The notes below the pieces were generated by a model that saw nothing but the letters and a program-made list of their open reading frames with translations, had not been told where the DNA came from and did not search any database. The translations under genes were made by a program, and so were the position numbers. Below, piece after piece: positions 1 to 64,000 of a stretch of DNA of 64,000 nt. Where the stretch lies: NCBI GenBank assembly GCA_000525025.1, contig JCKJ01000001.1, positions 1,798,001-1,862,000 on the forward strand. The letters run 5' to 3'. The DNA is from Methylophilaceae bacterium 11. GTDB lineage: Bacteria; Pseudomonadota; Gammaproteobacteria; Burkholderiales; Methylophilaceae. The number at the start of each line of letters is the position of its first letter. Positions within the stretch are counted from its first letter, which is position 1.

Positions 1-306
1 TTCATCTGTATTGCAGACCAAATATTTGGTGCCGTCGTAGTAACGCGGCATAAAGCTCCACTTGAGTCCTGTTGGAAAGCCAGCACCGCCTCGACCACGC
101 AAATTGGAGATTTTGATTTGACTGATTATGTCTGTGGCTTTTACCTTCTCGGTCACCAGGCGTTTTAACTGTGCATAGCCACCTAGTTTTTCATAGGTTT
201 CTAGCGATGCCGGATTTTTCTCTGTAAGTGTGCGCAGTGTGAGTAATGTCTGGCCTTTTAAATCCGTCATCACAGGCTTCGCTGTTGCTTTCTTTAACGC
301 AGCCAT
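1..306 (-). CDS. nuoF: NADH-quinone oxidoreductase subunit F, N-terminal part (runs off the window start)
   Basis: This is the NADH- and FMN-binding subunit of respiratory complex I, facing the cytoplasm. Only the first 102 codons are present. The translation begins [11 protein letters not shown] and reaches the conserved flavin/NADH site motif [14 protein letters not shown], followed by a segment ending LVCNTDE, as expected for NuoF. Its ATG shares one base with the nuoE stop (TAATG), which indicates translational coupling. It belongs to the minus-strand nuo operon running nuoA-B-C-D-E-F. The identity is secure; the 4Fe-4S region lies outside the window. Confidence 0.95.
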
Positions 307-779
307 TATGGAAGCTCCTTCAAAATCTCATCCACTTTTTCTGGCGTTAAAAACTCATGCATCTGCGTATTATTGACATGCAGCAACGGTGCGCCGCCAC
401 AACAACCCATACACTCACCTTCTTTTAAGCAAAACTTACCATCAGCAGTGACTTCATTAAAGCCAATACCAAGCTTTTCTTGAAGATGGTCTACGATGAC
501 ATCAGCCTCACGCAACATGCAAGAAATATTGGTACACACCGTAATTTTGTATTTGCCTACGGGCGACAACTCGTACATATTGTAAAAAGTAGCCACTTCC
601 ATCGCCGCAATTTCCGGGATACGTAAGTATGTTGCCACCTCAGTAATACTCTCTTTAGATAGCCAGCCACGCTCTGTTTGCACAATACGCAGGGCTGACA
701 TCACCGCTGCTCGACGCTGATCGGCAGGGTACTTGGTCAGTTCATACTCTATTTTTTGAATGGCTTCTTTACTTAACAT
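306..779 (-). CDS. nuoE: NADH-quinone oxidoreductase subunit E
   Basis: This 157-residue subunit carries the [2Fe-2S] cluster N1a of the complex I NADH-oxidising module. The four expected ligands are visible as C82-x4-C87 (CTNISC) and C123-x3-C127 (CMGCC). I chose the start MLSKEAIQ because it gives the family's usual length. An in-frame ATG 12 codons upstream would add the atypical stretch MLRCLCGELIKI. The gene overlaps nuoF by one base. It is separated from nuoD by a long imperfect palindrome, unlike the other tightly packed nuo junctions. Confidence 0.96.
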
Positions 780-841
780 AATCTTTATTAACTCACCACA
801 GAGACATCGAAGCACAAAGAAAATCTTTTTCTCATATCACT

Positions 842-966
842 TGAAAAAGTAAAGTTTCTAAACAAGACGAGTAGCACAGCAAAAAAATTTGCGCTGCATA
901 GACCAACTATGTAAGCAGATTTTTTTGTGAAGCCACGCAGTATTGTGACGAAAGTTTGCTTTTTCA
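842..966. repeat. 125-bp imperfect palindrome between nuoD and nuoE
   Basis: The space between nuoD and nuoE is one long inverted repeat. The outer arms are TGAAAAAGTAAAGTTTC (842-858) and GAAAGTTTGCTTTTTCA (950-966), which pair with two mismatches. The inner arms are GCATAG (896-901) and CTATG (907-911) around the loop ACCAA, with matching A7 and T7 tracts further out. By hand alignment roughly two thirds of about 60 positions pair. The right edge includes the nuoD stop codon. The shape suggests a miniature palindromic repeat inserted in the operon, but no second copy was found here, so its mobility is inferred. Confidence 0.7.
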
Positions 967-2217
967 TCGGTCTATCTCACCAAACACAATATCTTGCGTA
1001 CCAATAATCGCCACCAAATCTGCAATCATGTGACCTCTTGTCATTTCATCCAGCGCAGCAAGATGCGGGAAACCTGGTGCGCGTATTTTTAAGCGATAAG
1101 GCTTGTTCGCGCCATCGGAAATCATGTAAATACCAAACTCACCTTTCGGATGCTCCACCGCGGCATACGCTTCGCTGGCTGGCACATGAAAGCCTTCGGT
1201 AAACAGCTTGAAGTGATGAATCATATCTTCCATGTTGGTTTTCATGCCTTCACGGTTAGGTGGCGCTACTTTATTGTCGTCCGTAATGACAGGGCCGGGA
1301 TGCTTACGTAACCAATCGACACATTGCTTGATAATGCGATTGGATTGTCTAAACTCCTCAATTCGCACCAAATAACGGTCATAACAATCGCCATTCACAC
1401 CAATCGGAATATCAAAATCTAAATCAGCATAGACTTCATAAGGCTGTTTTTTACGTAAATCCCAAGCAATACCAGAGCCACGTAACATCGGGCCCGTCAT
1501 GCCAAGCGCCAATGCGCGCTCAGGCGTCACCACGCCAATACCGACGGTACGTTGCTTCCATATTCGGTTGTCCGTCAGCAGTGTTTCATACTCATCTACA
1601 TAAGCGGGGAAACGGTTGGTAAAATCCTCAATAAAGTCCAATACTGAACCTTGGCGATTTTCATTGAGTTTTTTGATTTCATCGGCACTTCTAAACTTGG
1701 TTGTTTCGTGCTGAGGCATTTTATTAGGTAAATCGCGATATACGCCACCCGGACGGTAATAAGCGGCATGCATACGTGCACCAGAAACAGCTTCGTACAC
1801 ATCAAATAAATCTTCACGCTCACGGAAAGCATATAAGAATACGGTCATAGCACCAACATCCAATGCATGCGCACCCAACCATAATAAGTGATTGAGCACA
1901 CGCGTGATTTCATCAAACATCACACGGATATACTGCGCACGGATAGGCACTTCAAGGCCCAGCATTTTCTCGATTGCCATCACATAAGCATGCTCGTTCG
2001 CCATCATCGACACATAATCCAAGCGGTCCATATACGGTACGCTTTGCAAATAGGTACGATTTTCGGCCAGCTTTTCTGTGGCGCGGTGTAACAAGCCAAT
2101 ATGTGGATCAGCACGCTGAATCACTTCGCCATCCAACTCCAATACCAATCGCAACACGCCATGTGCGGCAGGATGTTGCGGTCCAAAGTTCATGGTGTAA
2201 TTACGAATCTCAGCCAT
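964..2217 (-). CDS. nuoD: NADH-quinone oxidoreductase subunit D
   Basis: This 417-residue protein is the 49-kDa type subunit of complex I, in the peripheral arm next to the quinone-binding site. The N-terminal signature [21 protein letters not shown] and the helical segment [16 protein letters not shown] are diagnostic. So is the C-terminal ending GEIDR. Its start overlaps the end of nuoC by eight bases, so C and D are separate genes, not fused. The stop codon lies inside the edge of the palindromic element that precedes nuoE. Confidence 0.97.
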
Positions 2218-2806
2218 GATGGAATCCTTCGTCGCGAATCACACGCGGCACATTATTGCGCAACTCGATGGATACCGGTTGATACACCACACGCTGCTGC
2301 ACTGGGTCATAACGCATTTCAACGTTGCCTATCATGGGGAAATCTTTACGGAACGGATGACCGACAAAGCCATAATCTGTCAGCAATCGACGTAAGTCTG
2401 GGTGGTTTTCGAACATCATGCCATACAAATCAAACGCCTCGCGCTCAAACCAGTTGGCGACCGGCCAAACATCAATCAGGGTGGGGAAAACAGGAAAATC
2501 GTCATCTGCAGCAAATACACGCACACGTACACGCTGATTGAGAGAGACTGACAGCAAATGTAGCACCAGAGCAAAACGCGCGCCCTGCCACTGCCCATCT
2601 CCATATTCGGAATAATCAACACCACACAGGTCAATTAACTGTTCGAATTTCAATTCAGCATGCTCGCGCAACTTGTAACAGGCGGCGATCATATCCGTAC
2701 ACTTCACTTCAATGGTAATTTCCCCTTGCGCAACCGTGTGCTTGGTCAATACATCACCAAGGGCAAGTTTAATTTGTGCAGAGAGTTGTTCTAATTTGGC
2801 AGACAT
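2210..2806 (-). CDS. nuoC: NADH-quinone oxidoreductase subunit C
   Basis: This 198-residue protein is the 30-kDa type subunit of complex I, which docks onto NuoD in the peripheral arm. The conserved core is [20 protein letters not shown] (about residues 121-140), followed by the family motif [15 protein letters not shown]. The length is normal for a stand-alone NuoC. It overlaps nuoD by eight bases and follows nuoB after 26 bases, consistent with one transcript. Confidence 0.97.
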
Positions 2807-2832
2807 GAATAAGGGTTATCCAATAGGCAGAT

Positions 2833-3309
2833 TTATCGAGCAATAGTATTGGTTCTTTTAATTTTCTTTTGCAACTGAATAATGCCGTAAAGCAAAGCTT
2901 CGGCAGTGGGCGGACAACCCGGCACATAGACATCTACCGGCACTATGCGATCGCATCCACGCACCACAGAATAGGAATAATGGTAGTAGCCACCGCCATT
3001 GGCGCAACTGCCCATGGAAATCACCCAGCGCGGCTCTGCCATTTGGTCATACACCTTACGCAAGGCCGGTGCCATTTTATTGACCAAGGTACCCGCCACA
3101 ATCATGACATCTGACTGACGCGGACTAGGACGAAACACAATACCGAAACGATCCAAATCATAACGAGAGGCGCCGGCGTGCATCATTTCCACCGCACAGC
3201 ATGCCAAACCAAACGTCATTGGCCACATAGACCCAGTGCGCGTGTAATTGATGACCGTATCGAGCGTGGTCGTCACAAAGCCTTTTTCTAAGACGCCTTC
3301 AATACTCAT
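2833..3309 (-). CDS. nuoB: NADH-quinone oxidoreductase subunit B
   Basis: This 158-residue protein carries iron-sulfur cluster N2, the last electron carrier before quinone in complex I. All four cluster ligands are visible: the tandem pair C37-C38 ([10 protein letters not shown]), C102 ([10 protein letters not shown]) and C132 ([14 protein letters not shown]). The length is normal. It follows nuoA after 19 bases in the nuo operon. Confidence 0.97.
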
Positions 3310-3328
3310 ACGCCCACCTTGTGATGAC

Positions 3329-3685
3329 TCAATCCCACTCTAGCGCACCTTTCATCCACTCGTAAATAAAGCCAACCACCAGCACAAACAAAAAGAGCAT
3401 CATTGCCCAAAAACCGGCCAGGCCAATCTCTTGAATGACCACTGCCCATGGGAATAAAAATGCAATTTCCAAATCAAATAGGATAAATAAGATTGCGACC
3501 AGATAGTAACGCACATCAAACTTCATACGCGCATCTTCAAACGCTTCAAAACCACATTCGTAGGGGGAGTTTTTTTCTGAATCTGGTCGGTGAGGAGAGA
3601 CCAATTTACCAAGGATTAGCGGACCCAAGCCAACACCCAAACCAACCAAAATAAACATCAAAATAGGAAAATAGTTTTCTAGCAC
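3329..3685 (-). CDS. nuoA: NADH-quinone oxidoreductase subunit A
   Basis: This 118-residue membrane subunit of complex I has three predicted transmembrane helices: an N-terminal helix, one around [20 protein letters not shown] and one near the C-terminus. The loop motif [10 protein letters not shown] with its single cysteine is characteristic. It is the first gene of the nuo operon. About 100 bases separate it from the upstream tRNA-Leu, and that space probably holds the operon promoter. I did not identify a convincing -35/-10 pair there. Confidence 0.96.
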
Positions 3686-3788
3686 TGGTCAGCCCTAAGC
3701 TAATTTACATCAATCATTACATTTTTTGGGTGAATGCTTACGCATCCATACTGCAGACTATTCACTTACGCTATTACTTAAATACTGC

Positions 3789-3873
3789 TGGTGCCGTCGG
3801 CGAGACTCGAACTCGCATGACTTTCGTCACTACCCCCTCAAGATAGCGTGTCTACCAATTTCACCACGACGGC
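3789..3873 (-). tRNA. tRNA-Leu (anticodon GAG)
   Basis: Read on the minus strand, the sequence folds as a class II tRNA. The acceptor GCCGTCG pairs with CGACGGC, the anticodon stem CTATC/GGTAG encloses the loop TTGAGGG (anticodon GAG), a long variable arm follows, and the T arm is GCGAG TTCGAGT CTCGC. The discriminator A is followed by an encoded CCA (3789-3791). Its place between secG and nuoA matches the conserved betaproteobacterial order tpiA-secG-tRNA-Leu-nuoA. Confidence 0.97.
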
Positions 3874-3895
3874 AATTACAACACATACCTTTTAG

Positions 3896-4264
3896 TTAGT
3901 TTGGAATATCCTTAGCAGCGTTTTCTTTTGCTGGCGCTTGTGGCGCAGGCACACTAGGGGTATCCGCCGCTGGCAGTGGACTTACCTGTGTTGCTGGCGC
4001 TGTAGTTGCTTTCACTACGCTACCATTACCAGTACGATGACTCGCCAAGAAGGCCAAAGTTAGACTGGTCACAAAGAAAATAGCCACAAACACAGCCGTC
4101 AGCTTACTTAACACATTTGAGGAACCTGACACGCCGAAGAGGCTACCAGATGCGCCGCTACCAAATGCTGCGCCCATATCCGCACCCTTACCGTGCTGAA
4201 GCAGCACCAATCCGATCACTGCAGCGGCAGCAAGGATATGCACAACCAATATAATTTTTTCCAT
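3896..4264 (-). CDS. secG: Preprotein translocase subunit SecG
   Basis: SecG is a small inner-membrane partner of SecYE that assists protein export. The 122-residue product starts MEKIILVVHILAAAAV and has the two hydrophobic helices and the conserved LLQHGKGADMGAAFGSG loop typical of the family. The C-terminal tail is Ala/Pro/Thr-rich. I chose the ATG at 4264 because the longer frame upstream reads into the end of tpiA. It lies 16 bases after tpiA and before tRNA-Leu, so the three are probably cotranscribed. Confidence 0.95.
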   Translation of the reverse strand: MEKIILVVHILAAAAVIGLVLLQHGKGADMGAAFGSGASGSLFGVSGSSNVLSKLTAVFVAIFFVTSLTLAFLASHRTGNGSVVKATTAPATQVSPLPAADTPSVPAPQAPAKENAAKDIPN

Positions 4265-4280
4265 AGTATTTTTTCTAGAT

Positions 4281-5147
4281 TTACAGCAAGGATTGCTCAG
4301 CCATCGCCTCACTAACATCCTCTGCCGCCTGACATATTTTGACAAAGTCTTGCGCTTGAAGAGAGCACTTACCTACCAAGCCCCCATCAATGCCGTTCAC
4401 AGAGAATAATTGTACCGCATTTTGTGGATTTACGCTTCCCCCGTACAGTATTTTTAGGCTGTTTTCGATGCTTGCATCCGATTGCAAAAGCTTAGATCGA
4501 ATAAAGGCATGCATTGTCTTTGCTTGTTCTGGCGTCGCTGCCAAGCCTGTGCCAATCGCCCAAATGGGCTCGTAGGAAATAATCGTATGCGCAAACACAC
4601 CTGCACCAAATTGACGAATGATGGTGTCCAATTGCTTCCCGACCACCATTTCCATCACGCCAGCCTCACGCTCAATCAAGGTCTCCCCCACACATAACAC
4701 AGGCGTTAGCCCGTGCTGTTTGGCTGTCATAAACTTGTCCGCAATATTCTCATCTGATTCGCAATAAGCAGTACTACGCTCGGAATGCCCAAGAATCACA
4801 TATTGCACGCCAAAATCCAACAGCATCTCTGCACTTACTTCACCCGTGTATGCGCCACGCTCAAACTTGCCCATGTTTTGCGCACCCCAAGCAATAGGGG
4901 TACTACTCAGTAGCTGCTGCGCTTGTGCTAAATAGGGATAAGGCACACACACCACTACTTGTGTATGTTTGAGTGTTGAAAGCTCAGCCAGATAACCACG
5001 TAGTAGCTGCTCGTTTTGTTTAAGGCTGCCATGCATTTTCCAGTTGGCAATGACGATTTTTTGTGGCGTGGACTGATGAGAGTGAACTGACAATGGACGT
5101 GACCAATAAACGATAAGCAGCCCGAATTTTACGCTTTGCCTTACCAT
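4281..5147 (-). CDS. tpiA: Triosephosphate isomerase
   Basis: This enzyme interconverts dihydroxyacetone phosphate and glyceraldehyde 3-phosphate. The N-terminal signature VIANWKMHG holds the catalytic lysine. The catalytic histidine is in ILGHSERS, the catalytic glutamate in SYEPIWAIGTG, and the phosphate-binding loop is ILYGGSVN. The start is uncertain. The ATG at 5147 gives 288 residues with about 30 extra before the TPI core. A TTG at 5093 (LSVHSHQ) would give 270, closer to the usual 250. Neither has a clear Shine-Dalgarno sequence. It heads the tpiA-secG-tRNA-Leu-nuo series. Confidence 0.94.
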   Translation of the reverse strand: MVRQSVKFGLLIVYWSRPLSVHSHQSTPQKIVIANWKMHGSLKQNEQLLRGYLAELSTLKHTQVVVCVPYPYLAQAQQLLSSTPIAWGAQNMGKFERGAYTGEVSAEMLLDFGVQYVILGHSERSTAYCESDENIADKFMTAKQHGLTPVLCVGETLIEREAGVMEMVVGKQLDTIIRQFGAGVFAHTIISYEPIWAIGTGLAATPEQAKTMHAFIRSKLLQSDASIENSLKILYGGSVNPQNAVQLFSVNGIDGGLVGKCSLQAQDFVKICQAAEDVSEAMAEQSLL

Positions 5148-5180
5148 GCAGCAATAGCATTTTTCCAGACTTTTATAATG

Positions 5181-5208
5181 AAAAGCCCCTATCCATCATG
5201 GCAGGGGC
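5181..5208 (-). terminator. Rho-independent terminator after the old-yellow-enzyme gene
   Basis: GCCCCT (5185-5190) pairs with AGGGGC (5203-5208), with an inner CCAT/ATGG pairing. On the minus strand the stem is followed by TTTT, so it ends transcripts of the oxidoreductase gene at 5237. Confidence 0.75.
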
Positions 5209-5236
5209 CAGCTATGGTGTAACACGCTAACGAAAG

Positions 5237-6316
5237 TTAGCCATGCAATGCAGGGTAATCTGTATAGCCCTGCTCTGCACCGCCATAAAATGTATTACTG
5301 TCTGCTTCATTAAGTGGCGCATCTTGTTGAAAGCGCTCCACCAGATCCGGATTGGCAATATACGGCACACCATAGGCCACAACATCGGCATGTCCGCTGG
5401 CAACTGCCTGATTACCGCGTTTTTTGTCGTAACTTAAATTGGCCATATAAGCACCCTTAAATTGCTTGCGAAACACAGAAAAATCAAACGGATCCGCTTT
5501 GCCTCCACCGTGAATCCCACCTTCTACCGCATGCAAATACGCCAAGTTAAACTGGTTGAGTGCATTAGCAACATAATTAAACACCGCTTGCGGATTGCTA
5601 TCGTTCATATCGTTAAACGGATTAACCGGAGATACGCGCACACCCACTTTATCGGCGCCGATGACATTTACCACTGCCTGCGTGACTTCTAGTAACAATC
5701 GCGCACGATTTTCAATGCTGCCACCGTACTGGTCAGTGCGGTGGTTTGCACCATCACGCAAAAACTGATCAAGCAGATAACCATTGGCCGCATGAATCTC
5801 TACGCCATCAAACCCAGCTGCAACGGCACTCTTAGTGGCATGCACATAGTCTTGCACAATGGCAGGCAGTTCAGAGGCATCCAGTGCACGGGGCTCTACA
5901 TAGTCGACCAACCCTTGGTAAGTAAACGCCTGACCAGCAGGCTTGATGGCAGAAGGCGCTACTGGCAACGCTTGATTAGGCAATAGACTTGGGTGAGAAA
6001 TACGCCCGACGTGCCACAACTGGATCACAATCTTGCCGCCTTTAGCATGCACGGCATCCGTGACCTTTTTCCAGCCTGCCACTTGGGCATCCGTGTAAAT
6101 CCCCGGCAATGCAGGATAGCCATGCCCCATGGCAGAAATAGGCGTCGCCTCCGTCACAATCAAACCGGCCGAAGCACGCTGCGCATAATAAGTAGCGTTA
6201 ATGGCTTGCGGCACACCGCCCTCACCGGCACGATTACGCGTCAATGGTGCCATGACGATGCGATTTTTGAGAGAAATGCTGCCTAGTACAACAGGAGAAA
6301 ATAAATCTTTACTCAT
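5237..6316 (-). CDS. Old-yellow-enzyme family NADH:flavin oxidoreductase (NemA-like)
   Basis: This 359-residue FMN-dependent ene-reductase would reduce activated C=C bonds or nitro compounds using NAD(P)H in the cytoplasm. It shows the TIM-barrel order of the OYE family: start LFSPVVLGSISLKNRIVMAP, substrate-binding His-x-x-Asn pair in VEIHAANGYLLDQFL, then RTDQYGGSIENRARLLLEV. The length is normal. It sits at the end of a minus-strand group with YceI, a flavodoxin-like quinone reductase and pirin, and ends at its own terminator. The natural substrate cannot be read from the sequence; NemA, XenB and similar enzymes are all possible. Confidence 0.9.
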   Translation of the reverse strand: MSKDLFSPVVLGSISLKNRIVMAPLTRNRAGEGGVPQAINATYYAQRASAGLIVTEATPISAMGHGYPALPGIYTDAQVAGWKKVTDAVHAKGGKIVIQLWHVGRISHPSLLPNQALPVAPSAIKPAGQAFTYQGLVDYVEPRALDASELPAIVQDYVHATKSAVAAGFDGVEIHAANGYLLDQFLRDGANHRTDQYGGSIENRARLLLEVTQAVVNVIGADKVGVRVSPVNPFNDMNDSNPQAVFNYVANALNQFNLAYLHAVEGGIHGGGKADPFDFSVFRKQFKGAYMANLSYDKKRGNQAVASGHADVVAYGVPYIANPDLVERFQQDAPLNEADSNTFYGGAEQGYTDYPALHG

Positions 6317-6372
6317 AGAAACCCTTTACTATCAAAATGGAGTGTTTAAGTTCATAAATCACCGACAGCTGA

Positions 6373-6957
6373 TTACTTAGCTTTTACACCCTCAATTAAC
6401 AAAGTGATTTCAATGTCATCACCCACTGGGCTATTCGCTTTTTGCATCCAAGTAAAGCCGTAGTCTGAAGCCTTGATAGTGGTATGTGCTTCAAACCCAG
6501 TGCGTTGGCCACCCCAAGGGTCTGCGCCAAAACCCAGCACTTTGAAAGGGATGGCAATCTCTTTTGTAACACCGTGTAAAGTAAACTGCCCTGTCATAAC
6601 ACCTTCTGTGGCGCTTTTGGCTTCCACCTTGCTACTAACGAAGGTGATTTCACCAAACTTTACCGCATCCAGATATTCTGGCTTTTGAATGTGCTCATCA
6701 CGCTTAGCGTTTCTGGTGCTGATGCTCGCTACGCTGATTTTTGCATTGACACTGGAGTTCGCCAGTTGTTCGCGGTCAATTTTGACCACGCCTTGTACAT
6801 CACTAAAGCTGCCGGACGTTTTTGATACCACATGGCGAATACTGAAATTGGCAAAGCTGTGACCTGCATCAATATTGTAAGTCTCTGTAGCTGCATACGC
6901 ATTGGCGGTTAATGCAAAACCCGATGCAATACTGAGTGCCACTAATAATTTCTTCAT
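6373..6957 (-). CDS. YceI family periplasmic lipocalin-like protein
   Basis: The 194-residue product begins with a signal peptide (MKKLLVALSIASGFALTANA, cleavage probably after AYA) followed by the YceI core: YNIDAGHSFANFSIRHVVSK, the KRDEHIQKPEYLD segment and the C-terminal GFTWMQKANSPVGDDIEI. YceI proteins form a beta-barrel binding polyprenoid or amphiphilic ligands; the ligand here is unknown. I used the ATG at 6957, since five extra codons upstream would precede the signal peptide. It lies between the flavodoxin-like gene and the OYE gene, the likely same transcription unit. Confidence 0.9.
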   Translation of the reverse strand: MKKLLVALSIASGFALTANAYAATETYNIDAGHSFANFSIRHVVSKTSGSFSDVQGVVKIDREQLANSSVNAKISVASISTRNAKRDEHIQKPEYLDAVKFGEITFVSSKVEAKSATEGVMTGQFTLHGVTKEIAIPFKVLGFGADPWGGQRTGFEAHTTIKASDYGFTWMQKANSPVGDDIEITLLIEGVKAK

Positions 6958-7009
6958 ACTTAAATTCCTCATATTATTTGCTCCTATTATTTTAATTAAT
7001 TAGATATTT

Positions 7010-7576
7010 TTAGCCGTACATTTTCTTAGTGATGGTCGCAACACGCTCACCCAAGTGCTCTGCGGTGAGCAAATCACTTTGTATCGGCGCCACATCAGCA
7101 CCTTCATCGGCATTGGCTTGTGCCATTGCGCCTAAAAAACTGCCCAGACGATTCAAATCGTTCACAGAACCTTTGCTGTTATTGTTACCCGGCAACAAAT
7201 CCTGCCCAACCCAAATCATGCCGTGCTGTGCCGCAAACACTGCCAACTGCACTAGCGTATTCAGCTTATCGCCGCTTTGGCTGGCAGAGGTGGTGAAACC
7301 TGCTGCGATTTTGTCTTTCCAATCTCTGGTATACCAAGCTTTAGAACTCGCATCCATAAACGCTTTGAATTGCGCGGAAGCAGAACCCATATAAGTCGGG
7401 CTACCAAACACAATGGCATCCGCAGCCTTTAAAAGTTCCCATTGCTGTTGTGCTTCTTCCGCATTGAGCAAATGTACCGTCACGCCTTCCACTTTAGCTA
7501 CACCACGCGCAACTGCTTGCGCTTGCGCCCCGGTATGCCCATAACCACTGTGATACACCACTGCTACTGTTGTCAT
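7010..7576 (-). CDS. Flavodoxin-family NAD(P)H:quinone oxidoreductase (WrbA-like)
   Basis: This 188-residue FMN-binding protein starts MTTVAVVYHSGYGHTGAQA, where the loop after the first strand binds the FMN phosphate. FGSPTYMGSASAQFKAFMD is the second flavin loop, typical of WrbA-like two-electron quinone reductases. The ATG at 7576 is preferred because GGAGA lies just upstream. The earlier in-frame ATG at 7588 is itself part of that ribosome-binding sequence. It follows pirin after a tRNA-Glu fragment and precedes yceI. Two-electron quinone reduction would fit the oxidative or electrophile theme of the cluster. Confidence 0.88.
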   Translation of the reverse strand: MTTVAVVYHSGYGHTGAQAQAVARGVAKVEGVTVHLLNAEEAQQQWELLKAADAIVFGSPTYMGSASAQFKAFMDASSKAWYTRDWKDKIAAGFTTSASQSGDKLNTLVQLAVFAAQHGMIWVGQDLLPGNNNSKGSVNDLNRLGSFLGAMAQANADEGADVAPIQSDLLTAEHLGERVATITKKMYG

Positions 7577-7632
7577 TTTGTTCTCCATAAAAATATAAAA
7601 TTAACTCTTTGGTTTTTAATTCCGTGATTAAC

Positions 7633-7676
7633 TGGCGTCCCCACGGGGATTCGAACCCCGGTCGCCTAGCCTGAAA
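7633..7676 (-). pseudogene. tRNA-Glu 3'-half remnant (possible attachment-site scar)
   Basis: The minus strand carries the last 44 or so bases of a tRNA-Glu: the end of an anticodon loop (TTTTCA), the 3' anticodon side and variable region, an intact T arm CGGGG TTCGAAT CCCCG, the 3' acceptor strand GTGGGGAC, discriminator G and CCA (7633-7635). The 5' half (GTCCCCA, D arm, anticodon stem 5' strand) is absent. Its place is taken by the end of the pirin gene, whose stop codon is a few bases away. A displaced tRNA 3' end is the usual trace of an integrase using a tRNA as attachment site; the intact tRNA-Glu is not in this window. Confidence 0.75.
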
Positions 7677-7682
7677 AATCTC

Positions 7683-8393
7683 TTAAGTCTGCAACTCTGG
7701 TAAATCAAATAGCAATACTTCACTTTCTTGCTGCGCTTGAATTTCAATTGCTTGTTTCGCATCCAGCATCACCGCGTCGCCTGTAGAGAGCACTTGTCCA
7801 TTCAGCGTTAACTGCCCTCTTGCCACATGCAAGTAAGCACAACGCTCTGCCTGAATGGCATAGCTGAGTGCATTGCTTGCTTGCAATACTGTTGCCCATA
7901 ATTCCACATCTTGATGAATCATTAATGAATGTTCACGTGCATCGGGTGACGCCACCAAACACCAACGGTTAAGCTTTTTCTCTGCAGGAATGCTCTGATC
8001 TTGATAACTTGGTGGCAGCCCATTCTGCGCCGGAATCAACCAAATTTGCAGCAAGTGCGCTTGATCTTGGCTGGAAGCATTGACTTCACTATGGCGAATA
8101 CCTGTGCCGGCTGTCATGCGTTGCACATCACCAGCGCGAATCACTGAGCCGTTACCCATGCTATCTTGATGCTTTAACTCACCTGCCAACATATAGGTAA
8201 TGATTTCCATATCGCGGTGTGGGTGCATGCCAAACCCCATGCCACCGGCCACTTTATCTTCATTGATCACGCGTAATACAGAGTACTGCATATGCGCAGG
8301 ATCAAAATATTCTGCAAACGAGAATGAATGATAGCTATCCAACCAACCATGATTAGCATGGCCGCGGTCTTGTGATTTTCTAACGGTTATCAT
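7683..8393 (-). CDS. Pirin family protein (YhhW/YhaK type)
   Basis: This 236-residue bicupin has the pirin metal-site motifs GMHPHRDMEIITYMLAGELKH in the N-terminal cupin and the signature TAGTGIRHSE. Some bacterial pirins oxidise quercetin-like flavonols, others serve as redox sensors. The sequence does not show which applies. It is divergent from a LysR-family regulator, an arrangement like E. coli yhaK-yhaJ, so the LysR protein probably controls it. Downstream lie the tRNA-Glu remnant and the flavodoxin-like gene. Confidence 0.92.
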   Translation of the reverse strand: MITVRKSQDRGHANHGWLDSYHSFSFAEYFDPAHMQYSVLRVINEDKVAGGMGFGMHPHRDMEIITYMLAGELKHQDSMGNGSVIRAGDVQRMTAGTGIRHSEVNASSQDQAHLLQIWLIPAQNGLPPSYQDQSIPAEKKLNRWCLVASPDAREHSLMIHQDVELWATVLQASNALSYAIQAERCAYLHVARGQLTLNGQVLSTGDAVMLDAKQAIEIQAQQESEVLLFDLPELQT

Positions 8394-8415
8394 ATAGTCT
8401 TGCTCAACCTTTCTT

Positions 8416-8432
8416 ATTCAATAGGATTGAAT
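8416..8432. promoter_or_regulatory. Candidate LysR operator between pirin and lysR genes
   Basis: ATTCAA (8416-8421) and TTGAAT (8427-8432) form a perfect 6-bp inverted repeat with a 5-base spacer, which fits the T-N11-A layout of LysR sites. It lies in the 139-bp divergent promoter region. A second AT-rich partial repeat lies nearer the lysR start (around 8493-8510). Confidence 0.45.
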
Positions 8433-8532
8433 TGATTGATGCATGATATCTATAGAAAAAACTTATGAATAGCGAATTATTTTGCCCAAGTTATTCAAAA
8501 AATATGAACAAGCCTTTGATTGAAATGATTGC

Positions 8533-9444
8533 ATGCTCAAATTATCCATAGACGCGTTAGAAGTAATTGATGCGATTGCCCGCAAAGGCAGCTTTGCTGC
8601 AGCGGCTGAATCGTTGTACCGCGTACCGTCAGCCGTCACCTATACCATACGCAAGTTAGAAGAAGATCTCGGCGTGGCGATTTTTGATCGCAGTGGCCAT
8701 CGCGCCAACTTAACCGAGGCCGGTGCCGAACTACTCAAAGAAGGACGCTATTTATTGGACGCAGCCCATGCACTTGAGTCCCGCGTCAAACGAGTGGCCA
8801 CTGGGGTTGAAACTGATATTGGGATTGCCATCAGTGATTTATTCAGCAACGAAGCTTTGTTTAATATTTTGCAGGACTTTTACGCACAAGGCTTTGGTAC
8901 TCGCATTAAAGTCATGCGTGAGGTATTTGGTGGGAGTTGGGATGCGCTCATTTCCGGTCGTGCTGATATTTCAATCGGCGCCCCTGGTGAAGCCCCCCCA
9001 GGTGGTGGCTTTAGCACCAGTTTGCTAGGGCAATTAGAGTTTGTGTTTGCAGTTGCGCCGCATCACCCGCTCGCATTACTGCCAGAGCCGCTCAATAACC
9101 AAGACATTATTCAATACCGTGCGGTAGCCGCCGCTGATAGCTCTCGTAACTTACCCCCACGCACTTCTGGCATTTTGTCTGGACAAGATGTGCTCACGGT
9201 ATCTGACATGCAGGGTAAGCTACAAGCGCAATTAGCTGGGTTGGGTGTAGGCTACCTTCCCATCAAAATGGCGCAGCACTATGCCGACCAAGGGAAACTG
9301 ATCATTAAAGAAGTCGCCGAAGCCAAAACCTTGGCCCCTACTTTTTTAGCGTGGTCTATCCAACGAAACAGCAGTATGGGTAAAGCACAACAATGGATGT
9401 TGAAACGACTAGCGCAATTAACACTAGATGAACTGCTGATGTAA
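8533..9444 (+). CDS. LysR family transcriptional regulator
   Basis: The 303-residue protein has an N-terminal winged helix-turn-helix (SIDALEVIDAIARKGSFAAA ... SAVTYTIRKLEEDLGVAIFD, residues about 4-55) and a C-terminal effector-binding domain of the periplasmic-binding fold. It is divergent from pirin, so it probably autoregulates and controls pirin and perhaps the downstream redox genes. E. coli YhaJ, also beside a pirin gene, responds to aromatic electrophiles; an analogous role here is inference. The effector is unknown. Confidence 0.92.
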   Translation: MLKLSIDALEVIDAIARKGSFAAAAESLYRVPSAVTYTIRKLEEDLGVAIFDRSGHRANLTEAGAELLKEGRYLLDAAHALESRVKRVATGVETDIGIAISDLFSNEALFNILQDFYAQGFGTRIKVMREVFGGSWDALISGRADISIGAPGEAPPGGGFSTSLLGQLEFVFAVAPHHPLALLPEPLNNQDIIQYRAVAAADSSRNLPPRTSGILSGQDVLTVSDMQGKLQAQLAGLGVGYLPIKMAQHYADQGKLIIKEVAEAKTLAPTFLAWSIQRNSSMGKAQQWMLKRLAQLTLDELLM

Positions 9445-9479
9445 TGCCAAAATATACATTCACTCTTTGAGGACACTTC

Positions 9480-10392
<913 letters not shown>

Positions 10393-10474
10393 TCCTTCAC
10401 TGATTGTTGTAGTGATGCTGGCAGACACATCTTGCCTGAAGCTTGCTGTGTTACGCTAAAAGCGTATCGCCAAT

Positions 10475-10506
10475 AAAAAAGACTCAAGTAAATTGAGTCT
10501 TTTTTT
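10475..10506. terminator. Bidirectional Rho-independent terminator between tadA and the porin gene
   Basis: GACTCAA (10481-10487) and TTGAGTC (10493-10499) form a perfect stem with loop GTAAA, flanked by A6 on one side and T7 on the other. It can serve both convergent genes. Confidence 0.93.
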
Positions 10507-10520
10507 GTTTTACTGATGGC

Positions 10521-11990
10521 TTAAAACTTCATGCGCATGCCTGCTCCCACGCTGTTTACATCGTGATAGAAGCTGGCAATTGGGAATTTATCACCTGAGA
10601 AGTGGTTATTGGTATAAGCCACATAGGTGTCAAAGCGTTTGTTAAAGCGGTAATCAGCCACCATAGTCCAAGTGTCGATTTTGCCTTCGGAATTGGTTGA
10701 AACGGTCGGACCCTCAATAGCATCAAATTTGGTTTCGTAAAAACCTGCTGAAGTGGATAAGCCCGCCAAGACTGGCACACGTTGAGAAAAGTCGAAGCTG
10801 GCACCGATATAATAGACATTATTGTCTTGTTGATAGCCCGGTTTCAGCGCAGAAGCGGCCACCCCACCAAACACTGCTTGATCAAATAGTTTGTTGTATT
10901 TGATAGATGCATCTGAAGACGGCTTTAAGCGATACCACTCCCAACCACCCATGACTTTGATATCTTTGGTCGGCGTCCATTTCAAGGTAAGCAAAGTCGC
11001 CTCTGTGTTGTAAAGTGCTGCAGAAATCGTGTCGTTTGCTAATGGATTGCCAGGAGCCGCGTTACCCGCTTTTACTGCATCGTCAAAACGATCATAGGCA
11101 AACTGCACACCAAACAGACTGTTCTCATACCCTAATTGCGCGGTATAGCCGTAACCTTCTGACATACCTTCAGCATTGCCAAACTGATACATCCCAGCAT
11201 AGTTGACTTTGCCATGTCCCTCAATTTCATAAGTATTGCCGTACTTAACTGAGTTTTTCATGCGTGAATTTTCAGAAATCCCACCGCCGCCGCCAATCGT
11301 GCCGCTTTCGCCCAATGGTGAAAATGTATCCGCTTTACTGTTGGGGTCATATGCCGCAGTAATTTCAAAGAATGGATTGTACTGGGTACCATATGACACT
11401 CGACCCAATGCACCACCGTCTACGCCTACCCAAGCTTGCCGTGCAAACAGCTCGCCGTTCATGGAAGAGTCTGCATTTACGCTGGAATTAGCGTTGGTAC
11501 CAGAGTTATCCGCCAGTGTTTGCGCGGCATCGTGGAGTTTCATATCAATCGGGTTAAACCCAGCTTCAAATTGATACACAAACTTAAAGTCATGTTCCAA
11601 CATCTGAAGTTTAGCCACTTCGCCACGCAAGCCAAGGCGCGAAGCTTGCAAGCCGCCATTCACCCATTCGGTTCTAGAAGTCACTCGGTCCGTCACTTTA
11701 GCACCGGAGTAAGGGTAAAAATTATTGGGTAGCTCGTAGTTCTCTGGCAGCGAATGGTTGATACTGACACGCGCCACATCCAGAATGCCATAGATTTGTG
11801 TATACGCAGGATGATCACCCAGATTAAAATCCACGCGGAATGGTGCATCGTCATTCATGAAACGTGAAACAAATGTAGGGGAGTCATGTTCGTTTTGGCT
11901 GGCTTGGTCTGCCGGGCTTTGACCATGTGCAGCCATGGCTTGGCCTATCGTGAATGGTAGCAGTGCTAGTTTAAACAAGTGCTTGATCAT
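10521..11990 (-). CDS. Outer-membrane porin-like beta-barrel protein
   Basis: The 489-residue protein has a signal peptide (MIKHLFKLALLPFTIGQAMA), then alternating beta-strand sequence. It shows Gram-negative porin features: QIYGILDVARVSI near the mature N-terminus, SRLGLRGEV, FARQAWVGVDGGALGRVSYG, and the C-terminal strand ending VGAGMRMKF, whose final Phe is recognised by the BAM complex. It is longer than typical 350-390 residue general porins, so substrate specificity is unclear. MetMet at the start leaves 11993 or 11990 equally possible. A perfect palindrome lies upstream. Confidence 0.86.
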   Translation of the reverse strand: MIKHLFKLALLPFTIGQAMAAHGQSPADQASQNEHDSPTFVSRFMNDDAPFRVDFNLGDHPAYTQIYGILDVARVSINHSLPENYELPNNFYPYSGAKVTDRVTSRTEWVNGGLQASRLGLRGEVAKLQMLEHDFKFVYQFEAGFNPIDMKLHDAAQTLADNSGTNANSSVNADSSMNGELFARQAWVGVDGGALGRVSYGTQYNPFFEITAAYDPNSKADTFSPLGESGTIGGGGGISENSRMKNSVKYGNTYEIEGHGKVNYAGMYQFGNAEGMSEGYGYTAQLGYENSLFGVQFAYDRFDDAVKAGNAAPGNPLANDTISAALYNTEATLLTLKWTPTKDIKVMGGWEWYRLKPSSDASIKYNKLFDQAVFGGVAASALKPGYQQDNNVYYIGASFDFSQRVPVLAGLSTSAGFYETKFDAIEGPTVSTNSEGKIDTWTMVADYRFNKRFDTYVAYTNNHFSGDKFPIASFYHDVNSVGAGMRMKF

Positions 11991-12052
11991 CATCTTCTGT
12001 CCTTAATAAACAATGTAGCTTGAAGCAAATAGATGACCAGCATTTTGAACCG

Positions 12053-12080
12053 CCAATATGACACTTATATGACATATTGG
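12053..12080. promoter_or_regulatory. Inverted repeat upstream of the porin gene
   Basis: CCAATATG (12053-12060) and CATATTGG (12073-12080) are exact inverted repeats 12 bases apart, about 60 bases upstream of the porin start. The position suits an operator for a dimeric regulator or a leader hairpin. I cannot name the regulator. Confidence 0.4.
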
Positions 12081-12182
12081 TGACTCATGACTATAAAACA
12101 TATAGTCCGACTACTACGTTTTTATTAAGGAACCAACCACATTCAATAAAACATTGTCTATGCAGAAAGTTGTAATAAAAAA

Positions 12183-12207
12183 ACCCGCCGTAGCGGGTTT
12201 TTTTACT
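12183..12207 (-). terminator. Rho-independent terminator after yccA
   Basis: AAACCCGC (12183-12190) pairs with GCGGGTTT (12195-12202) around loop CGTA. A/T tracts on both sides make it functional for yccA on the minus strand and potentially bidirectional. Confidence 0.92.
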
Positions 12208-12221
12208 CAGGTATTGCTTGC

Positions 12222-12908
12222 TTAGTCGTTATTACCAAATGACATCAGAATGCTCAATAAGTTAGCAAAGATGTTGTAGATGCTGATGTACAGAGACAAC
12301 GTTGCCATCACATAGTTGGTTTCACCACCGCGCACGATATTGTTCACTTCATACAAAATAAAGCCGGATGAAATCAAAATCACCACGCCTGAGATAGCTA
12401 ATGATAAGGCTGGAATTTGGAAGAACATATTGGCCACAATAGCCACCAAAGCCAACACCATACCAATCATCAAGAACTTGCCCATGTTGCTCAAGTCACG
12501 CTTAGTCGTAGTTGCAATACCCGCCATGGTTAAAAAGATTAAGCCAGTACCGCCTGCGGCCAAGCCTACCAGTTGTGCGCCATCACGCAAATGTAAGGCG
12601 TGTTGTAACAGTGGGCCTAACATCACGCCTAATAAGAATGTGTAACCTAGCAACAGTACAATGCCTAAGCTATTGTTACGGTTTGCGGTAATGGCCATTT
12701 GCATACCGATGGTCACTAACATAAACGCACCAAACGCCATAAATGGGTGCTGCGCAATAATACTGAAATTGATACCCATACCGATGAATGCACCAATCAC
12801 GGTTGGAATCATGGTTAAGCCAAGCAAAGCATATGTGTTGCGCAACACTTTATTTTGCGTTGTGGATAAACTACCCTCGCGACCTAATACTTGCATATTG
12901 TCTGACAT
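12222..12908 (-). CDS. yccA: Bax inhibitor-1 family inner-membrane protein (YccA-like)
   Basis: The 228-residue protein has about seven hydrophobic segments. The YccA-type motifs KVLRNTYALLGLTM near the N-terminus and GGETNYVMATLSLYISIYNIF near the C-terminus are clear. YccA associates with the FtsH protease and modulates its degradation of membrane proteins such as SecY; other BI-1 proteins act as pH-sensitive calcium leaks. The start MSDNMQVLG at 12908 is preferred over an upstream ATG, which would add a charged stretch not seen in the family. It is transcribed alone, with its own terminator. Confidence 0.9.
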   Translation of the reverse strand: MSDNMQVLGREGSLSTTQNKVLRNTYALLGLTMIPTVIGAFIGMGINFSIIAQHPFMAFGAFMLVTIGMQMAITANRNNSLGIVLLLGYTFLLGVMLGPLLQHALHLRDGAQLVGLAAGGTGLIFLTMAGIATTTKRDLSNMGKFLMIGMVLALVAIVANMFFQIPALSLAISGVVILISSGFILYEVNNIVRGGETNYVMATLSLYISIYNIFANLLSILMSFGNND

Positions 12909-13028
12909 TACTTTTTTCCTTTGTTCATAAATTGCCAAATGGCAACACATTTAAGATAACGGCATTAGCAAAAAGTTTCAAGTGAATTTTTCGCGCATAT
13001 GCCATTCAATATCAATGATATTGAAATA

Positions 13029-14075
13029 CTAGGCAAAGAGATCGCCTTCTTTTTTCCCTACCATCGCTACGCGTTTTACCGCATCCACATACGCATTGCC
13101 TTCACGTAATTGCGTCATACTCTGTGGATGATGCGCACCATGCATACGCGCTAGGCGCGCGGTACTTTGGGCAGGCATTTTCCATGCTAAATTGTTCAAT
13201 AGCTCATCAGCTAAATCTGGCTTATTGCACAACAGCACCATATCGCAACCTGCATTTAACGCAGCCAAGCTGCGGGTGGTGACATCGCCACCTACTGTCG
13301 CGCCTTCCATACTGAGGTCATCGCTGAATATCACGCCATTAAAGCCTAAACGCTCACGCAACACTTTTTGTAACCACTTGCTTGAAAAGCCAGCAGGCTT
13401 GTCGTCTACTTTAGGATAAATGACATGCGCAGGCATAATCGCAGCCAAGCCTTCATCAATCATTTGTCTAAATGGTTGCATATCATTTTGCGCAATTTGG
13501 TCAAACTCGCGCTCATCAATCGGAATGCTGACATGTGAATCAGCCACCACAAAGCCATGCCCCGGAAAATGTTTACCCACGGCCGCCATACCGCCTTTTT
13601 TAAGCCCTTGCATTAGGCTGAATGCCAGTTCATTAATGGCTTGCGGGTCACGATGAAAGGCTCGATTGCCAATCACCAGACTATCGCCATAATCCATGTC
13701 TAGCACGGGCGTAAAACTAAAATCGATGCCATGCGCACGCAACTCTGCTGCCAGTACAAAACCTGCTTCTGTCGCTAGTTCACGTGCTCTTTTAGGGCTC
13801 TCATCCCAAATGTGGCCAAACTCACGCATGGGTGGGATTTTGGTAAAGCCTTCTCTAAAGCGTTGCACTCGGCCACCTTCGTGATCCACTGCAATCAACA
13901 AAGGAGGCTGTCTTACTGCATGAATGCTAGCAGTCAGCGCTTTTAACTGCTCGCAACCCACAAAGTTACGTGCAAATAAAATCACACCGCCGACTAGTGG
14001 GTGCTGTAAACGACGAATGTCATCGGCAGTTAATGCTGTGCCGACTACATCTAACATGACGGGACCTAAACTCAT
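13029..14075 (-). CDS. nagZ: Beta-N-acetylhexosaminidase, glycoside hydrolase family 3
   Basis: NagZ removes N-acetylglucosamine from anhydromuropeptides in the cytoplasm during peptidoglycan recycling. The 348-residue protein shows PLVGGVILFARNF, the DHEGGRVQRF sugar-binding motif, the catalytic KHFPGHG followed by ADSHVSIP, and the nucleophile aspartate in VIFSDDLSMEGA. The start MSLGPVMLDVVG at 14075 matches NagZ N-termini. The longer frame adds nine atypical residues. Confidence 0.95.
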   Translation of the reverse strand: MSLGPVMLDVVGTALTADDIRRLQHPLVGGVILFARNFVGCEQLKALTASIHAVRQPPLLIAVDHEGGRVQRFREGFTKIPPMREFGHIWDESPKRARELATEAGFVLAAELRAHGIDFSFTPVLDMDYGDSLVIGNRAFHRDPQAINELAFSLMQGLKKGGMAAVGKHFPGHGFVVADSHVSIPIDEREFDQIAQNDMQPFRQMIDEGLAAIMPAHVIYPKVDDKPAGFSSKWLQKVLRERLGFNGVIFSDDLSMEGATVGGDVTTRSLAALNAGCDMVLLCNKPDLADELLNNLAWKMPAQSTARLARMHGAHHPQSMTQLREGNAYVDAVKRVAMVGKKEGDLFA

Positions 14076-14170
14076 TGGGGTTCTTCCAAAAAATAGTGCC
14101 AATTAATATCACTGGCATTTTAGCTTAAAGTGCCTGCTTCTTCGTTCTAAAATCACTGTTTTGAATCATG

Positions 14171-14202
14171 GCTGTCAGAATGTGTAGGAAACTTCTGATA
14201 GC
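14171..14202. promoter_or_regulatory. Inverted repeat upstream of the CsbD-like gene
   Basis: GCTGTCAGAA (14171-14180) and TTCTGATAGC (14193-14202) are inverted repeats with one mismatch and a 12-base spacer, about 80 bases upstream of the small gene at 14282 and also within the nagZ upstream region. It could be an operator for either gene. Confidence 0.35.
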
Positions 14203-14281
14203 AATTTAGGAAAAACGACCATATTTGGCCTGAAAAAAACCCGGTTTAATGATCACATCAATAAGAACAAAGGAACATGCA

Positions 14282-14473
14282 ATGGGTCGTTACACAGTGT
14301 TTGGCTACTTGATGCAAGTCAAAGGCAAAACAAAAACGACTGTCGGCAAACTCGCTGGCAATCGTTTATGGGTGTTATCTGGGAAAAAAGATAGGGTTGC
14401 CGGCAAACTACAAGCAAAGTACAGCTTGAGCTTTGATGAAGCCAAAACCATTAAAGATTGGAATCTGTTTTAG
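14282..14473 (+). CDS. Small CsbD-like stress protein
   Basis: The 63-residue basic protein starts MGRYTVFGYLMQVKGKTKTT after a good AAGGA ribosome-binding site. The second half, SGKKDRVAGKLQAKYSLS followed by FDEAK, resembles the GKRDQLVGKIQERYG pattern of CsbD/YjbJ general-stress proteins, whose biochemical role is unknown. The match is partial: the N-terminal third differs from CsbD. It is convergent with the methyltransferase gene, four bases away. Confidence 0.6.
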   Translation: MGRYTVFGYLMQVKGKTKTTVGKLAGNRLWVLSGKKDRVAGKLQAKYSLSFDEAKTIKDWNLF

Positions 14474-14477
14474 ACTT

Positions 14478-15608
14478 TTATTTCAGCCGATACAGCGATG
14501 TCACTTCTTTTGAACGTGCCGGATATAAAGGATCAGACTGATCGCTCGCTTTTGCATGTTTAGGCGCAATGCTAAGCTGCTCTACAATAGTCAGCCCAGC
14601 ATCAGCGATCCATTGTTGCAAGGCGTCTGGCGCACGCAACCCTAAATGCTCTGCCAAATCGGACATCACTAACCAAGCTTCGCCATCTGCATTAAGGTGC
14701 GCTTTAACGCCTGCCAAATACGCTTTCAGCATGGCACTATTCGGATCATAAATAGCATGTTCTATAGGTGCATTGGCTTTCGCTGGAATCCATGGCGGAT
14801 TACACACTATCAAATCGGCTTTTCCTTCTGGGAACATATCTGCCTGCTGAACACTGATATATTGCGCCAAGCCTAACTGTTGAATGTTCTCAGTGGCGCA
14901 GCGCAGCGCACGTTCACTATTATCGGTAGCAAGCACTTGTTTAATACCACGACTCACCAAAATGGCAGCAATCACGCCTGTACCTGTACCAATATCGAAA
15001 GCGACTGCTGGGTTATTGAGTGGTGCTTGATTAATCAATTCCAAATACTCACCACGTACGGGTGAATACACGCCATAGTGCGCATGCACGTTGGCTTGCA
15101 AGGCATCGATATACACCCCTTTTTTGCGCCACTCGTGTGCACCTATCATACCCAGTAACTCTCTTAAAGAAAGCAATAATGAGACTGGCGGTTTATCGCG
15201 CTTTTCATCCAGCACCAATGCGCCTAATACTGCTTCTTTTACATGAGGCGCACGATTTAAGTCGCACTTCACATGCTGCAACTCAATGAGTATTTTATTG
15301 GTGATGTTGGCCCGTTGAATTTGCCTAGCACGATGTTGGTGAAATGCCTCGGTCAGATTATCTGTCGGCTTAATCGGCTTGCGATCGACACGGCGTGTAA
15401 TGGCTTGCAGTAATTGTTTTGCATTTTGAAAATCGCCACGGTACAGCAATGCAGTACCTTCGCAAGCTAGCTTATAGGCTTCATCGGCTTTGGTTTCATC
15501 ATTGGCAATGACAATATGCTTAGGCACCGCCAAGTTTGCTTCTGATTGCCAGCTCGCTTGCTGCGTTTTATTTTTTTCTTGCCAAGTGGCGGTTTGAAAC
15601 TGTGTCAA
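14478..15608 (-). CDS. Class I SAM-dependent methyltransferase (small-domain / HemK-like fold)
   Basis: The 376-residue protein has a helical N-terminal part of about 190 residues and a Rossmann methyltransferase domain. AFDIGTGTGVIAAIL binds SAM, and the catalytic motif IVCNPPWIPAKA (NPPW) is of the type that methylates amide or exocyclic amino nitrogens in glutamine, adenine or guanine. The substrate could be a protein glutamine or an RNA base; I cannot decide. It is transcribed alone. Confidence 0.82.
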   Translation of the reverse strand: MTQFQTATWQEKNKTQQASWQSEANLAVPKHIVIANDETKADEAYKLACEGTALLYRGDFQNAKQLLQAITRRVDRKPIKPTDNLTEAFHQHRARQIQRANITNKILIELQHVKCDLNRAPHVKEAVLGALVLDEKRDKPPVSLLLSLRELLGMIGAHEWRKKGVYIDALQANVHAHYGVYSPVRGEYLELINQAPLNNPAVAFDIGTGTGVIAAILVSRGIKQVLATDNSERALRCATENIQQLGLAQYISVQQADMFPEGKADLIVCNPPWIPAKANAPIEHAIYDPNSAMLKAYLAGVKAHLNADGEAWLVMSDLAEHLGLRAPDALQQWIADAGLTIVEQLSIAPKHAKASDQSDPLYPARSKEVTSLYRLK

Positions 15609-15754
15609 TGAGTATCCTTAAAGTACATCTGGCTAAAAAGTATAACGAGCTGCATGGTTGAAACGAAACGCGTGAAACGTTGAGATCGAGAAAGTTAGGA
15701 TTGTACAGCGAGACTGCACGCATGACATCAAGTAGTCACAACCCACCTTGTTAT

Positions 15755-16459
15755 TTAGCGTGTTGTCTCTAGTGTAAACGGGTTGAAATCGGTGTCTTTA
15801 TCGTAATAGTCTTCGCGCTCGGCCTTTTTAAGAAATGCCACAACCTGATACACCACGGGCGTAAATGCGACTTCCACCAATATTTTCGCAATGAGTTGCG
15901 CGCCTATCACCAAAGGAATTTTATCGTTGGGGATAATGCCCGTATTCCAAAACGCCAGCGGCACAAACATCACCGTATCAATCGCTTCACCAAAAATGGT
16001 ACTGGTAATGGTGCGTTGCCATAAGTGTTTACCCGCGGCGATGATTTTCATTTTGGCCATGATGTAGCTATTGACGAACTCACCTACTGCAAATGCGACC
16101 AAGCCAGCCAGTGAGATACGCCAAGTACTACCTAGCACTACCTCATACTCATGTTGATTTTGCCAGAATGGCGCCGGCGGTAATGCCACAATCATCCAAG
16201 CCATTAAGCTGGCAAAGGCTAACCCTGCAAAACCGGCCCAGATCACACGTCGACTGGCTGCATAACCATAGACTTCAGTCAGAATATCGCCAAAAATAAA
16301 CGAGATGGGGAAAAACAAAACGCCAGCACCAAATGTCAGCGTTCCCAATATTGGCGCGTCTATTTGTGTGACTTTGGCAGGGCCGATAAGATTAGAACAT
16401 ACCAACACGCAGACAAATGCTGCCATGATCAGGTCGTAATATTTGTACTGTTTACGCAT
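15755..16459 (-). CDS. yhhQ: Queuosine precursor transporter, VUT/YhhQ family
   Basis: The 234-residue inner-membrane protein has six to seven hydrophobic segments and the family motifs GVLFFPISFIFGDILTEVYG, FAVGEFVNSYIMAKMKI and TSTIFGEAIDTVMFVPLAF. YhhQ imports the queuosine precursors preQ0 and preQ1 for tRNA modification. The start MRKQYKYYDLIMAAF at 16459 is typical of the family. An upstream ATG at 16507 would give an unlikely extension. It follows the J-like gene in the same direction. Confidence 0.9.
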   Translation of the reverse strand: MRKQYKYYDLIMAAFVCVLVCSNLIGPAKVTQIDAPILGTLTFGAGVLFFPISFIFGDILTEVYGYAASRRVIWAGFAGLAFASLMAWMIVALPPAPFWQNQHEYEVVLGSTWRISLAGLVAFAVGEFVNSYIMAKMKIIAAGKHLWQRTITSTIFGEAIDTVMFVPLAFWNTGIIPNDKIPLVIGAQLIAKILVEVAFTPVVYQVVAFLKKAEREDYYDKDTDFNPFTLETTR

Positions 16460-16515
16460 AAATGATGGCCATAACAGAGAATATATAAAATAACGTTGAT
16501 AGCTCAACCAAGCGT

Positions 16516-17463
16516 CTATTTAGCATTTTTCTTGCTGACTTCATCAACAATTGTTTGTGCCTCTTTAAGTTTAGTGTATTCGTTAAGCTCTTGCTGAATA
16601 CTTCCTTTATTGTATAGCGATGGGTTTGGTGTATCAAAATTACCCCAGTATGCTGCAGGCTTCTGATCGATAGAATGGACAGTACCATCGCGCTTAAGCT
16701 GTTCTAATTTCAACTCTATCGCTTGCCGATCAGCTTCGTTAACTTGGGTTGGTTCAGATTGACTACAAGCTCTGACCACCTGGAGTAAGGCAAATATCAA
16801 TAGCCAAATTAGCCAAGAATTCGTTTTAGAGTCCGTCTTTTTAGTTTTGGCGCTCTGTTGAACAGCTGTCTTACGACTTTGGTAATCTTGCCAAACAGTA
16901 TGCATAGCATAGTACTCTTCATGCCAAAGTATGTGCTTGTGATCTACCCAACCGAACTCGCGAACCAGCACTTCTAAAGGCTCATCACAAAAATCATCGA
17001 TTTTTTCCGCGACCTTATTAATCAAACAACGCTCAAAAAAGTGTTTTGAATCAAGAGCGATCAACCAATCATCTTTTAGTCGCTCATTTAACAGCTCGCG
17101 CGCTTTTGTTGCGGTAAATGTTTGTAGCAATTCGTCACACAGCGCGCCAGCCCTTTTATCAGCCTCCTGCCACAAATTAGCTTGCAAACGCTCTTGTGCT
17201 ACCGTCAAAGGGTCTGTGCTGCGCTCCTCATGTAACTGAACAGGCGTTACTGAATCGTTTGCAATTTCCGACTCTTCTTGCTCAACCAAATAGTCTGCTG
17301 CCCAGCCATTTTCTATCGCTTGAATTGCTTGTTCATAAGCACCTCGAAGCACTTGAAAAGCCGCAGGATCATCTTCAGGATTGATAGTTTTTAGCTTAAC
17401 TGCATAAGCACGTTTAATTGCTTTAACATCGCTGGTTGGCGCTATGCCTAATATAGTCCACAT
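16516..17463 (-). CDS. J-domain-like protein adjacent to HscC (DjlB/DjlC type), lacking HPD
   Basis: The 315-residue protein begins MWTILGIAPTSDVKAIKRAY, the first two helices of a J domain. The loop that should hold the catalytic HPD tripeptide reads LKTINPEDDPAAFQVLRGAY instead. Near residue 220 is one membrane segment (SWLIWLLIFALLQVVRAC), with a cytoplasmic N-terminal part and a C-terminal tail. In E. coli, hscC also neighbours membrane J-like proteins (DjlB/DjlC). It follows hscC by 20 bases, so it is probably a dedicated partner. Whether it stimulates the ATPase without HPD is unknown. Confidence 0.8.
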   Translation of the reverse strand: MWTILGIAPTSDVKAIKRAYAVKLKTINPEDDPAAFQVLRGAYEQAIQAIENGWAADYLVEQEESEIANDSVTPVQLHEERSTDPLTVAQERLQANLWQEADKRAGALCDELLQTFTATKARELLNERLKDDWLIALDSKHFFERCLINKVAEKIDDFCDEPLEVLVREFGWVDHKHILWHEEYYAMHTVWQDYQSRKTAVQQSAKTKKTDSKTNSWLIWLLIFALLQVVRACSQSEPTQVNEADRQAIELKLEQLKRDGTVHSIDQKPAAYWGNFDTPNPSLYNKGSIQQELNEYTKLKEAQTIVDEVSKKNAK

Positions 17464-17483
17464 CGTGTTGAAATCGCCTTAGC

Positions 17484-19199
17484 TTATAGCACTGGCTTAC
17501 CTTCTAAGCCATCTGCATACTGATTAATTTTCGTCCTTATATCTGCAATTTCTTTAGGATCTTGTTTTTCCAGCACCATTTCAAATGCATTTATCCACCC
17601 TGAAACGACTAATCTCGTATCACCCAGATGTTGCTCATAAAGCCTGTATAAACGTGATAACAAGGCTTTGTTTTCAACTTGCTCTCTAGGGCTTATTTTA
17701 AGATTCTGCAATCGCTCCAAGCTGACTTTCACATCGTCGTCAGTCATTGCTCCAGGAGTTTGCTGTATGACTAAATCATATCTTTTTTGTGTGGCAAGCT
17801 CAGTCACTTCAACTTCTAACAAGCCATTAATATCATAGGTAAAGCGCACCTCTAAAGATCGACTTTCATTTCTACTTCTCGCTTTGGCTAAAGGTATTTT
17901 TAGCTCGCCCAACGGCACATTCTCGCTCACTTGTCGGCTTTCACCTTGATACACTTTAAGCAATATCAATTTTTGATCTGGAGTGAGCGGCGAAATAGGC
18001 TGGGAGCGACTTGCTGGAATGACTGTATTGCGCTCAATAACAGGTAGGTACACGCCTTCAAGATACTGTCCAGAGGCCATCTGCTCTGTAGTCTCTACCC
18101 CCAATGTAAACGGACAAACATCCGTCATTACAACATCATCCAAGGCTGAATCTCGCATTTTTAGGCCTGCTTGCACAGCGGCACCCGAAGCAATTGCTTC
18201 GTCTGGGTCTATATCACGCCTTGGAAAACGCCCTAGCATTTTTGCAACCAACCGATGTACGATAGGCATACGCGTAGCACCACCGACTAGCACAATATCA
18301 GCTAAATCAGCCGCCCTTAACTTAGCATCTCGCAAAGCACGTTCTATGGGTTCTCTTAAGCGGCTCAGCAAAGGGCTGGCTAGCTCCTCAAACTGATTAG
18401 TATTGATTTGCCACACAATTTCTTTCGCTGCATCTTTATACACAAATGTGGCTTCATCCGCCAAGCTAAGCGCTCGCTTTACGCGCTCCGCTTCTGTACG
18501 CAACTTAGCATGTTGCTGTGCGCTGAGTTTTTCTGATATTAATCCTGCAGGTTTCCCAGCCTGGTCTATAAAAGCATTCACTAATAAGGTAACAAAATCC
18601 TCGCCACCTAGGTGATTATCGCCAGAGGTTGCTCGAACTTCCATCACGCCAGAGAACATCTCAAGTATAGAAACATCGAAAGTTCCGCCACCTAAATCAA
18701 ACACTAAAAACTGACTCTCAGCCTCTTTATCATGCATACCGTAAGCTAAAGCAGCGGCTGTTGGCTCGTTTAACAAACGCTCTACCTTCAGGCCAGCTAA
18801 CTCTCCTGCCAAACGGGTGGCTTTACGTTGGGTATCGTTAAAATACGCAGGTACGGTAATAATTGCCTCATCAACCTGCTCCCCCAAAAAGGCTTCTGCA
18901 TCAGCTTTAAGCGTTTTTAAAATAACTGCTGAAAGCTCCTCAGAACGAAATTTCTTTTTACCCAACGTAATTTGCTTATGGGTACCCATATATCGCTTAA
19001 AAGCCGCAGTTGTCATATCAGGGTGAGTAATAAGTCTGTCTCGTGCGGCCAACCCTACTAACAAATCACCATGTTCATCAATACTCACACACGATGGTGT
19101 TAATACATGCCCTAGTGAGTTAGGAATTAACTGAGACTGCCCATCTTTCCAAACGGCTACAAGGCTATTAGTTGTACCTAGATCTATTGCTAAAATCAT
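17484..19199 (-). CDS. hscC: Hsp70-family chaperone HscC
   Basis: The 571-residue protein has a complete Hsp70 nucleotide-binding domain: phosphate-1 AIDLGTTNSLVAVWKDG, EAIITVPAYFNDTQRKATR, NEPTAAALAYGM, phosphate-2 FDLGGGTFDVSI and adenosine motif VLVGGATRMPIV. A short substrate-binding domain follows, lacking the long DnaK lid tail. Length and the motif LVAVWKDGQSQLIPN point to HscC, a specialised Hsp70 and not DnaK. It lies between the ABC permease genes and its J-like partner, all in one direction with short gaps. Confidence 0.92.
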   Translation of the reverse strand: MILAIDLGTTNSLVAVWKDGQSQLIPNSLGHVLTPSCVSIDEHGDLLVGLAARDRLITHPDMTTAAFKRYMGTHKQITLGKKKFRSEELSAVILKTLKADAEAFLGEQVDEAIITVPAYFNDTQRKATRLAGELAGLKVERLLNEPTAAALAYGMHDKEAESQFLVFDLGGGTFDVSILEMFSGVMEVRATSGDNHLGGEDFVTLLVNAFIDQAGKPAGLISEKLSAQQHAKLRTEAERVKRALSLADEATFVYKDAAKEIVWQINTNQFEELASPLLSRLREPIERALRDAKLRAADLADIVLVGGATRMPIVHRLVAKMLGRFPRRDIDPDEAIASGAAVQAGLKMRDSALDDVVMTDVCPFTLGVETTEQMASGQYLEGVYLPVIERNTVIPASRSQPISPLTPDQKLILLKVYQGESRQVSENVPLGELKIPLAKARSRNESRSLEVRFTYDINGLLEVEVTELATQKRYDLVIQQTPGAMTDDDVKVSLERLQNLKISPREQVENKALLSRLYRLYEQHLGDTRLVVSGWINAFEMVLEKQDPKEIADIRTKINQYADGLEGKPVL

Positions 19200-19223
19200 T
19201 CACTACTTTCCTTTTTTGTTTTT

Positions 19224-20018
19224 TTAAACGCTCTTCACATCCAGCTGATCGCGCAGATAATCCCCACCCAGATTAATCGCCAGAATCAGGCTCATCAAAC
19301 TTAAACCGACAATCAAAACGTAATGAGGTGCCACTAGCATATAGCGCACGCCATCTCGCAACATGGCGCCCCATGAAGCACTCGGCGCTTGTATGCCCAA
19401 CCCTAAAAAGGAAAGACTGGCTTCTGCAATCATGATACTGGCTAAGCTATAAGTCGCTTCTACCATTAACAAAGATGTTAATAATGGCAATATATGGCGC
19501 AACATCAAGCGGAATGGCGTGGCCCCTAAAGACTCTGCAGCTTGTACATGCTGCCGATTACGCAAGCTTAAGGTTTGACCACGGGCTAATCTAGCATAGC
19601 TGACCCACCCTGTGAGGCATAGCGCAAAAACCAAATTCAACATACCCGGCCCCAACACTGCAGCAAAAGCGATGGCCAGCAAGATGCCAGGAAACGCTAA
19701 AAACACATCGGTAATGTGCATGAGCAAACGGTCTACTTTGCCCCCATAAAAACCAGCCAACACACCCACACTGACACCAACCAACATATTCACCAGCGTG
19801 ACTACAATGGCTACCAAGAACGAAACCTCGGCACCACGTAGCACGCGTGCCAATATGTCTCGCCCCAAATCATCACTGCCAAACCAGAAGTGTAACGATG
19901 GGGTAGCTAAAATATGCTGTAAATCGATCTCGTTGCCATGCACTTCTAATACGCGTGCTAGCAATACAGCACATGCCCAAAACACTAACACACTAATCGC
20001 AAATGTTTTGGCCATCAT
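19224..20018 (-). CDS. Peptide/nickel-type ABC transporter permease (DppC/OppC family)
   Basis: The 264-residue inner-membrane permease has an N-terminal helix, the OppC/DppC segment HFWFGSDDLGRDILARVLRG, and the EAA motif AAESLGATPFRLMLRHILP that contacts the ATPase. It overlaps the partner permease by four bases, so the two are coupled. No ATPase gene follows; hscC does, 24 bases on. Substrate class is probably a peptide, but nickel or other small solutes are possible. Confidence 0.92.
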   Translation of the reverse strand: MMAKTFAISVLVFWACAVLLARVLEVHGNEIDLQHILATPSLHFWFGSDDLGRDILARVLRGAEVSFLVAIVVTLVNMLVGVSVGVLAGFYGGKVDRLLMHITDVFLAFPGILLAIAFAAVLGPGMLNLVFALCLTGWVSYARLARGQTLSLRNRQHVQAAESLGATPFRLMLRHILPLLTSLLMVEATYSLASIMIAEASLSFLGLGIQAPSASWGAMLRDGVRYMLVAPHYVLIVGLSLMSLILAINLGGDYLRDQLDVKSV

Positions 20019-20938
20019 GCATGCCTCATCCTTGGATCAGCAAACCGATACAACACATCCGTCAGCAGATTAATCAATACATAACTAAGGGCAATGATAA
20101 GTACGCAAGCTTGCGTGATCGGATAATCACGTTTCTCTATACTCTCTACCAGCAACCTGCCAATGCCATCCCAGCTAAAAATCGTTTCCGTAATCACGGT
20201 GCCGGCTAGCAAGCTCCCCATTTGCAAACCCACAATGGTGATGATGGGCAATAGGGCAGCACGTAAAGCGTGTTTCACAATCACCGTGCGCTCACTAAGC
20301 CCTTTGGCACGCGCAGTGCGGATATAGTCCTCGTTGAGCACTTCTAACAAACTAGTACGGGTCATGCGGGTGAGGATTGCACTTAAGCCAAACCCTAATG
20401 TCAGCGCGGGCAACACAATGGAAGTTGAATGATCCATGCCACTCACCGGTAACCACCCTAGCCATACTGCCAAGAGCAACATGAGCAATGGCCCTAGCCA
20501 AAAGGCAGGCATGGCAGAAAAGCGTACGCTGATGATTGTCACAACAAAATCTTGCCAATGCCCTGCATGCAATGCTGCAAAAATTCCCATGGGAATGCCT
20601 ATCAGCAAACCAAGCGCAAGTGCCACAAGTGCTAGCTTAATTGTTGCAGGATAGCGCGCTTGAATCAGCGTAGTAATCGGCGTTTTGGTATGAATAGATT
20701 GCCCAAGATCCCCTTGTGCGAGCTTCTTTAAATACGTACCAAATTGTATGACCAAGGGTTGTGTTAATCCTAACTCCTCACGCAAAGCAGCACTGTCGGC
20801 TGCCGTAGCAGACTCACCCAGCATCACTTCCACCGGATCGCCCGGTACCAAATGAATCAGCAAGAAGGTGAGCAACAACACACCAAACACGACAGAAAGT
20901 AAGCTTAAACAACGGCTAATCAATATTTGGCCCCGCAT
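20015..20938 (-). CDS. Peptide/nickel-type ABC transporter permease (DppB/OppB family)
   Basis: The 307-residue permease has the DppB/OppB start (ISRCLSLLSVVFGVLLLTFL, LIHLVPGDPVEVMLGE), six hydrophobic segments and the EAA-type loop RTARAKGLSERTVIVKHALR. It follows an L,D-transpeptidase gene after 14 bases and overlaps the second permease. The putative binding lipoprotein for this transporter lies 1.3 kb upstream beyond a gene of opposite orientation. Confidence 0.92.
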   Translation of the reverse strand: MRGQILISRCLSLLSVVFGVLLLTFLLIHLVPGDPVEVMLGESATAADSAALREELGLTQPLVIQFGTYLKKLAQGDLGQSIHTKTPITTLIQARYPATIKLALVALALGLLIGIPMGIFAALHAGHWQDFVVTIISVRFSAMPAFWLGPLLMLLLAVWLGWLPVSGMDHSTSIVLPALTLGFGLSAILTRMTRTSLLEVLNEDYIRTARAKGLSERTVIVKHALRAALLPIITIVGLQMGSLLAGTVITETIFSWDGIGRLLVESIEKRDYPITQACVLIIALSYVLINLLTDVLYRFADPRMRHA

Positions 20939-20952
20939 ACATATTGCATAGA

Positions 20953-21435
20953 CTACGCATTCTGAATGTCTACCGTAGTGCCTACTGGCACCTGCTCAAA
21001 CAGTTGAATGATATCGGCATTACGCATGCGCACACAGCCATGCGAGCCGATGGTGCCTAACTGCGTACTGTCTGGCGTACCATGAATATAAATATAGCGT
21101 TGCATGGTATCGACATTGCCTAATCGGTTTTTGCCGATTTCCTGCCCGCTCAACCATAAAATGCGTGTCAATATCCAATCCCGGTTAGGAAATTCTGTCA
21201 TCAGCTCAGGGGTGAAAATTTCACCGGTTGGGCGTCGTCCTATAAACACGGTATTGGCAGGTGCGTCAGCCCCAATCTTGGCACGGACAATATGCTTACC
21301 TAGCGGCGTGCATCCGCTGTCTTTTTCGCAGCCCACACCGTTGGCAGCAGTGGAAATTGCATACTCGGCCAACAATATAAAATTGTCATCAAACAAATAA
21401 AGTGTTTGTTTAGGAATGGAAATTTGGATGTGCAT
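20953..21435 (-). CDS. L,D-transpeptidase (YkuD domain)
   Basis: This 160-residue protein is a single YkuD domain. Conserved features are YIHGTPDSTQLGTIGSHGCV with the catalytic Ser-His-Gly-Cys-Val-Arg, and CTPLGKHIVRAKIG. Such enzymes form 3-3 peptidoglycan crosslinks or anchor lipoproteins in the periplasm. No signal peptide is visible at the chosen start MHIQISIPKQTLYLF, and nothing upstream in frame supplies one. Its export route, or a cytoplasmic role, is therefore open. The adjacent peptide permeases suggest a link to cell-wall peptide recycling (inference). Confidence 0.86.
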   Translation of the reverse strand: MHIQISIPKQTLYLFDDNFILLAEYAISTAANGVGCEKDSGCTPLGKHIVRAKIGADAPANTVFIGRRPTGEIFTPELMTEFPNRDWILTRILWLSGQEIGKNRLGNVDTMQRYIYIHGTPDSTQLGTIGSHGCVRMRNADIIQLFEQVPVGTTVDIQNA

Positions 21436-21510
21436 AGTTGCGTGTATTTTACGGTATTCTTATCCAAGGTAGTCAATCAGCATATCTGGATACTAAAATT
21501 TTATACGGAT

Positions 21511-21524
21511 ATGATATATATCAA
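21511..21524 (+). promoter_or_regulatory. Candidate FNR/Anr box upstream of the VIT transporter
   Basis: ATGATATATATCAA differs in one base from the FNR consensus TTGAT-N4-ATCAA and contains the perfect palindrome TGATATATATCA. It lies about 78 bases before the VIT start codon, a spacing that allows activation from a -41.5 site. It could also act on the divergent L,D-transpeptidase gene. Confidence 0.45.
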
Positions 21525-21601
21525 CGTGATGTCAGATATCGCAGACTACACTTCAAGGCGTATGTTTTAATTCACTGCTGTTAAAAAGCTGGGGGAGTAT
21601 A

Positions 21602-22294
21602 TTGAGGCATTTTGAGTTTCATAAGTCGCATCGCATTGCTTGGTTGCGTGCCGCAGTGCTAGGCGCAAACGATGGCATTGTCTCTACCGCCAGTTTGATT
21701 ATTGGCGTAGCAGCTGCGCAAGCAAGCCATTCCTCTATTTTACTGACTGGCATTGCTGGCTTGGTGGCGGGGGCTATGTCTATGGCCGCTGGAGAGTATG
21801 TGTCGGTCAGTTCACAAGCGGATACTGAATCTGCTGACTTGGCAAAAGAATCGCATGAACTCGCACATGAGCCGGAAAGTGAGCTAAAAGAACTCACCGG
21901 CATTTACATAGGGCGAGGATTAAATGCGGATTTAGCACATCAGGTGGCGTTGGCGCTGACTGCACACGATGCGCTTGGTGCCCATGCACGTGACGAACTT
22001 GGTATGTCTGATACAGTTGCAGCCAAACCGCTTGTGGCTGCAGCCGCGTCTGCGGGCACGTTCGCCGTCGGTGCAGCGCTACCGCTCATGGTAGCAGCAT
22101 TGACCCCGCAACTTTATCTGATCAAAGCCGTCACCGGATTATCCTTGTTGTTCCTAGCCATACTGGGTGGTTTAGCCGCAAAAGCTGGCGGTGCAAAGCT
22201 CATCACTGGCGCAAGTAGAGTCGCGTTCTGGGGAGCGCTTGCCATGCTGATCACCGCCATGGTGGGCAAGCTATTTGGTGTGGCGCTTACTTAA
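21602..22294 (+). CDS. VIT1/CCC1 family iron/manganese transporter
   Basis: The 230-residue inner-membrane protein begins with the family signature HKSHRIAWLRAAVLGANDGI, followed by VSTASLIIGVAAA, the SMAAGEYVSVSSQADTE motif and C-terminal hydrophobic segments. Family members move Fe2+ or Mn2+ across membranes, usually for storage or detoxification. The start is TTG at 21602, placed after the strong ribosome-binding sequence GGGGGAG. No ATG gives this conserved N-terminus. It is convergent with the ABC binding-protein gene and overlaps its end by eight bases. Confidence 0.91.
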   Translation: MRHFEFHKSHRIAWLRAAVLGANDGIVSTASLIIGVAAAQASHSSILLTGIAGLVAGAMSMAAGEYVSVSSQADTESADLAKESHELAHEPESELKELTGIYIGRGLNADLAHQVALALTAHDALGAHARDELGMSDTVAAKPLVAAAASAGTFAVGAALPLMVAALTPQLYLIKAVTGLSLLFLAILGGLAAKAGGAKLITGASRVAFWGALAMLITAMVGKLFGVALT

Positions 22295-23726
22295 GCAATT
22301 GAATAGTCGCCAGCCCGTCCCAATTACCATCCGATTGTGCAGCATAGTCACGCACCGGCGCTCGATACGCTGCAAACTGTCCTTCGTACCATAGTGGAAT
22401 ATAAGGCAGTTGCTGATGAATACGCTGTGTGACGGCAGGCCAGCTCTCTTTTAGCAGCAGCTGGTCTAACGTTACATCACTATACCGGCCACGATTAAAC
22501 CCATGCGGTGGAGTCGCATTGCTCGCAAAGGCTTTGGCGTAGATTTCTGGCGTTTTAATACCCACCCACGTTAAGCCGTAGACCTGAAACTGCCCTTGCT
22601 TTATCTCTTCAAAAAAGGTGCCCCAATCTAAGCTGCGGATTTCCAAATCAATGCCTGCTGGCGCCATTTGCGCTTGTAATATGGTGGCAAAACGTACCCG
22701 TTGTGCATCGGTTGAGGTTTTGTATACCAGCTTGAGTGGCAACTGAATGCCTGCCTCACGCAACAACTGTTTTGCATACAAAGGGCGATATGCATACGGC
22801 GCTAACTGACGGTTACCGGCATAATGCTCGGGCGGTAAAATGGCCTCTGCTAAGCGCGTCTGGTCTACCATCACCTGCCGCACAATCGCTTGCCGATCAA
22901 TCGCATGTGCCAGCGCTTGCCTCACTTTCAGTTGCTTAAGCACGGGGTCTTGCATATTCAGGCCTAGGTAAGAGAAGTTCGAGCCTACATGTGATTTCAC
23001 CGTAATATCCGGTTTCGACTTTAAATAGCCCACCAGTTCCGGCGGCAAATCGCCTTGCAGCACATCCACCTCTGCGCGCAGCAACTTGAGCACGCGCACG
23101 GTTGGGTCTTTGACTTCTGTGAGTGTTATCTGCTGGCCATCTGCCACCCGTGCTAACGTTAAGGCGCTCTGCCAACGGACAAACTTGAGTGGACCGCTGC
23201 CAATGGGCGCATGGGCAAAATCATGGCCTTGCGCAATGCCTGTCGCCGGCAAAATACCAATAATGAGCTTCTCAATAAAGTGTGGGTCCGGCTGCTTCAA
23301 GTAAAAATGCAATACTTGGTTGGACACCACTGCTATGCGTGCAATATGTTCAAATTCGGCACGATGCGGCGCATCTGGCAAGGTGAGAAAACTAGCATAA
23401 GTGGCTTTCACATCATGCGCAGTGAGCAATTGGCCATCATGAAACGCAGATTGATGCTTAAGCGTAAATTGGTAATGCAGCGGGCTGAGTTGTTGCCAAC
23501 TAGCAAGCGCAGGTACGGCTTTTGAGCTTGCATCAAACTCGACCAAGCGTTCATACAATAAGCGATTCACGCGCTCGGAAGCAGCATCTGTGGCATAACG
23601 CGGATCTAAATTCAACGGCGCTTGGGCAATAGCCATCCGTATCGTAGCTGGCGTACTTGCAGGCTGAGTAGGTGTGCACCCCAGCAGAACAAATGATAAG
23701 CTAAGTAAATAGGCGAAAAATTTCAT
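22287..23726 (-). CDS. Peptide-type ABC transporter substrate-binding lipoprotein
   Basis: The 479-residue protein has a lipoprotein signal (MKFFAYLLSLSFVLLGC, lipidated Cys at about 17) and the SBP_bac_5 fold: NLDPRYATDAASERVNRLLY, HYQFTLKHQSAFHDGQLLTA, DVKATYASFL and VRQALAHAIDRQAIV. Family members deliver peptides or nickel to DppBC-type permeases, and the two permease genes at 19.2-20.9 kb are the obvious partners. They are separated by the opposite-strand VIT gene and an L,D-transpeptidase. No ATPase gene is present in the window. Confidence 0.92.
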   Translation of the reverse strand: MKFFAYLLSLSFVLLGCTPTQPASTPATIRMAIAQAPLNLDPRYATDAASERVNRLLYERLVEFDASSKAVPALASWQQLSPLHYQFTLKHQSAFHDGQLLTAHDVKATYASFLTLPDAPHRAEFEHIARIAVVSNQVLHFYLKQPDPHFIEKLIIGILPATGIAQGHDFAHAPIGSGPLKFVRWQSALTLARVADGQQITLTEVKDPTVRVLKLLRAEVDVLQGDLPPELVGYLKSKPDITVKSHVGSNFSYLGLNMQDPVLKQLKVRQALAHAIDRQAIVRQVMVDQTRLAEAILPPEHYAGNRQLAPYAYRPLYAKQLLREAGIQLPLKLVYKTSTDAQRVRFATILQAQMAPAGIDLEIRSLDWGTFFEEIKQGQFQVYGLTWVGIKTPEIYAKAFASNATPPHGFNRGRYSDVTLDQLLLKESWPAVTQRIHQQLPYIPLWYEGQFAAYRAPVRDYAAQSDGNWDGLATIQLLK

Positions 23727-23811
23727 CCACGCAATTTTACTTGATATTCATCTCACTCTAGTAAAGTCTATTACATCAACACCTTACAAGCGTATGTGTA
23801 AACACCATGCC

Positions 23812-24450
23812 TTAGAGAAACTCGTGCAGCTCGACTTCCATCTGTTTTGCGTATTCTTCTGATGCTTTGATGACATTGGCCAATAACTGATCTGCCTTCA
23901 CTGGACCCATTGATTCGCAAATGGCCACATAGGAAAAGTTAATGATCTGCCGCATGGTCTCTAGGCTATAACTCAAAGGCAGCGCCGATGCACGCTTGTC
24001 TAACCAGTCTCTTAAAAAGGCTTTTCTTAATGCATCTAAATTCAGCTTATCCAATTGATTCAGTATGGCTAAACGCACACTCAGTACCTCTTTTTCGGCC
24101 AGCGCGCCCAATAAGTGACGGAACAAATGCACAAATACGGTAGTGACATCATCGCAACCGTGTACCGCTAGCGGCATGCTGGCCACTTGATGCTCGGCAA
24201 TATCAAAGGGATCTGGCAGCAAGTCTCGCTCTGGCATATCTAGCGCTTTAAAAATGGAGCTCAAGATATGCGTACGCTGTGAGCGCAGATCTTTATCTTG
24301 GCAACATTCTGATAAAAACTCAGTGAATGCAAACTTGGGCTTATCGGAATATTTGACTTGCCACAAATGCATCGCCGCTAGCAGTGCGGCATCATCAAAA
24401 TATGGCCGCATGCCCGTATAGATGGCTCTGCGCCTCGTTTTTAAATCCAT
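23812..24450 (-). CDS. Conserved hypothetical protein, helical
   Basis: I do not recognise this 212-residue protein. It has no signal peptide or membrane segment and appears largely alpha-helical, with a basic N-terminus (MDLKTRRRAIYTGMRPYFDD) and an acidic C-terminal helix (SEEYAKQMEVELHEFL). It lies alone between the ABC binding-protein gene and amtB, 43 bases from the amtB stop and in the same direction, so it may be cotranscribed with amtB. The codon use looks like the neighbours, which supports a real gene. Confidence 0.75.
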   Translation of the reverse strand: MDLKTRRRAIYTGMRPYFDDAALLAAMHLWQVKYSDKPKFAFTEFLSECCQDKDLRSQRTHILSSIFKALDMPERDLLPDPFDIAEHQVASMPLAVHGCDDVTTVFVHLFRHLLGALAEKEVLSVRLAILNQLDKLNLDALRKAFLRDWLDKRASALPLSYSLETMRQIINFSYVAICESMGPVKADQLLANVIKASEEYAKQMEVELHEFL

Positions 24451-24493
24451 AGCGTATACCTGTATGTCATTGTATTTACCGCTAACACTATCA

Positions 24494-25804
24494 TCACAGT
24501 TTCTCTAGCGATTTAAGATTATCTGAAGAATAGGCCGTGGCATGACTAAACTCGGGATAGCCAATCTCGCCATGTTCAGTAATATCCAAACCGCGCTGCT
24601 CATGCATCGCACTCACGCGTAATCCTGCTGTTTTTGAAATCAACCAGTACATGCTAAATGCTGTCACAAACACCCACAAAAATGCAGCTGTGATGCCGAT
24701 GACTTGCACCATGATTTGATGCGGGTTATACATGTTGCCGATTAAGAATAGACCAGCGGCCAAAGTACCCCAAGCTCCGCAAAATCCATGCACCGCCACT
24801 GCGCCCACCACGTCGTCTAAGCGCATGCGTTCTAATAGCATTACCCCTAACACAGACAACACGCCGCCAATTGCGCCGGTGAGCACAGCATAGGGAAGCG
24901 CCATACTGGCACAACCGGCAGTTATCGACACCAAGCCTGCAATACTGCCATTGACGGCGTTTGTCATCAGCGCAGGTTTGCGCATTAAATAACTAATGAG
25001 CAATGCCCCTACTGCACCCGCTGCACCTGCCATGTGCGTGTTCAATAAAATATGCCCAAGATTTGTGCCTGCCGTGAGGGTACTGCCCCCGTTAAAACCA
25101 AACCAGCCAAACCACAACAAAAAGCCACCAATGGTGACATATCCCAAGTTATGTCCCGGCAAATCCCGCACTTCTCCGTTGGCACCAAAGCGTCCTAAGC
25201 GTGGGCCAAGCAACATAATCGCAGCCAATGCACACCAACCACCCACAGAATGCACAACAGTGGAGCCTGCAAAATCAATGAATCCCATTTGTTTTAACCA
25301 GCCATGATCATTCCATGCCCAGCCGCCATAAATGGGGTAGATCAGCGCGGACATACCGCATGTGCCAATCAAATACGCCACATAATTAGTACGCTCTGCC
25401 ATGGCACCACTTACAATCGTAGCGGCCGTAGCGGCAAACATTATCTGAAAAAACAATAAGTTAAAGTCCCAATCGGGTGCTCTGGCCAAACCAAATAAAT
25501 CTGTGCCAACCCAACCTGTGGGGCTGCTGCCAAACATCAGACCATACCCCACCAGCCAAAATAGTAATGAGCCTACACACAAATCCATGTAGTTTTTCAT
25601 CATCACATTCACCGTATTTTTTGCGCGCGCCATACCGGATTCCAGCAACGCAAATCCGGCCTGCATCAAAAACACCATGGCCCCTGCAATCACCACCCAT
25701 AGGGTATGAATCACTTTGGCATCCACGGTTTCAGCAACGCTCATCAGGGGAAACAACACACAAACCGCACTTAGCATCAGGGCTAATTTTTTAGATAATG
25801 GCAT
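24494..25804 (-). CDS. amtB: Ammonium transporter
   Basis: The 436-residue protein has a cleavable signal peptide (MPLSKKLALMLSAVCVLFPL, then MSVAE) and eleven expected helices of the Amt family. Key motifs are FLMQAGFALLESGMARAKNT, DFAGSTVVHSVGGW with the first pore histidine, and AVHGFCGAWGTLAAGLF with the second. It conducts ammonium into the cell. No glnK gene is next to it, unlike the common glnK-amtB pair. A sigma-54 type promoter lies upstream, which predicts nitrogen control by NtrC. Confidence 0.96.
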   Translation of the reverse strand: MPLSKKLALMLSAVCVLFPLMSVAETVDAKVIHTLWVVIAGAMVFLMQAGFALLESGMARAKNTVNVMMKNYMDLCVGSLLFWLVGYGLMFGSSPTGWVGTDLFGLARAPDWDFNLLFFQIMFAATAATIVSGAMAERTNYVAYLIGTCGMSALIYPIYGGWAWNDHGWLKQMGFIDFAGSTVVHSVGGWCALAAIMLLGPRLGRFGANGEVRDLPGHNLGYVTIGGFLLWFGWFGFNGGSTLTAGTNLGHILLNTHMAGAAGAVGALLISYLMRKPALMTNAVNGSIAGLVSITAGCASMALPYAVLTGAIGGVLSVLGVMLLERMRLDDVVGAVAVHGFCGAWGTLAAGLFLIGNMYNPHQIMVQVIGITAAFLWVFVTAFSMYWLISKTAGLRVSAMHEQRGLDITEHGEIGYPEFSHATAYSSDNLKSLEKL

Positions 25805-25850
25805 AGGCTCTTCTCAAGATGTATTCATGATTGAAATATCAATCTGCTAC

Positions 25851-25867
25851 AGCAATAAGCGCGCCAA
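25851..25867 (-). promoter_or_regulatory. Candidate sigma-54 promoter of amtB
   Basis: Read on the minus strand the sequence is TTGGCGCGCTTATTGCT. It matches the -24/-12 consensus TGGCAC-N5-TTGCA with two differences and exact GG-to-GC spacing. Transcription would begin near 25841, giving a leader of about 37 bases. No clear NtrC dyad was identified further upstream. Confidence 0.65.
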
Positions 25868-25968
25868 CTATCAGCGCACTAGCCACATGGGCGGCCATAT
25901 GACAAACCAAAACAGTTCACGTATGATGGCTTTGCAATTTTCTATGACAACAAGAGAGGAAGAAGCAT

Positions 25969-26334
25969 ATGAACGGAATCATCCAGTTAATAGGTAGAGT
26001 GATGTTGGCATTGATTTTTATACTCGCCGGCGTCGGCAAGATTTCAGACCCGGCAGGCACCGCCGGTTATATGCAAGCCATGGGCGTGCCAACCGTGCTG
26101 TTATGGCCGACTATCGCGCTGGAACTGCTGGGCGGCTTGGCGATTGCTATTGGCTTTAAAACCAAATACGCAGCGTTTGCGTTAGCTGGATTCTCGGTAA
26201 TCGCTGCCGTTATTTTCCACAGCAATTTCGGCGATCAAATACAAACCGTCTTGTTCTTGAAAAATATTGCCATGGCGGGTGGCTTGCTACTGCTAGCAGT
26301 GAGCGGAAAAACAGCCTACAGTATAGATAAATAA
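25969..26334 (+). CDS. DoxX family membrane protein
   Basis: The 121-residue protein has four hydrophobic segments and DoxX-family motifs: GRVMLALIFILAGVGKISDP near the N-terminus and WPTIALELLGGLAIAIGFKT in the middle. DoxX proteins are membrane subunits of quinone- or thiosulfate-linked redox systems in some organisms, but for most, including this one, the function is unknown. A GAGAGGAAG ribosome-binding site precedes the ATG. It is divergent from amtB and ends at a strong terminator. Confidence 0.88.
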   Translation: MNGIIQLIGRVMLALIFILAGVGKISDPAGTAGYMQAMGVPTVLLWPTIALELLGGLAIAIGFKTKYAAFALAGFSVIAAVIFHSNFGDQIQTVLFLKNIAMAGGLLLLAVSGKTAYSIDK

Positions 26335-26362
26335 CGATACGTTAAGCTCGCTGGCAGCAAGC

Positions 26363-26392
26363 AAAAGGCGATGCACCTGCATCGCCTTTTTT
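26363..26392. terminator. Bidirectional terminator between DoxX and rlmD
   Basis: AGGCGATGC (26366-26374) and GCATCGCCT (26379-26387) form a perfect 9-bp stem with loop ACCT, flanked by A- and T-tracts, serving both convergent genes. Confidence 0.93.
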
Positions 26393-26406
26393 ACACCCCG
26401 CTTGTA

Positions 26407-27807
26407 TTAAGCATCGTTGAGCGTAAACAGCGCAATAGACTCCACATGTGCAGTGTGGGGGAACATATTGATAACCCCTGCCGCAGCCAAGGTATAACCC
26501 TTTTCATTGACTAGCACACCTGCATCGCGTGCCAGTGTGGCCGGATTACATGACACATAGACAATACGCTTAGGTGCATTGTCAGCCGTGATTGCTTTGA
26601 CCAACTCAAACGCACCATCGCGCGGTGGATCCACCAGCCATTTATCAAAACGGCCTAGCTCGGTCAAACTAGCTTCGGTCATTTTGAATAAATCAGCCAC
26701 GCCAAACTTCACATGTTTAATTTGATTTAACTGTGCACTCTCGTTAGCACGCTCAACCAAATTAGCCAACCCTTCCAAGCCCAATACCTGTGCACCACTA
26801 CGCGCAATGGGCAAGGTAAAATTGCCAATACCACAGAAGAAATCTGCGATTTTTTCATCGGCCTGTGGTGATAACAACTGCACAGCGCGACGTATCATCA
26901 CTTGGTTGATTTGCGGGTTGACCTGCGTAAATTCGTTAGGCTTAAACGGATAAGTCAGGCCAAACTCTGGCAGACTATATTGCAGCTGTGCACCAAAGCC
27001 ATTGCTTGCATGCGCCTCTAATTGAGTCGCATTAGGATAAAATGGCATGATGGTGTCCGGGCCTTTGGTTTGCGTCCAAATCTGCACTTGGTGCGTGTCC
27101 GCAAATGCCTTTAGCAGTTGCTCATCTTCACTGGTTAAGCCAGCCATAATGCGGAAAATCAGCACAATGACGGGATGACTGTCTACGGCTTCACCCACCG
27201 CCAACTCAATTTGTGGCAATTTATCGCGTAAGCTCAATTGCAAAATCATCTCTTGCAAGGGTTGAATCAATGCCGACACTTCCGGCACCAGCACTTCACA
27301 GCTATTCATGTCCGACACAAAGCGCGTGGCTTTTTCATTAAAGCCCACCAGCACGCGTTGTTTTTTCTCTACGTATTTCACACTCAAACGCGCTTTGTGA
27401 CGATAACCCCAAGTGGGACCATACAACGGAGGCAGCATATTGACTGGTTTTACCTTGCCAATATGTTTGAAGTCATTCTCTAACAAGCGCTGCTTGGCGG
27501 CCACTTGCGCGGCAAAATCCAGATGCTGCAATTTACAGCCGCCGCATATCCCAAAGTGCCGACATTGCGGCTTGACACGCTGGTTACTTTGCTTAAACAC
27601 TTGCACCACATTGGCCACTTCAAACGTGTGTTTTACGTGGTGGGATTGATAGCTGACATGCTCTTGCGGCAAAGCGCCATCAATAAAAATAGTTTTGCCA
27701 TCCACATGCGCTACACCACGTCCTTCCTGATCGAGCGATTCGATAAATGCAGTTTGGATAGGTTGGGGCGTGGCAGACTGACGGGATTGATTACGGTTTC
27801 TTCTCAT
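26407..27807 (-). CDS. rlmD: 23S rRNA (uracil-1939-C5)-methyltransferase
   Basis: The 466-residue enzyme methylates U1939 of 23S rRNA using SAM. It has an N-terminal TRAM domain ([20 protein letters not shown]), the 4Fe-4S cysteines in [14 protein letters not shown], the SAM-binding segment [15 protein letters not shown], and the catalytic cysteine in [13 protein letters not shown]. The ATG at 27807 ([11 protein letters not shown]) gives the usual length. The frame is open 25 codons further upstream. Confidence 0.94.
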
Positions 27808-27981
27808 AGCCGCTATTTTAGCCGATGCGCGCGCAGAATAGACACTCTCATATTGATTAAACCTGTTAAAGCTAGCATTCACGCCATTATTGAGCTTGGT
27901 TAGTGCAAACGAGCTATTGCGGCATATCCCCCAAATGGGTAATGTGCGTACTTATTCGTCATAGCTATTTTGGGGCGCACC

Positions 27982-28629
27982 ATGAAAACCAGAGCGCGGA
28001 AACAAACTAAAAACAACCGTTTAAAATATGCATTATTCGCCATGCTAGGATTGATATCGCTGCTAGCTTATGCTATGCAATTCAAACCAAACCAAGCGAT
28101 GGAAAATGAGTCCACTGTAAAGTCGGGGCATGGTATTGGCATCCCATCTATTCAAGCAGCAGAAGCCCATACGCCATTTATTCAACGCTGGGAAAAAGCT
28201 TTTAGCCAAATAGACCCTGTGTTGCGTGAGAGTCCTTTCAAACATGCTAACTTTTTCCAAGAAGGCGAGATTGTCGCTTCTAATGACGTGTTCGATTTAC
28301 CTACCGAAGAGACAGGTGCAGGTGTGGCAAAAGGGTTGGAACAATACGTCATGGATTTAGAAGACGCAATTGCGGCTGGTTTCATGCCTCATCAAGATTC
28401 GGGTAATTTTTCTGGTGGTGGTGTCGGCGGCGCAGGCGGTGGTGGCAGTGGAGGCAAAAATAAACAACCAATTTACTTGGTCAAAAAAGAAGATATCGAC
28501 CCTAATAATACCCATCAGGAAGGCGGCCAAGATAACGTATCCGCTGTACCCGTACCACCGGCTATTTGGTTACTAAGCTCAGCATTGCTTGCATTAATGG
28601 GCTTGCGCCGCAAGCACGCTGTGTTGTAA
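27982..28629 (+). CDS. PEP-CTERM sorting-domain protein
   Basis: The 215-residue protein has an N-terminal membrane or signal segment (LKYALFAMLGLISLLAYAMQ) after a basic stretch, a glycine-rich linker around residues 137-160, and a C-terminal PEP-CTERM tripartite signal: VPVPPAIWLLSSALLALMGL, then RRKH. Such proteins are cut and processed by a membrane exosortase and appear on the surface or in the matrix. I found no exosortase or polysaccharide genes in the window. The middle part shows no other recognisable domain. Confidence 0.85.
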   Translation: MKTRARKQTKNNRLKYALFAMLGLISLLAYAMQFKPNQAMENESTVKSGHGIGIPSIQAAEAHTPFIQRWEKAFSQIDPVLRESPFKHANFFQEGEIVASNDVFDLPTEETGAGVAKGLEQYVMDLEDAIAAGFMPHQDSGNFSGGGVGGAGGGGSGGKNKQPIYLVKKEDIDPNNTHQEGGQDNVSAVPVPPAIWLLSSALLALMGLRRKHAVL

Positions 28630-28642
28630 AAAGTTAAGACGA

Positions 28643-28673
28643 GCGTGGGAGATAATATTTATTACTTCCACGC
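28643..28673. terminator. Hairpin at the convergent ends of the PEP-CTERM and exonuclease genes
   Basis: GCGTGG (28643-28648) pairs with CCACGC (28668-28673), with further partial pairing of the AT-rich interior. It overlaps the last codons of the exonuclease gene and lacks a long T-run on the plus strand, so its terminator role is uncertain. Confidence 0.4.
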
Positions 28674-29432
28674 CTTTAAGAACTCTTGCCAGTGCTCACC
28701 TGAATAACCACTCAAGGTATCCCGCACCAACTGTACTTCTTTTTCATAGTCAACTGGACTCAAGTGGCCACGCATCAGCTGAAACCGTAAAAAAACCAAA
28801 TAAGTATTGGCCACATCGGTCTCGCAATAATTGCGTATCGCCTCAATCTCACCTGCTTGATAAGCGCCCCACACTTTACTGCCATCCATCCCTAACTTAC
28901 CGGGGAATCCACATAATTGCGCAATTTCATCCAACGGCGCATTGGCGCGGGCATTGAACATCGCAAGCACGTCCATTAAATCCAAATGGCGCATGTGGTA
29001 ACGGCTGATGTAGTTATTCCATTTAAAGTCTTTATCGTCCTCACCCAAATCCCAATAACGCGGTGCCTGTATTTGGTTGACCATCGCGCGGTAATGCAAT
29101 ACGGGCAAATCAAAACCGCCACCATTCCATGAGACGATTTGCGGGGTGTATTTTTCTATGCCATCAAAAAAACGCTGAATGATTTCTGCTTCTGTTGATT
29201 GTGCATCGCCCAGCGTCCACACCCTAAATTGATTGCCTTCACGCAATGCGCAAGAAATCGCACAAACACGGTGTTGATGTAGCGGTAAAAAATCACTACC
29301 GTTATGCTGCCTGCGCTGATGAAACGCAATATTGGCAATTTCTGCTGGGGTAACGCTATCAGGGAGGTTATATAAAGTGCGAAGGCCTTCCGTATCCGGA
29401 ATGGTCTCAATATCAAAAATGAGGGTAGGCAT
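28662..29432 (-). CDS. Predicted 3'-5' exonuclease, DEDDy family
   Basis: The 256-residue protein shows the three exonuclease motifs in order: FDIETIP (Exo I, residues about 5-11), SWNGGGFDLPVLHYRA (Exo II) and NYCETDVANTY (Exo III, Y-x3-D). These are the two-metal catalytic residues of the DEDDy group, like the PolB-type proofreading nuclease but as a stand-alone domain. The natural substrate is unknown. The ATG at 29432 starts MPTLIFDIE; two extra residues upstream are possible. Confidence 0.88.
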   Translation of the reverse strand: MPTLIFDIETIPDTEGLRTLYNLPDSVTPAEIANIAFHQRRQHNGSDFLPLHQHRVCAISCALREGNQFRVWTLGDAQSTEAEIIQRFFDGIEKYTPQIVSWNGGGFDLPVLHYRAMVNQIQAPRYWDLGEDDKDFKWNNYISRYHMRHLDLMDVLAMFNARANAPLDEIAQLCGFPGKLGMDGSKVWGAYQAGEIEAIRNYCETDVANTYLVFLRFQLMRGHLSPVDYEKEVQLVRDTLSGYSGEHWQEFLKAWK

Positions 29433-29464
29433 AATCATGCCCGATAGCTTACACTAAAAGCACC

Positions 29465-29484
29465 GGCTTGGCCTATGCCAAGCC
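29465..29484 (-). terminator. Perfect hairpin downstream of the 160-residue hypothetical gene
   Basis: GGCTTGGC (29465-29472) and GCCAAGCC (29477-29484) form a perfect 8-bp stem with loop CTAT. On the minus strand a T-rich stretch follows after several bases, suggesting a weak terminator for the gene at 29524. Confidence 0.5.
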
Positions 29485-29523
29485 TTGCTGTCACTTACAA
29501 ACCGATGACGACCACTGGATGAA

Positions 29524-30006
29524 TTAGGCGAACTCGACTTCTCGTTCTACGGTTTCTTCCACAATCGTTTGCATCATGTCTTCTTGCATTCTATGCAAGC
29601 GAATGACTGCTTTGATTTCATCTTGCTCAAACATCAAGAGCGCATAAGCTATTTGTTGATTGGCTTCTAATGGAGTGAACTTGCCAAAGCCATACTGTTG
29701 ATTACGAATGACTTGCCAGGCACCTTTGGGTTCAGCAAACTCAGGTCGTGCAAAGTGATGGGCAATTTGGCTAGAAGTCATGCTGTTCAGTGCATAACGG
29801 CTATCCTCCGCCATCACCGTCCAACAGTATTCATCGGCTACGCTGGTGTGTTGCAACTGCATCAAACACCATTCGTCTCGCGCGTAGCTCAGTTGAATCA
29901 CGCTTTGAATCGTATCTTCATACTGATTCATTACATAGAACACACCTTGATCATCCAAGGTGATGGCTTTGCCATAGGCAGGTAGCACATAAAGATTACT
30001 TGGCAT
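29524..30006 (-). CDS. Conserved hypothetical protein
   Basis: I do not recognise this 160-residue protein. It has no signal peptide or membrane helix. The composition is that of a soluble, slightly acidic protein; the end is a Glu-rich helix (VEETVEREVEFA). A preceding MetMet leaves 30009 or 30006 as start. It stands alone with a hairpin downstream, transcribed in the same direction as the sugE group but about 120 bases after it. Confidence 0.72.
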   Translation of the reverse strand: MPSNLYVLPAYGKAITLDDQGVFYVMNQYEDTIQSVIQLSYARDEWCLMQLQHTSVADEYCWTVMAEDSRYALNSMTSSQIAHHFARPEFAEPKGAWQVIRNQQYGFGKFTPLEANQQIAYALLMFEQDEIKAVIRLHRMQEDMMQTIVEETVEREVEFA

Positions 30007-30130
30007 CACAACACTCCCTTTACTTTTGAGAAGTTAGGTTCAGTGTATGTGATTGTGTATTGATTTAAAACGTGAAATAAATGTGCATTCAGGGTTCAGT
30101 TTATAAAACTCGTCTTACCCTTGCAGTCAT

Positions 30131-30454
30131 TTAGCTGGCTGGTGTAGCTAGCTTTAATCCAACAATACCGATAATAATCAACAGCAAACTGGCAAGCCGA
30201 CCCCAATTGGCCGACTCATTGAACAAGACTATGCCCAATATTGCGGTACCCACTGCACCCACGCCCACCCATACAGCATAGGCGGTGCCCACTGGCAGCG
30301 ATTTCATGGCCAAGCCAAGCAAGCCTACACTAATCACCATGGCCGTCACTGTACCTACGGTAGGCCATAGTCTTGTAAAACCATCGGTGTATTTCAGGCC
30401 AATCGCCCAAATAATTTCAAACAAGCCTGCTAATACCAATATCAACCAATTCAT
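30131..30454 (-). CDS. sugE: SMR family guanidinium exporter (SugE/Gdx)
   Basis: The 107-residue protein has four transmembrane helices. The Gdx-type sequence is clear: the membrane glutamate in [20 protein letters not shown], then [14 protein letters not shown] and [20 protein letters not shown]. Gdx proteins export guanidinium in exchange for protons; some also carry quaternary ammonium compounds. Only about 30 bases separate it from ydbL, so it seems to be read as the last gene of the ydbH-ynbE-ydbL unit. No guanidine riboswitch is present. Confidence 0.92.
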
Positions 30455-30484
30455 CTATTTAGCTTTCTTAATGCAATATATATG

Positions 30485-30904
30485 TTATTTTTTAACCCAA
30501 GCACCCTCTTTTTGATAGAACCAACCCGCTTGTGCTTTATCAATCCAGCGCCCGGCAAAGGTACTTTGAATCTCCCCTTGCCACTCCGGATGGCCATTGG
30601 CGGCTGCAATTTCCTTGTAGAGTCTAGCGCGGTCGCTGTTTTCATCTTTCACCAGCCCAGCCAGCCCACCACGCTGAGACAGTGGCACGGCACTGGCATC
30701 TTTCACTGCAATATAGCCATCTTGTGTCAAGCCAATGGCACCAGACCCATAATATGATTGCAATTGTGCATGGCGTGTCTGCATACTGGTTTTAATAGCA
30801 GTGATTACCGGCGTATTCGCTTCTAGATCAGGCGCCGCCTGTAGCAAGCCTACACCACCCATCAACGTCATACTCAGCAAACCTGTCAATAATAGTTTCT
30901 TCAT
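30485..30904 (-). CDS. ydbL: YdbL family periplasmic protein (DUF1318)
   Basis: The 139-residue protein has a signal peptide (MKKLLLTGLLSMTLMGGVGL, cleavage near LQAA) and the YdbL-type core with TRHAQLQSYYGSGAIGLTQDG and the C-terminal AQAGWFYQKEGAWVKK. YdbL is the partner of YdbH-YnbE in outer-membrane lipid homeostasis and may act as a chaperone-like modulator. It follows ynbE after nine bases. Confidence 0.88.
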   Translation of the reverse strand: MKKLLLTGLLSMTLMGGVGLLQAAPDLEANTPVITAIKTSMQTRHAQLQSYYGSGAIGLTQDGYIAVKDASAVPLSQRGGLAGLVKDENSDRARLYKEIAAANGHPEWQGEIQSTFAGRWIDKAQAGWFYQKEGAWVKK

Positions 30905-30913
30905 ATAAACTCC

Positions 30914-31135
30914 TTAGGGTGTCGTGGTGGTGGGCGCCGCTGCAGGAGGATTTTGCGCCCCCTCTTGCTCTTGTTTCAGTTGCCAGACTTCATCGATGAT
31001 TTTGTCTGCCGCTTTTTCTGCCGCCGCTGCCGGGAAATATATATTGATGGTCACGCATGCCGGCAGCGCTACTACCGCTAACAACCCTGCTATTACCAGC
31101 CAAGTTTTCCCAAATTCAATTTGTCTGCGTCTCAT
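30914..31135 (-). CDS. ynbE: YnbE family lipoprotein
   Basis: The 73-residue protein has a lipoprotein signal with lipobox LPAC, then the diagnostic YnbE stretch CVTINIYFPAAAAEKAADKI and a Pro/Thr-rich tail. In E. coli YnbE is an outer-membrane lipoprotein that stacks on the C-terminal end of YdbH to complete an inter-membrane bridge. I used the ATG at 31135 (MRRRQIEFGKTW); another ATG lies seven codons upstream. It lies between ydbH and ydbL. Confidence 0.9.
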   Translation of the reverse strand: MRRRQIEFGKTWLVIAGLLAVVALPACVTINIYFPAAAAEKAADKIIDEVWQLKQEQEGAQNPPAAAPTTTTP

Positions 31136-31195
31136 TCTGGTTCCTTTTGATTCCACTGGATTACTCCCTACATCATCGCCTAAATGTGCGATGGC

Positions 31196-33154
31196 TTATT
31201 GTACGACAGCCTTGGTATTACCGTCGGTAATGCGTTGCATTCTGGCCAGCAGATCTTTCCAGCTGACATATTGCGTATAACCATTCACATTCACGGTAGG
31301 TGCACCTTTACCTTTAACGATGACAAAGCCACTTGGCGTTGACTCCACCCCGCCCATTTTGCAAATATCCTGCCTTAATTGACAGCTTAACCCAATTTTT
31401 TCGTAGTTAAACTCTTTAAAAAATCGCAAAAACGTACGTTGTAACGCAGCAGCCGTACCTTCGCCCCCTAAAGCGGTGATGTTTTCCACCGCGCGTTGCG
31501 AGACCTTTTTCAGATGCTTGCCATCCGCTGTTTGAATAATCGCATCCATGTACACCGGCTTCCAATTCTCCAATCGTAAATCTTTGACATCGCCTTCCAG
31601 CTTGCCTTCAATCGAGCCAAAATTAAAAGTACGTGTCAAATCACCCAAGTCAATATCGCGCATGGTCAGGTTGGCATAGAGTTTAGGCGCCACACCAATC
31701 GGGCGGTCTATGCGCAGATCCGACATGGCGACCATGCCGTTGAACATATTAAACCGCATTTGGCCGTCCATATTCAGTTGTTGATTAGCGTAAGTGATCA
31801 ATGGGATTTGACCATCGATGTGCCCTTTCATTTCCGGCCAGCCCAACGCTTTGCTAAAGCTATTCATGCTAATGGGCTGTAGCTTCATTTGTAAGTGCCA
31901 CACCATGCCATTGCCTACCCAAGCGGCAGACACATCTTCAAACTGCAACGCACCATCTAAAATGGGGAGGTTCAATTGTGGTGTCACAATCGAATAGCGG
32001 TTTACTTCTGCTGCTAGATGCGTAAGGCCCAAAGGCAGCTTGAGCAAATGTCCACGCTCATACGCCAGAAATATCTGTTTGGCTTGGTTGTAATCCCAAG
32101 GGATATGCGCATTAAGATTGGTAAAACCGAACTTTCCATTCAAGTCTTCGATATTGGCGTTCTCGATATTCAGTTCAAAGTTTTGCGGTTGCAAATCTTT
32201 TACTTCAAACTCCCAGTCTGCTTTGCCTGATACGCGCAAATTACCAAACACCGACTTCTGTGCCATCGGTTGGATAAATGTCTGATACAACCCAGCAAAA
32301 TCGACATCACGCGCTTTCACTTTAATGTCGTTAAACGCTTTGGTTTGTACATTAATATCGGCGCTGGCCGAGAGTTGGCCTACGCCGTTGATTTGCAAGT
32401 TGGCCTGCTGAATATTGAGCATGGGGGCTTGATATGTCCCTTGAATATCAAACTGATTGCCGGCCTGGCCAAAATAGAATGGTTGCCAGAACAACTCGCC
32501 TTCTTTCCAGCTAAACACACCCTTCCACGACCATTTGGACTTGACTAACTGGGCTGATAATTTGACGCTACCAGTGAGTTTGTCGCCTGCATGCAGCCCA
32601 GATTCATCACTAAAACTGACCTGCTTGAACTGGATATCTGCTTCCAAACCGTTAGGCTGCGGTAGAAAGTCAATGGTAAACGGTACACGCGTGCGCTCGC
32701 CTACATATAAGCCATCTACACAATGCCAAGTATCGTTTTGTTTGTTGGGTGGAATCAAGCAATGCAAACTGAAGTTAGCCCACTGCTTATCTGACAGCGG
32801 CTTAATCTCTGCGTTAAAGCTTAATGTGGGCTGTAAGGTTGTCTGACGGTAATCCAGATAAATAGTAGGATTGCGCGCATCAAACTGTGGGGAAGAGATT
32901 TGTCGCGCTTTCACCAGTAAGGTCGTATTGGCTTTTAAATCCAGCAGAATATGTGCATCGTCTAGCCGAGCCGCTCCATATTGCAAGGTCTTGGCATCAA
33001 CAATTGCCTGATCATTGCCGGACAAATCCAACGTCACTTTGGCATCGGTCAGTACGGCTTCATCGTAAGTAATGCTATCTGCCGTGATGCTGACCCCGGT
33101 GAGTGCATACGCGTTTGCACACCACAACACACCAATAAGGGCTACGCGCCACAT
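31196..33154 (-). CDS. ydbH: YdbH family AsmA-like inter-membrane protein
   Basis: The 652-residue protein has an N-terminal hydrophobic segment (MWRVALIGVLWCANAYALTG) and a long beta-rich body. The YdbH-type C-terminal part contains GVAPKLYANLTMRDIDLGDL, QRAVENITALGGEGTAAALQ and a conserved cysteine pair (SCQLRQDICKMGG). YdbH, like TamB and YhdP, forms a hydrophobic groove carrying phospholipids between inner and outer membranes. It is shorter than E. coli YdbH (about 880 residues as I recall). The ATG lies two bases after the cysM stop; a GTG one codon earlier overlaps that stop. Confidence 0.87.
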   Translation of the reverse strand: MWRVALIGVLWCANAYALTGVSITADSITYDEAVLTDAKVTLDLSGNDQAIVDAKTLQYGAARLDDAHILLDLKANTTLLVKARQISSPQFDARNPTIYLDYRQTTLQPTLSFNAEIKPLSDKQWANFSLHCLIPPNKQNDTWHCVDGLYVGERTRVPFTIDFLPQPNGLEADIQFKQVSFSDESGLHAGDKLTGSVKLSAQLVKSKWSWKGVFSWKEGELFWQPFYFGQAGNQFDIQGTYQAPMLNIQQANLQINGVGQLSASADINVQTKAFNDIKVKARDVDFAGLYQTFIQPMAQKSVFGNLRVSGKADWEFEVKDLQPQNFELNIENANIEDLNGKFGFTNLNAHIPWDYNQAKQIFLAYERGHLLKLPLGLTHLAAEVNRYSIVTPQLNLPILDGALQFEDVSAAWVGNGMVWHLQMKLQPISMNSFSKALGWPEMKGHIDGQIPLITYANQQLNMDGQMRFNMFNGMVAMSDLRIDRPIGVAPKLYANLTMRDIDLGDLTRTFNFGSIEGKLEGDVKDLRLENWKPVYMDAIIQTADGKHLKKVSQRAVENITALGGEGTAAALQRTFLRFFKEFNYEKIGLSCQLRQDICKMGGVESTPSGFVIVKGKGAPTVNVNGYTQYVSWKDLLARMQRITDGNTKAVVQ

Positions 33155-33156
33155 CA

Positions 33157-34062
33157 CTACGCCGGGAACACGCCTGTCGACAGATATCTGTCACCCCTGT
33201 CGCACACAATACTCACAATCACGGCATTATTGACTTCTCTGGAAAGCTGTAATGCACTATATAACGCACCACCACTAGAGATACCAGCAAAGATACCTTC
33301 TTCTACCGCCAGTTTTCGTGTCACGTTTTCCGCATGCTGCTGGCTTACATAACGCAGCTCATCCACGCGTTTTGGGTCGTAGATGGTCGGCATGTACTCT
33401 TCCGGCCATTTACGAATCCCTGGAATCTGTGAACCTTCTTCCGGTTGCACGCCAATGATTTGGATATTGGGATTCTGCTCTTTTAAATAGCGCGAAGTCC
33501 CCATGATGGTCCCGGTGGTGCCCATGCTAGAGACAAAATGTGTAACTTGCCCTTCGGTATCACGCCAGATTTCAGGGCCAGTACCTTCGTAATGCGCTTG
33601 GGGATTATCCATATTGCCAAACTGATCCAGCACAATACCCTCACCCTCGGCCTGCAGCTTCATTGCGACATCCCGCGCCAATTCCATGCTGCCATCTTTA
33701 GGGGTCAGCACCAATTCCGCGCCGTAGGCTTTCATGCTTTGCCTGCGCTCCACGCTTTGGTTTTCCGGCATCACCAACACCATTTTATAGCCCCGCATGG
33801 CGGCTACCATGGCCAATGCAATGCCGGTGTTGCCGCTGGTTGCTTCAATCAAGGTATCACCAGGTTTAATATCCCCACGCGCCTCTGCCCGTTTGATCAT
33901 GCTATAGGCTGGGCGATCTTTGACTGAACCAGCCGGATTATTGCCTTCAAGTTTCAGCAAAATGGTGTTGCTCTTGTTCGGGTTCATGCGTTGCAGAGCA
34001 ACCAAAGGCGTATTGCCTACAAAATCATCTAATGTTTTAAAATTTGGTGTTTTTATATTCAT
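33157..34062 (-). CDS. cysM: Cysteine synthase B
   Basis: The 301-residue PLP enzyme makes cysteine from O-acetylserine and sulfide or thiosulfate. The PLP lysine is in NPAGSVKDRPAYSMI. The substrate loop ATSGNTGIALAM and the phosphate-binding SSMGTTGTIMGTSRYL match the family. The segment PEEGSQIPGIRKWPEEYMP is typical of CysM, distinguishing it from CysK. It overlaps the small membrane-protein gene upstream and abuts ydbH downstream. Confidence 0.95.
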   Translation of the reverse strand: MNIKTPNFKTLDDFVGNTPLVALQRMNPNKSNTILLKLEGNNPAGSVKDRPAYSMIKRAEARGDIKPGDTLIEATSGNTGIALAMVAAMRGYKMVLVMPENQSVERRQSMKAYGAELVLTPKDGSMELARDVAMKLQAEGEGIVLDQFGNMDNPQAHYEGTGPEIWRDTEGQVTHFVSSMGTTGTIMGTSRYLKEQNPNIQIIGVQPEEGSQIPGIRKWPEEYMPTIYDPKRVDELRYVSQQHAENVTRKLAVEEGIFAGISSGGALYSALQLSREVNNAVIVSIVCDRGDRYLSTGVFPA

Positions 34063-34322
34063 TTCTTAATCACAAATCTGGCCAGAAACGTTACAACTGC
34101 AACAATAACCGGCCCAACAAACACGCCATAATATAGCGCATGGGCAATACTTGAATTACGTCCGGCATCAGCATACGCATGCCAAAACGTAAAAGGATTA
34201 AACCAACCGTAGAGTAAACAGGCCAAAATAAATAGCAAAAAAGCTATCCCACCTAGTTTAAGGCTTGCCAGCCAGCCTCTTAATGCAGAAGGTTCCGCAT
34301 TATGTATGTCGCGCTCACTCAT
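34059..34322 (-). CDS. Small inner-membrane protein between dsbB and cysM
   Basis: I do not recognise this 87-residue protein. It has two predicted membrane helices (LKLGGIAFLLFILACLLYGW and a C-terminal one around YYGVFVGPVIVAVVTFLARF) with a periplasmic stretch FTFWHAYADAGRNSSIAHAL. Its ATG overlaps the dsbB stop (ATGA) and its end overlaps cysM, so the three are translationally coupled. It has no cysteine in the loops, so a direct role in disulfide transfer is not indicated. Confidence 0.75.
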   Translation of the reverse strand: MSERDIHNAEPSALRGWLASLKLGGIAFLLFILACLLYGWFNPFTFWHAYADAGRNSSIAHALYYGVFVGPVIVAVVTFLARFVIKK

Positions 34323-34828
34323 GCTTTGGCGCTTTTTAACAACCAGATAGCGTAGCCGGCAAATCCTACAAAGCAAAGCAAGGCTAATTGCGGCAGCGTT
34401 AACCCAAGTAGCGTCCAATCAATGGCAGCGCAATCTCCGGTACCGCGAAACAGCAATTTGAATGCTTTTTGCAGTGGGAAATTTTCAAACATATAATCAA
34501 AACCCACACCGCAATCGGCAATCATGCTCTCTCTATTGGCTTGCAAATACCAGTGTCGAATCGCAACCCCTGCACCGCCTAGCGCTGTGAGCACTTGCAA
34601 TAGTGCGAATATTTTTTTCAACACATGAGCAGGTGGAATAAAGGCAGCGATTAAAAACAATACCCCCAAGCTCATAAAGACGATACGCTGTGAAATACAC
34701 AACGGGCAAGGCTCTAAATGATAAGTGGTCTGCACGACCAAAGCCAACATAACAATAGCAAAGCAGGCAGCAAATCCAACCAAATAACCAGATTTACCTT
34801 TTAAGCAGCGTGAGATACAGGATGTCAT
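34319..34828 (-). CDS. dsbB: Disulfide bond formation protein B
   Basis: The 169-residue four-helix membrane protein reoxidises DsbA and passes electrons to ubiquinone. Both periplasmic cysteine pairs are present: C41-x2-C44 (LEPCPLCISQR) and C106 with C133 (IADCGVG, GTGDCAAID). The start MTSCISRCLKGKS at 34828 gives the usual length. It heads the overlapping series dsbB-small membrane protein-cysM and is divergent from xseA. Confidence 0.95.
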   Translation of the reverse strand: MTSCISRCLKGKSGYLVGFAACFAIVMLALVVQTTYHLEPCPLCISQRIVFMSLGVLFLIAAFIPPAHVLKKIFALLQVLTALGGAGVAIRHWYLQANRESMIADCGVGFDYMFENFPLQKAFKLLFRGTGDCAAIDWTLLGLTLPQLALLCFVGFAGYAIWLLKSAKA

Positions 34829-34891
34829 TGCGTGGTCTTTCTTGCATAAATACGGTTTAACAAAACGAAATTGTAATGGATAATAACGCCT

Positions 34892-36106
34892 ATGGCAGTT
34901 TCTGACAGCACTCCGCAACAAAAAATCCTCACCGTCAGTGAATTGAATCGTCTCGCGCGCGAAATCCTCGAAATGAGTTTTCCACTGTTTTGGGTCTCCG
35001 GTGAAGTTTCCAATTTCACACGTGCCGCTTCCGGCCACTGGTACTTTTCATTAAAGGATGCAGGCGCGCAAGTACGTTGTGTGATGTTTAAAGGCCGCAA
35101 TAGCTACGTCGGTTTTATGCCAAGAGAAGGCGATAAAATCGAAGCGCGCGCCACAGTAACGCTATACGAAGCCAGAGGCGACTTTCAGCTGACCGTAGAA
35201 TTTATTCAAAAAGCTGGCTTGGGCACACTATTTGAAGCTTTCGAGCGCTTGAAAAAAGCATTGAGTACCGAAGGGCTTTTCGATGCCGCGAGAAAGCGGC
35301 CGATTCCGCAGTTTCCTAAAGCAATTGGCATTGTGACTTCTGCTGATGCTGCTGCACTGCGTGATGTACTGACCACATTAAAGCGCCGCAACCCCAATAT
35401 TCCGGTGATTATTTACCCAACGCCAGTACAAGGCAAAGGTGCAGCAGCACGCATTGCAGAAGCGATTGATATGGCCAACCAGCGCGCTGAAGTGGATACA
35501 TTGATTGTGTGCCGTGGTGGCGGTAGCTTAGAAGATCTATGGTCGTTTAACGAAGAAATCGTTGCGCGCGCCGTGTATCAAAGCCAAATTCCGGTCATTA
35601 GTGGTGTGGGGCACGAAACGGACTTTACTATTTGTGATTTTGTGGCAGATTTACGTGCAGCAACGCCCACTGCTGCAGCGGAGATGGCTTGTGTCGACAT
35701 TGTCACACTGCAAAACAATTTAAAACAAATTACCAAAACCATGTATCAACGTATCGAAAGACTGATTCACACGCACACGCAGCGACTTGATTATCTGGCA
35801 AAACGCCTCATTTCACCCACACAAAAGATACAGGCATCTCAAGCCCATTTACGACAATTATCACTCCGACTTGCAGCCGGTGGTGACCGACAGCTTCGGT
35901 TTCACCAGCACCGCCTGCAATCGCTGTCTGAACGTCTCCATCTACTTAACCCAAATCAAGTGCTCAGCCGCGGCTATGCTATTGTGAAAGACGCACATGA
36001 CACAGTGGTCTCCGACGTACATCAGTTAAGCCATCAACAGTTGGTTCACATTACGTTTGCGAATGGCGGCATTCACGCAAAAATTCATGAGAAAAATAGC
36101 CCTTAA
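34892..36106 (+). CDS. xseA: Exodeoxyribonuclease VII large subunit
   Basis: The 404-residue protein has an N-terminal OB-fold (SFPLFWVSGEVSNFTRAASG) and the nuclease domain with KAIGIVTSADAAALRDVLTT, VCRGGGSLEDLWSFN and GVGHETDFTICDFVADLRA. A coiled-coil region that binds XseB subunits follows, then the tail LSRGYAIVKD. With XseB it degrades single-stranded DNA to oligonucleotides. It is somewhat shorter than the 456-residue E. coli protein, mainly in the helical region. No xseB is adjacent. Confidence 0.95.
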   Translation: MAVSDSTPQQKILTVSELNRLAREILEMSFPLFWVSGEVSNFTRAASGHWYFSLKDAGAQVRCVMFKGRNSYVGFMPREGDKIEARATVTLYEARGDFQLTVEFIQKAGLGTLFEAFERLKKALSTEGLFDAARKRPIPQFPKAIGIVTSADAAALRDVLTTLKRRNPNIPVIIYPTPVQGKGAAARIAEAIDMANQRAEVDTLIVCRGGGSLEDLWSFNEEIVARAVYQSQIPVISGVGHETDFTICDFVADLRAATPTAAAEMACVDIVTLQNNLKQITKTMYQRIERLIHTHTQRLDYLAKRLISPTQKIQASQAHLRQLSLRLAAGGDRQLRFHQHRLQSLSERLHLLNPNQVLSRGYAIVKDAHDTVVSDVHQLSHQQLVHITFANGGIHAKIHEKNSP

Positions 36107-36132
36107 TGGCTATTCGCGTACCTTTACTTCAC

Positions 36133-36150
36133 TGGTTAATTATGTAACCA
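36133..36150. promoter_or_regulatory. Short inverted repeat upstream of the PhyH-like gene
   Basis: TGGTTA (36133-36138) and TAACCA (36145-36150) are exact inverted repeats with a 6-base spacer, in the 91-base space between xseA and the dioxygenase gene. A possible operator; the regulator is unknown. Confidence 0.3.
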
Positions 36151-36197
36151 TTTGTTTTCAAAAATTATTATCAACTTTTTTACTTTGATGACAGACT

Positions 36198-37022
36198 ATG
36201 AATTATTCCAGCAATGATCTCGCACAGTTAAAGTCAGATTTTGAAGACAAAGGCTTTATCGTCCTCAAGCACTTTTTTGCTCAAGACGAAATGCCTGCGC
36301 TACTGGAATATATTTTACAGGCTGAGCCTTCTGAAGGCCAAGGTGGCTTATCCAAAGGCGCCATGCAGTTTCGTAGCAACTTATTCTACAAAAGCAAAAA
36401 TATCCAAAACTTTATCACTCAGCAAAAAATGGTCGATGTATTACGCCATCTGATTGGCAACGACTTTTGGATTCGCTGGGATCAAGCTGTAGGCAAAGGT
36501 CCGGGCGCACCGGTATTTCCATGGCATCAAGATAACGGCTATAACGAGCTTTCCTGCGAGCATTTCCAGTTTTGGATTGCAGTCACCAAATCTACCGAAC
36601 AAAACGGTACGATTTTAATTTCTCCGGAGAGTCACCTAAAAGGCCGCTTGCCGCATACATTTGATGGCAAACATACTTGCTACCAAGGTGAGGTTGACCA
36701 GTCGATGATGATTGAAGCTGAACCTGGCGATGTATTGTTGTTTTCATCGCTCACCTTACATAAAACATTGCCTAATGTGACTGCAGATGATGTACGCTGG
36801 GCTTATGTGCTTGAGTTCATGTCACTGAAAGACTATGACCCTGGCGTACCCAAACCTTATTTTGTGGTTTCTAAAGAAGGTAAGCCATTTGGCGAGTTTG
36901 TACACCACCATCCTGCTAAAAACATGTTCACTGAGTTGGAATATCAGCTCAGAAAACTGAAAGGTCCTGTCAGAGTGGCACTCCAAAGAGTGAAGAAAGC
37001 TTTTGCGCCAACGGCTGCCTAA
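36198..37022 (+). CDS. Phytanoyl-CoA dioxygenase (PhyH) family protein
   Basis: The 274-residue protein is a predicted Fe(II)/2-oxoglutarate dioxygenase. The metal triad is visible as His and Asp in FPWHQDNGYN and the distal His in SSLTLHKTLPN, and the later arginine in VRWAYVLEF could bind 2-oxoglutarate. Substrates of bacterial PhyH enzymes are very varied (lipids, ectoine, phosphonates, secondary metabolites), and no neighbour indicates one. The C-terminal 50 residues are basic. It stands alone between xseA and kup. Confidence 0.85.
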   Translation: MNYSSNDLAQLKSDFEDKGFIVLKHFFAQDEMPALLEYILQAEPSEGQGGLSKGAMQFRSNLFYKSKNIQNFITQQKMVDVLRHLIGNDFWIRWDQAVGKGPGAPVFPWHQDNGYNELSCEHFQFWIAVTKSTEQNGTILISPESHLKGRLPHTFDGKHTCYQGEVDQSMMIEAEPGDVLLFSSLTLHKTLPNVTADDVRWAYVLEFMSLKDYDPGVPKPYFVVSKEGKPFGEFVHHHPAKNMFTELEYQLRKLKGPVRVALQRVKKAFAPTAA

Positions 37023-37175
37023 GTTACTTCCTGGTTACGTTGTAAGTTACTTTGTTTCGCATTCAGAAAGACTAGCTAGCAAGAAAACTGTAAAATTAGT
37101 GAATGCGCTAGTGTGTTTATTTCTCAATATGTTTATCATACGCCTTTAGATTAGGTATCTACGTACTCGCCATCT

Positions 37176-39059
37176 ATGCAAAACCAATCTGTTGCAAAAC
37201 AACCTCTGCATGTACTATCCATGGCTGCGCTCGGGGTTGTTTTTGGTGATATCGGCACCAGCCCACTGTACACCATGAAAGAAGTATTTTCTGTCGGGCA
37301 TCATCCCATCGCACTCACTGTGGAAAACGTGTACGGCATTCTTTCGCTGATTACCTGGGCACTCATTCTCATCGTTTCCATTAAATATGTGGCCTTCATT
37401 ATGCGTGCGGACAACCGCGGTGAAGGCGGCATTATGGCGTTACTGGCATTGGCCAGTCGCAACGCCGACCACAATCCAATCAAGCAACGCAAAATCATGA
37501 TGCTAGGCATTTTGGGTGCGTGTATGTTTTATGCCGATGGCATGATTACGCCAGCGATTTCTGTACTTTCTGCGGTAGAAGGCTTAGAGGTAGCGGCGCC
37601 TAGCCTACATACACTGATTGTACCCATTACCTTACTCGTACTACTGGGCTTATTTTGGACCCAAAGCAAAGGCACCGCCGTGGTGGGCGCATTCTTCGGC
37701 CCAGTCATGCTGTTATGGTTTGGCACACTAGGCGTACTCGGGGTAATCAATATCTCACACGACCCCACCATTCTCAATGCCCTCAACCCGATCTACGCCA
37801 TCAACTTTTTTGCGCATCAACCTTGGACAGCCTTTGTAGCCCTAGGCGCGGTGGTACTGGCTGTCACTGGTGCAGAAGCGCTGTACGCAGATATGGGACA
37901 CTTTGGTAGACTGCCGATTCGGCTTGCTTGGTTTGGCTTTGTGCTGCCAGCCTTATTACTTAACTACTTTGGACAAGGCGCACTGATTCTGCATGATGCC
38001 GCTACCGTACAAAACCCGTTCTACCATCTAGCCCCTGACTGGGCATTGTTCCCACTGATTATTTTGGCCACACTTGCTACCGTGATTGCCTCGCAAGCTG
38101 TGATTACCGGCGCATTTTCAGTGTCTCGCCAAGCTTTACAGCTTGGGTATTTACCACGCATGCATGTCACCCACACCTCTGCCAGCGAGCAAGGCCAAGT
38201 CTATATGCCGCGCGTAAACTGGGGGCTAATGGTTGCGGTCATGGTCTTGGTCATCAGCTTTGGTAGCTCTGGTGATTTAGCAGCAGCGTATGGTATTGCC
38301 GTGACTGGTGACATGGTGATTACGACACTACTGGCAGCCATCGTGTTCCATGAAATCTGGGGCTGGAGCAAACTCAAAACCGGTCTACTGGTCACGTTAT
38401 TCTTAACGGTGGATTTAGCTTTCTTTGGCGCAAACGTACTGAAGATTCCTGACGGCGGCTGGGTGCCACTCATCATCGGCACTATTATTTTCATACTCAT
38501 GCTGACATGGAAAACCGGCCGACGCTTACTCTACACGCGCCTAAAATCCGAATCGATGGAGTTGATTCCTTTTATTGATGCCATTGGCGCCCACCCACCC
38601 ACTAGAGTTGGCGGGTTCGGCATGTTCATGACGCCTAACCCGGAAGGCGTACCCCACGCGCTGTTACACAATCTCAAACACAATAAAGTGTTGCACGAAA
38701 AAGTAGTTATTCTGACCGTGCGTTTTACTGACTTTCCTCACACCAACTCACAGGAACGTGTCACTGTAGAGGCGATGCCCTATCAGTTCTATCGCGTGTT
38801 GGTGAATTACGGCTTTAAAGACGAACCAGACTTGCCGAGAGATTTACTACTTTGTAGCCAGCATGGACTAGAATTAGATACGATGGATACTTCCTTTTTT
38901 ATCGGCAAAGAAATTTTATTAGCCAAAGAAAAAACCGAAATGTCGATCTGGCGCAAAAAGATTTTTATCGCCATGTTCCGCACCGCAGAAACCATTACTA
39001 ACCAATTTAAACTACCACCCAATCGCGTGGTCGAACTGGGTACGCAAGTAAAAATTTAA
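37176..39059 (+). CDS. kup: Low-affinity potassium transporter Kup
   Basis: The 627-residue protein is a K+/H+ symporter with about twelve membrane helices. The N-terminal family signature ALGVVFGDIGTSPLYTMKEV is clear, followed by RADNRGEGGIMALLAL, ADGMITPAISVLSAVEGLEV and TGAEALYADMGHFGR. A cytoplasmic C-terminal domain of about 170 residues follows the last helix. Length is normal. The 150-base upstream space holds no recognisable riboswitch. Confidence 0.96.
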   Translation: MQNQSVAKQPLHVLSMAALGVVFGDIGTSPLYTMKEVFSVGHHPIALTVENVYGILSLITWALILIVSIKYVAFIMRADNRGEGGIMALLALASRNADHNPIKQRKIMMLGILGACMFYADGMITPAISVLSAVEGLEVAAPSLHTLIVPITLLVLLGLFWTQSKGTAVVGAFFGPVMLLWFGTLGVLGVINISHDPTILNALNPIYAINFFAHQPWTAFVALGAVVLAVTGAEALYADMGHFGRLPIRLAWFGFVLPALLLNYFGQGALILHDAATVQNPFYHLAPDWALFPLIILATLATVIASQAVITGAFSVSRQALQLGYLPRMHVTHTSASEQGQVYMPRVNWGLMVAVMVLVISFGSSGDLAAAYGIAVTGDMVITTLLAAIVFHEIWGWSKLKTGLLVTLFLTVDLAFFGANVLKIPDGGWVPLIIGTIIFILMLTWKTGRRLLYTRLKSESMELIPFIDAIGAHPPTRVGGFGMFMTPNPEGVPHALLHNLKHNKVLHEKVVILTVRFTDFPHTNSQERVTVEAMPYQFYRVLVNYGFKDEPDLPRDLLLCSQHGLELDTMDTSFFIGKEILLAKEKTEMSIWRKKIFIAMFRTAETITNQFKLPPNRVVELGTQVKI

Positions 39060-39159
39060 AGCCCCAATGGCTGAATCAACCAAAATTCAACCAAAATAAA
39101 GTTGATGCGTTAGTACCATCACCACAATAATGCAACACAACAATGTTTGAGGAGATTTT

Positions 39160-39975
39160 ATGAAAACGCTGCACATCACACTCATTTCCACCCTACTGCT
39201 AACGCTTGTCGCTTGTGCCACCACGACCAAAGATAGCGTTTCCGGGGTAAAACGCTCTCAATTCATGTTGCTCCCGGCAAGCAGTGTGGACACGATGTCT
39301 GCGCAGGCTTACACCCAGACACTCAAAGAAGCTGAAAGCAAAAAGACCCTGAACGCAGATAAAGCCATGGTAGATCGTGTGCGTCGTATTTCTAACCGGT
39401 TGATTGCACAAGTCGGCGTGTTCCGTCCCGATGCGGTGAACTGGAAGTGGGAAGTGAACGTAGAAAAAAATGATCAGCTGAATGCCTACTGTATGCCTGG
39501 TGGAAAAATCATGGTGTTATCCGGTTTAATTGAAAAAATCAATGCCACCGATGACGAACTAGGTGCCGTGATTGGTCACGAGATTGCCCACGCGTTGCGT
39601 GAGCATGGGCGCGAACGTATGTCGCAAGCTTATGTACAAGAGTTTGGCTTACAGGCTTTGGCCGCCATGGTAGGCGGCACAGCTGGTAGCGTAGCCGCAC
39701 AAGGCGCTGGCATGGGATCGCAATTATTCTTCTCTCTCCCAAACGGGCGTGAGCAAGAACGTGAAGCTGACAAGATGGGTCTAGAACTGGCCGCACGCGC
39801 TGGCTATAACCCTGATGCAGCCGTCACGTTATGGCAAAAAATGAGTGCGCAATCGAAAGACGCACCGCCTGAATTCTTTAGTACGCACCCGGCCAGCGCT
39901 AATCGTATTGCCGACTTGAAAGCGCTTGCACCAAAAGTAAGGCCGCTATATGAGGCAGCAAAAGCAGGCAAATAA
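39160..39975 (+). CDS. M48 family metalloprotease lipoprotein (LoiP/YcaL type)
   Basis: The 271-residue protein has a lipoprotein signal (TLISTLLLTLVAC-type; lipobox LVAC at about residue 18) and a zinc protease domain with HEIAHALREHGRERMS (HExxH) and the third ligand in REQEREADKMGLELA. Related outer-membrane lipoproteins LoiP and BepA degrade or assist misfolded outer-membrane proteins. There is no TPR domain, so it resembles LoiP or YcaL more than BepA. A GAGGAG ribosome-binding site precedes the ATG, and a terminator follows. Confidence 0.91.
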   Translation: MKTLHITLISTLLLTLVACATTTKDSVSGVKRSQFMLLPASSVDTMSAQAYTQTLKEAESKKTLNADKAMVDRVRRISNRLIAQVGVFRPDAVNWKWEVNVEKNDQLNAYCMPGGKIMVLSGLIEKINATDDELGAVIGHEIAHALREHGRERMSQAYVQEFGLQALAAMVGGTAGSVAAQGAGMGSQLFFSLPNGREQEREADKMGLELAARAGYNPDAAVTLWQKMSAQSKDAPPEFFSTHPASANRIADLKALAPKVRPLYEAAKAGK

Positions 39976-40002
39976 GCGTTTACACATGTAAAAAATACTT
40001 TC

Positions 40003-40033
40003 AAAGCACACCGCCTGTCGGTGTGCTTTTTTT
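40003..40033 (+). terminator. Rho-independent terminator after the M48 protease gene
   Basis: AGCACACCG (40005-40013) pairs with CGGTGTGCT (40019-40027) around loop CCTGT, followed by T7. Confidence 0.95.
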
Positions 40034-40214
40034 CATTTAAAAGCTACACCCATATAGCCTAATCATGAGCATCATCAAAGATAGCTTGCACTTAAACTTT
40101 TGGTGTACAGACAATTAGTTTAAAATGCTACCTTTTGATGCGCGACACTTTTGCGCATCCGTTTAACCTTATTCTAAATTCAACCCTATTCTAACCATCG
40201 ATTAAGAGAACATT

Positions 40215-41042
40215 ATGGATCCACGTCAAAGTATTATCGAGGCAGCATTTGAAGACCGCGCCAATATCAACCCTACCAACGCTTCTGCTGAAATCAAATC
40301 CACAGTGGCAACTATTCTGGCAGATTTGGATGCAGGTAAGCTGCGTGTAGCCTCACGCGTGGGTGATACCCAACAATGGGAAACACATCAATGGCTCAAA
40401 AAAGCGGTACTACTGTCTTTCCGTTTAGAAGACAATGTATTGCTAGATGGCGGTTGTACTAAATACTTTGATAAAGTGCCGCCAAAATTTGCTGACTACA
40501 CCGAAGAAGACTTTAAAGCAGGTGGTTTCCGTGTAGTACCCAATGCGATTGTCCGTCGCGGCTCATTTATCGGCAAGAACGCAGTATTGATGCCATCTTA
40601 CGTCAACATTGGCGCTTACGTGGGTGATGGCACCATGGTAGACACATGGGCCACAGTCGGTTCATGTGCACAAATCGGTAAGAACGTTCACTTATCTGGT
40701 GGCGTAGGCATTGGTGGTGTATTAGAGCCAGTGCAAGCCGGCCCAACCATCATTGGCGATAACTGCTTTATCGGCGCACGCTCAGAAGTAGTAGAAGGTG
40801 TGGTGGTTGAAGACAACTGTGTGATTTCAATGGGTGTTTACATTGGTCAATCCACCAAAATTTACGATCGCGAAACCGGCGAAGTATTCTATGGCCGTGT
40901 ACCTGCAGGCTCCGTTGTCGTTTCAGGTAACTTACCATCTAAAGATGGTAGCTACAGCCTGTATTGCGCTGTGATCGTGAAAAAAGTCGATGAGAAAACG
41001 CTAGGAAAAGTAGGCATCAACGAATTGCTCCGCGGCATTTAA
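40215..41042 (+). CDS. dapD: 2,3,4,5-tetrahydropyridine-2,6-dicarboxylate N-succinyltransferase
   Basis: DapD transfers succinyl from succinyl-CoA in the diaminopimelate/lysine pathway. The 275-residue protein has an N-terminal helical domain and left-handed beta-helix repeats ([20 protein letters not shown], then [20 protein letters not shown]) and the conserved [16 protein letters not shown]. The C-terminus reads [11 protein letters not shown]. dapE lies 3 kb downstream with two genes between. Confidence 0.97.
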
Positions 41043-41090
41043 GCATGCTCGCACTTGTCAGGTAATGGCTTAAATTACAGACATTGCAGT

Positions 41091-41134
41091 GAAATGAGGC
41101 ACATGGATATACAGTATCTATGTGCCTTCATTTT
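41091..41134 (+). terminator. Long stem-loop downstream of dapD
   Basis: The left arm GAAATGAGGCACATGGATA (41091-41109) pairs with the right arm 41115-41134 (core TATCTATGTGCC) with one mismatch and one bulge, around loop TACAG. The right arm continues into TTCATTTTATT, an interrupted T-run. It probably ends dapD transcripts, though the stem is unusually long. Confidence 0.6.
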
Positions 41135-41305
41135 ATTGAAAAACTCAGTACCACCGACATAAAACTGCGCGTTCACCCCACAAAAAGTTAATCCCACCAT
41201 TCGATTTTTAGCTGTACCAATACCGTTAAAACCGTTCGATTCTCGTCGGTAAAAACAACCACAACACACATCAAAAAGCGTTAAAACCCATCACGCTACG
41301 CGCCA

Positions 41306-41335
41306 ATAAAAACAATCTCAAGCTATTGTTTTTAT
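41306..41335 (+). promoter_or_regulatory. AT-rich palindrome upstream of the GGDEF-EAL gene
   Basis: AAAAACAAT (41308-41316) and ATTGTTTTT (41325-41333) are exact inverted repeats, extended by two further base pairs, with an 8-base loop. It lies about 100 bases before the start codon and may be an operator or a leader hairpin. Confidence 0.4.
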
Positions 41336-41432
41336 AAGCATTTATCCCAAACATTTCACACCAAAAAACAATCTGGCACGTCTATTGCTTATCACTAGCA
41401 ACTTCAATCCAAACCGAACATATAGACAACAC

Positions 41433-43556
41433 ATGCTTTCAGAATTTAGTAGCTCTATACTGCTGATTTCGCTCATGGCGGGTGCCCTGGCTTGCTTTGC
41501 CACGTTTGGCTTTGTCGCGTCTCTATATAAAGCCAGCCCAAGACAATACAAACGATTATTGACTGTGTATTCCGCGCTTGTTGGCGTAGGTTTATTCGCC
41601 ATTCACTTTATGAATATGCGTGCATTCAACCACAGCTACATGCATGAGCTTTCTTATTTGTATTTATTGTTAGCGCTGATTTGCGCCAGTACGGTAGGCG
41701 TGTCTGTGTTACATACAGCCAATCGTCATACTTTACCCATTTATTCTTTGATTCTTGCTGGCCTGCAAACTGGTATTGCTGGTTTTGGTATCTTTATTTT
41801 CTTTACCAAAGCCATGCTGCTAAATCAATTCGAGATTTTATTGCTCCCCGCGATGTTGGCAGTGGCGATTGCGGTTGGCGTTGGCATCTTAGGCATCATC
41901 ACGTTTTACTGGCTTAAAAGCTATGAGGGTGCACATCGTTATTCTGTGCGCGCATTCTTTTCTATTCTGATCTCTATTGGCATTCTCTCCACGCACCTTG
42001 CTTTCAATACCAGCATTGCAAGCACAGGCGAATACGCAACCGATAGCAGTGTATTGAACTCCAGCTTTATTACCATGCTGTTTGCCATGGTGTTGATTTT
42101 TGTATTCTTAACCGCGTTTATCGTGGTGGTGTTTTACGATCGCCTGAACCCCAATATCGCCAAACGTATTAACTTTAAAAACACGACGTCGACGTCCAAT
42201 ACATTGGATTCGTTTGATCCGCTGACAAAACTGCCTAACCGCAATGCGTTGAATCAGCACTTGCAACTAGCCGCTAACCGTTGTGATCGTCTCAATGACA
42301 GCATGGCACTGGCGTATATCGACTTGGATCACTTTAAGCCGGTGAACGACTCATTTGGCCACCACGTGGGCGATTTATTGCTGATTGAAGTTGCCGAACG
42401 CTTTAACTCTTCTATTCGCAATTGCGATTACATTGCACGTGCAGGCGGCGACGAATTTGTTGCTATCCTGGGCGAGATTGATGCACACGAAAGCATCGTA
42501 GCAGTAGTGCAACGCATGATTGATGCAGTCAAAGAGCCATTCTTTATCGAAGGCCATTTAATTGAAATTTCTTGCTCAGTAGGCGTTGCCATCTATCCGC
42601 GCGATGGCAATTTGGAAAAGCTGAAAGTAAGCGCTGATGCCGCCATGTACAAAGCCAAAGAAAATGGTCGTAATCAATTTAGATTCTACGATGCTGAAAT
42701 CGAACAAGCTTCTGATGAAATGCAAAAAATCAGAAAAGAGCTATTGGATGCGATTGAAAAAGATCAATTCACACTGCACTTTCAACCTAAAGTCATCGCT
42801 AAAACACAAGCGCCGGCTGGTGCGGAAGCCTTGCTGCGCTGGAACCACCCGACCAAAGGCTTGCTCACGCCTATTTACTTTATCGAGGCCGCAGAACGCT
42901 TTGGCTTTATTGACAAGATTAACAACTGGGTGTTGATGCAAGCGTGCAAAACCATTGCAGATGCACGTGAGCACGGTATTGCCTTGAGCTTATCCGTCAA
43001 TTTATCGCGCCAGCAGTTTCGTAATGCGTACTTGGTAGATGACATTAAAAAGGTCATGGAACAATATCAAGTGCCTCCGCAAAGCCTTATTTTCGAGATA
43101 TCTGAAACGCACGCGATTCATAACCAGAATCAGTTTAAAAAATTGCTCTCTAAATTCAAATTTGCACACCTCAAAGTGTCCATTGATGACTTTGGCTTAC
43201 ACCCATTCAGCCTGACTTACTTGCAGAATCTAGAAGTCAGCGAAGTGAAATTAGACAAATCATTTACTTCTGGTGTGGCCAAATATAGCTCTGCGCTTGC
43301 CATTGTAGATGCGGTGGTCAAGTTAGCCCACGCGCTTAATTTAACGGTGGTAGCTGAAGGTGTGGAAACTGACGAACAACGCCAAGCGCTTACCACAACG
43401 GGTTGCGATCAGATGCAAGGCTATTTCTTTTCCAAACCAGTGCCAACCGCGCAGCTATTTACGATCTACCACACGCTCAATCATCGTTTCAGCGAAGTGG
43501 GTGAGTATTCGATTAACGACTACTTACCTCAAGAAGCCTACCCCGAAGATACCTAA
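41433..43556 (+). CDS. Membrane GGDEF-EAL protein with MHYT-like sensor
   Basis: The 707-residue protein has about seven N-terminal membrane helices (to about residue 230). One contains GVGLFAIHFMNMRAF, resembling the MHYT sensory motif. The GGDEF domain is intact (RNCDYIARAGGDEF, which includes an inhibitory RxxD site), so diguanylate cyclase activity is expected. The EAL domain keeps EALLRW, VNLS, ISIDD-type DD, KLDKSF and VVAEGVET, but its loop 6 reads DDFGLHPFSL instead of DFGTGYSSL, so phosphodiesterase activity is doubtful. ATG at 41433 chosen. It lies between dapD and yffB. Confidence 0.9.
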   Translation: MLSEFSSSILLISLMAGALACFATFGFVASLYKASPRQYKRLLTVYSALVGVGLFAIHFMNMRAFNHSYMHELSYLYLLLALICASTVGVSVLHTANRHTLPIYSLILAGLQTGIAGFGIFIFFTKAMLLNQFEILLLPAMLAVAIAVGVGILGIITFYWLKSYEGAHRYSVRAFFSILISIGILSTHLAFNTSIASTGEYATDSSVLNSSFITMLFAMVLIFVFLTAFIVVVFYDRLNPNIAKRINFKNTTSTSNTLDSFDPLTKLPNRNALNQHLQLAANRCDRLNDSMALAYIDLDHFKPVNDSFGHHVGDLLLIEVAERFNSSIRNCDYIARAGGDEFVAILGEIDAHESIVAVVQRMIDAVKEPFFIEGHLIEISCSVGVAIYPRDGNLEKLKVSADAAMYKAKENGRNQFRFYDAEIEQASDEMQKIRKELLDAIEKDQFTLHFQPKVIAKTQAPAGAEALLRWNHPTKGLLTPIYFIEAAERFGFIDKINNWVLMQACKTIADAREHGIALSLSVNLSRQQFRNAYLVDDIKKVMEQYQVPPQSLIFEISETHAIHNQNQFKKLLSKFKFAHLKVSIDDFGLHPFSLTYLQNLEVSEVKLDKSFTSGVAKYSSALAIVDAVVKLAHALNLTVVAEGVETDEQRQALTTTGCDQMQGYFFSKPVPTAQLFTIYHTLNHRFSEVGEYSINDYLPQEAYPEDT

Positions 43557-43618
43557 GCATTTCCGCATCCATAGCAAACTCCCTGATAAAATAGCGTTTT
43601 AGATTTTAGGGAGTGGGG

Positions 43619-43969
43619 ATGAAACTGTACGGCATACCCAATTGCAACACCGTTAAAAAAGCACGTGACTGGTTAGATACCCACCACATCGCCTATGAAT
43701 TTCACGACTTTAAAAAACAAGGCATTTCACCACAAAAGCTCCAAGCTTGGCTAGACCAACTACCAGATTCCAAACTGATTAACCGTGCTGGCCTCACCTG
43801 GCGTGGGTTAGACGATACAACCAAGCAAAGTATTATAGACAACGCCAGCGCAATTGCATTGATGTCCGCAAAAACTTCTGTGATTAAGCGCCCGATTTTA
43901 GAAAAAGACAGTAAAATTATTGCTTTAGGATTTTCAGAAACCGAATACAGTGCGCTATTCAAACAGTAA
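43619..43969 (+). CDS. yffB: ArsC/Spx-family reductase YffB
   Basis: The 116-residue thioredoxin-fold protein starts MKLYGIPNCNTVKKARDWL with a single N-terminal cysteine (C9), as in YffB. The later RPILEKDSKIIALGFSETEY matches the ArsC-like family. It is probably glutathione-linked, but the substrate is unknown. ATG at 43619 follows AGGGAGTGGGG; a GTG two codons earlier is less likely. YffB commonly neighbours dapE in proteobacteria, as here (40 bases upstream). Confidence 0.9.
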   Translation: MKLYGIPNCNTVKKARDWLDTHHIAYEFHDFKKQGISPQKLQAWLDQLPDSKLINRAGLTWRGLDDTTKQSIIDNASAIALMSAKTSVIKRPILEKDSKIIALGFSETEYSALFKQ

Positions 43970-44009
43970 AATAGTCCAATAGCACACCGTCCATAAGAAA
44001 GACTTCACC

Positions 44010-45149
44010 ATGTCAAACACGCTAGACCTTGCGATTGACTTACTTCAGCGCCAATCCAACACACCGGAAGATGCAGGCTGTCAGGAGTTAATGATTTCAC
44101 GCCTTGCGCCCTTGGGCTTTAAGATTGAGCGCATGCGCTTTGGCAATGTGGATAACTTCTATGCACGTCGTGGTACAACAGCGCCACTGATTGTGTTTGC
44201 CGGGCACACTGATGTAGTACCCACTGGACCGTTAGATAAATGGCACACACCGCCGTTTGTACCAACAATAAAAGACGGCATGCTCTATGCACGCGGCGCG
44301 GCCGATATGAAAACTTCACTGGCAGCATTTATCACCAGCATCGAAGAGTTTATTGCTGAAAATCCAAACCACACGGGCTCAATCGGCTTGCTGATCACCT
44401 CGGATGAAGAAGGCGTAGCGGTAGATGGTACAGTAAAAGTAGTAGAAGCCTTAAAAGCGCGTGGCGAGCACTTCGATTACTGCATCGTGGGCGAACCCAC
44501 TAGCAACAAAGTGGTGGGCGACATGATTAAAAATGGCCGCCGCGGCTCACTCTCAGGCAAGCTGACTGTAAAGGGCATACAAGGCCATATTGCCTACCCG
44601 CACTTGGTCAAAAACCCTATCCATTTGGTGGCCCCTGCCATTAAAGACATGGTAGATACCGTGTGGGATCACGGCAATGAATATTTCCCGCCCACTAGCT
44701 GGCAAATCAGCAATATGAACGGCGGCACTGGCGCTACCAATGTCGTGCCCGGCGAAGTTGAAATATTGTTCAATTTTAGATATTGCGCTCTAGTAAATAA
44801 TGCTGGCAGCACAGAAGCCAATTTAAAAGAGCGCGTACTCGCCATTTTGGACAATCACCAACTGGAATATGATTTGGAATGGGAACACTCCCCTAGCTAC
44901 ATTACGCCGCGTGGCAATTTGGTAGAAGCCATTACCGAAGCCATTCAACAAGCCTACCAAGTGACACCTGAGCTTTCCACCACTGGCGGCACCTCAGATG
45001 GCCGCTTTATTGCAGACATTTGCAAACAAGTGATTGAATTTGGCCCACTCAACGCTACTATCCACAAACTCAACGAGTGTGTGGGCGTGGCCGATATTGA
45101 GCCACTCAAAGAAACTTACAAACTCACCATGAAGACCTTACTTAAATGA
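44010..45149 (+). CDS. dapE: Succinyl-diaminopimelate desuccinylase
   Basis: This zinc-dependent M20 enzyme removes succinate from N-succinyl-L,L-diaminopimelate to give L,L-DAP for lysine and peptidoglycan. The 379-residue protein shows zinc ligands in [13 protein letters not shown] and [12 protein letters not shown], the catalytic glutamates in [25 protein letters not shown], and the C-terminal zinc His in [14 protein letters not shown]. It overlaps prmB by four bases (ATGA). Confidence 0.97.
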
Positions 45150-46054
45150 ATGCCTCCCCCAGTATTACGCAATCGTTAATCACTATTCGCGATTGGCTAC
45201 GTTACACCGTCAGCCAGTTTGAGCAGTCAGATATTTTCTTTGGTCATGGTACTGATAATAGTTATGACGAAGCAGTATGGTTAATCATGAGCGCATTGCA
45301 TTTGCCACATGACACACTTGATAACTTTTTGGATGCAAAGTTGACAGAACCTGAACGCAAGCAATTGCATCATTTGCTTGAGCAGCGCATTACCAAACGT
45401 GTGCCTACCGCTTACTTGGTACGGGAGGCTTGGTTGCGCGGCTTTAAATTCTACGTCGATGAGCGTGTGATTGTACCGCGCTCTTTTATTGCTGAATTGC
45501 TAGAGGATGGCTTTCAGCCTTGGATTGAGTTTCCAGAGATGGTGGAATCCGTTGCCGATATTTGTACAGGCAGCGGCTGTTTAGGCATTTTACTTGCCGA
45601 CACTTTCCCGAATGCACAGGTGGATGTAGTAGATATTTCACCGGATGCGATTGCAGTGGCCAATATTAATATTGCTAACTATGGCTTGCAGCAGCAAGTG
45701 CATGCGATTCAGTCCGACATGTTTGGCGCACTGACTGGCAAGACTTACGATGTGATTATTAGCAACCCGCCTTATGTGGATGCGCCTAGCATGGCGGAAT
45801 TGCCAGCGGAGTATCGCAATGAGCCGCAACTTGCATTAGGAAGCGGCACTGCCGGATTGGATCACACGCACACGCTATTACGTGAGGCCGCGCAGTATTT
45901 GAACGATGATGGGATTTTGGTGGTGGAAATTGGGCATAACCGTGAGGCCTTGCTAGACGCGTATCCTAACTTGCCATTTACTTGGCTAGAGGTTGCATCT
46001 GGCAACCAGTTCGTATTTCTACTCACCAAGGCCGAGCTGCTAGGCGCGGCATAA
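45146..46054 (+). CDS. prmB: 50S ribosomal protein L3 glutamine methyltransferase
   Basis: PrmB methylates the side-chain amide of a glutamine in ribosomal protein L3. The 302-residue protein has the HemK-family pattern: helical N-terminus, [36 protein letters not shown] motif [16 protein letters not shown] and catalytic [12 protein letters not shown] (NPPY). It is translationally coupled to dapE and convergent with rluB. Confidence 0.94.
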
Positions 46055-46064
46055 CTGAGTCGAG

Positions 46065-47237
46065 CTAGCCGCGCCCGCGATTCCTATCGCTTTTCTTTTG
46101 CATAGCTGGTGGCGCCAAATCGGTCGACTGTCGAATACGGCGATTGACTGGTTTTTTAGCGCTAGGTTTTCTAGCAGCATTGTCTCGACCATTTGATGTA
46201 CGATCTGATGACTCTTTACTGCCGAATTTAGCGCCTTCACGTGCTGCACCAGATCGGGTTGTATTGGGTCGCGCTGAGCCTTCTGCATCTAACTCGCGTG
46301 GTACACGGTTCAATACACTGCCGCGCTGCTTACGTACTTTAGGCACAAACACTGTAGTCGCTTTGTCTTTCTCACGCTGCGTCAGCTGTTTAAGTGGCGC
46401 CTTAGGCACAGGTAAACCTGCCCACTCTAATAACTCCACCACTTGCTTTTGTTCCAGCTTTAACATGCTGCCACGCTTCACGCGCGGAGGTAAATTTACT
46501 GGGCCAAAGCGTACACGCATTAAACGGCTGACTGGTAACTGAAACGCCTCGAATAGGCGACGCACCTCACGATTACGGCCCTCACGGATAATCACTTGAT
46601 ACCAATGGTTAGCGCCCTCGCCCCCTTGTGCAATGATACGATCAAAACTGGCAGGGCCGTCTTCTAACTCAATGCCTTGGGTCAGCATGGCCATTTGCTC
46701 TTCCGTCAACTCACCAAACACGCGTACCGCGTATTCGCGCTCCACTTCATAACGTGGATGCATAAAGCGATTAGCCAGCTCGCCTGAGTTAGTAAAAATC
46801 AACAAGCCACTGGTATTGATATCCAAGCGGCCAATGGCAATCCACTTACCTTGCTTAATCCGTGGCAACTTATCAAATACGGTGGCACGGCCTTCCGGGT
46901 CATCCTGACTCACAATCTCGCCTTCCGGCTTGTGGTAAATCAATACTTGAGGCAATTCTGCTTCAAATGGTAGTCGCAATGGACGGCCATCTACACGCAC
47001 CATATCATGCGCAGTCACCCCTGCACCCACTTGCGCAGTTTGCCCATTGATCGTCACACGACCATTGGCAATCAGCTCTTCCATATCACGGCGAGAACCC
47101 AAGCCTGCCAATGCCAACAGCTTATGTAACCGTTGTGTATGTTGCGGCAACGCTACACCATCAGCATCCACCTCCACTGGGGCGGCTTGCGGGGCTTTTC
47201 GGGTAGTATCACGTTGCTGTTTAAAAGGGCGTGCCAT
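46065..47237 (-). CDS. rluB: 23S rRNA pseudouridine synthase RluB
   Basis: The 390-residue protein has an S4 RNA-binding domain (RLHKLLALAGLGSRRDMEEL, then IANGRVTING) and the RsuA-family catalytic core with AIGRLDINTSGLLIFTNSG (catalytic aspartate) and EREYAVRVFGELTEEQ. RluB makes pseudouridine 2605 in 23S rRNA. The C-terminal tail of about 110 residues is low-complexity, rich in Arg, Lys and Ser, common in RluB proteins. RluE/RluF are less likely given the length. It follows recJ after 82 bases. Confidence 0.92.
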   Translation of the reverse strand: MARPFKQQRDTTRKAPQAAPVEVDADGVALPQHTQRLHKLLALAGLGSRRDMEELIANGRVTINGQTAQVGAGVTAHDMVRVDGRPLRLPFEAELPQVLIYHKPEGEIVSQDDPEGRATVFDKLPRIKQGKWIAIGRLDINTSGLLIFTNSGELANRFMHPRYEVEREYAVRVFGELTEEQMAMLTQGIELEDGPASFDRIIAQGGEGANHWYQVIIREGRNREVRRLFEAFQLPVSRLMRVRFGPVNLPPRVKRGSMLKLEQKQVVELLEWAGLPVPKAPLKQLTQREKDKATTVFVPKVRKQRGSVLNRVPRELDAEGSARPNTTRSGAAREGAKFGSKESSDRTSNGRDNAARKPSAKKPVNRRIRQSTDLAPPAMQKKSDRNRGRG

Positions 47238-47319
47238 AAGAGAACTCTATTTTGAATCGTGCTATTTTACCGCAGATGAGCTTGATTCTTATGATTATTT
47301 CTAGTTTAGGGCCAAACAC

Positions 47320-49011
47320 TTAAGCGTGTGCGTACTTTAGTTGCAGTTGCACTTGCTGTTGCCCCTTATAGTCATTGATCTGTAATTGATAGACCGCATG
47401 CACTTGCTCAGGTAATAATTCAGCCTGATTAAAGTAAATCGCATCGTAACGCGACTGACCTTTCTGCAATTGTAGCTTCAAGTGCTTTTCGCCCAAGATA
47501 CGCTGACTGACCACACGAAATTGGTCATAAAACATCGGTGGTGGAAAGCCTTGCCCCCATACCTGTTTCTCTAATAACGATGCTGTTTCCAAGGTCATCT
47601 CATCTGGCGTTAGTGCGCCATCCGTTTCAATGGCTTCTTGTAAGTCGTCCACCGTGATATACGTGCGCACGGCAGTCTCAAATGCCTGCTGAAATGTGAA
47701 AAAATCAGTGTCACGTATGGTTAGCCCTGCGGCCATGGCATGTCCACCAAACTTAATAATTAATGTCGGATGCTGCTTAGTCACATAATCCAATGCATCA
47801 CGTAAATGCAATCCCGGGATTGAGCGTCCGGAGCCTTTTAACAAACCCTCGCCTGCGGATGCAAACGCAATCACCGGCCGATGATATTGCTCTTTGATAC
47901 GTGACGCCAAAATACCGATGACGCCCTGGTGCCATTCTGGCTGATAAATGCTAAGGGTAAACCTATCTGCGACTGTGACCTCTTCCAAATCGGCCAAGGC
48001 TTCTTGTTGCATCCCAGCCTCGATTTGACGTCGTTCCACATTGAGCGCTTGCAATTGTTGTGCATCAGGCATGGCTGCTTGTATGTTATCAGCCAACAAA
48101 CAACGAATGCCAAGTGCCATGTCATCTAGTCGCCCCGCTGCATTTAATCTTGGCCCCACATAAAAACCTAGATCTTGCGCGGTGACTTTATGCATATCGC
48201 GCCCGGCACACTGCAGAATCGCAAGAATGCCCGGGCAACAGGCACCCGCCCGAATACGACGTAGCCCCTGCTCGACCAATATACGATTATTGCGGTCCAG
48301 TTTGACTAAATCTGCCACTGTACCCAGCGCCACTAAGTCTAACAATTCGGCTAATGGATATGGCTGTGCAGCGTCCATACGGCCTTGCGCAATCAGTTCT
48401 GCACGCAACGCCAATAATACGTAAAACATCACGCCCACACCTGCCAAATGCTTGCTGGGAAATGTGCAGCCACGCTGATTGGGATTCACAATACAAGTCG
48501 CCTGAGGAGTAGCTTCTGCTGGCAAGTGATGGTCTGTGACCAACACTTGTATCCCTAACGCATTGGCGTGCGCCACACCCTCTATACTGGCAATGCCATT
48601 GTCCACCGTTAAAATTGCATCTGGCTTAGATTGATGGGCTAGTTGCACAATTTCCGGCGTGAGTCCGTAGCCATATTCAAAACGATTCGGCACCAAAAAA
48701 TCTACTTGGGCGCCCATGCCACGTAAGCCTTTCACCGCAACCGCGGTGGCTGTTGCACCATCTGCATCATAATCGCCCACCACTAATATTTTGCGTTGCT
48801 GCGCAATTAACTCGGCTAAACATTTAGCCATGGCCGTGTTTTGCATGAGTAAATGCGGTGGAATCAAATGCTTGAGCGTACTTTCCATAGACACTTGCGA
48901 ATCCACACCTCTTGCCGCCAATAACTTGGCTAATAGCGGATGCACGCCTGCATCCACCAGCATTTGTGCGTTTTCAGTTGAGTAGTGCCGTGTTTTAATG
49001 AGTTTGGACAT
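47320..49011 (-). CDS. recJ: Single-stranded-DNA-specific exonuclease RecJ
   Basis: The 563-residue 5'-3' exonuclease acts in RecF-pathway recombination and mismatch repair. DHH-superfamily motifs are clear: VVGDYDADGATATAVAVKGL (motif I), AILTVDNGIASIEG (II) and VTDHHLPAEA (III). The DHHA1 part with KFGGHAMAAGLTI follows, and an OB-like C-terminal region. It overlaps the upstream rpfE-like gene by 17 bases. Confidence 0.96.
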   Translation of the reverse strand: MSKLIKTRHYSTENAQMLVDAGVHPLLAKLLAARGVDSQVSMESTLKHLIPPHLLMQNTAMAKCLAELIAQQRKILVVGDYDADGATATAVAVKGLRGMGAQVDFLVPNRFEYGYGLTPEIVQLAHQSKPDAILTVDNGIASIEGVAHANALGIQVLVTDHHLPAEATPQATCIVNPNQRGCTFPSKHLAGVGVMFYVLLALRAELIAQGRMDAAQPYPLAELLDLVALGTVADLVKLDRNNRILVEQGLRRIRAGACCPGILAILQCAGRDMHKVTAQDLGFYVGPRLNAAGRLDDMALGIRCLLADNIQAAMPDAQQLQALNVERRQIEAGMQQEALADLEEVTVADRFTLSIYQPEWHQGVIGILASRIKEQYHRPVIAFASAGEGLLKGSGRSIPGLHLRDALDYVTKQHPTLIIKFGGHAMAAGLTIRDTDFFTFQQAFETAVRTYITVDDLQEAIETDGALTPDEMTLETASLLEKQVWGQGFPPPMFYDQFRVVSQRILGEKHLKLQLQKGQSRYDAIYFNQAELLPEQVHAVYQLQINDYKGQQQVQLQLKYAHA

Positions 49012-49951
49012 AATGCGCTACCAGTGATGCGATGGTGCGAGGCTTACGCCAGAGCTTCCAGCGATCGGATGATGTAAGTGTGACCTGCAACGTGCCTTGT
49101 GCTACTGGCCAATAGCAATCTAATCGCTGTATTTTTTTAAAACGTACATTGTCGTAAATAGTGCCCCAATCCACTATTGAATCATCCTCTACCAACATAC
49201 ATGCCGATTGCACACCTTGTTGTAATACCTCGTTGATATCTTTGATCGAAGATTGCAGAGTAACAGGCGACTTTACCAATTTAATATCAGGCGATGTAGG
49301 TGGCAATGTGTCTGCACTAACACCGGAAAACCAAACACTATTGATTTCCGCCAACCCATGTTGCGCCCGCTGCTGATTGATTGGATGCTCATGCATCAGC
49401 ATTTGCACCTGATTCATGATTTGCCGCAAACGCTGTGCATCGGCGCCTGTTGGCATATAGCGTTGAATATTGCGTTGTAAGGCCGCTTGTGCAAAATGTG
49501 TCTGCAGTTGCCAAACATGCGGTGTTTTTAAAAACCAATACTGCTGTGTGTGGCTTGGTAAAAACTGTAACTGTTCTTCTGCAAAAAACTGATTCAGCAA
49601 ATCAGTAAGCGTGTTGTACTCATCTGCGCTAAGTTTAACCAAGCCCTCGAGCGCAAATGAATCGCGTTGCAAAGACAAATACACAGGCTGTACTAATAAT
49701 AAGCTGCCTGATAGCAAGCTGTCTTGGTCTGCACTTAACGTATCATTTTCGGCTGATTCTGCCGTCCATAACCAACGCGCCAAGGGCCATTCGTTTTGCA
49801 CGCCTATCCCCAGTTGCTGTAGCCACAGCGTATCGGTCACTTGCTCTAAAAACCGGGCATGACCGAGCGTTAAAATTTTGCTTTTACCCGAATGGGGAGT
49901 ATCTTTTGCTTGGCTTCCCAAGTATCCTATCTGATAGATAGATAAGTTCAT
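48995..49951 (-). CDS. RpfE-type regulatory protein
   Basis: The 318-residue soluble protein is unannotated in mechanism. Its place directly before recJ (17-base overlap) and general composition match the RpfE-type protein found next to recJ in Xanthomonas and betaproteobacteria, related to phosphoglycerate mutase-like proteins in database naming. A distinctive part is WFLKTPHVWQLQTHFAQAAL, then RNIQRYMPTGADAQRLRQIM. The start MNLSIYQIGYLG at 49951 is preferred; an upstream ATG adds 25 residues of poor quality. Function is unknown. Confidence 0.78.
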   Translation of the reverse strand: MNLSIYQIGYLGSQAKDTPHSGKSKILTLGHARFLEQVTDTLWLQQLGIGVQNEWPLARWLWTAESAENDTLSADQDSLLSGSLLLVQPVYLSLQRDSFALEGLVKLSADEYNTLTDLLNQFFAEEQLQFLPSHTQQYWFLKTPHVWQLQTHFAQAALQRNIQRYMPTGADAQRLRQIMNQVQMLMHEHPINQQRAQHGLAEINSVWFSGVSADTLPPTSPDIKLVKSPVTLQSSIKDINEVLQQGVQSACMLVEDDSIVDWGTIYDNVRFKKIQRLDCYWPVAQGTLQVTLTSSDRWKLWRKPRTIASLVAHYVQTH

Positions 49952-50125
49952 GATTATTAAGTATTCAGTATAGAAAATATGGCTGGCAAGACGACTCGCA
50001 CAAGCAAGCAGTATTGTATAATGCAACCGCCTGAGAAGATTGACTATTTATCTAAGCACCATACAGTTTTTTCATGCTTAACCTGTCAATCACGTTCTAG
50101 TGTCATCACTCGTGAGAATAAGCCG

Positions 50126-52138
50126 ATGAAACCACACCTATTGCTGAGTTTGTGTTTACTATTGTTGGGCAGCGTCAACGCGTTTGCGGATGATGCCACT
50201 CAACTTGCCCATTTGCCTGAAGACGACTATTTGGGTGATGTGCCACAAGTGCTGACCATTGCGCGATTACGCCAATCCGCTTCGGATGCCCCCTCTGCCT
50301 CTACCATCATTGACCGCGAAACCATACGCGCAGCCGGCATTATTGATTTACCTGAGATTTTTAGATTGGTGCCTGGCTTTTATGTAGGCACCAATGCTGG
50401 TTTTATTCAAAACACCAACCATGTGGTGAGCTACCACGGGCTGACCGATGCTTATTCAAGAAGCATGCAAGTCATGATTGATGGCCGCTCTATTTATCAA
50501 CCACTATATGGTGGTGTGCAATGGAGCGAGATTCCTATCACCATCAATGATATCGAACGCATTGAAATTACACGCGGCCCCAATGCCGCCAGTTACGGCG
50601 CCAATGCATTTTTAGGCACCATTAATATCATTACGCAATCACCCACCGGCGCTAACGGCAATCGTGTATCCGTTAATCATGGCAATGGCCGCAATGAGGC
50701 GTTCTATCATCATTCTGGAAAAGTCAGCGATCTCAGCTACCAAGTCAGTACCGGCTACCGCGAAGACGATGGCTTGAGCAATCGCTCTGACTTTAAACGG
50801 ACAAACCTAATCAATGGGCGTGCCAATCTCAAAATTTCTGATAAGCATGACATTGATTTTCAACTGGGGTATGCGCAAGGCAAGCGCCAAGAAGGCGATG
50901 ACCAACCTGATGCTCTGCTGTTTATGCCGAGAACGCATGATATCAGCAACCATTTTGAGCTGGTTAAATGGAATATGCACTTGACGCCTAAATACGATTT
51001 CTACGTACAGGCATTTCATACCAGAGACAACAGTGATGACGTAGTACCCACAGCCGTCTTACCGTTTCCAGTATCTCCTAGTGTACAGACCTATCGTAAC
51101 CCATATCACTTCGACCGCTATGATATCGAAACCCAATTATCGGCCAATCTAAGCGACAATTTTCAATATGCAGTGGGCGGAAGCATTCGGCGTGATCGCT
51201 TATATTCGCCATTTTGGATAGGCAGTAATAACACACAAAACTTTGATTTAAGAAGACTATTTGCCCAAGCGCAATACGATGTTCACCCTAAGCTGACACT
51301 CAACGGCGGCTTTATGATTGAAGACAATGATTTTACTAATACCGATTTCTCCCCCAGAGCCAGTATGAACGTGCATGTCACGCCAAATCAAACTGTTCGT
51401 TTTGGGTACTCAGAGGCATTCCGCACGCCAAGTTATTTGGAAGAAAAGTTTAGAGGCAGCGTATTAGTCACCACAGCATTTCCACAAAAACTTTTATACC
51501 AACGCTTTTTTGATGAGGGCAATTTAAAGCCCGAAAAAATACAATCACGCGAGATTGGTTATGTCGCCAAATGGGACAGGCTTTCGGTAGATGCCAGATT
51601 TTTCCACGACACCATCAGCAACTATATTACCGAATTTGATAACAACAGTTTTGTAGCGCCTGCTGGCACTGTATTAGTAGGCGGAGATGTTGGCACGTTT
51701 CGCAATATGGGCTCACTAGATATGCGTGGCTTTGAAACACAACTGAACCTAGCGCTGGGCGAAGATACCAAACTGATGGTGAACTATGCGCATATTAAAA
51801 ACTTACCCAACAACGTCAAATCTAATGAAATAGATGATTTGATTGACGCCACCCCCAGAGACATTTCCAGCTTTTTGCTTTCGCATCACTTCTCAGACAA
51901 TTGGGACGCCAGTTTTGCCGGTTATTACAATTCACCAGTCAGAGCACTGGGAGATGGCAACCCTGTCGATAGCAACCACCGTTTTGATGCCCGCGTGGCC
52001 AAGCGCTTCAAACTATCTAAGTGCGATGGTGAGGTTTCACTCAATATCCAGAACATCACAGATCGCCATGAGAAAGAGTTTGCAGACTATAACGTTCTAC
52101 GCCGGCGCGGCTTCGTCAATGTGAGATTGGATTTCTAG
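50126..52138 (+). CDS. TonB-dependent outer-membrane receptor
   Basis: The 670-residue protein has a signal peptide (LLLSLCLLLLGSVNAFA), an N-terminal plug domain (SASTIIDRETIRAAGIIDLP, then VMIDGRSIYQPLYGG and IERIEITRGPNAASYGANAF) and a C-terminal beta-barrel ending NVRLDF with terminal Phe. The ligand is unknown; the plug resembles BtuB/CirA-type receptors. The ATG at 50126 is chosen because the longer frame places 49 residues before the signal peptide. A TATAAT at 50017-50022 is a possible -10 box. It heads the receptor-binding protein-GGDEF/EAL unit. Confidence 0.92.
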   Translation: MKPHLLLSLCLLLLGSVNAFADDATQLAHLPEDDYLGDVPQVLTIARLRQSASDAPSASTIIDRETIRAAGIIDLPEIFRLVPGFYVGTNAGFIQNTNHVVSYHGLTDAYSRSMQVMIDGRSIYQPLYGGVQWSEIPITINDIERIEITRGPNAASYGANAFLGTINIITQSPTGANGNRVSVNHGNGRNEAFYHHSGKVSDLSYQVSTGYREDDGLSNRSDFKRTNLINGRANLKISDKHDIDFQLGYAQGKRQEGDDQPDALLFMPRTHDISNHFELVKWNMHLTPKYDFYVQAFHTRDNSDDVVPTAVLPFPVSPSVQTYRNPYHFDRYDIETQLSANLSDNFQYAVGGSIRRDRLYSPFWIGSNNTQNFDLRRLFAQAQYDVHPKLTLNGGFMIEDNDFTNTDFSPRASMNVHVTPNQTVRFGYSEAFRTPSYLEEKFRGSVLVTTAFPQKLLYQRFFDEGNLKPEKIQSREIGYVAKWDRLSVDARFFHDTISNYITEFDNNSFVAPAGTVLVGGDVGTFRNMGSLDMRGFETQLNLALGEDTKLMVNYAHIKNLPNNVKSNEIDDLIDATPRDISSFLLSHHFSDNWDASFAGYYNSPVRALGDGNPVDSNHRFDARVAKRFKLSKCDGEVSLNIQNITDRHEKEFADYNVLRRRGFVNVRLDF

Positions 52139-52150
52139 CCCGTGAATGTG

Positions 52151-53095
52151 ATGTCTTATTTCAGTATGCGTGCACGACTACAATGCCTGTTCGGCCTAGT
52201 CGTCTTGTTTTATTTTGGGCTCAACCCCATACACGCTTACGCCTGGAGTAACGTCACTATTCTGACCACCAATGATACGACTGCCGTAGCAGAGTTTGTC
52301 AAACAGCTGAAGATAGAAATTAACGAGCAGAGTGGGATTAAAGTCAATGTCTCTAAAAACGATAGCGGCTTATCGATTAACATCCCTAAAGATACTTTAG
52401 TCGTGGCGGTTGGCACACAAGCGCTTTCTTATGCTGGCAACCTAGATGAAAGTACGCCCGTGATAGGCGTATTGGTGCCTAAATCCAGCTATGAAAGCAT
52501 TTTAAAAGAAAGTGAGCGTAGCCCAGATCGTTTCTCGGCTATTTATTTAGATCAACCTTTTACACGCCAACTCGCGCTGATTCGCGCTATTTTCCCTAAC
52601 TTGTATACTATGGGCGTATTGCTTGGTCCGGTATCTCAGTTTCAAAGTAATGATTTACAAAGTGCCGCTAAAAAATTTAATATGGAAGTGAATATCCGCC
52701 TAGTCAATAAGGCCGATGAGCTTCAAAGTAACTTGGAAAAACTCATGATGAGCAAACAGTTGCTGCTCGCGATCCCAGACCCTTTGATTTATACGCGAGA
52801 AACCGCACAAACCATATTGCTGACCACTTATCGTCACCAAACACCGGTCATTGGCTTTTCACAATCGTATGCTAAATCTGGTGCAGTGGCGGCTGTATTT
52901 AGCAGTCCAAAACAGTTTGCATCCGAAGTAGCCAACACCATCAAACAATTACCTAAAGACCATGTTACATTGCCTCTAGCAAAAGCGGCTAACCAATTCT
53001 CCATTGAAATTAACCGTCAAGTTGCCCGCTCGCTTGATATTCGAATTGCTGATGATGCTGTGATTTATCAGCAAATGTTAAAGGATGAAAAATGA
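52151..53095 (+). CDS. Periplasmic ABC-type substrate-binding protein (ABC_sub_bind family)
   Basis: The 314-residue protein has a signal peptide (QCLFGLVVLFYFGLNPIHAY) and a two-lobed binding fold with TLVVAVGTQALSYAG, TPVIGVLVPKSSYESIL and LIYTRETAQTILLTTYRHQT, PVIGFSQSYAKSGAVAAVF, as in the ABC_sub_bind (PF04392-like) family. No ABC permease or ATPase is nearby. It begins 12 bases after the receptor gene and overlaps the GGDEF-EAL gene by four bases, which suggests a sensing role instead of transport. GTG at 52142 is an alternative start. Confidence 0.85.
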   Translation: MSYFSMRARLQCLFGLVVLFYFGLNPIHAYAWSNVTILTTNDTTAVAEFVKQLKIEINEQSGIKVNVSKNDSGLSINIPKDTLVVAVGTQALSYAGNLDESTPVIGVLVPKSSYESILKESERSPDRFSAIYLDQPFTRQLALIRAIFPNLYTMGVLLGPVSQFQSNDLQSAAKKFNMEVNIRLVNKADELQSNLEKLMMSKQLLLAIPDPLIYTRETAQTILLTTYRHQTPVIGFSQSYAKSGAVAAVFSSPKQFASEVANTIKQLPKDHVTLPLAKAANQFSIEINRQVARSLDIRIADDAVIYQQMLKDEK

Positions 53096-55218
53096 GCTTT
53101 TTTAATAAGCTTGGTATTAAAGCAAGGATGATGCTACTAACCGTAGTGCCAACGTTTGTGATTACACTTTTCTTGACGGCGTATTCAATCTCAAAAAGCA
53201 TCAATACACTCAATGACTCGCTGAGCGACCGAGGCCGCATTATTGCCACACAAATTGCCCCCGCCAGTGAGTACGGCGTACTTTCTGGCAACATCAACTT
53301 TTTACAGACACTGATTCAGCAAACCATCTCGCGTGAAGATGACATCATTTCGATTTTAATTACCAATACAGAAGGCGTTCGATTAGCCGTTAGCGGACAG
53401 ATCCCGTATCAAATCAAGCCCAATGTCAGCAATGACTTATCGATTAAAGAGATAAATCAAGCCGAATACATTGTGTCTAACGCGCCGGTGATTCGTAATG
53501 TGGTGGAAATTGACGACTTCTACGATGGCACCAATAACATGTTGGAAGCGAATAAACGTGCAGAGGTTGTTGGTCAGGTCTATGTGGCATTGAGCAAAGA
53601 CCGCATTAAAGCCACCAAAAAATCCATGATTTGGAAAAGTTTGCTGTTAGGTCTCATTGGGTTTCTGACCAGCAGCATTTTGGCTTACCGTTTGGGGCGC
53701 AGTATTACCAACCCTATTATTTCGATGGCGGAATCTGTGAAGAACTTAGGTGCCGGGCATCTAAATTTACGTGTGGACGAAGATGCCGCGGGCGAGATTA
53801 AAACCTTGCAGCTTGGGCTCAACACCATGGCCAACCATATTCAAATGGCGCATGACAGCTTGCAAGACCGCGTACACGATGCAACACGCATGTTGCGCCA
53901 TCAGGCACAGCATGATGCGCTGACTGGACTGGTCAACCGACAAGAGTTTGAGCGCCGCCTGAATGTGGCTTTGAACGATGTCAAAATCAGCAATGCGCAG
54001 CATATTTTCTGCTATATGGATTTGGACCAATTCAAGGTAGTGAATGACACCTGTGGACACCGTGCCGGTGATGAATTGTTGCGACAAATTAGCCTGATAT
54101 TAAGCCAGCGCGTGCGTGAAGAGGATACCTTTGCCCGCCTAGGTGGTGATGAATTTGGCCTATTACTCACCAATTGTGATGTGCAAAATGCCCTGCTGAT
54201 TGCAGAAGAAATGCGCTCCATGGTGGAAGATTTCCGCTTTGTGCATGATAACCGCATGTTTAAAATTGGCGTGAGCATCGGCATGGTCGAAATCACATCC
54301 GAGATGCAAGATTTGGGTGACATTACCAGCTATGCCGATGCCGCCTGCTATGCAGCCAAAGACAATGGCCGTAATCAGATTCACCTGTTTAGACACCATG
54401 ATGATGATTTGGCGAGACGCCATGTGGAAATGGAATGGGTATCGCGCATTAACTCCGCGATGGATGAGAACCGCTTCTGCCTCTATTGCCAGCCTATCTT
54501 GCCGTTGCAGGATGACAATAACAATATCTTTTATGAGATCTTAATTCGTAAGATTGATGTCGACGGCACCATTATTTTGCCGATGGCGTTTATCCCATCG
54601 GCCGAGCGTTATCACTTGATGTCTAAAATCGACCGTTGGGTCATCAACAAGACGTTCTCTATTTACCATCAACTTATTAATACCAATGAGCAACATGACT
54701 TCTTACTGACCATCAACTTATCCGGCATGTCACTCAGCGATAAGGGTTTGCTTGGGTTTATCAAAGACCAGTTTGAGCTATACCAAGTACCGCATACTAA
54801 AATTTGTTTCGAGATCACAGAGACCTCAGCCATTATTAACTTAACCAACACCATTACATTGATGCAAGAATTGAAAGCCATCGGTTGTAAATTCTTATTA
54901 GATGACTTTGGTAGCGGCATGTCATCATTTGCTTATCTTAAAAATCTACCGGTAGACTTCTTAAAAATGGACGGTGGCTTTGTCAAAGACATTACCCGTA
55001 ATGACATTGATTTGGCCATGGCCAAATCTATTCAAAGCATTGCTGAGGCGATGAAAATCAAAACCATTGCCGAGTTTGTGGAGGATGCAGAGACCATGAA
55101 GTTACTGAAGAAAATGGGCGTCGATTATGGTCAAGGGTTTTACTTAAGTAGCCCTATGCCAATTGAAGCAGCACTTGGCAACTTTAGGCAACTTAGCTTA
55201 TTGCAACAGTCTCAATAG
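53092..55218 (+). CDS. Membrane GGDEF-EAL c-di-GMP enzyme with periplasmic sCache/DUF2222-like sensor
   Basis: The 708-residue protein has a membrane helix, a periplasmic domain (residues about 35-180, with RGRIIATQIAPASEYGVLSG as in BarA), a second helix and HAMP linker (RSITNPIISMAESVKNLG). The GGDEF domain is intact and keeps an inhibitory site (REEDTFARLGGDEF). The EAL domain has EIL in place of EAL (FYEILIRK), but keeps NLS, EITETSAI, LLDDFGSGMSSF, FLKMDGGF and TIAEFVED, so it is probably catalytic. It overlaps the binding-protein gene by four bases. Confidence 0.92.
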   Translation: MSFFNKLGIKARMMLLTVVPTFVITLFLTAYSISKSINTLNDSLSDRGRIIATQIAPASEYGVLSGNINFLQTLIQQTISREDDIISILITNTEGVRLAVSGQIPYQIKPNVSNDLSIKEINQAEYIVSNAPVIRNVVEIDDFYDGTNNMLEANKRAEVVGQVYVALSKDRIKATKKSMIWKSLLLGLIGFLTSSILAYRLGRSITNPIISMAESVKNLGAGHLNLRVDEDAAGEIKTLQLGLNTMANHIQMAHDSLQDRVHDATRMLRHQAQHDALTGLVNRQEFERRLNVALNDVKISNAQHIFCYMDLDQFKVVNDTCGHRAGDELLRQISLILSQRVREEDTFARLGGDEFGLLLTNCDVQNALLIAEEMRSMVEDFRFVHDNRMFKIGVSIGMVEITSEMQDLGDITSYADAACYAAKDNGRNQIHLFRHHDDDLARRHVEMEWVSRINSAMDENRFCLYCQPILPLQDDNNNIFYEILIRKIDVDGTIILPMAFIPSAERYHLMSKIDRWVINKTFSIYHQLINTNEQHDFLLTINLSGMSLSDKGLLGFIKDQFELYQVPHTKICFEITETSAIINLTNTITLMQELKAIGCKFLLDDFGSGMSSFAYLKNLPVDFLKMDGGFVKDITRNDIDLAMAKSIQSIAEAMKIKTIAEFVEDAETMKLLKKMGVDYGQGFYLSSPMPIEAALGNFRQLSLLQQSQ

Positions 55219-55241
55219 CTGGCTAACTGATACATTCCAAT

Positions 55242-55272
55242 AAAAAAGCCGTACTTTGCAGTACGGCTTTTT
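55242..55272. terminator. Bidirectional terminator after the GGDEF-EAL unit
   Basis: AAGCCGTACT (55246-55255) and AGTACGGCTT (55260-55269) form a perfect 10-bp stem with loop TTGC, flanked by A6 and a T-run. It serves the plus-strand signalling unit and the convergent glycine-zipper gene. Confidence 0.94.
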
Positions 55273-55284
55273 GTTTCAAGCTGA

Positions 55285-55905
55285 TTACCAGTATTGGCGA
55301 TCACGCTGTTTACCACGTCCACGGCCAGGATGGTTGTCGTCATCCCATCTTGAGGGCTTGTACACCACCTCGGTCACGTAGCCACTTGGTCTTACCGCAA
55401 CATTGACCGGGATAAAACGGCCAGGATCACGTTCTGTGACAGTCGTATATTGGCGACCATTGTATTCATAATTCACCAAATAGCCTGTAGTCACAGATTG
55501 CCAGTTATCGACAGTCACGCAACGCTCAACTGGTCTCGTTTCCACACGCTCGCGGCCATATCCAGCATCACGGTTATCATAACGGTCACCTACAACCGCA
55601 CCTAAACCGGCACCTACCGCTGCAGTCGCAATACGTCCGTTACCGCCACCAAAGCGGCTACCGATTAAACCACCGGCAATACCACCCACAATGGCACCTG
55701 CATTAGAACGGCGCGGTGCTTCATAGTAGCTCTCACGCACATATTCGGTACGGCACTCTTGACGTGGACTATTCACGCGTTCAATTTGTGGTGTCACTGA
55801 GAGTACACGTGCACGGTCTTCATATTCGTGGTCAGCTAACGCTGGCAACGAAACAGACGTTGCTAATAAACCTAACCAAATACTGTGATGCATTTTAACG
55901 CTCAT
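55285..55905 (-). CDS. Glycine-zipper 2TM outer-membrane-type protein
   Basis: The 206-residue protein has a signal peptide (HHSIWLGLLATSVSLPALA), a glycine-zipper stretch (NAGAIVGGIAGGLIGSRFGG, followed by ATAAVGAGLGAVVGD), a Cys-containing region (PVERCVTVDN) and an Arg/Asp-rich C-terminus. This is the Rickettsia 17-kDa antigen-like fold of cell-envelope proteins; there is no lipobox. The start at 55905 is supported by AGAGGAGA upstream. The function is unknown; structural or envelope stress roles are common in the family. Confidence 0.88.
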   Translation of the reverse strand: MSVKMHHSIWLGLLATSVSLPALADHEYEDRARVLSVTPQIERVNSPRQECRTEYVRESYYEAPRRSNAGAIVGGIAGGLIGSRFGGGNGRIATAAVGAGLGAVVGDRYDNRDAGYGRERVETRPVERCVTVDNWQSVTTGYLVNYEYNGRQYTTVTERDPGRFIPVNVAVRPSGYVTEVVYKPSRWDDDNHPGRGRGKQRDRQYW

Positions 55906-56001
55906 TTCATTCTCCTCTGAGTATTCTGCTTTATTGGGCAGATAAGCACATAACGAGTTGACCATGGCCGTTGACGACAAGTAATTGTTAATAACTTGTA
56001 T

Positions 56002-56018
56002 CTCATGAAAATCATGAG
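56002..56018. promoter_or_regulatory. Inverted repeat in the divergent glycine-zipper/pentapeptide promoter region
   Basis: CTCATGA (56002-56008) and TCATGAG (56012-56018) are exact inverted repeats with a 3-base spacer, lying between two divergent genes. A candidate operator acting on either gene; the regulator is unknown. Confidence 0.4.
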
Positions 56019-56134
56019 CAAATCAAATGGTGTTTAAATTGGCTATGTGACTTTAGTTACTGTAAGGAATGCGTACCCGCCTATACTAGCTGACATCTGC
56101 TGACACAAGCAGCTCATTACTATTGGGGGCTATC

Positions 56135-57163
56135 ATGAAATCATTCAGTTACTTTATTACCATCACAGGCCTACTTTTCTCATCGTTGGTTTACGCTGGC
56201 GAGCTTGACAACAACTGCACCACGGGGCTATCGACTGGCGCCATGATGAAAACCAATTGCGAGGTCAATGCGCTATACCAAGGTAAAACCTATTGTTTTA
56301 GCAGTACTGCTGCCAAAGAAACTTTTTTGACGAACCCTGACATGGTGATTGAAAAGGCAACCGCCTTTTATGCAAAAAACGCAGAACCAGAGCGCGAGAA
56401 AATCACGCAAGAAGCAGCGCTTACACAAATTGCCAGCAAACAATGTGATTTAAGCAATAAAGATGCAGGCTACTTAATTTTTAACGGCATGGATTTACGT
56501 CACTGCAATATGCAAAACGTCAGTTTTTTTGGTGCTGAACTCAAAGGCGCCAATTTAAGTGGGGCCAATTTATCTGGCGCCTACCTTAATTTGGCGCGCT
56601 TAGAAAACGCCAACTTTACCGGTGCCAATTTAAGCAATGCCATTATCTTTCAAGCCATATTTAGTAAAACCAATTTTAGTCAGGCCAATTTAAGTAATGC
56701 CAGAATGATAGGCACCTTAGGCAATGTGGATATGCATGAAGCTAACATTAGCAAAGGTCGCTTTGGCCTAGACATGGGAAACCAACCGATGGGACAAATG
56801 AAGTTTGACTCTGTGGGCGGCAACTTTGCTGGTGCTAATTTTGAAGGGGCCGATTTGAATATTGCAGCCTTTGCTTTTGGCGATTTGCGTGGCGCCAATT
56901 TGCGCAATACTAATCTTTATCGTGGTGATTTAAATAAAGCGGATCTAACAGGTGCGGATCTTACCGGCGCTAACTTAACCGATGCCGAAGTAGATGGTGC
57001 TATTTTTAAAGACGTCAAAGGCTTAGCGACTGTGAAAGGCTTTGACACCACCAAAGGCAAATGTATTGATTGTAAAGTGACGCTATCAGAGAGCGAAGCG
57101 CCTGCGGTATCTAAAACAGCGCAACTACAAGCACAAGCTTGCGTGATGCAAATACAACATTAA
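56135..57163 (+). CDS. Secreted YHS-like / pentapeptide-repeat protein
   Basis: The 342-residue protein has a signal peptide (ITGLLFSSLVYA, cleavage near residue 21), then a YHS-like module (residues about 42-70: CEVNALYQGKTYCFSSTAAK, then ETFLTNPDM) and a long right-handed pentapeptide-repeat domain from about residue 125 to 285, with runs such as GANLSGANLSGAYLNLARLE and ADLTGADLTGANLTDAE. The YHS fold often binds metals, but the usual cysteine pattern is incomplete. The ATG at 56135 is used; TTG four codons earlier would be possible. Its end overlaps the Crp/Fnr gene tail by four bases. Confidence 0.82.
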   Translation: MKSFSYFITITGLLFSSLVYAGELDNNCTTGLSTGAMMKTNCEVNALYQGKTYCFSSTAAKETFLTNPDMVIEKATAFYAKNAEPEREKITQEAALTQIASKQCDLSNKDAGYLIFNGMDLRHCNMQNVSFFGAELKGANLSGANLSGAYLNLARLENANFTGANLSNAIIFQAIFSKTNFSQANLSNARMIGTLGNVDMHEANISKGRFGLDMGNQPMGQMKFDSVGGNFAGANFEGADLNIAAFAFGDLRGANLRNTNLYRGDLNKADLTGADLTGANLTDAEVDGAIFKDVKGLATVKGFDTTKGKCIDCKVTLSESEAPAVSKTAQLQAQACVMQIQH

Positions 57164-57828
57164 TGATTGGCCATATTCAATAACTGCGCGCGGTCTTGGA
57201 TATTGACCTGACCGCGCCCCATGGCCACCCAACCTTTTTGCTCAAACCGTTTTAATTGTCGGCTGACCACTTCACGCGCGGTGCCTAACTCATCTGCAAT
57301 TTGCTGATGGGTGCGCGATACATTATTGTTGCCTGCATCTAATAATAGCTTAGCCAAACGTGCATCCAAGGTATGAAATGCGACCTCATCCAACAATACG
57401 ATTAAATCACTGATGAGCGCACCATAATTGGTCATCACAAATGTTCGAAACACTCTAGAGTCAATCATAAGCTGGTTAAACGCAGGCGCTGGAATAACAA
57501 CATCACGAATCGCTTCTTCGACCACGGTAGATGCCGGATAATTGCTGTTCCCCAGTAAACAGGTAGTGGTTATGACGCAGGTTTCGCCGGCATTGACGCG
57601 GTATAGCAAGATCTCGCGCCCGCTAGACGACATTTTGAACACACGGGATTGCCCAGCCAAGCGCATGACATAAGCACCACACGCCCCGCCTTCACGATAA
57701 CCCACCGTACCAATCGGCGCTTCTACGATACGCGCATATTGAGCCAATAGCGCCTTTGCTGGAGACTCTAATGCCTCCAAGTCCGGGAACATCGTTAACC
57801 ACTCAAGCGAAATTGGTGCGTTTTGCAT
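57160..57828 (-). CDS. Crp/Fnr family transcriptional regulator
   Basis: The 222-residue protein has an N-terminal cyclic-nucleotide-like sensor domain (GACGAYVMRLAGQSRVFKMS, SSGREILLYRVNAGETCV) and a C-terminal winged helix (SRTHQQIADELGTAREVVSR, then QLKRFEQKGWV). It lacks the N-terminal four-cysteine cluster of FNR; only scattered cysteines (near residues 50, 84 and 90) are visible. The gene lies after the persulfide dioxygenase in the same direction, so sulfide or redox sensing is a plausible role (inference). Confidence 0.9.
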   Translation of the reverse strand: MQNAPISLEWLTMFPDLEALESPAKALLAQYARIVEAPIGTVGYREGGACGAYVMRLAGQSRVFKMSSSGREILLYRVNAGETCVITTTCLLGNSNYPASTVVEEAIRDVVIPAPAFNQLMIDSRVFRTFVMTNYGALISDLIVLLDEVAFHTLDARLAKLLLDAGNNNVSRTHQQIADELGTAREVVSRQLKRFEQKGWVAMGRGQVNIQDRAQLLNMANH

Positions 57829-57874
57829 CGTTGTCTCCTATGATTGACGTGCATTGTAACGCTAATGATTCAGC

Positions 57875-57899
57875 TTGTGCACTCATACTGTGCGCACAA
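57875..57899. promoter_or_regulatory. 25-bp imperfect palindrome upstream of the Crp/Fnr gene
   Basis: TTGTGC (57875-57880) pairs with GCACAA (57894-57899), and further inner pairs CTCA-type positions extend the dyad, with three mismatched positions. It lies between the persulfide dioxygenase stop and the Crp/Fnr start, a natural place for autoregulation; it is not a canonical TGTGA-N6-TCACA site. Confidence 0.4.
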
Positions 57900-57906
57900 A
57901 CGAAGC

Positions 57907-58608
57907 TTACCCCTGCAGCAGAGTATCCTCATCTACGCCACATTTGCGATTAGCCGGTACGGCAATATCAATCATCTTTGGTTTTGGCAAATTAAGCTGT
58001 TGCATCAGTGCAATAAATGCCTCTCGCGTTTTGCCAGACAAACGAGGATTAATCGCTTTCTCTTGCGCGATGCAACTCACCCACCTACCTTGATAATCAT
58101 GCGCCGGATACACCAAAGTCTCATCAGGTAGTATGAATAAGCGCTGTGTAATGCTGTCGTACAGTGTACCGGCATCCCCACCTTGAAAATCGGTACGGCC
58201 ACAGCCATTAATCAACAGCGCATCTCCAGTAAATACTTTGTCTTGCCATACATAAGAGACGCTACCAGGGGTGTGACCAGGGGTCGCTATTACTTTGACA
58301 GATTGCTGCCCCAACTTAAGTACGTCGCCATCATTGAGTTGCAAATCTGCACTGGTGGCACCACATTGTTGGCTGACCGCGGTTTGAATGCCGAAGCGTT
58401 GACGCAGTTTGCCACTAGCGGTGACATGGTCCGCATGTACATGGGTTTCCAAAGCGTACTTCAACGTCACGCTTAACTCTTCTAACAGCGCAACATACAC
58501 CTCCATCTGACAATCGACCGGATCAATCAATGCCGCTTCTTTTGTTTGGTCATCCACAATCAGATAGGTAAATGTAGAAGACTCTCTATCCAACAATTGC
58601 TTAAACAT
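57907..58608 (-). CDS. Persulfide dioxygenase (ETHE1-like MBL-fold)
   Basis: The 233-residue metallo-beta-lactamase-fold enzyme probably oxidises glutathione persulfide to sulfite. Iron or zinc ligands are seen in LETHVHADHVTAS (HxHxDH), ATPGHTPGSVSYVW and VFTGDALLINGCGRTDFQGG, and the last His in VYPAHDYQGR. The start MFKQLLDRESSTFTYL at 58608 follows CGGAGTG. It is divergent from the BigR-type repressor, and an AT-rich dyad lies between. Length is close to bacterial ETHE1-type enzymes; other MBL hydrolases such as glyoxalase II are less consistent with the neighbours. Confidence 0.89.
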   Translation of the reverse strand: MFKQLLDRESSTFTYLIVDDQTKEAALIDPVDCQMEVYVALLEELSVTLKYALETHVHADHVTASGKLRQRFGIQTAVSQQCGATSADLQLNDGDVLKLGQQSVKVIATPGHTPGSVSYVWQDKVFTGDALLINGCGRTDFQGGDAGTLYDSITQRLFILPDETLVYPAHDYQGRWVSCIAQEKAINPRLSGKTREAFIALMQQLNLPKPKMIDIAVPANRKCGVDEDTLLQG

Positions 58609-58636
58609 ATACACTCCGATTAAAATATTGAAAAAC

Positions 58637-58656
58637 ATTATATATTAAAATATAAT
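58637..58656. promoter_or_regulatory. Candidate BigR/SqrR operator
   Basis: ATTATAT (58637-58643) and ATATAAT (58650-58656) are exact inverted repeats with a 6-base AT-only spacer, in the 63-base divergent space between the persulfide dioxygenase and the ArsR gene. AT-rich dyads of this kind are typical BigR-type sites, so both promoters could be repressed. Confidence 0.6.
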
Positions 58657-58671
58657 ATAAAAATATTAACC

Positions 58672-59007
58672 ATGACGATAACTATTACACAATCTAATAT
58701 TAACTTTGACGAACTCCGTGCTTCGGCCGACAAAGCCTGCAACTTGATGCGCGCCATGGCCAACACGGATAGACTGATGTTGCTTTGTCAGCTCTCGCTA
58801 GGTGAAAAATCCGTGGGTGAATTAGAAAGTATGTTAGGCATACACCAGCCCACGCTCTCCCAACAGCTTACAGTATTAAGAGAGGCTGGTTTGGTGACCA
58901 CACGGCGCGAAGGAAAAAGCATTATTTACAGCATCTCTAGCAAAGCCGCCATGGCGGTCATGCAAGTATTGCACCAGCAGATCTGTACACAATATACCAA
59001 CCCTTAA
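58672..59007 (+). CDS. bigR: ArsR family persulfide-sensing repressor (BigR/SqrR type)
   Basis: The 111-residue winged-helix repressor has a recognition helix in LGIHQPTLSQQLTVLREAG and wing TTRREGKSIIYSI. Two cysteines at 39 (LMLLCQLSL) and 105 (HQQICTQY) are 66 residues apart, the same separation as the persulfide-sensing pair C41/C107 of SqrR. This supports a sulfide or persulfide sensor that derepresses the neighbouring genes. It is the first gene of the plus-strand half of the cluster. Confidence 0.88.
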   Translation: MTITITQSNINFDELRASADKACNLMRAMANTDRLMLLCQLSLGEKSVGELESMLGIHQPTLSQQLTVLREAGLVTTRREGKSIIYSISSKAAMAVMQVLHQQICTQYTNP

Positions 59008-59027
59008 CGATTGAAGGAACACGCGTT

Positions 59028-59471
59028 ATGGCACTTAGCATCACAAAAATCTCTGATGATTACAGTACGGCACCGCAAATTAGTCCGAGCGATGTTGCAG
59101 AAATCGCACAATTAGGGTTTAAGACCATCATTAATAATCGCCCGGATTTAGAAGGTGGCGCAGACCAGCCCAGCAGCGATGCGATTGCCGAAGCTGCAAA
59201 ACAGCAAGGCATTCATTACGTCTATATTCCGGTGATGCCTAATCAAATTCAAGCGAGTCAAGTGGATGCTTTCAGTGCAGCGCTATCCGTCTCAGCAAAA
59301 CCAGTACTCGGTTTTTGCCGCACAGGCAATCGTGCATCTCAGATGTATACGCGCGCCATGGCCCAACGCAATACCCAAACAAACACGCCATTTCAGGCCA
59401 TGTGTGCTTGGATAAAAAGCAAATGTTTGATTACCCGCTTTGTACGCTGGGTAAAAGCCAAGCACGCATAG
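59028..59471 (+). CDS. DUF442 phosphatase-like sulfurtransferase (TIGR01244/Blh N-domain)
   Basis: The 147-residue protein has the DUF442 fold, related to dual-specificity phosphatases, with the P-loop-like active site GFCRTGNRASQM (Cys about 104, Arg about 110) and KTIINNRPDLEGGADQPSS near the start. In BigR-controlled operons this domain is fused to the MBL domain as Blh; here it is a separate gene. It is probably a rhodanese-like or phosphatase-like partner in persulfide handling. It lies 20 bases after bigR and 40 bases before the SQR gene. Confidence 0.87.
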   Translation: MALSITKISDDYSTAPQISPSDVAEIAQLGFKTIINNRPDLEGGADQPSSDAIAEAAKQQGIHYVYIPVMPNQIQASQVDAFSAALSVSAKPVLGFCRTGNRASQMYTRAMAQRNTQTNTPFQAMCAWIKSKCLITRFVRWVKAKHA

Positions 59472-59511
59472 CATCACCGTCATTTTATAATTATTAGAAA
59501 GCCCAAAAAAA

Positions 59512-60744
59512 ATGGACGCACAAACGAATACTTTTGAAGTTGTGATTGTTGGCGGCGGCTCTGCCGGTTGTGGCGTCGCGGCCAGTCTATTAAAGCGCGA
59601 CCCCTCGCTCTCGATTGCTATTATTGAACCGTCCACACAACATTACTACCAGCCAGCTTGGACATTGGTAGGCGCTGGTGAATTTGAAGCCAACAAAACA
59701 GTACGTGATATGGCAGATTGCATCCCTAGTGGCGTGACTTGGTTAAAAGCAGCGGCCACGACGTTTGACCCAGCTAACCACCAAGTCCATACAGATCACT
59801 TAGGCGCTGTGACGTATCAGTACCTGATTGTATGCCCGGGCCTCACCCTGAATTGGGATGCGATTAAAGGCTTGAAAGAGTCTTTGGGCATGTATGGCGT
59901 CACATCCAATTACCGTTACGATTTAGCGCCATACACTTGGGAGCTTGTGAAAAAATTTCACTCTGGCACCGCCATCTTCACTCAGCCTGCCATGCCGATT
60001 AAATGCGCTGGCGCACCACAAAAAGCCATGTATTTATCTTGCTCACACTGGGAGCACAGAGGCTTGTTGAGCGGTATCAATGTAGACTTTCATAATGCAG
60101 GTGGCGTGCTATTTGGCGTAAAAGACTACGTTGAACCACTCATGCAGTATGTGCGACGCTATGGCGCGCATCTTAATTTCAATAGCACATTGATTGAGGT
60201 CGATGGCCCGAAAAAAACAGCCGTGTTTCAAATCAAAGATGCAGATGGCAACACGACTATCCAGAGCAAGAGATTTGATATGTTGCATGTAGTGCCGCCA
60301 CAAACAGCGCCCGCATTCATTAAAGCAAGCCCGCTTGCCAATGCAGATGGCTGGGTCGAAGTCGATCAGCACACTTTGCAACATGTACGCTTCCCCAATA
60401 TTTTTGGGCTGGGTGACGCAACCTCTACCCCCAATGCCAAAACACTGGCTGCGGTGCGTAAACAAGTAGTAATCGTGGCTGAAAACCTTTTAGCGCTTAA
60501 AGCTGGGCAAGCAATGCCTTCACGCTACGATGGCTATGGCTCTTGTCCGCTGACTGTAGAAAAAGGCAAAATCATTCTGGCGGAATTTGGCTATGGCGGC
60601 AAACTGGTGCCCACCTTTAATTGGGATTCCACCAAGCCGAGATGGTCTGCATGGATATTGAAAAAATATATTCTACCTACAGTGTATTGGCGCTTAATGC
60701 TCAAAGGGCGAGAGTGGCTTGCCCGTTGCGGCGCCTGCGGCTAA
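59512..60744 (+). CDS. sqr: Sulfide:quinone oxidoreductase
   Basis: The 410-residue flavoprotein oxidises sulfide to polysulfide or persulfide and reduces quinone at the membrane. The N-terminal FAD site is EVVIVGGGSAGCGVAASLLK. The redox cysteine region contains IKCAGAPQKAMYLSC. FPNIFGLGDATSTPNAKT is the second FAD motif. HYYQPAWTLVGAG matches SQR. The C-terminal tail ends RCGACG with cysteines typical of type I/II SQR variants. It follows the DUF442 gene and precedes the TauE/SafE gene. Confidence 0.93.
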   Translation: MDAQTNTFEVVIVGGGSAGCGVAASLLKRDPSLSIAIIEPSTQHYYQPAWTLVGAGEFEANKTVRDMADCIPSGVTWLKAAATTFDPANHQVHTDHLGAVTYQYLIVCPGLTLNWDAIKGLKESLGMYGVTSNYRYDLAPYTWELVKKFHSGTAIFTQPAMPIKCAGAPQKAMYLSCSHWEHRGLLSGINVDFHNAGGVLFGVKDYVEPLMQYVRRYGAHLNFNSTLIEVDGPKKTAVFQIKDADGNTTIQSKRFDMLHVVPPQTAPAFIKASPLANADGWVEVDQHTLQHVRFPNIFGLGDATSTPNAKTLAAVRKQVVIVAENLLALKAGQAMPSRYDGYGSCPLTVEKGKIILAEFGYGGKLVPTFNWDSTKPRWSAWILKKYILPTVYWRLMLKGREWLARCGACG

Positions 60745-60750
60745 CCCGTT

Positions 60751-61563
60751 TTGATATCAGAAATTAGCTTAATCAGCGCCGGTTTAGGCGCACTGGTCGG
60801 ATGCATCTTGGCCCTCACAGGCGCAGGAGGCGCGATATTAGCGATTCCATTACTTGCGTTTAGCTTAGGGCTTAACTTACAACAAGCTGCGCCCATTGCT
60901 TTACTCGCCATCTTCACCGCCGCATCTATTGGTACTTTACAAGGGTTAAGCCAAGGCTTAGTAAGGTATAAAACAGCATTGCTGATCGCATTGCTCGGTA
61001 TCATTTGCGCGCCGTTAGGTGTGATGTTGGCCCATTGGTTACCACTCCCTTTGCTCAGTGGGCTGTTTGCAGGGATACTGATTAGCGTTGCACTGCGTAG
61101 TTGGCAATACGCAAAATTTGAGCAAATCGATAATAAAGATACGCCACCGCCTGCATGCACCATCAACCCAACCACATCTAGGTTATTCTGGACAGCACGC
61201 TGCACTTGGCGACTGCTGTCTACCGGCGCATTGGCAGGACTATTATCAGGATTGCTTGGGGTAGGCGGCGGATTTGTGATTGTGCCTAGCTTGCAGCGCG
61301 CCAGCAATTTCAAACCTCAGGTGATTGTCGCGACGACGCTAGCCGCCATCGCGATAATTACAGCCAGCAGCTTGGCTTTGCATGGCGTTAAGTCAACTAT
61401 CCATTGGCAGATAGCCCTTCCATTCACATTCAGTGCAACGATAGTTATGCTTGCACTAGGTACATTCAGTGAAAAAACCCCCAACGCTATCCGCCAAAAA
61501 GGGTTTGCAATACTGTGTATCGTTGCAGCGTTTTACTTGGCGGCCAATGCGGTTATTCTTTGA
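60751..61563 (+). CDS. TauE/SafE family sulfite/anion exporter
   Basis: The 270-residue inner-membrane protein has about eight hydrophobic segments and two internal repeats: ALVGCILALTGAGGAILAIP and LAGLLSGLLGVGGGFVIVPS, typical of TSUP proteins. Members export sulfite, thiosulfate or organosulfonates. The start is TTG at 60751 (seven bases after the sqr stop); no ATG gives the first repeat. Its place at the end of the sulfide cluster suggests export of sulfite or thiosulfate (inference). Confidence 0.89.
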   Translation: MISEISLISAGLGALVGCILALTGAGGAILAIPLLAFSLGLNLQQAAPIALLAIFTAASIGTLQGLSQGLVRYKTALLIALLGIICAPLGVMLAHWLPLPLLSGLFAGILISVALRSWQYAKFEQIDNKDTPPPACTINPTTSRLFWTARCTWRLLSTGALAGLLSGLLGVGGGFVIVPSLQRASNFKPQVIVATTLAAIAIITASSLALHGVKSTIHWQIALPFTFSATIVMLALGTFSEKTPNAIRQKGFAILCIVAAFYLAANAVIL

Positions 61564-61571
61564 AAAAGTGT

Positions 61572-63026
61572 CTAATCGGCAAAACGTTTAAGTAGCTCTA
61601 AACTTAAGCCAACGCCAAAACCATTGATATCCGACAATACAGCGCCCAACCCGCCTTTGCGATTGTAGGATGACAAATCAATATGCACCCACGGTACATC
61701 ATGCTCAATAAACTTGCTTAAAAAGCGTGCTGCATGAATGTGATCCGCGCCACCTTCTAACGTACATTGCTTAATATCGGCAATATCGCTGTCCAAATCC
61801 ACATCGTAGTCCTCATCAAAAGGAAAGGCGACAACGCGCTCACCCACTGCATCACCAGCACCTACAGTCTTGCAAACCAAGGCTGGGCGATTACTCATAA
61901 TACCGCTCATGCGATCCCCCAGTGCGGTCATCATGCTCCCAGTCAGGGTAGCAAAATCAATGATCAGTTCGGGCTTAGCACGACTTGCTAAGGTAAGCGT
62001 ATCTGCTAATACCATGCGCCCTTCTGCATCCGTATGCACAACCTCAATGCTCATGCCATTGAGTGCAATGACGACATCATTTTGTTTGTAAGCCAATGGG
62101 CTAATGTGGTTTTGTGCAATCGCCAGCCAGCAGTCAATCTTAATAGGGAGCGCCTGTTGTGTTGCAGCTAGCAGCGTACCCACAGCCACAGCACTGCCAT
62201 TCATATCTTCGTGCATGCCTTGCATATACTTTGCAGGTTTCAGGTTATGGCCGCCGGTATCAAAGCATATGCCTTTACCCACCAAGGCAATATGTTGCTT
62301 TGCGTCATTCGGCGCATACGTGATGTGCACAATCGCCGCATCTAGCGGGTCAGACCCTTGCGCTACAGCAACAAAAGCACCAGCGCCCATTTTCTTGAGG
62401 GCTACCATGTCAAACTCTTCGTATTGCCAGCCATGGGTATTGGCTAGATCCAGCAGTTTTTTTCGGTAAAGTGCAGGCGTCAACTCATTAGGGGGCAATA
62501 TGGTCAAGCTACGGCATAGCGCATTCCCCGCCACTCTCGCATTCACTCGCCCGTAAGCATGCTTTGCTTGATAGCCATAAATGGCAACCTCAGTTAACAT
62601 ATTGTTTTTTTGGTCTTTTTTGCGCGTAGGTAGTTGTACCGCATTCACTGTCACCACGTAATAACTTGCACAGGCATTGGCCTCGCGTACAACCTCATCT
62701 CCATAGACAGCAATCGCAATATTGGCAGGCGACTCATCCAGCAGTGGCTTCACCGCCTTTGCTAATAATGCATGTTTTTGAAATACCGTTAACGTAGGCA
62801 ACACTATCACCACGCTGGCTATGCCGCCATTCATCAGCTCAATTTGCAAGGGCGTTTTCTGCAAATCTTTCCATTCCCCTGCTGTACGTGCAAGTTTGGA
62901 AGTAACAATTTGTAAAAACGGGCAATCATTTTGCGTTTCATCCCCCAAAACAATCAATATGTGTTTTTCTAACGATAGCGACTGTTCACTACCGATAGGT
63001 GCATGTTGTGATAATTTTAACGACAT
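61572..63026 (-). CDS. Leucyl aminopeptidase, M17 family
   Basis: The 484-residue protein has the M17 metal-binding core: GKGICFDTGGHNLKPAKYMQ (with His in place of the usual Tyr/Leu in DTGG), MHEDMNGSAVAVGTLLAA, and the signature VHTDAEGRMVLADTL near residue 325. Two metal ions cleave N-terminal amino acids from peptides in the cytoplasm. PepA/PepB naming is possible, so I give no symbol. It is convergent with the exporter gene, eight bases away. Confidence 0.91.
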   Translation of the reverse strand: MSLKLSQHAPIGSEQSLSLEKHILIVLGDETQNDCPFLQIVTSKLARTAGEWKDLQKTPLQIELMNGGIASVVIVLPTLTVFQKHALLAKAVKPLLDESPANIAIAVYGDEVVREANACASYYVVTVNAVQLPTRKKDQKNNMLTEVAIYGYQAKHAYGRVNARVAGNALCRSLTILPPNELTPALYRKKLLDLANTHGWQYEEFDMVALKKMGAGAFVAVAQGSDPLDAAIVHITYAPNDAKQHIALVGKGICFDTGGHNLKPAKYMQGMHEDMNGSAVAVGTLLAATQQALPIKIDCWLAIAQNHISPLAYKQNDVVIALNGMSIEVVHTDAEGRMVLADTLTLASRAKPELIIDFATLTGSMMTALGDRMSGIMSNRPALVCKTVGAGDAVGERVVAFPFDEDYDVDLDSDIADIKQCTLEGGADHIHAARFLSKFIEHDVPWVHIDLSSYNRKGGLGAVLSDINGFGVGLSLELLKRFAD

Positions 63027-63201
63027 TCAATCCCTTTGTACTCTTATATAAGATGTATAGAAAAGCTAGCAAAACCAATTTTAAATCCGCCATAAGTCAC
63101 TGTTTTAACTTGACCAAATGGCATAAAAAAGCCACACTAATGCTTAAGAACAACCCAACTCACGTTAAGTAGCTACCCCATTGAACACATTATATGCCTA
63201 G

Positions 63202-63275
63202 CAACAATACTCTTGTTGTAGGCGCTTGTTATAGACGCGCACTATTGCGCCTTGTTTTTAGCGCACAATAGCGCG
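63202..63275 (+). promoter_or_regulatory. Two stem-loops in the aceE leader
   Basis: CAACAA (63202-63207) and TTGTTG (63213-63218) form a small perfect hairpin. Then CGCGC/TATTG/CGC of 63236-63250 pairs with GCG/CAATA/GCGCG of 63261-63275 as a 13-bp stem with two-base bulges on each side. The second ends 17 bases before the aceE start codon. It may influence aceE expression. Confidence 0.45.
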
Positions 63276-63292
63276 ATGGAGAAATCTCACGC

Positions 63293-64000
63293 ATGGCAAC
63301 AAACCCGAGTAACAATCACTTACAAGAAACAGATCCGTTAGAAACTCAAGAATGGCTAGACGCACTCACCTCAGTGATTGAAACAGAAGGCACTGAACGT
63401 GCACACTTTCTGTTAGAAGCGATGATTGATAAAGCACGACGCTCTGGTAGCAACTTGCCTTACAACGCAACAACCGCCTATGTAAATACCATCCCAACCC
63501 ATTTACAAGCAAAATTGCCGGGCGATCCGGAAATGGAACGCCGCGTACGTGCGCTGGTACGTTGGAACGCCATCATGACGGTATTGCGCGCCAATGAGAA
63601 ATCGCCAGGTGTAGGTGGACACATTGCCAGCTTTCAATCTGCTGCTACTTTGTATGACACTGGGTTTAACTATTTTTTCCGCGCTGCCAATGAGAACTTT
63701 GGCGGCGATTGCGTCTACTTCCAAGGCCACTCCTCACCAGGCGTATATGCCCGCGCTTTCTTAGAAGGCCGCATTAACGAAGAGCAAATGGATAACTTCC
63801 GTCAAGAAACTGGCGGCAACGGCTTATCTAGCTACCCACATCCTTGGCTGATGCCGGATTTCTGGCAATTCCCAACCGTTTCAATGGGCTTAGGACCATT
63901 GGCTGGGATATATCAAGCACGCTTTTTGAAATACATTCACGACCGTGGCATTGCTGATACCAGCGACCGTAAGGTATGGGTATTCTGTGGTGATGGCGAA
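63293..64000 (+). CDS. aceE: Pyruvate dehydrogenase E1 component, N-terminal part (runs off the window end)
   Basis: The first 236 codons are present. The homodimeric-type E1 decarboxylates pyruvate with thiamine diphosphate and feeds the E2 lipoyl arm. The translation shows QEWLDALTSVIETEGTERAH, LPYNATTAYVNTIP, ANEKSPGVGGHIASFQSAAT, VYFQGHSSPGVYARAF and, at the end, VWVFCGDGE, which starts the thiamine-diphosphate binding motif GDGE. The ATG at 63293 is supported by the GGAG upstream. The rest, including aceF, lies outside. Confidence 0.96.
   Translation, partial: MATNPSNNHLQETDPLETQEWLDALTSVIETEGTERAHFLLEAMIDKARRSGSNLPYNATTAYVNTIPTHLQAKLPGDPEMERRVRALVRWNAIMTVLRANEKSPGVGGHIASFQSAATLYDTGFNYFFRAANENFGGDCVYFQGHSSPGVYARAFLEGRINEEQMDNFRQETGGNGLSSYPHPWLMPDFWQFPTVSMGLGPLAGIYQARFLKYIHDRGIADTSDRKVWVFCGDGE

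What the first reader, a model, noticed from the sequence alone, without database searches (positions are those of the whole stretch)
50126..55218. Three-gene trans-envelope module: TonB receptor, periplasmic binding protein, GGDEF-EAL enzyme
Seen: receptor, signal-peptide binding protein (12 bases later) and membrane GGDEF-EAL protein (4-base overlap) form one compact plus-strand unit ended by a strong terminator, with no ABC permease or ATPase. Known: in Vibrio NspS-MbaA, a periplasmic binding protein controls a GGDEF-EAL enzyme. Inference: the receptor brings a ligand into the periplasm, the binding protein senses it and sets c-di-GMP output through the sCache/DUF2222-like domain. Including the outer-membrane receptor in the same unit as sensor and enzyme would make a complete surface-to-second-messenger relay.
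Basis: partly seen in the sequence, partly recalled or inferred. Interest (0 to 1): 0.72.

Follow-up and report, generated by a model that had tools for sequence, protein, structure and literature searches.

The report
Three-gene relay from surface to c-di-GMP
Three neighbouring genes encode an outer-membrane receptor, a protein of the space between the membranes and an inner-membrane signalling enzyme, and the way they evolve suggests that they work as one relay carrying an outside chemical signal to a messenger inside the cell.

Summary
At 50126-55218 a TonB-dependent receptor (TBDR), an orphan PF04392 binding protein (SBP) and an sCache_4-HAMP-GGDEF-EAL receptor form one plus-strand unit with a terminator. 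Relatives keep the order: of 64 named loci, 49 have all three genes and 58 have SBP plus receptor.

The strongest evidence is domain swapping. (1) Between two Sulfuricella loci, TBDR, SBP and sensor stay 67-76% identical while the output changes from histidine kinase to GGDEF after HAMP. (2) In the window's genus, 13 of 14 tested genomes without the module hold a standalone receptor beside the same neighbour; in the five read in full the catalytic domains are orthologous but the periplasmic domain is diverged or replaced. So TBDR, SBP and sensor behave as one input cassette.

The genome also carries a parallel TBDR-YfiR-CHASE8-GGDEF-EAL module.

Most likely the SBP switches the receptor through its sensor domain, as NspS does MbaA. 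Ligand import by the TBDR is plausible but unproven: three genomes keep SBP and receptor apparently without it. Ligand and sign are unknown. New variant of a known kind.

The parts
50126..52138 (+). TonB-dependent outer-membrane receptor (plug + beta-barrel, no STN signalling domain found)
   Evidence: Pfam PF07715 and PF00593; best NCBIfam match NF053590 TOL_0244 at 197.3 bits, below its cut-off of 645; upstream of the SBP in 26 of 29 family loci
52151..53095 (+). periplasmic solute-binding protein, PF04392 ABC_sub_bind; signal-peptide-like start; orphan (no permease or ATPase beside it)
   Evidence: Pfam; model pLDDT 93.3, nearest folds 6hnj Z 25.0, 3lkv Z 23.2, 3lft Z 22.2; only PF04392 match in the genome
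53092..55218 (+). inner-membrane receptor sCache_4-HAMP-GGDEF-EAL
   Evidence: Pfam; 15 catalytic and I-site positions checked, all present
53203..53610 (+). periplasmic sCache_4 sensor domain (residues 38-173), proposed docking site of the SBP
   Evidence: PF09984; model with Cache/PAS-type matches such as WalK, CitA, CdgS9
53692..53844 (+). HAMP domain (residues 201-251); in relatives the output changes after it
   Evidence: PF00672; identity profile along receptors
53905..54378 (+). GGDEF domain (residues 272-429), GGDEF motif and RxxD inhibitory site present
   Evidence: PF00990; sites
54445..55155 (+). EAL domain (residues 452-688), the eight catalytic positions checked are present (motif reads EIL)
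   Evidence: PF00563; sites
55243..55272 (.). intrinsic-terminator-like hairpin after the unit, symmetrical (can serve both converging genes)
   Evidence: -17.7 kcal/mol, z -5.7

Best explanation
This is a three-component trans-envelope input cassette fused to a c-di-GMP output. The TBDR takes up, or at least contacts, a scarce extracellular compound at the outer membrane. The orphan PF04392 protein is the periplasmic go-between: it binds the compound (or its periplasmic product) between its two lobes and docks on the sCache_4 domain of the inner-membrane receptor. HAMP passes the change to the GGDEF-EAL part and shifts it between making and breaking c-di-GMP, most likely towards synthesis when the loaded SBP is docked. 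Shown by sequence and comparison: the unit, the domains, the intact catalytic residues, and the joint inheritance of TBDR, SBP and sensor through changes of output. Inferred: SBP-sensor contact (about 0.7), ligand delivery by the TBDR (about 0.5), sign of the effect (about 0.5). Ligand unknown.
For: Gene order: 49 of 64 named loci hold TBDR-SBP-receptor; 58 of 64 hold SBP plus receptor. Of 29 loci read from the phylum-wide search (window's left out), 26 have the receptor next to the SBP; the two lowest-scoring ones (L122, L124) have neither receptor nor TBDR, and the gene after the SBP in L122 is a PF02653 ABC permease (L124 the same by eye). Co-occurrence in 150 family genomes: SBP in 29, close sensor domain (E up to 1e-20) in 31, 29 shared. 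Output swap: L056 (kinase) and L064 (GGDEF) share 67% of the TBDR, 76% of the SBP and 72% of the sensor; along the receptor, identity per 50 residues is 54-82% up to residue 250, 36% in the block with the end of HAMP, then 16-24%. The SBP tree (quick method, 71 rows) needs 8 changes of output, and a 99-supported group of 8 holds kinase, GGDEF and GGDEF-EAL. Input change: standalone receptors in module-less relatives have GGDEF 69-70% and EAL 60-62% identity to the window but 17-19% in the periplasmic part, no sCache_4 match, no SBP, no TBDR. Adaptor and sensor type: 45 of 45 SBP-module sensors from named loci and the window match sCache_4, 29 of 29 YfiR-module receptors match CHASE8, neither set the other; the TBDRs of the two kinds split cleanly (55 and 27 rows, one change, support 99). 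Enzyme: 45 of 45 receptors with a GGDEF domain keep GG[D/E]EF, 44 of 45 the I-site. The genome has 5 TonB_C matches and one PilZ match.
Against: No binding, interaction, expression or c-di-GMP data. Three genomes (G077, G126, G131) keep SBP and receptor with no module-type TBDR found (none, 64 and 73 bits against 1023 and 1104 in two controls; draft assemblies 91-99% complete). Among named loci L072, L079, L085 and L092 also show no TBDR upstream; their genomes were not searched for one. Three loci have TBDR+SBP without receptor (L063, L074, L081) and three SBP with neither (L077, L083, L094). Of five remote receptors scanned against Pfam, L096 and L098 match sCache_4, but L111, L115 and L117 do not, and L087 matches only as a cut-out sensor. 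The standalone receptors still score 74-82 bits with the module-sensor profile (about 290-300 in Methylophilus modules), so their sensor may be diverged rather than foreign. One receptor without SBP (L127) keeps a weak sCache_4, on a long branch. Conservation at the strand ends that line the predicted cleft is only weakly raised (p 0.045). Receptors were gathered by similarity to one example, so 45/45 and 29/29 are partly circular. Joint inheritance of neighbours does not prove contact.
Confidence: 0.6

Rival explanations
1. YfiBNR-like control by sequestration: the SBP is a standing brake (or activator) on the sensor domain, and the TBDR acts as the outer-membrane partner that captures or releases it when the receptor is occupied, without delivering a small ligand to the SBP.
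For: The same genome has a TBDR-YfiR-CHASE8-GGDEF-EAL module with the same gene order. YfiR bridges the inner-membrane cyclase YfiN and the outer-membrane YfiB, which sequesters it (PMC4655355, passages seen). TBDR clades follow the adaptor type.
Against: Three genomes keep SBP and receptor with no module-type TBDR found. The SBP is predicted to keep a two-lobed binding-protein fold, which a mere brake would not need.
Confidence: 0.2
2. Direct sensing: the sCache_4 domain binds the imported compound itself; the SBP only concentrates or buffers it in the periplasm and never touches the receptor.
For: sCache domains often bind small ligands directly (established knowledge, recalled); the fold search places this one among Cache/PAS sensors such as CitA.
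Against: The SBP is kept with this sensor through changes of output, and the recognisable sCache_4 is gone in the five standalone receptors that have no SBP.
Confidence: 0.15
3. Ordinary uptake protein: the SBP serves an ABC importer encoded elsewhere and the three genes are only co-regulated.
For: A solved PF04392-type relative, 3lft, holds Trp; a distant relative sits beside an ABC permease (L122).
Against: The only PF02653-type permeases in this complete genome lie in an operon with urease genes and its own binding protein; the one PF04392 match is this protein; NF041285 TrpX score 53.7 against a cut-off of 390.
Confidence: 0.05

Closest known systems
NspS-MbaA of Vibrio cholerae
   Same: A periplasmic binding protein controls an inner-membrane GGDEF-EAL-type enzyme; ligand occupancy of NspS sets MbaA between cyclase and phosphodiesterase (PMC8967002, passages seen).
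   Different: That paper's main text does not contain the word TonB (0 occurrences); the SBP here is PF04392 and the sensor sCache_4. NspS's own family (polyamine SBP) is recalled, not tested.
YfiBNR of Pseudomonas aeruginosa
   Same: Outer-membrane, periplasmic and inner-membrane proteins in one tripartite c-di-GMP system (PMC4655355, passages).
   Different: Middle protein is YfiR/DUF4154 not PF04392; YfiN has a periplasmic PAS domain (its Pfam name CHASE8 is recalled) not sCache_4; the outer-membrane partner is a lipoprotein not a TBDR.
TBDR-YfiR-like-receptor modules (NCBIfam NF053590 TOL_0244, NF053591 TOL_0243, NF053592 HK near YfiR-like; also L132 in this genome)
   Same: In this family's genomes the same gene order and logic: TBDR, small periplasmic protein, membrane receptor with varied outputs. 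That the three NCBIfam models describe one gene cluster is inferred from their names and numbers.
   Different: Adaptor YfiR/DUF4154 instead of SBP, sensor CHASE8 instead of sCache_4, separate TBDR clade.
TrpX-type / CD0873 ABC substrate-binding proteins
   Same: Fold and Pfam-type sequence family.
   Different: 14-18% identity, no transporter genes beside it, well below the TrpX cut-off.

Membership tests
PF04392 (ABC_sub_bind) | score over Pfam's gathering cut-off | tested here: met
   50.2 bits against 25.9
TrpX-type ABC importer SBP | permease and ATPase genes beside the SBP | tested here: not met
   none in the unit; genome's two PF02653 permeases are in an operon with urease genes
TrpX-type ABC importer SBP | NF041285 equivalog cut-off (390 bits) | tested here: not met
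   53.7 bits
NspS-MbaA | orphan periplasmic SBP gene next to a membrane GGDEF-EAL gene | tested here: met
NspS-MbaA | SBP of the polyamine-binding family | tested here: not met
   only PF04392 matched; that NspS belongs to the polyamine family is recalled
NspS-MbaA | SBP binds the receptor's periplasmic domain and sets enzyme direction | not testable with these tools
   needs biochemistry
YfiBNR | YfiR/DUF4154 periplasmic protein | tested here: not met
   middle gene matches PF04392 only
YfiBNR | CHASE8 sensor in the membrane enzyme (family name recalled) | tested here: not met
   sCache_4 instead
TOL_0244/TOL_0243 TBDR-YfiR modules | TBDR over NF053590 cut-off (645) | tested here: not met
   197.3 bits, the best NCBIfam match
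TOL_0244/TOL_0243 TBDR-YfiR modules | gene order TBDR, periplasmic protein, receptor | tested here: met
   compared with L132 and 28 other YfiR loci
FecA-FecR-type cell-surface signalling | STN signalling domain on the TBDR | tested here: not met
   only Plug and barrel at E up to 0.001
Diguanylate cyclase / phosphodiesterase | GGDEF, I-site and EAL-domain catalytic residues | tested here: met
   15 of 15 positions checked are present in the window protein; activity itself not tested

The most novel reading that the evidence does not exclude
Bacteria own a general plug-and-play surface input: a TonB-dependent receptor plus a dedicated periplasmic adaptor (a PF04392 SBP or a YfiR-like protein) matched to a Cache-type sensor domain (sCache_4 or CHASE8), which evolution attaches to any output (GGDEF-EAL, GGDEF, hybrid histidine kinase, chemotaxis-type). 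It would be a second route from TonB-dependent receptors to the cytoplasm besides the STN/anti-sigma route.
Probability: 0.35. Interest if true: 0.8.

Novelty: new variant of a known kind. Interest (0 to 1): 0.6.

Why it matters
For most c-di-GMP receptors the outside signal and its path through the envelope are unknown. Here the path is suggested by gene order, and nature has already run domain-swap experiments. That makes a direct test possible: which compound, bound by which periplasmic protein, switches which sensor domain. A 2022 review of c-di-GMP sensing says that of 27 families of the periplasmic-binding-protein clan only SBP_bac_3 had been studied in c-di-GMP networks, and does not use the word TonB in its main text; as it does not name NspS or YfiR either, that silence is weak evidence (PMC8846402, passages seen).

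Tried and rejected
Sigma-70 promoter and terminator scan: hits no more frequent than in shuffles, so no promoter is claimed. Rfam search of the window at gathering scores: 0 matches. The surroundings of 12 loci were read by eye for a hint of the ligand; they are mixed, mostly housekeeping-like genes and give none. Distance-matrix correlation of SBP, sensor and TBDR (Pearson 0.82-0.90 on 52 loci) was computed but has no species-tree control, so it is not used as evidence of contact. Conservation at the C-terminal ends of strands in the SBP model: only weakly raised, p 0.045. The VIA-align list of the SBP model showed no YfiR structure among the 50 entries printed; absence from that list excludes nothing. 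PA2072 (PMC13380032, passages) and the Pseudoalteromonas variants paper (PMC8919034, passages) were looked at and are not this system.

Literature searches for the arrangement and its parts. None of the listed titles and abstract starts described a TBDR-SBP-receptor unit. Searches listed only 15 of 28 and 20 of 64 papers, and most subscription journals are not held, so this is weak evidence of absence. PMC9602780 (passages) lists PF04392 among SBP profiles; no link to GGDEF was found in its text.

Rows dropped before counts: the output tree used 71 of the 85 rows with a sensor found (window included); nine had an unread or truncated output, five a short SBP match. L111 and L117 were labelled kinase there. 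L079 is labelled GGDEF but its contig ends inside the gene, so an EAL part cannot be excluded. In one search, L073 (0 bases upstream) and L082 (399 bases upstream) cannot be tested for a TBDR. The sCache_4 scan took 44 of the 58 named receptor loci plus the window. The named loci and the unnamed family loci overlap in part: L036/G131, L044/G077 and L061/G126 appear to be the same genomes (same SBP gene starts), so the two counts must not be added.

For these reasons SBP-sensor contact went from 0.75 to 0.7 and direct sensing from 0.13 to 0.15.
Full report
WHAT IS THERE. The window lies in a complete 2.79-Mb genome. The four SBP loci closest to it in named genomes are titled Methylophilus sp., Methylophilaceae, Methylophilales and Betaproteobacteria bacterium, so it is probably a Methylophilus (inference). 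At 50126-55218 three genes lie head to tail: a TonB-dependent receptor (Plug, barrel), a PF04392 solute-binding protein starting 12 bases later at ATG 52151, and an sCache_4-HAMP-GGDEF-EAL protein overlapping it by 4 bases. A 13-bp hairpin at 55243-55272 ends the unit. The receptor keeps the GGDEF motif, the RxxD site and the eight EAL-domain residues checked.

NO TRANSPORTER PARTNER FOUND. This is the only PF04392 match of the genome. The only two BPD_transp_2 permeases stand side by side in an operon with its own binding protein, two ATPases and urease genes, read by eye. Other permease families were not searched. The genome has five TonB_C matches and one PilZ match.

CONSERVATION OF THE UNIT. 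Among 150 genomes of the family, 29 carry the SBP. In 29 of 29 a homologous receptor is the next gene, and in 26 of 29 part of a homologous TBDR lies upstream. A close sensor domain (E up to 1e-20) occurs in 31 of the 150, 29 of them the same genomes. The two extras (L127, L128) are loci where SBP and TBDR are missing; one receptor there is reduced to 217 residues without GGDEF. In a scan of named genomes, 64 loci were found, mostly with betaproteobacterial titles, three titled Gammaproteobacteria. Of these, 49 have all three genes, nine have SBP and receptor, three TBDR and SBP, and three SBP alone; outputs are 40 GGDEF-EAL, 13 histidine kinase, four GGDEF, one cut off, six none. Phylum-wide, 36 of 398 genomes match. 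Of the 29 loci read (30 returned, window's left out), 26 have the receptor, one only a TBDR and two neither. In those two (L122, L124) a permease-like gene follows the SBP; L122's is PF02653 by Pfam, L124's was judged by eye.

FIRST SWAP: THE OUTPUT. The third gene is not always a c-di-GMP enzyme. Pfam shows sCache_4-HAMP followed by HisKA-HATPase-REC-Hpt in L052, L056 and L066, by GGDEF alone in L064, and by GGDEF-EAL in L085. On a quick tree of 71 SBPs the output needs 8 changes; well-supported branches alone force at least three for GGDEF-EAL and two for kinase. One 99-supported group of eight holds all three outputs. Within it, L056 (Sulfuricella T08, kinase) and L064 (Sulfuricella nzgw577, GGDEF) share 67% of the TBDR, 76% of the SBP and 72% of the sensor. 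Along the receptor, identity is 54-82% per 50 residues up to residue 250, 36% in the block with the end of HAMP, then 16-24%. TBDR, SBP and sensor travel together; the output does not.

SECOND CHANGE: THE INPUT. In 14 genomes of the window's genus without the module I looked beside the hypothetical-recJ gene pair that flanks the TBDR in the window. In 13 a membrane receptor gene lies there (its first half seen, alike by eye in all 13); one genome gave no match; two module carriers used as controls have the TBDR there. Five of the 13 were read in full; the far flank also matches the window's in one of the five (L181), so the locus is shared on one side only in the others. Their GGDEF domains (69-70% identical to the window) are closer than those of any other non-Methylophilus receptor compared (at most 67%, L093). 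Their EAL domains (60-62%) are closer than those of three Methylotenera modules (55-57%) and similar to L035, L055 and L093 (61-64%). On a GGDEF-EAL tree they group with the Methylophilus module receptors (10 rows, support 99). Yet their periplasmic part is 17-19% identical, matches no sCache_4, and there is no SBP or TBDR. The module-sensor profile still gives them 74-82 bits, against about 290-300 for Methylophilus modules, so the sensor may have diverged rather than been exchanged. Since the neighbouring branches of that tree carry modules, loss of TBDR and SBP together with change of the sensor is the simplest reading; the root is not inferred by the tree, so the direction is an inference. 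L127 is a contrary case: no SBP, yet a weak sCache_4 (33 bits), on a long branch.

A PARALLEL MODULE. The same genome has, at G000:C1:2580376-2584959, a TBDR, a YfiR-like DUF4154 protein and a CHASE8-HAMP-GGDEF-EAL receptor in the same order. NCBIfam already has models for a TBDR (TOL_0244), a YfiR-like protein (TOL_0243) and a kinase associated with YfiR-like proteins. PF13689 occurs in 49 of 150 family genomes, 47 over the cut-off. Of 29 YfiR loci recognised (L132 and 28 of the 30 returned), 27 have a TBDR upstream and 28 a receptor downstream. All 45 SBP-module sensors scanned (44 named loci and the window) match sCache_4 at E up to 0.001 and all 29 YfiR-module receptors scanned match CHASE8. 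The TBDRs of the two kinds separate with a single change (55 against 27 rows, last 380 residues, support 99). These sets were gathered by similarity to one example of each kind, so the counts lean towards uniformity. Of five remote SBP-associated receptors, L096 and L098 match sCache_4, but L111, L115 and L117 do not; L087 matches only as a cut-out sensor.

MECHANISM. The best reading is that the SBP is a dedicated messenger protein for the sensor domain. It models as a two-lobed binding protein (pLDDT 93.3), nearest to CD0873 (6hnj), 3lkv and the Trp-bound 3lft; the sensor models as a Cache/PAS-type domain. Aromatic amino acids are only a lead for the ligand, at 14-18% identity. NspS-MbaA shows how such a pair can work: ligand-loaded NspS drives MbaA towards cyclase activity (PMC8967002, passages). 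GG[D/E]EF is kept in 45 of 45 receptors with a GGDEF domain. The EAL part is missing in three (L064, L065, L087), cut off in one (L079) and altered at one or more catalytic positions in five (L067, L069, L071, L078, L085). Synthesis is therefore the steadier output, which is why I guess that the loaded SBP favours it.

THE TBDR. No STN domain was found, so it is not the FecA type. Import of the SBP's ligand is the natural guess, but three genomes (G077, G126, G131) keep SBP and receptor with no module-type TBDR found: none, 64 and 73 bits, against 1104 and 1023 bits in two controls. These are draft assemblies (91-99% complete), though the gene directly upstream of the SBP is seen and is not a TBDR. 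Four more named loci lack a TBDR upstream (L072, L079, L085, L092) and were not followed up. Either the ligand can enter otherwise, or the TBDR has another role, such as holding the SBP at the outer membrane as YfiB holds YfiR (PMC4655355, passages).

VERDICT. It is a new variant of a known kind (SBP- or YfiR-controlled receptors), with an unusually clear natural test of modularity.

Noticed in passing
G000:C1:2580376-2584959 (L132 5377-9960, minus strand): Second three-gene module in the same genome: TBDR, YfiR/DUF4154 protein, CHASE8-HAMP-GGDEF-EAL receptor.
   Followed up: yes
L178 2954-5098, L179 4926-7100, L180 4815-6926, L181 4758-6854, L182 2838-4997: Standalone GGDEF-EAL receptors beside the same recJ neighbour in genomes without the module; orthologous catalytic domains, periplasmic part without a Pfam sensor match over cut-off.
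   Followed up: yes
L036, L044, L061, L127, L128: In these Methylotenera-like loci the module (or its remnant) lies beside genes that look like ruvC-ruvA and ruvB-tolQ (names by eye).
   Followed up: partly
L128 5304-5954: A receptor reduced to 217 residues: start of the sensor followed by the end of EAL, GGDEF gone, in a genome without SBP and without a close TBDR.
   Followed up: partly
L056 2629-6933, L068 2067-6677: Two related TBDR genes in tandem upstream of the SBP, perhaps two ligands feeding one SBP.
   Followed up: no
L074, L077 (Rhodocyclus): SBP (with TBDR in L074) but no receptor next to it; the following gene is a purL-type gene (Pfam in L074).
   Followed up: no
L083 6857-7834: SBP without TBDR or receptor beside it, among genes that look like flhA and flhF (names by eye).
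   Followed up: no
A5 members: One YfiR-module receptor carries a chemotaxis MCPsignal output, so these input cassettes may also feed chemotaxis.
   Followed up: no
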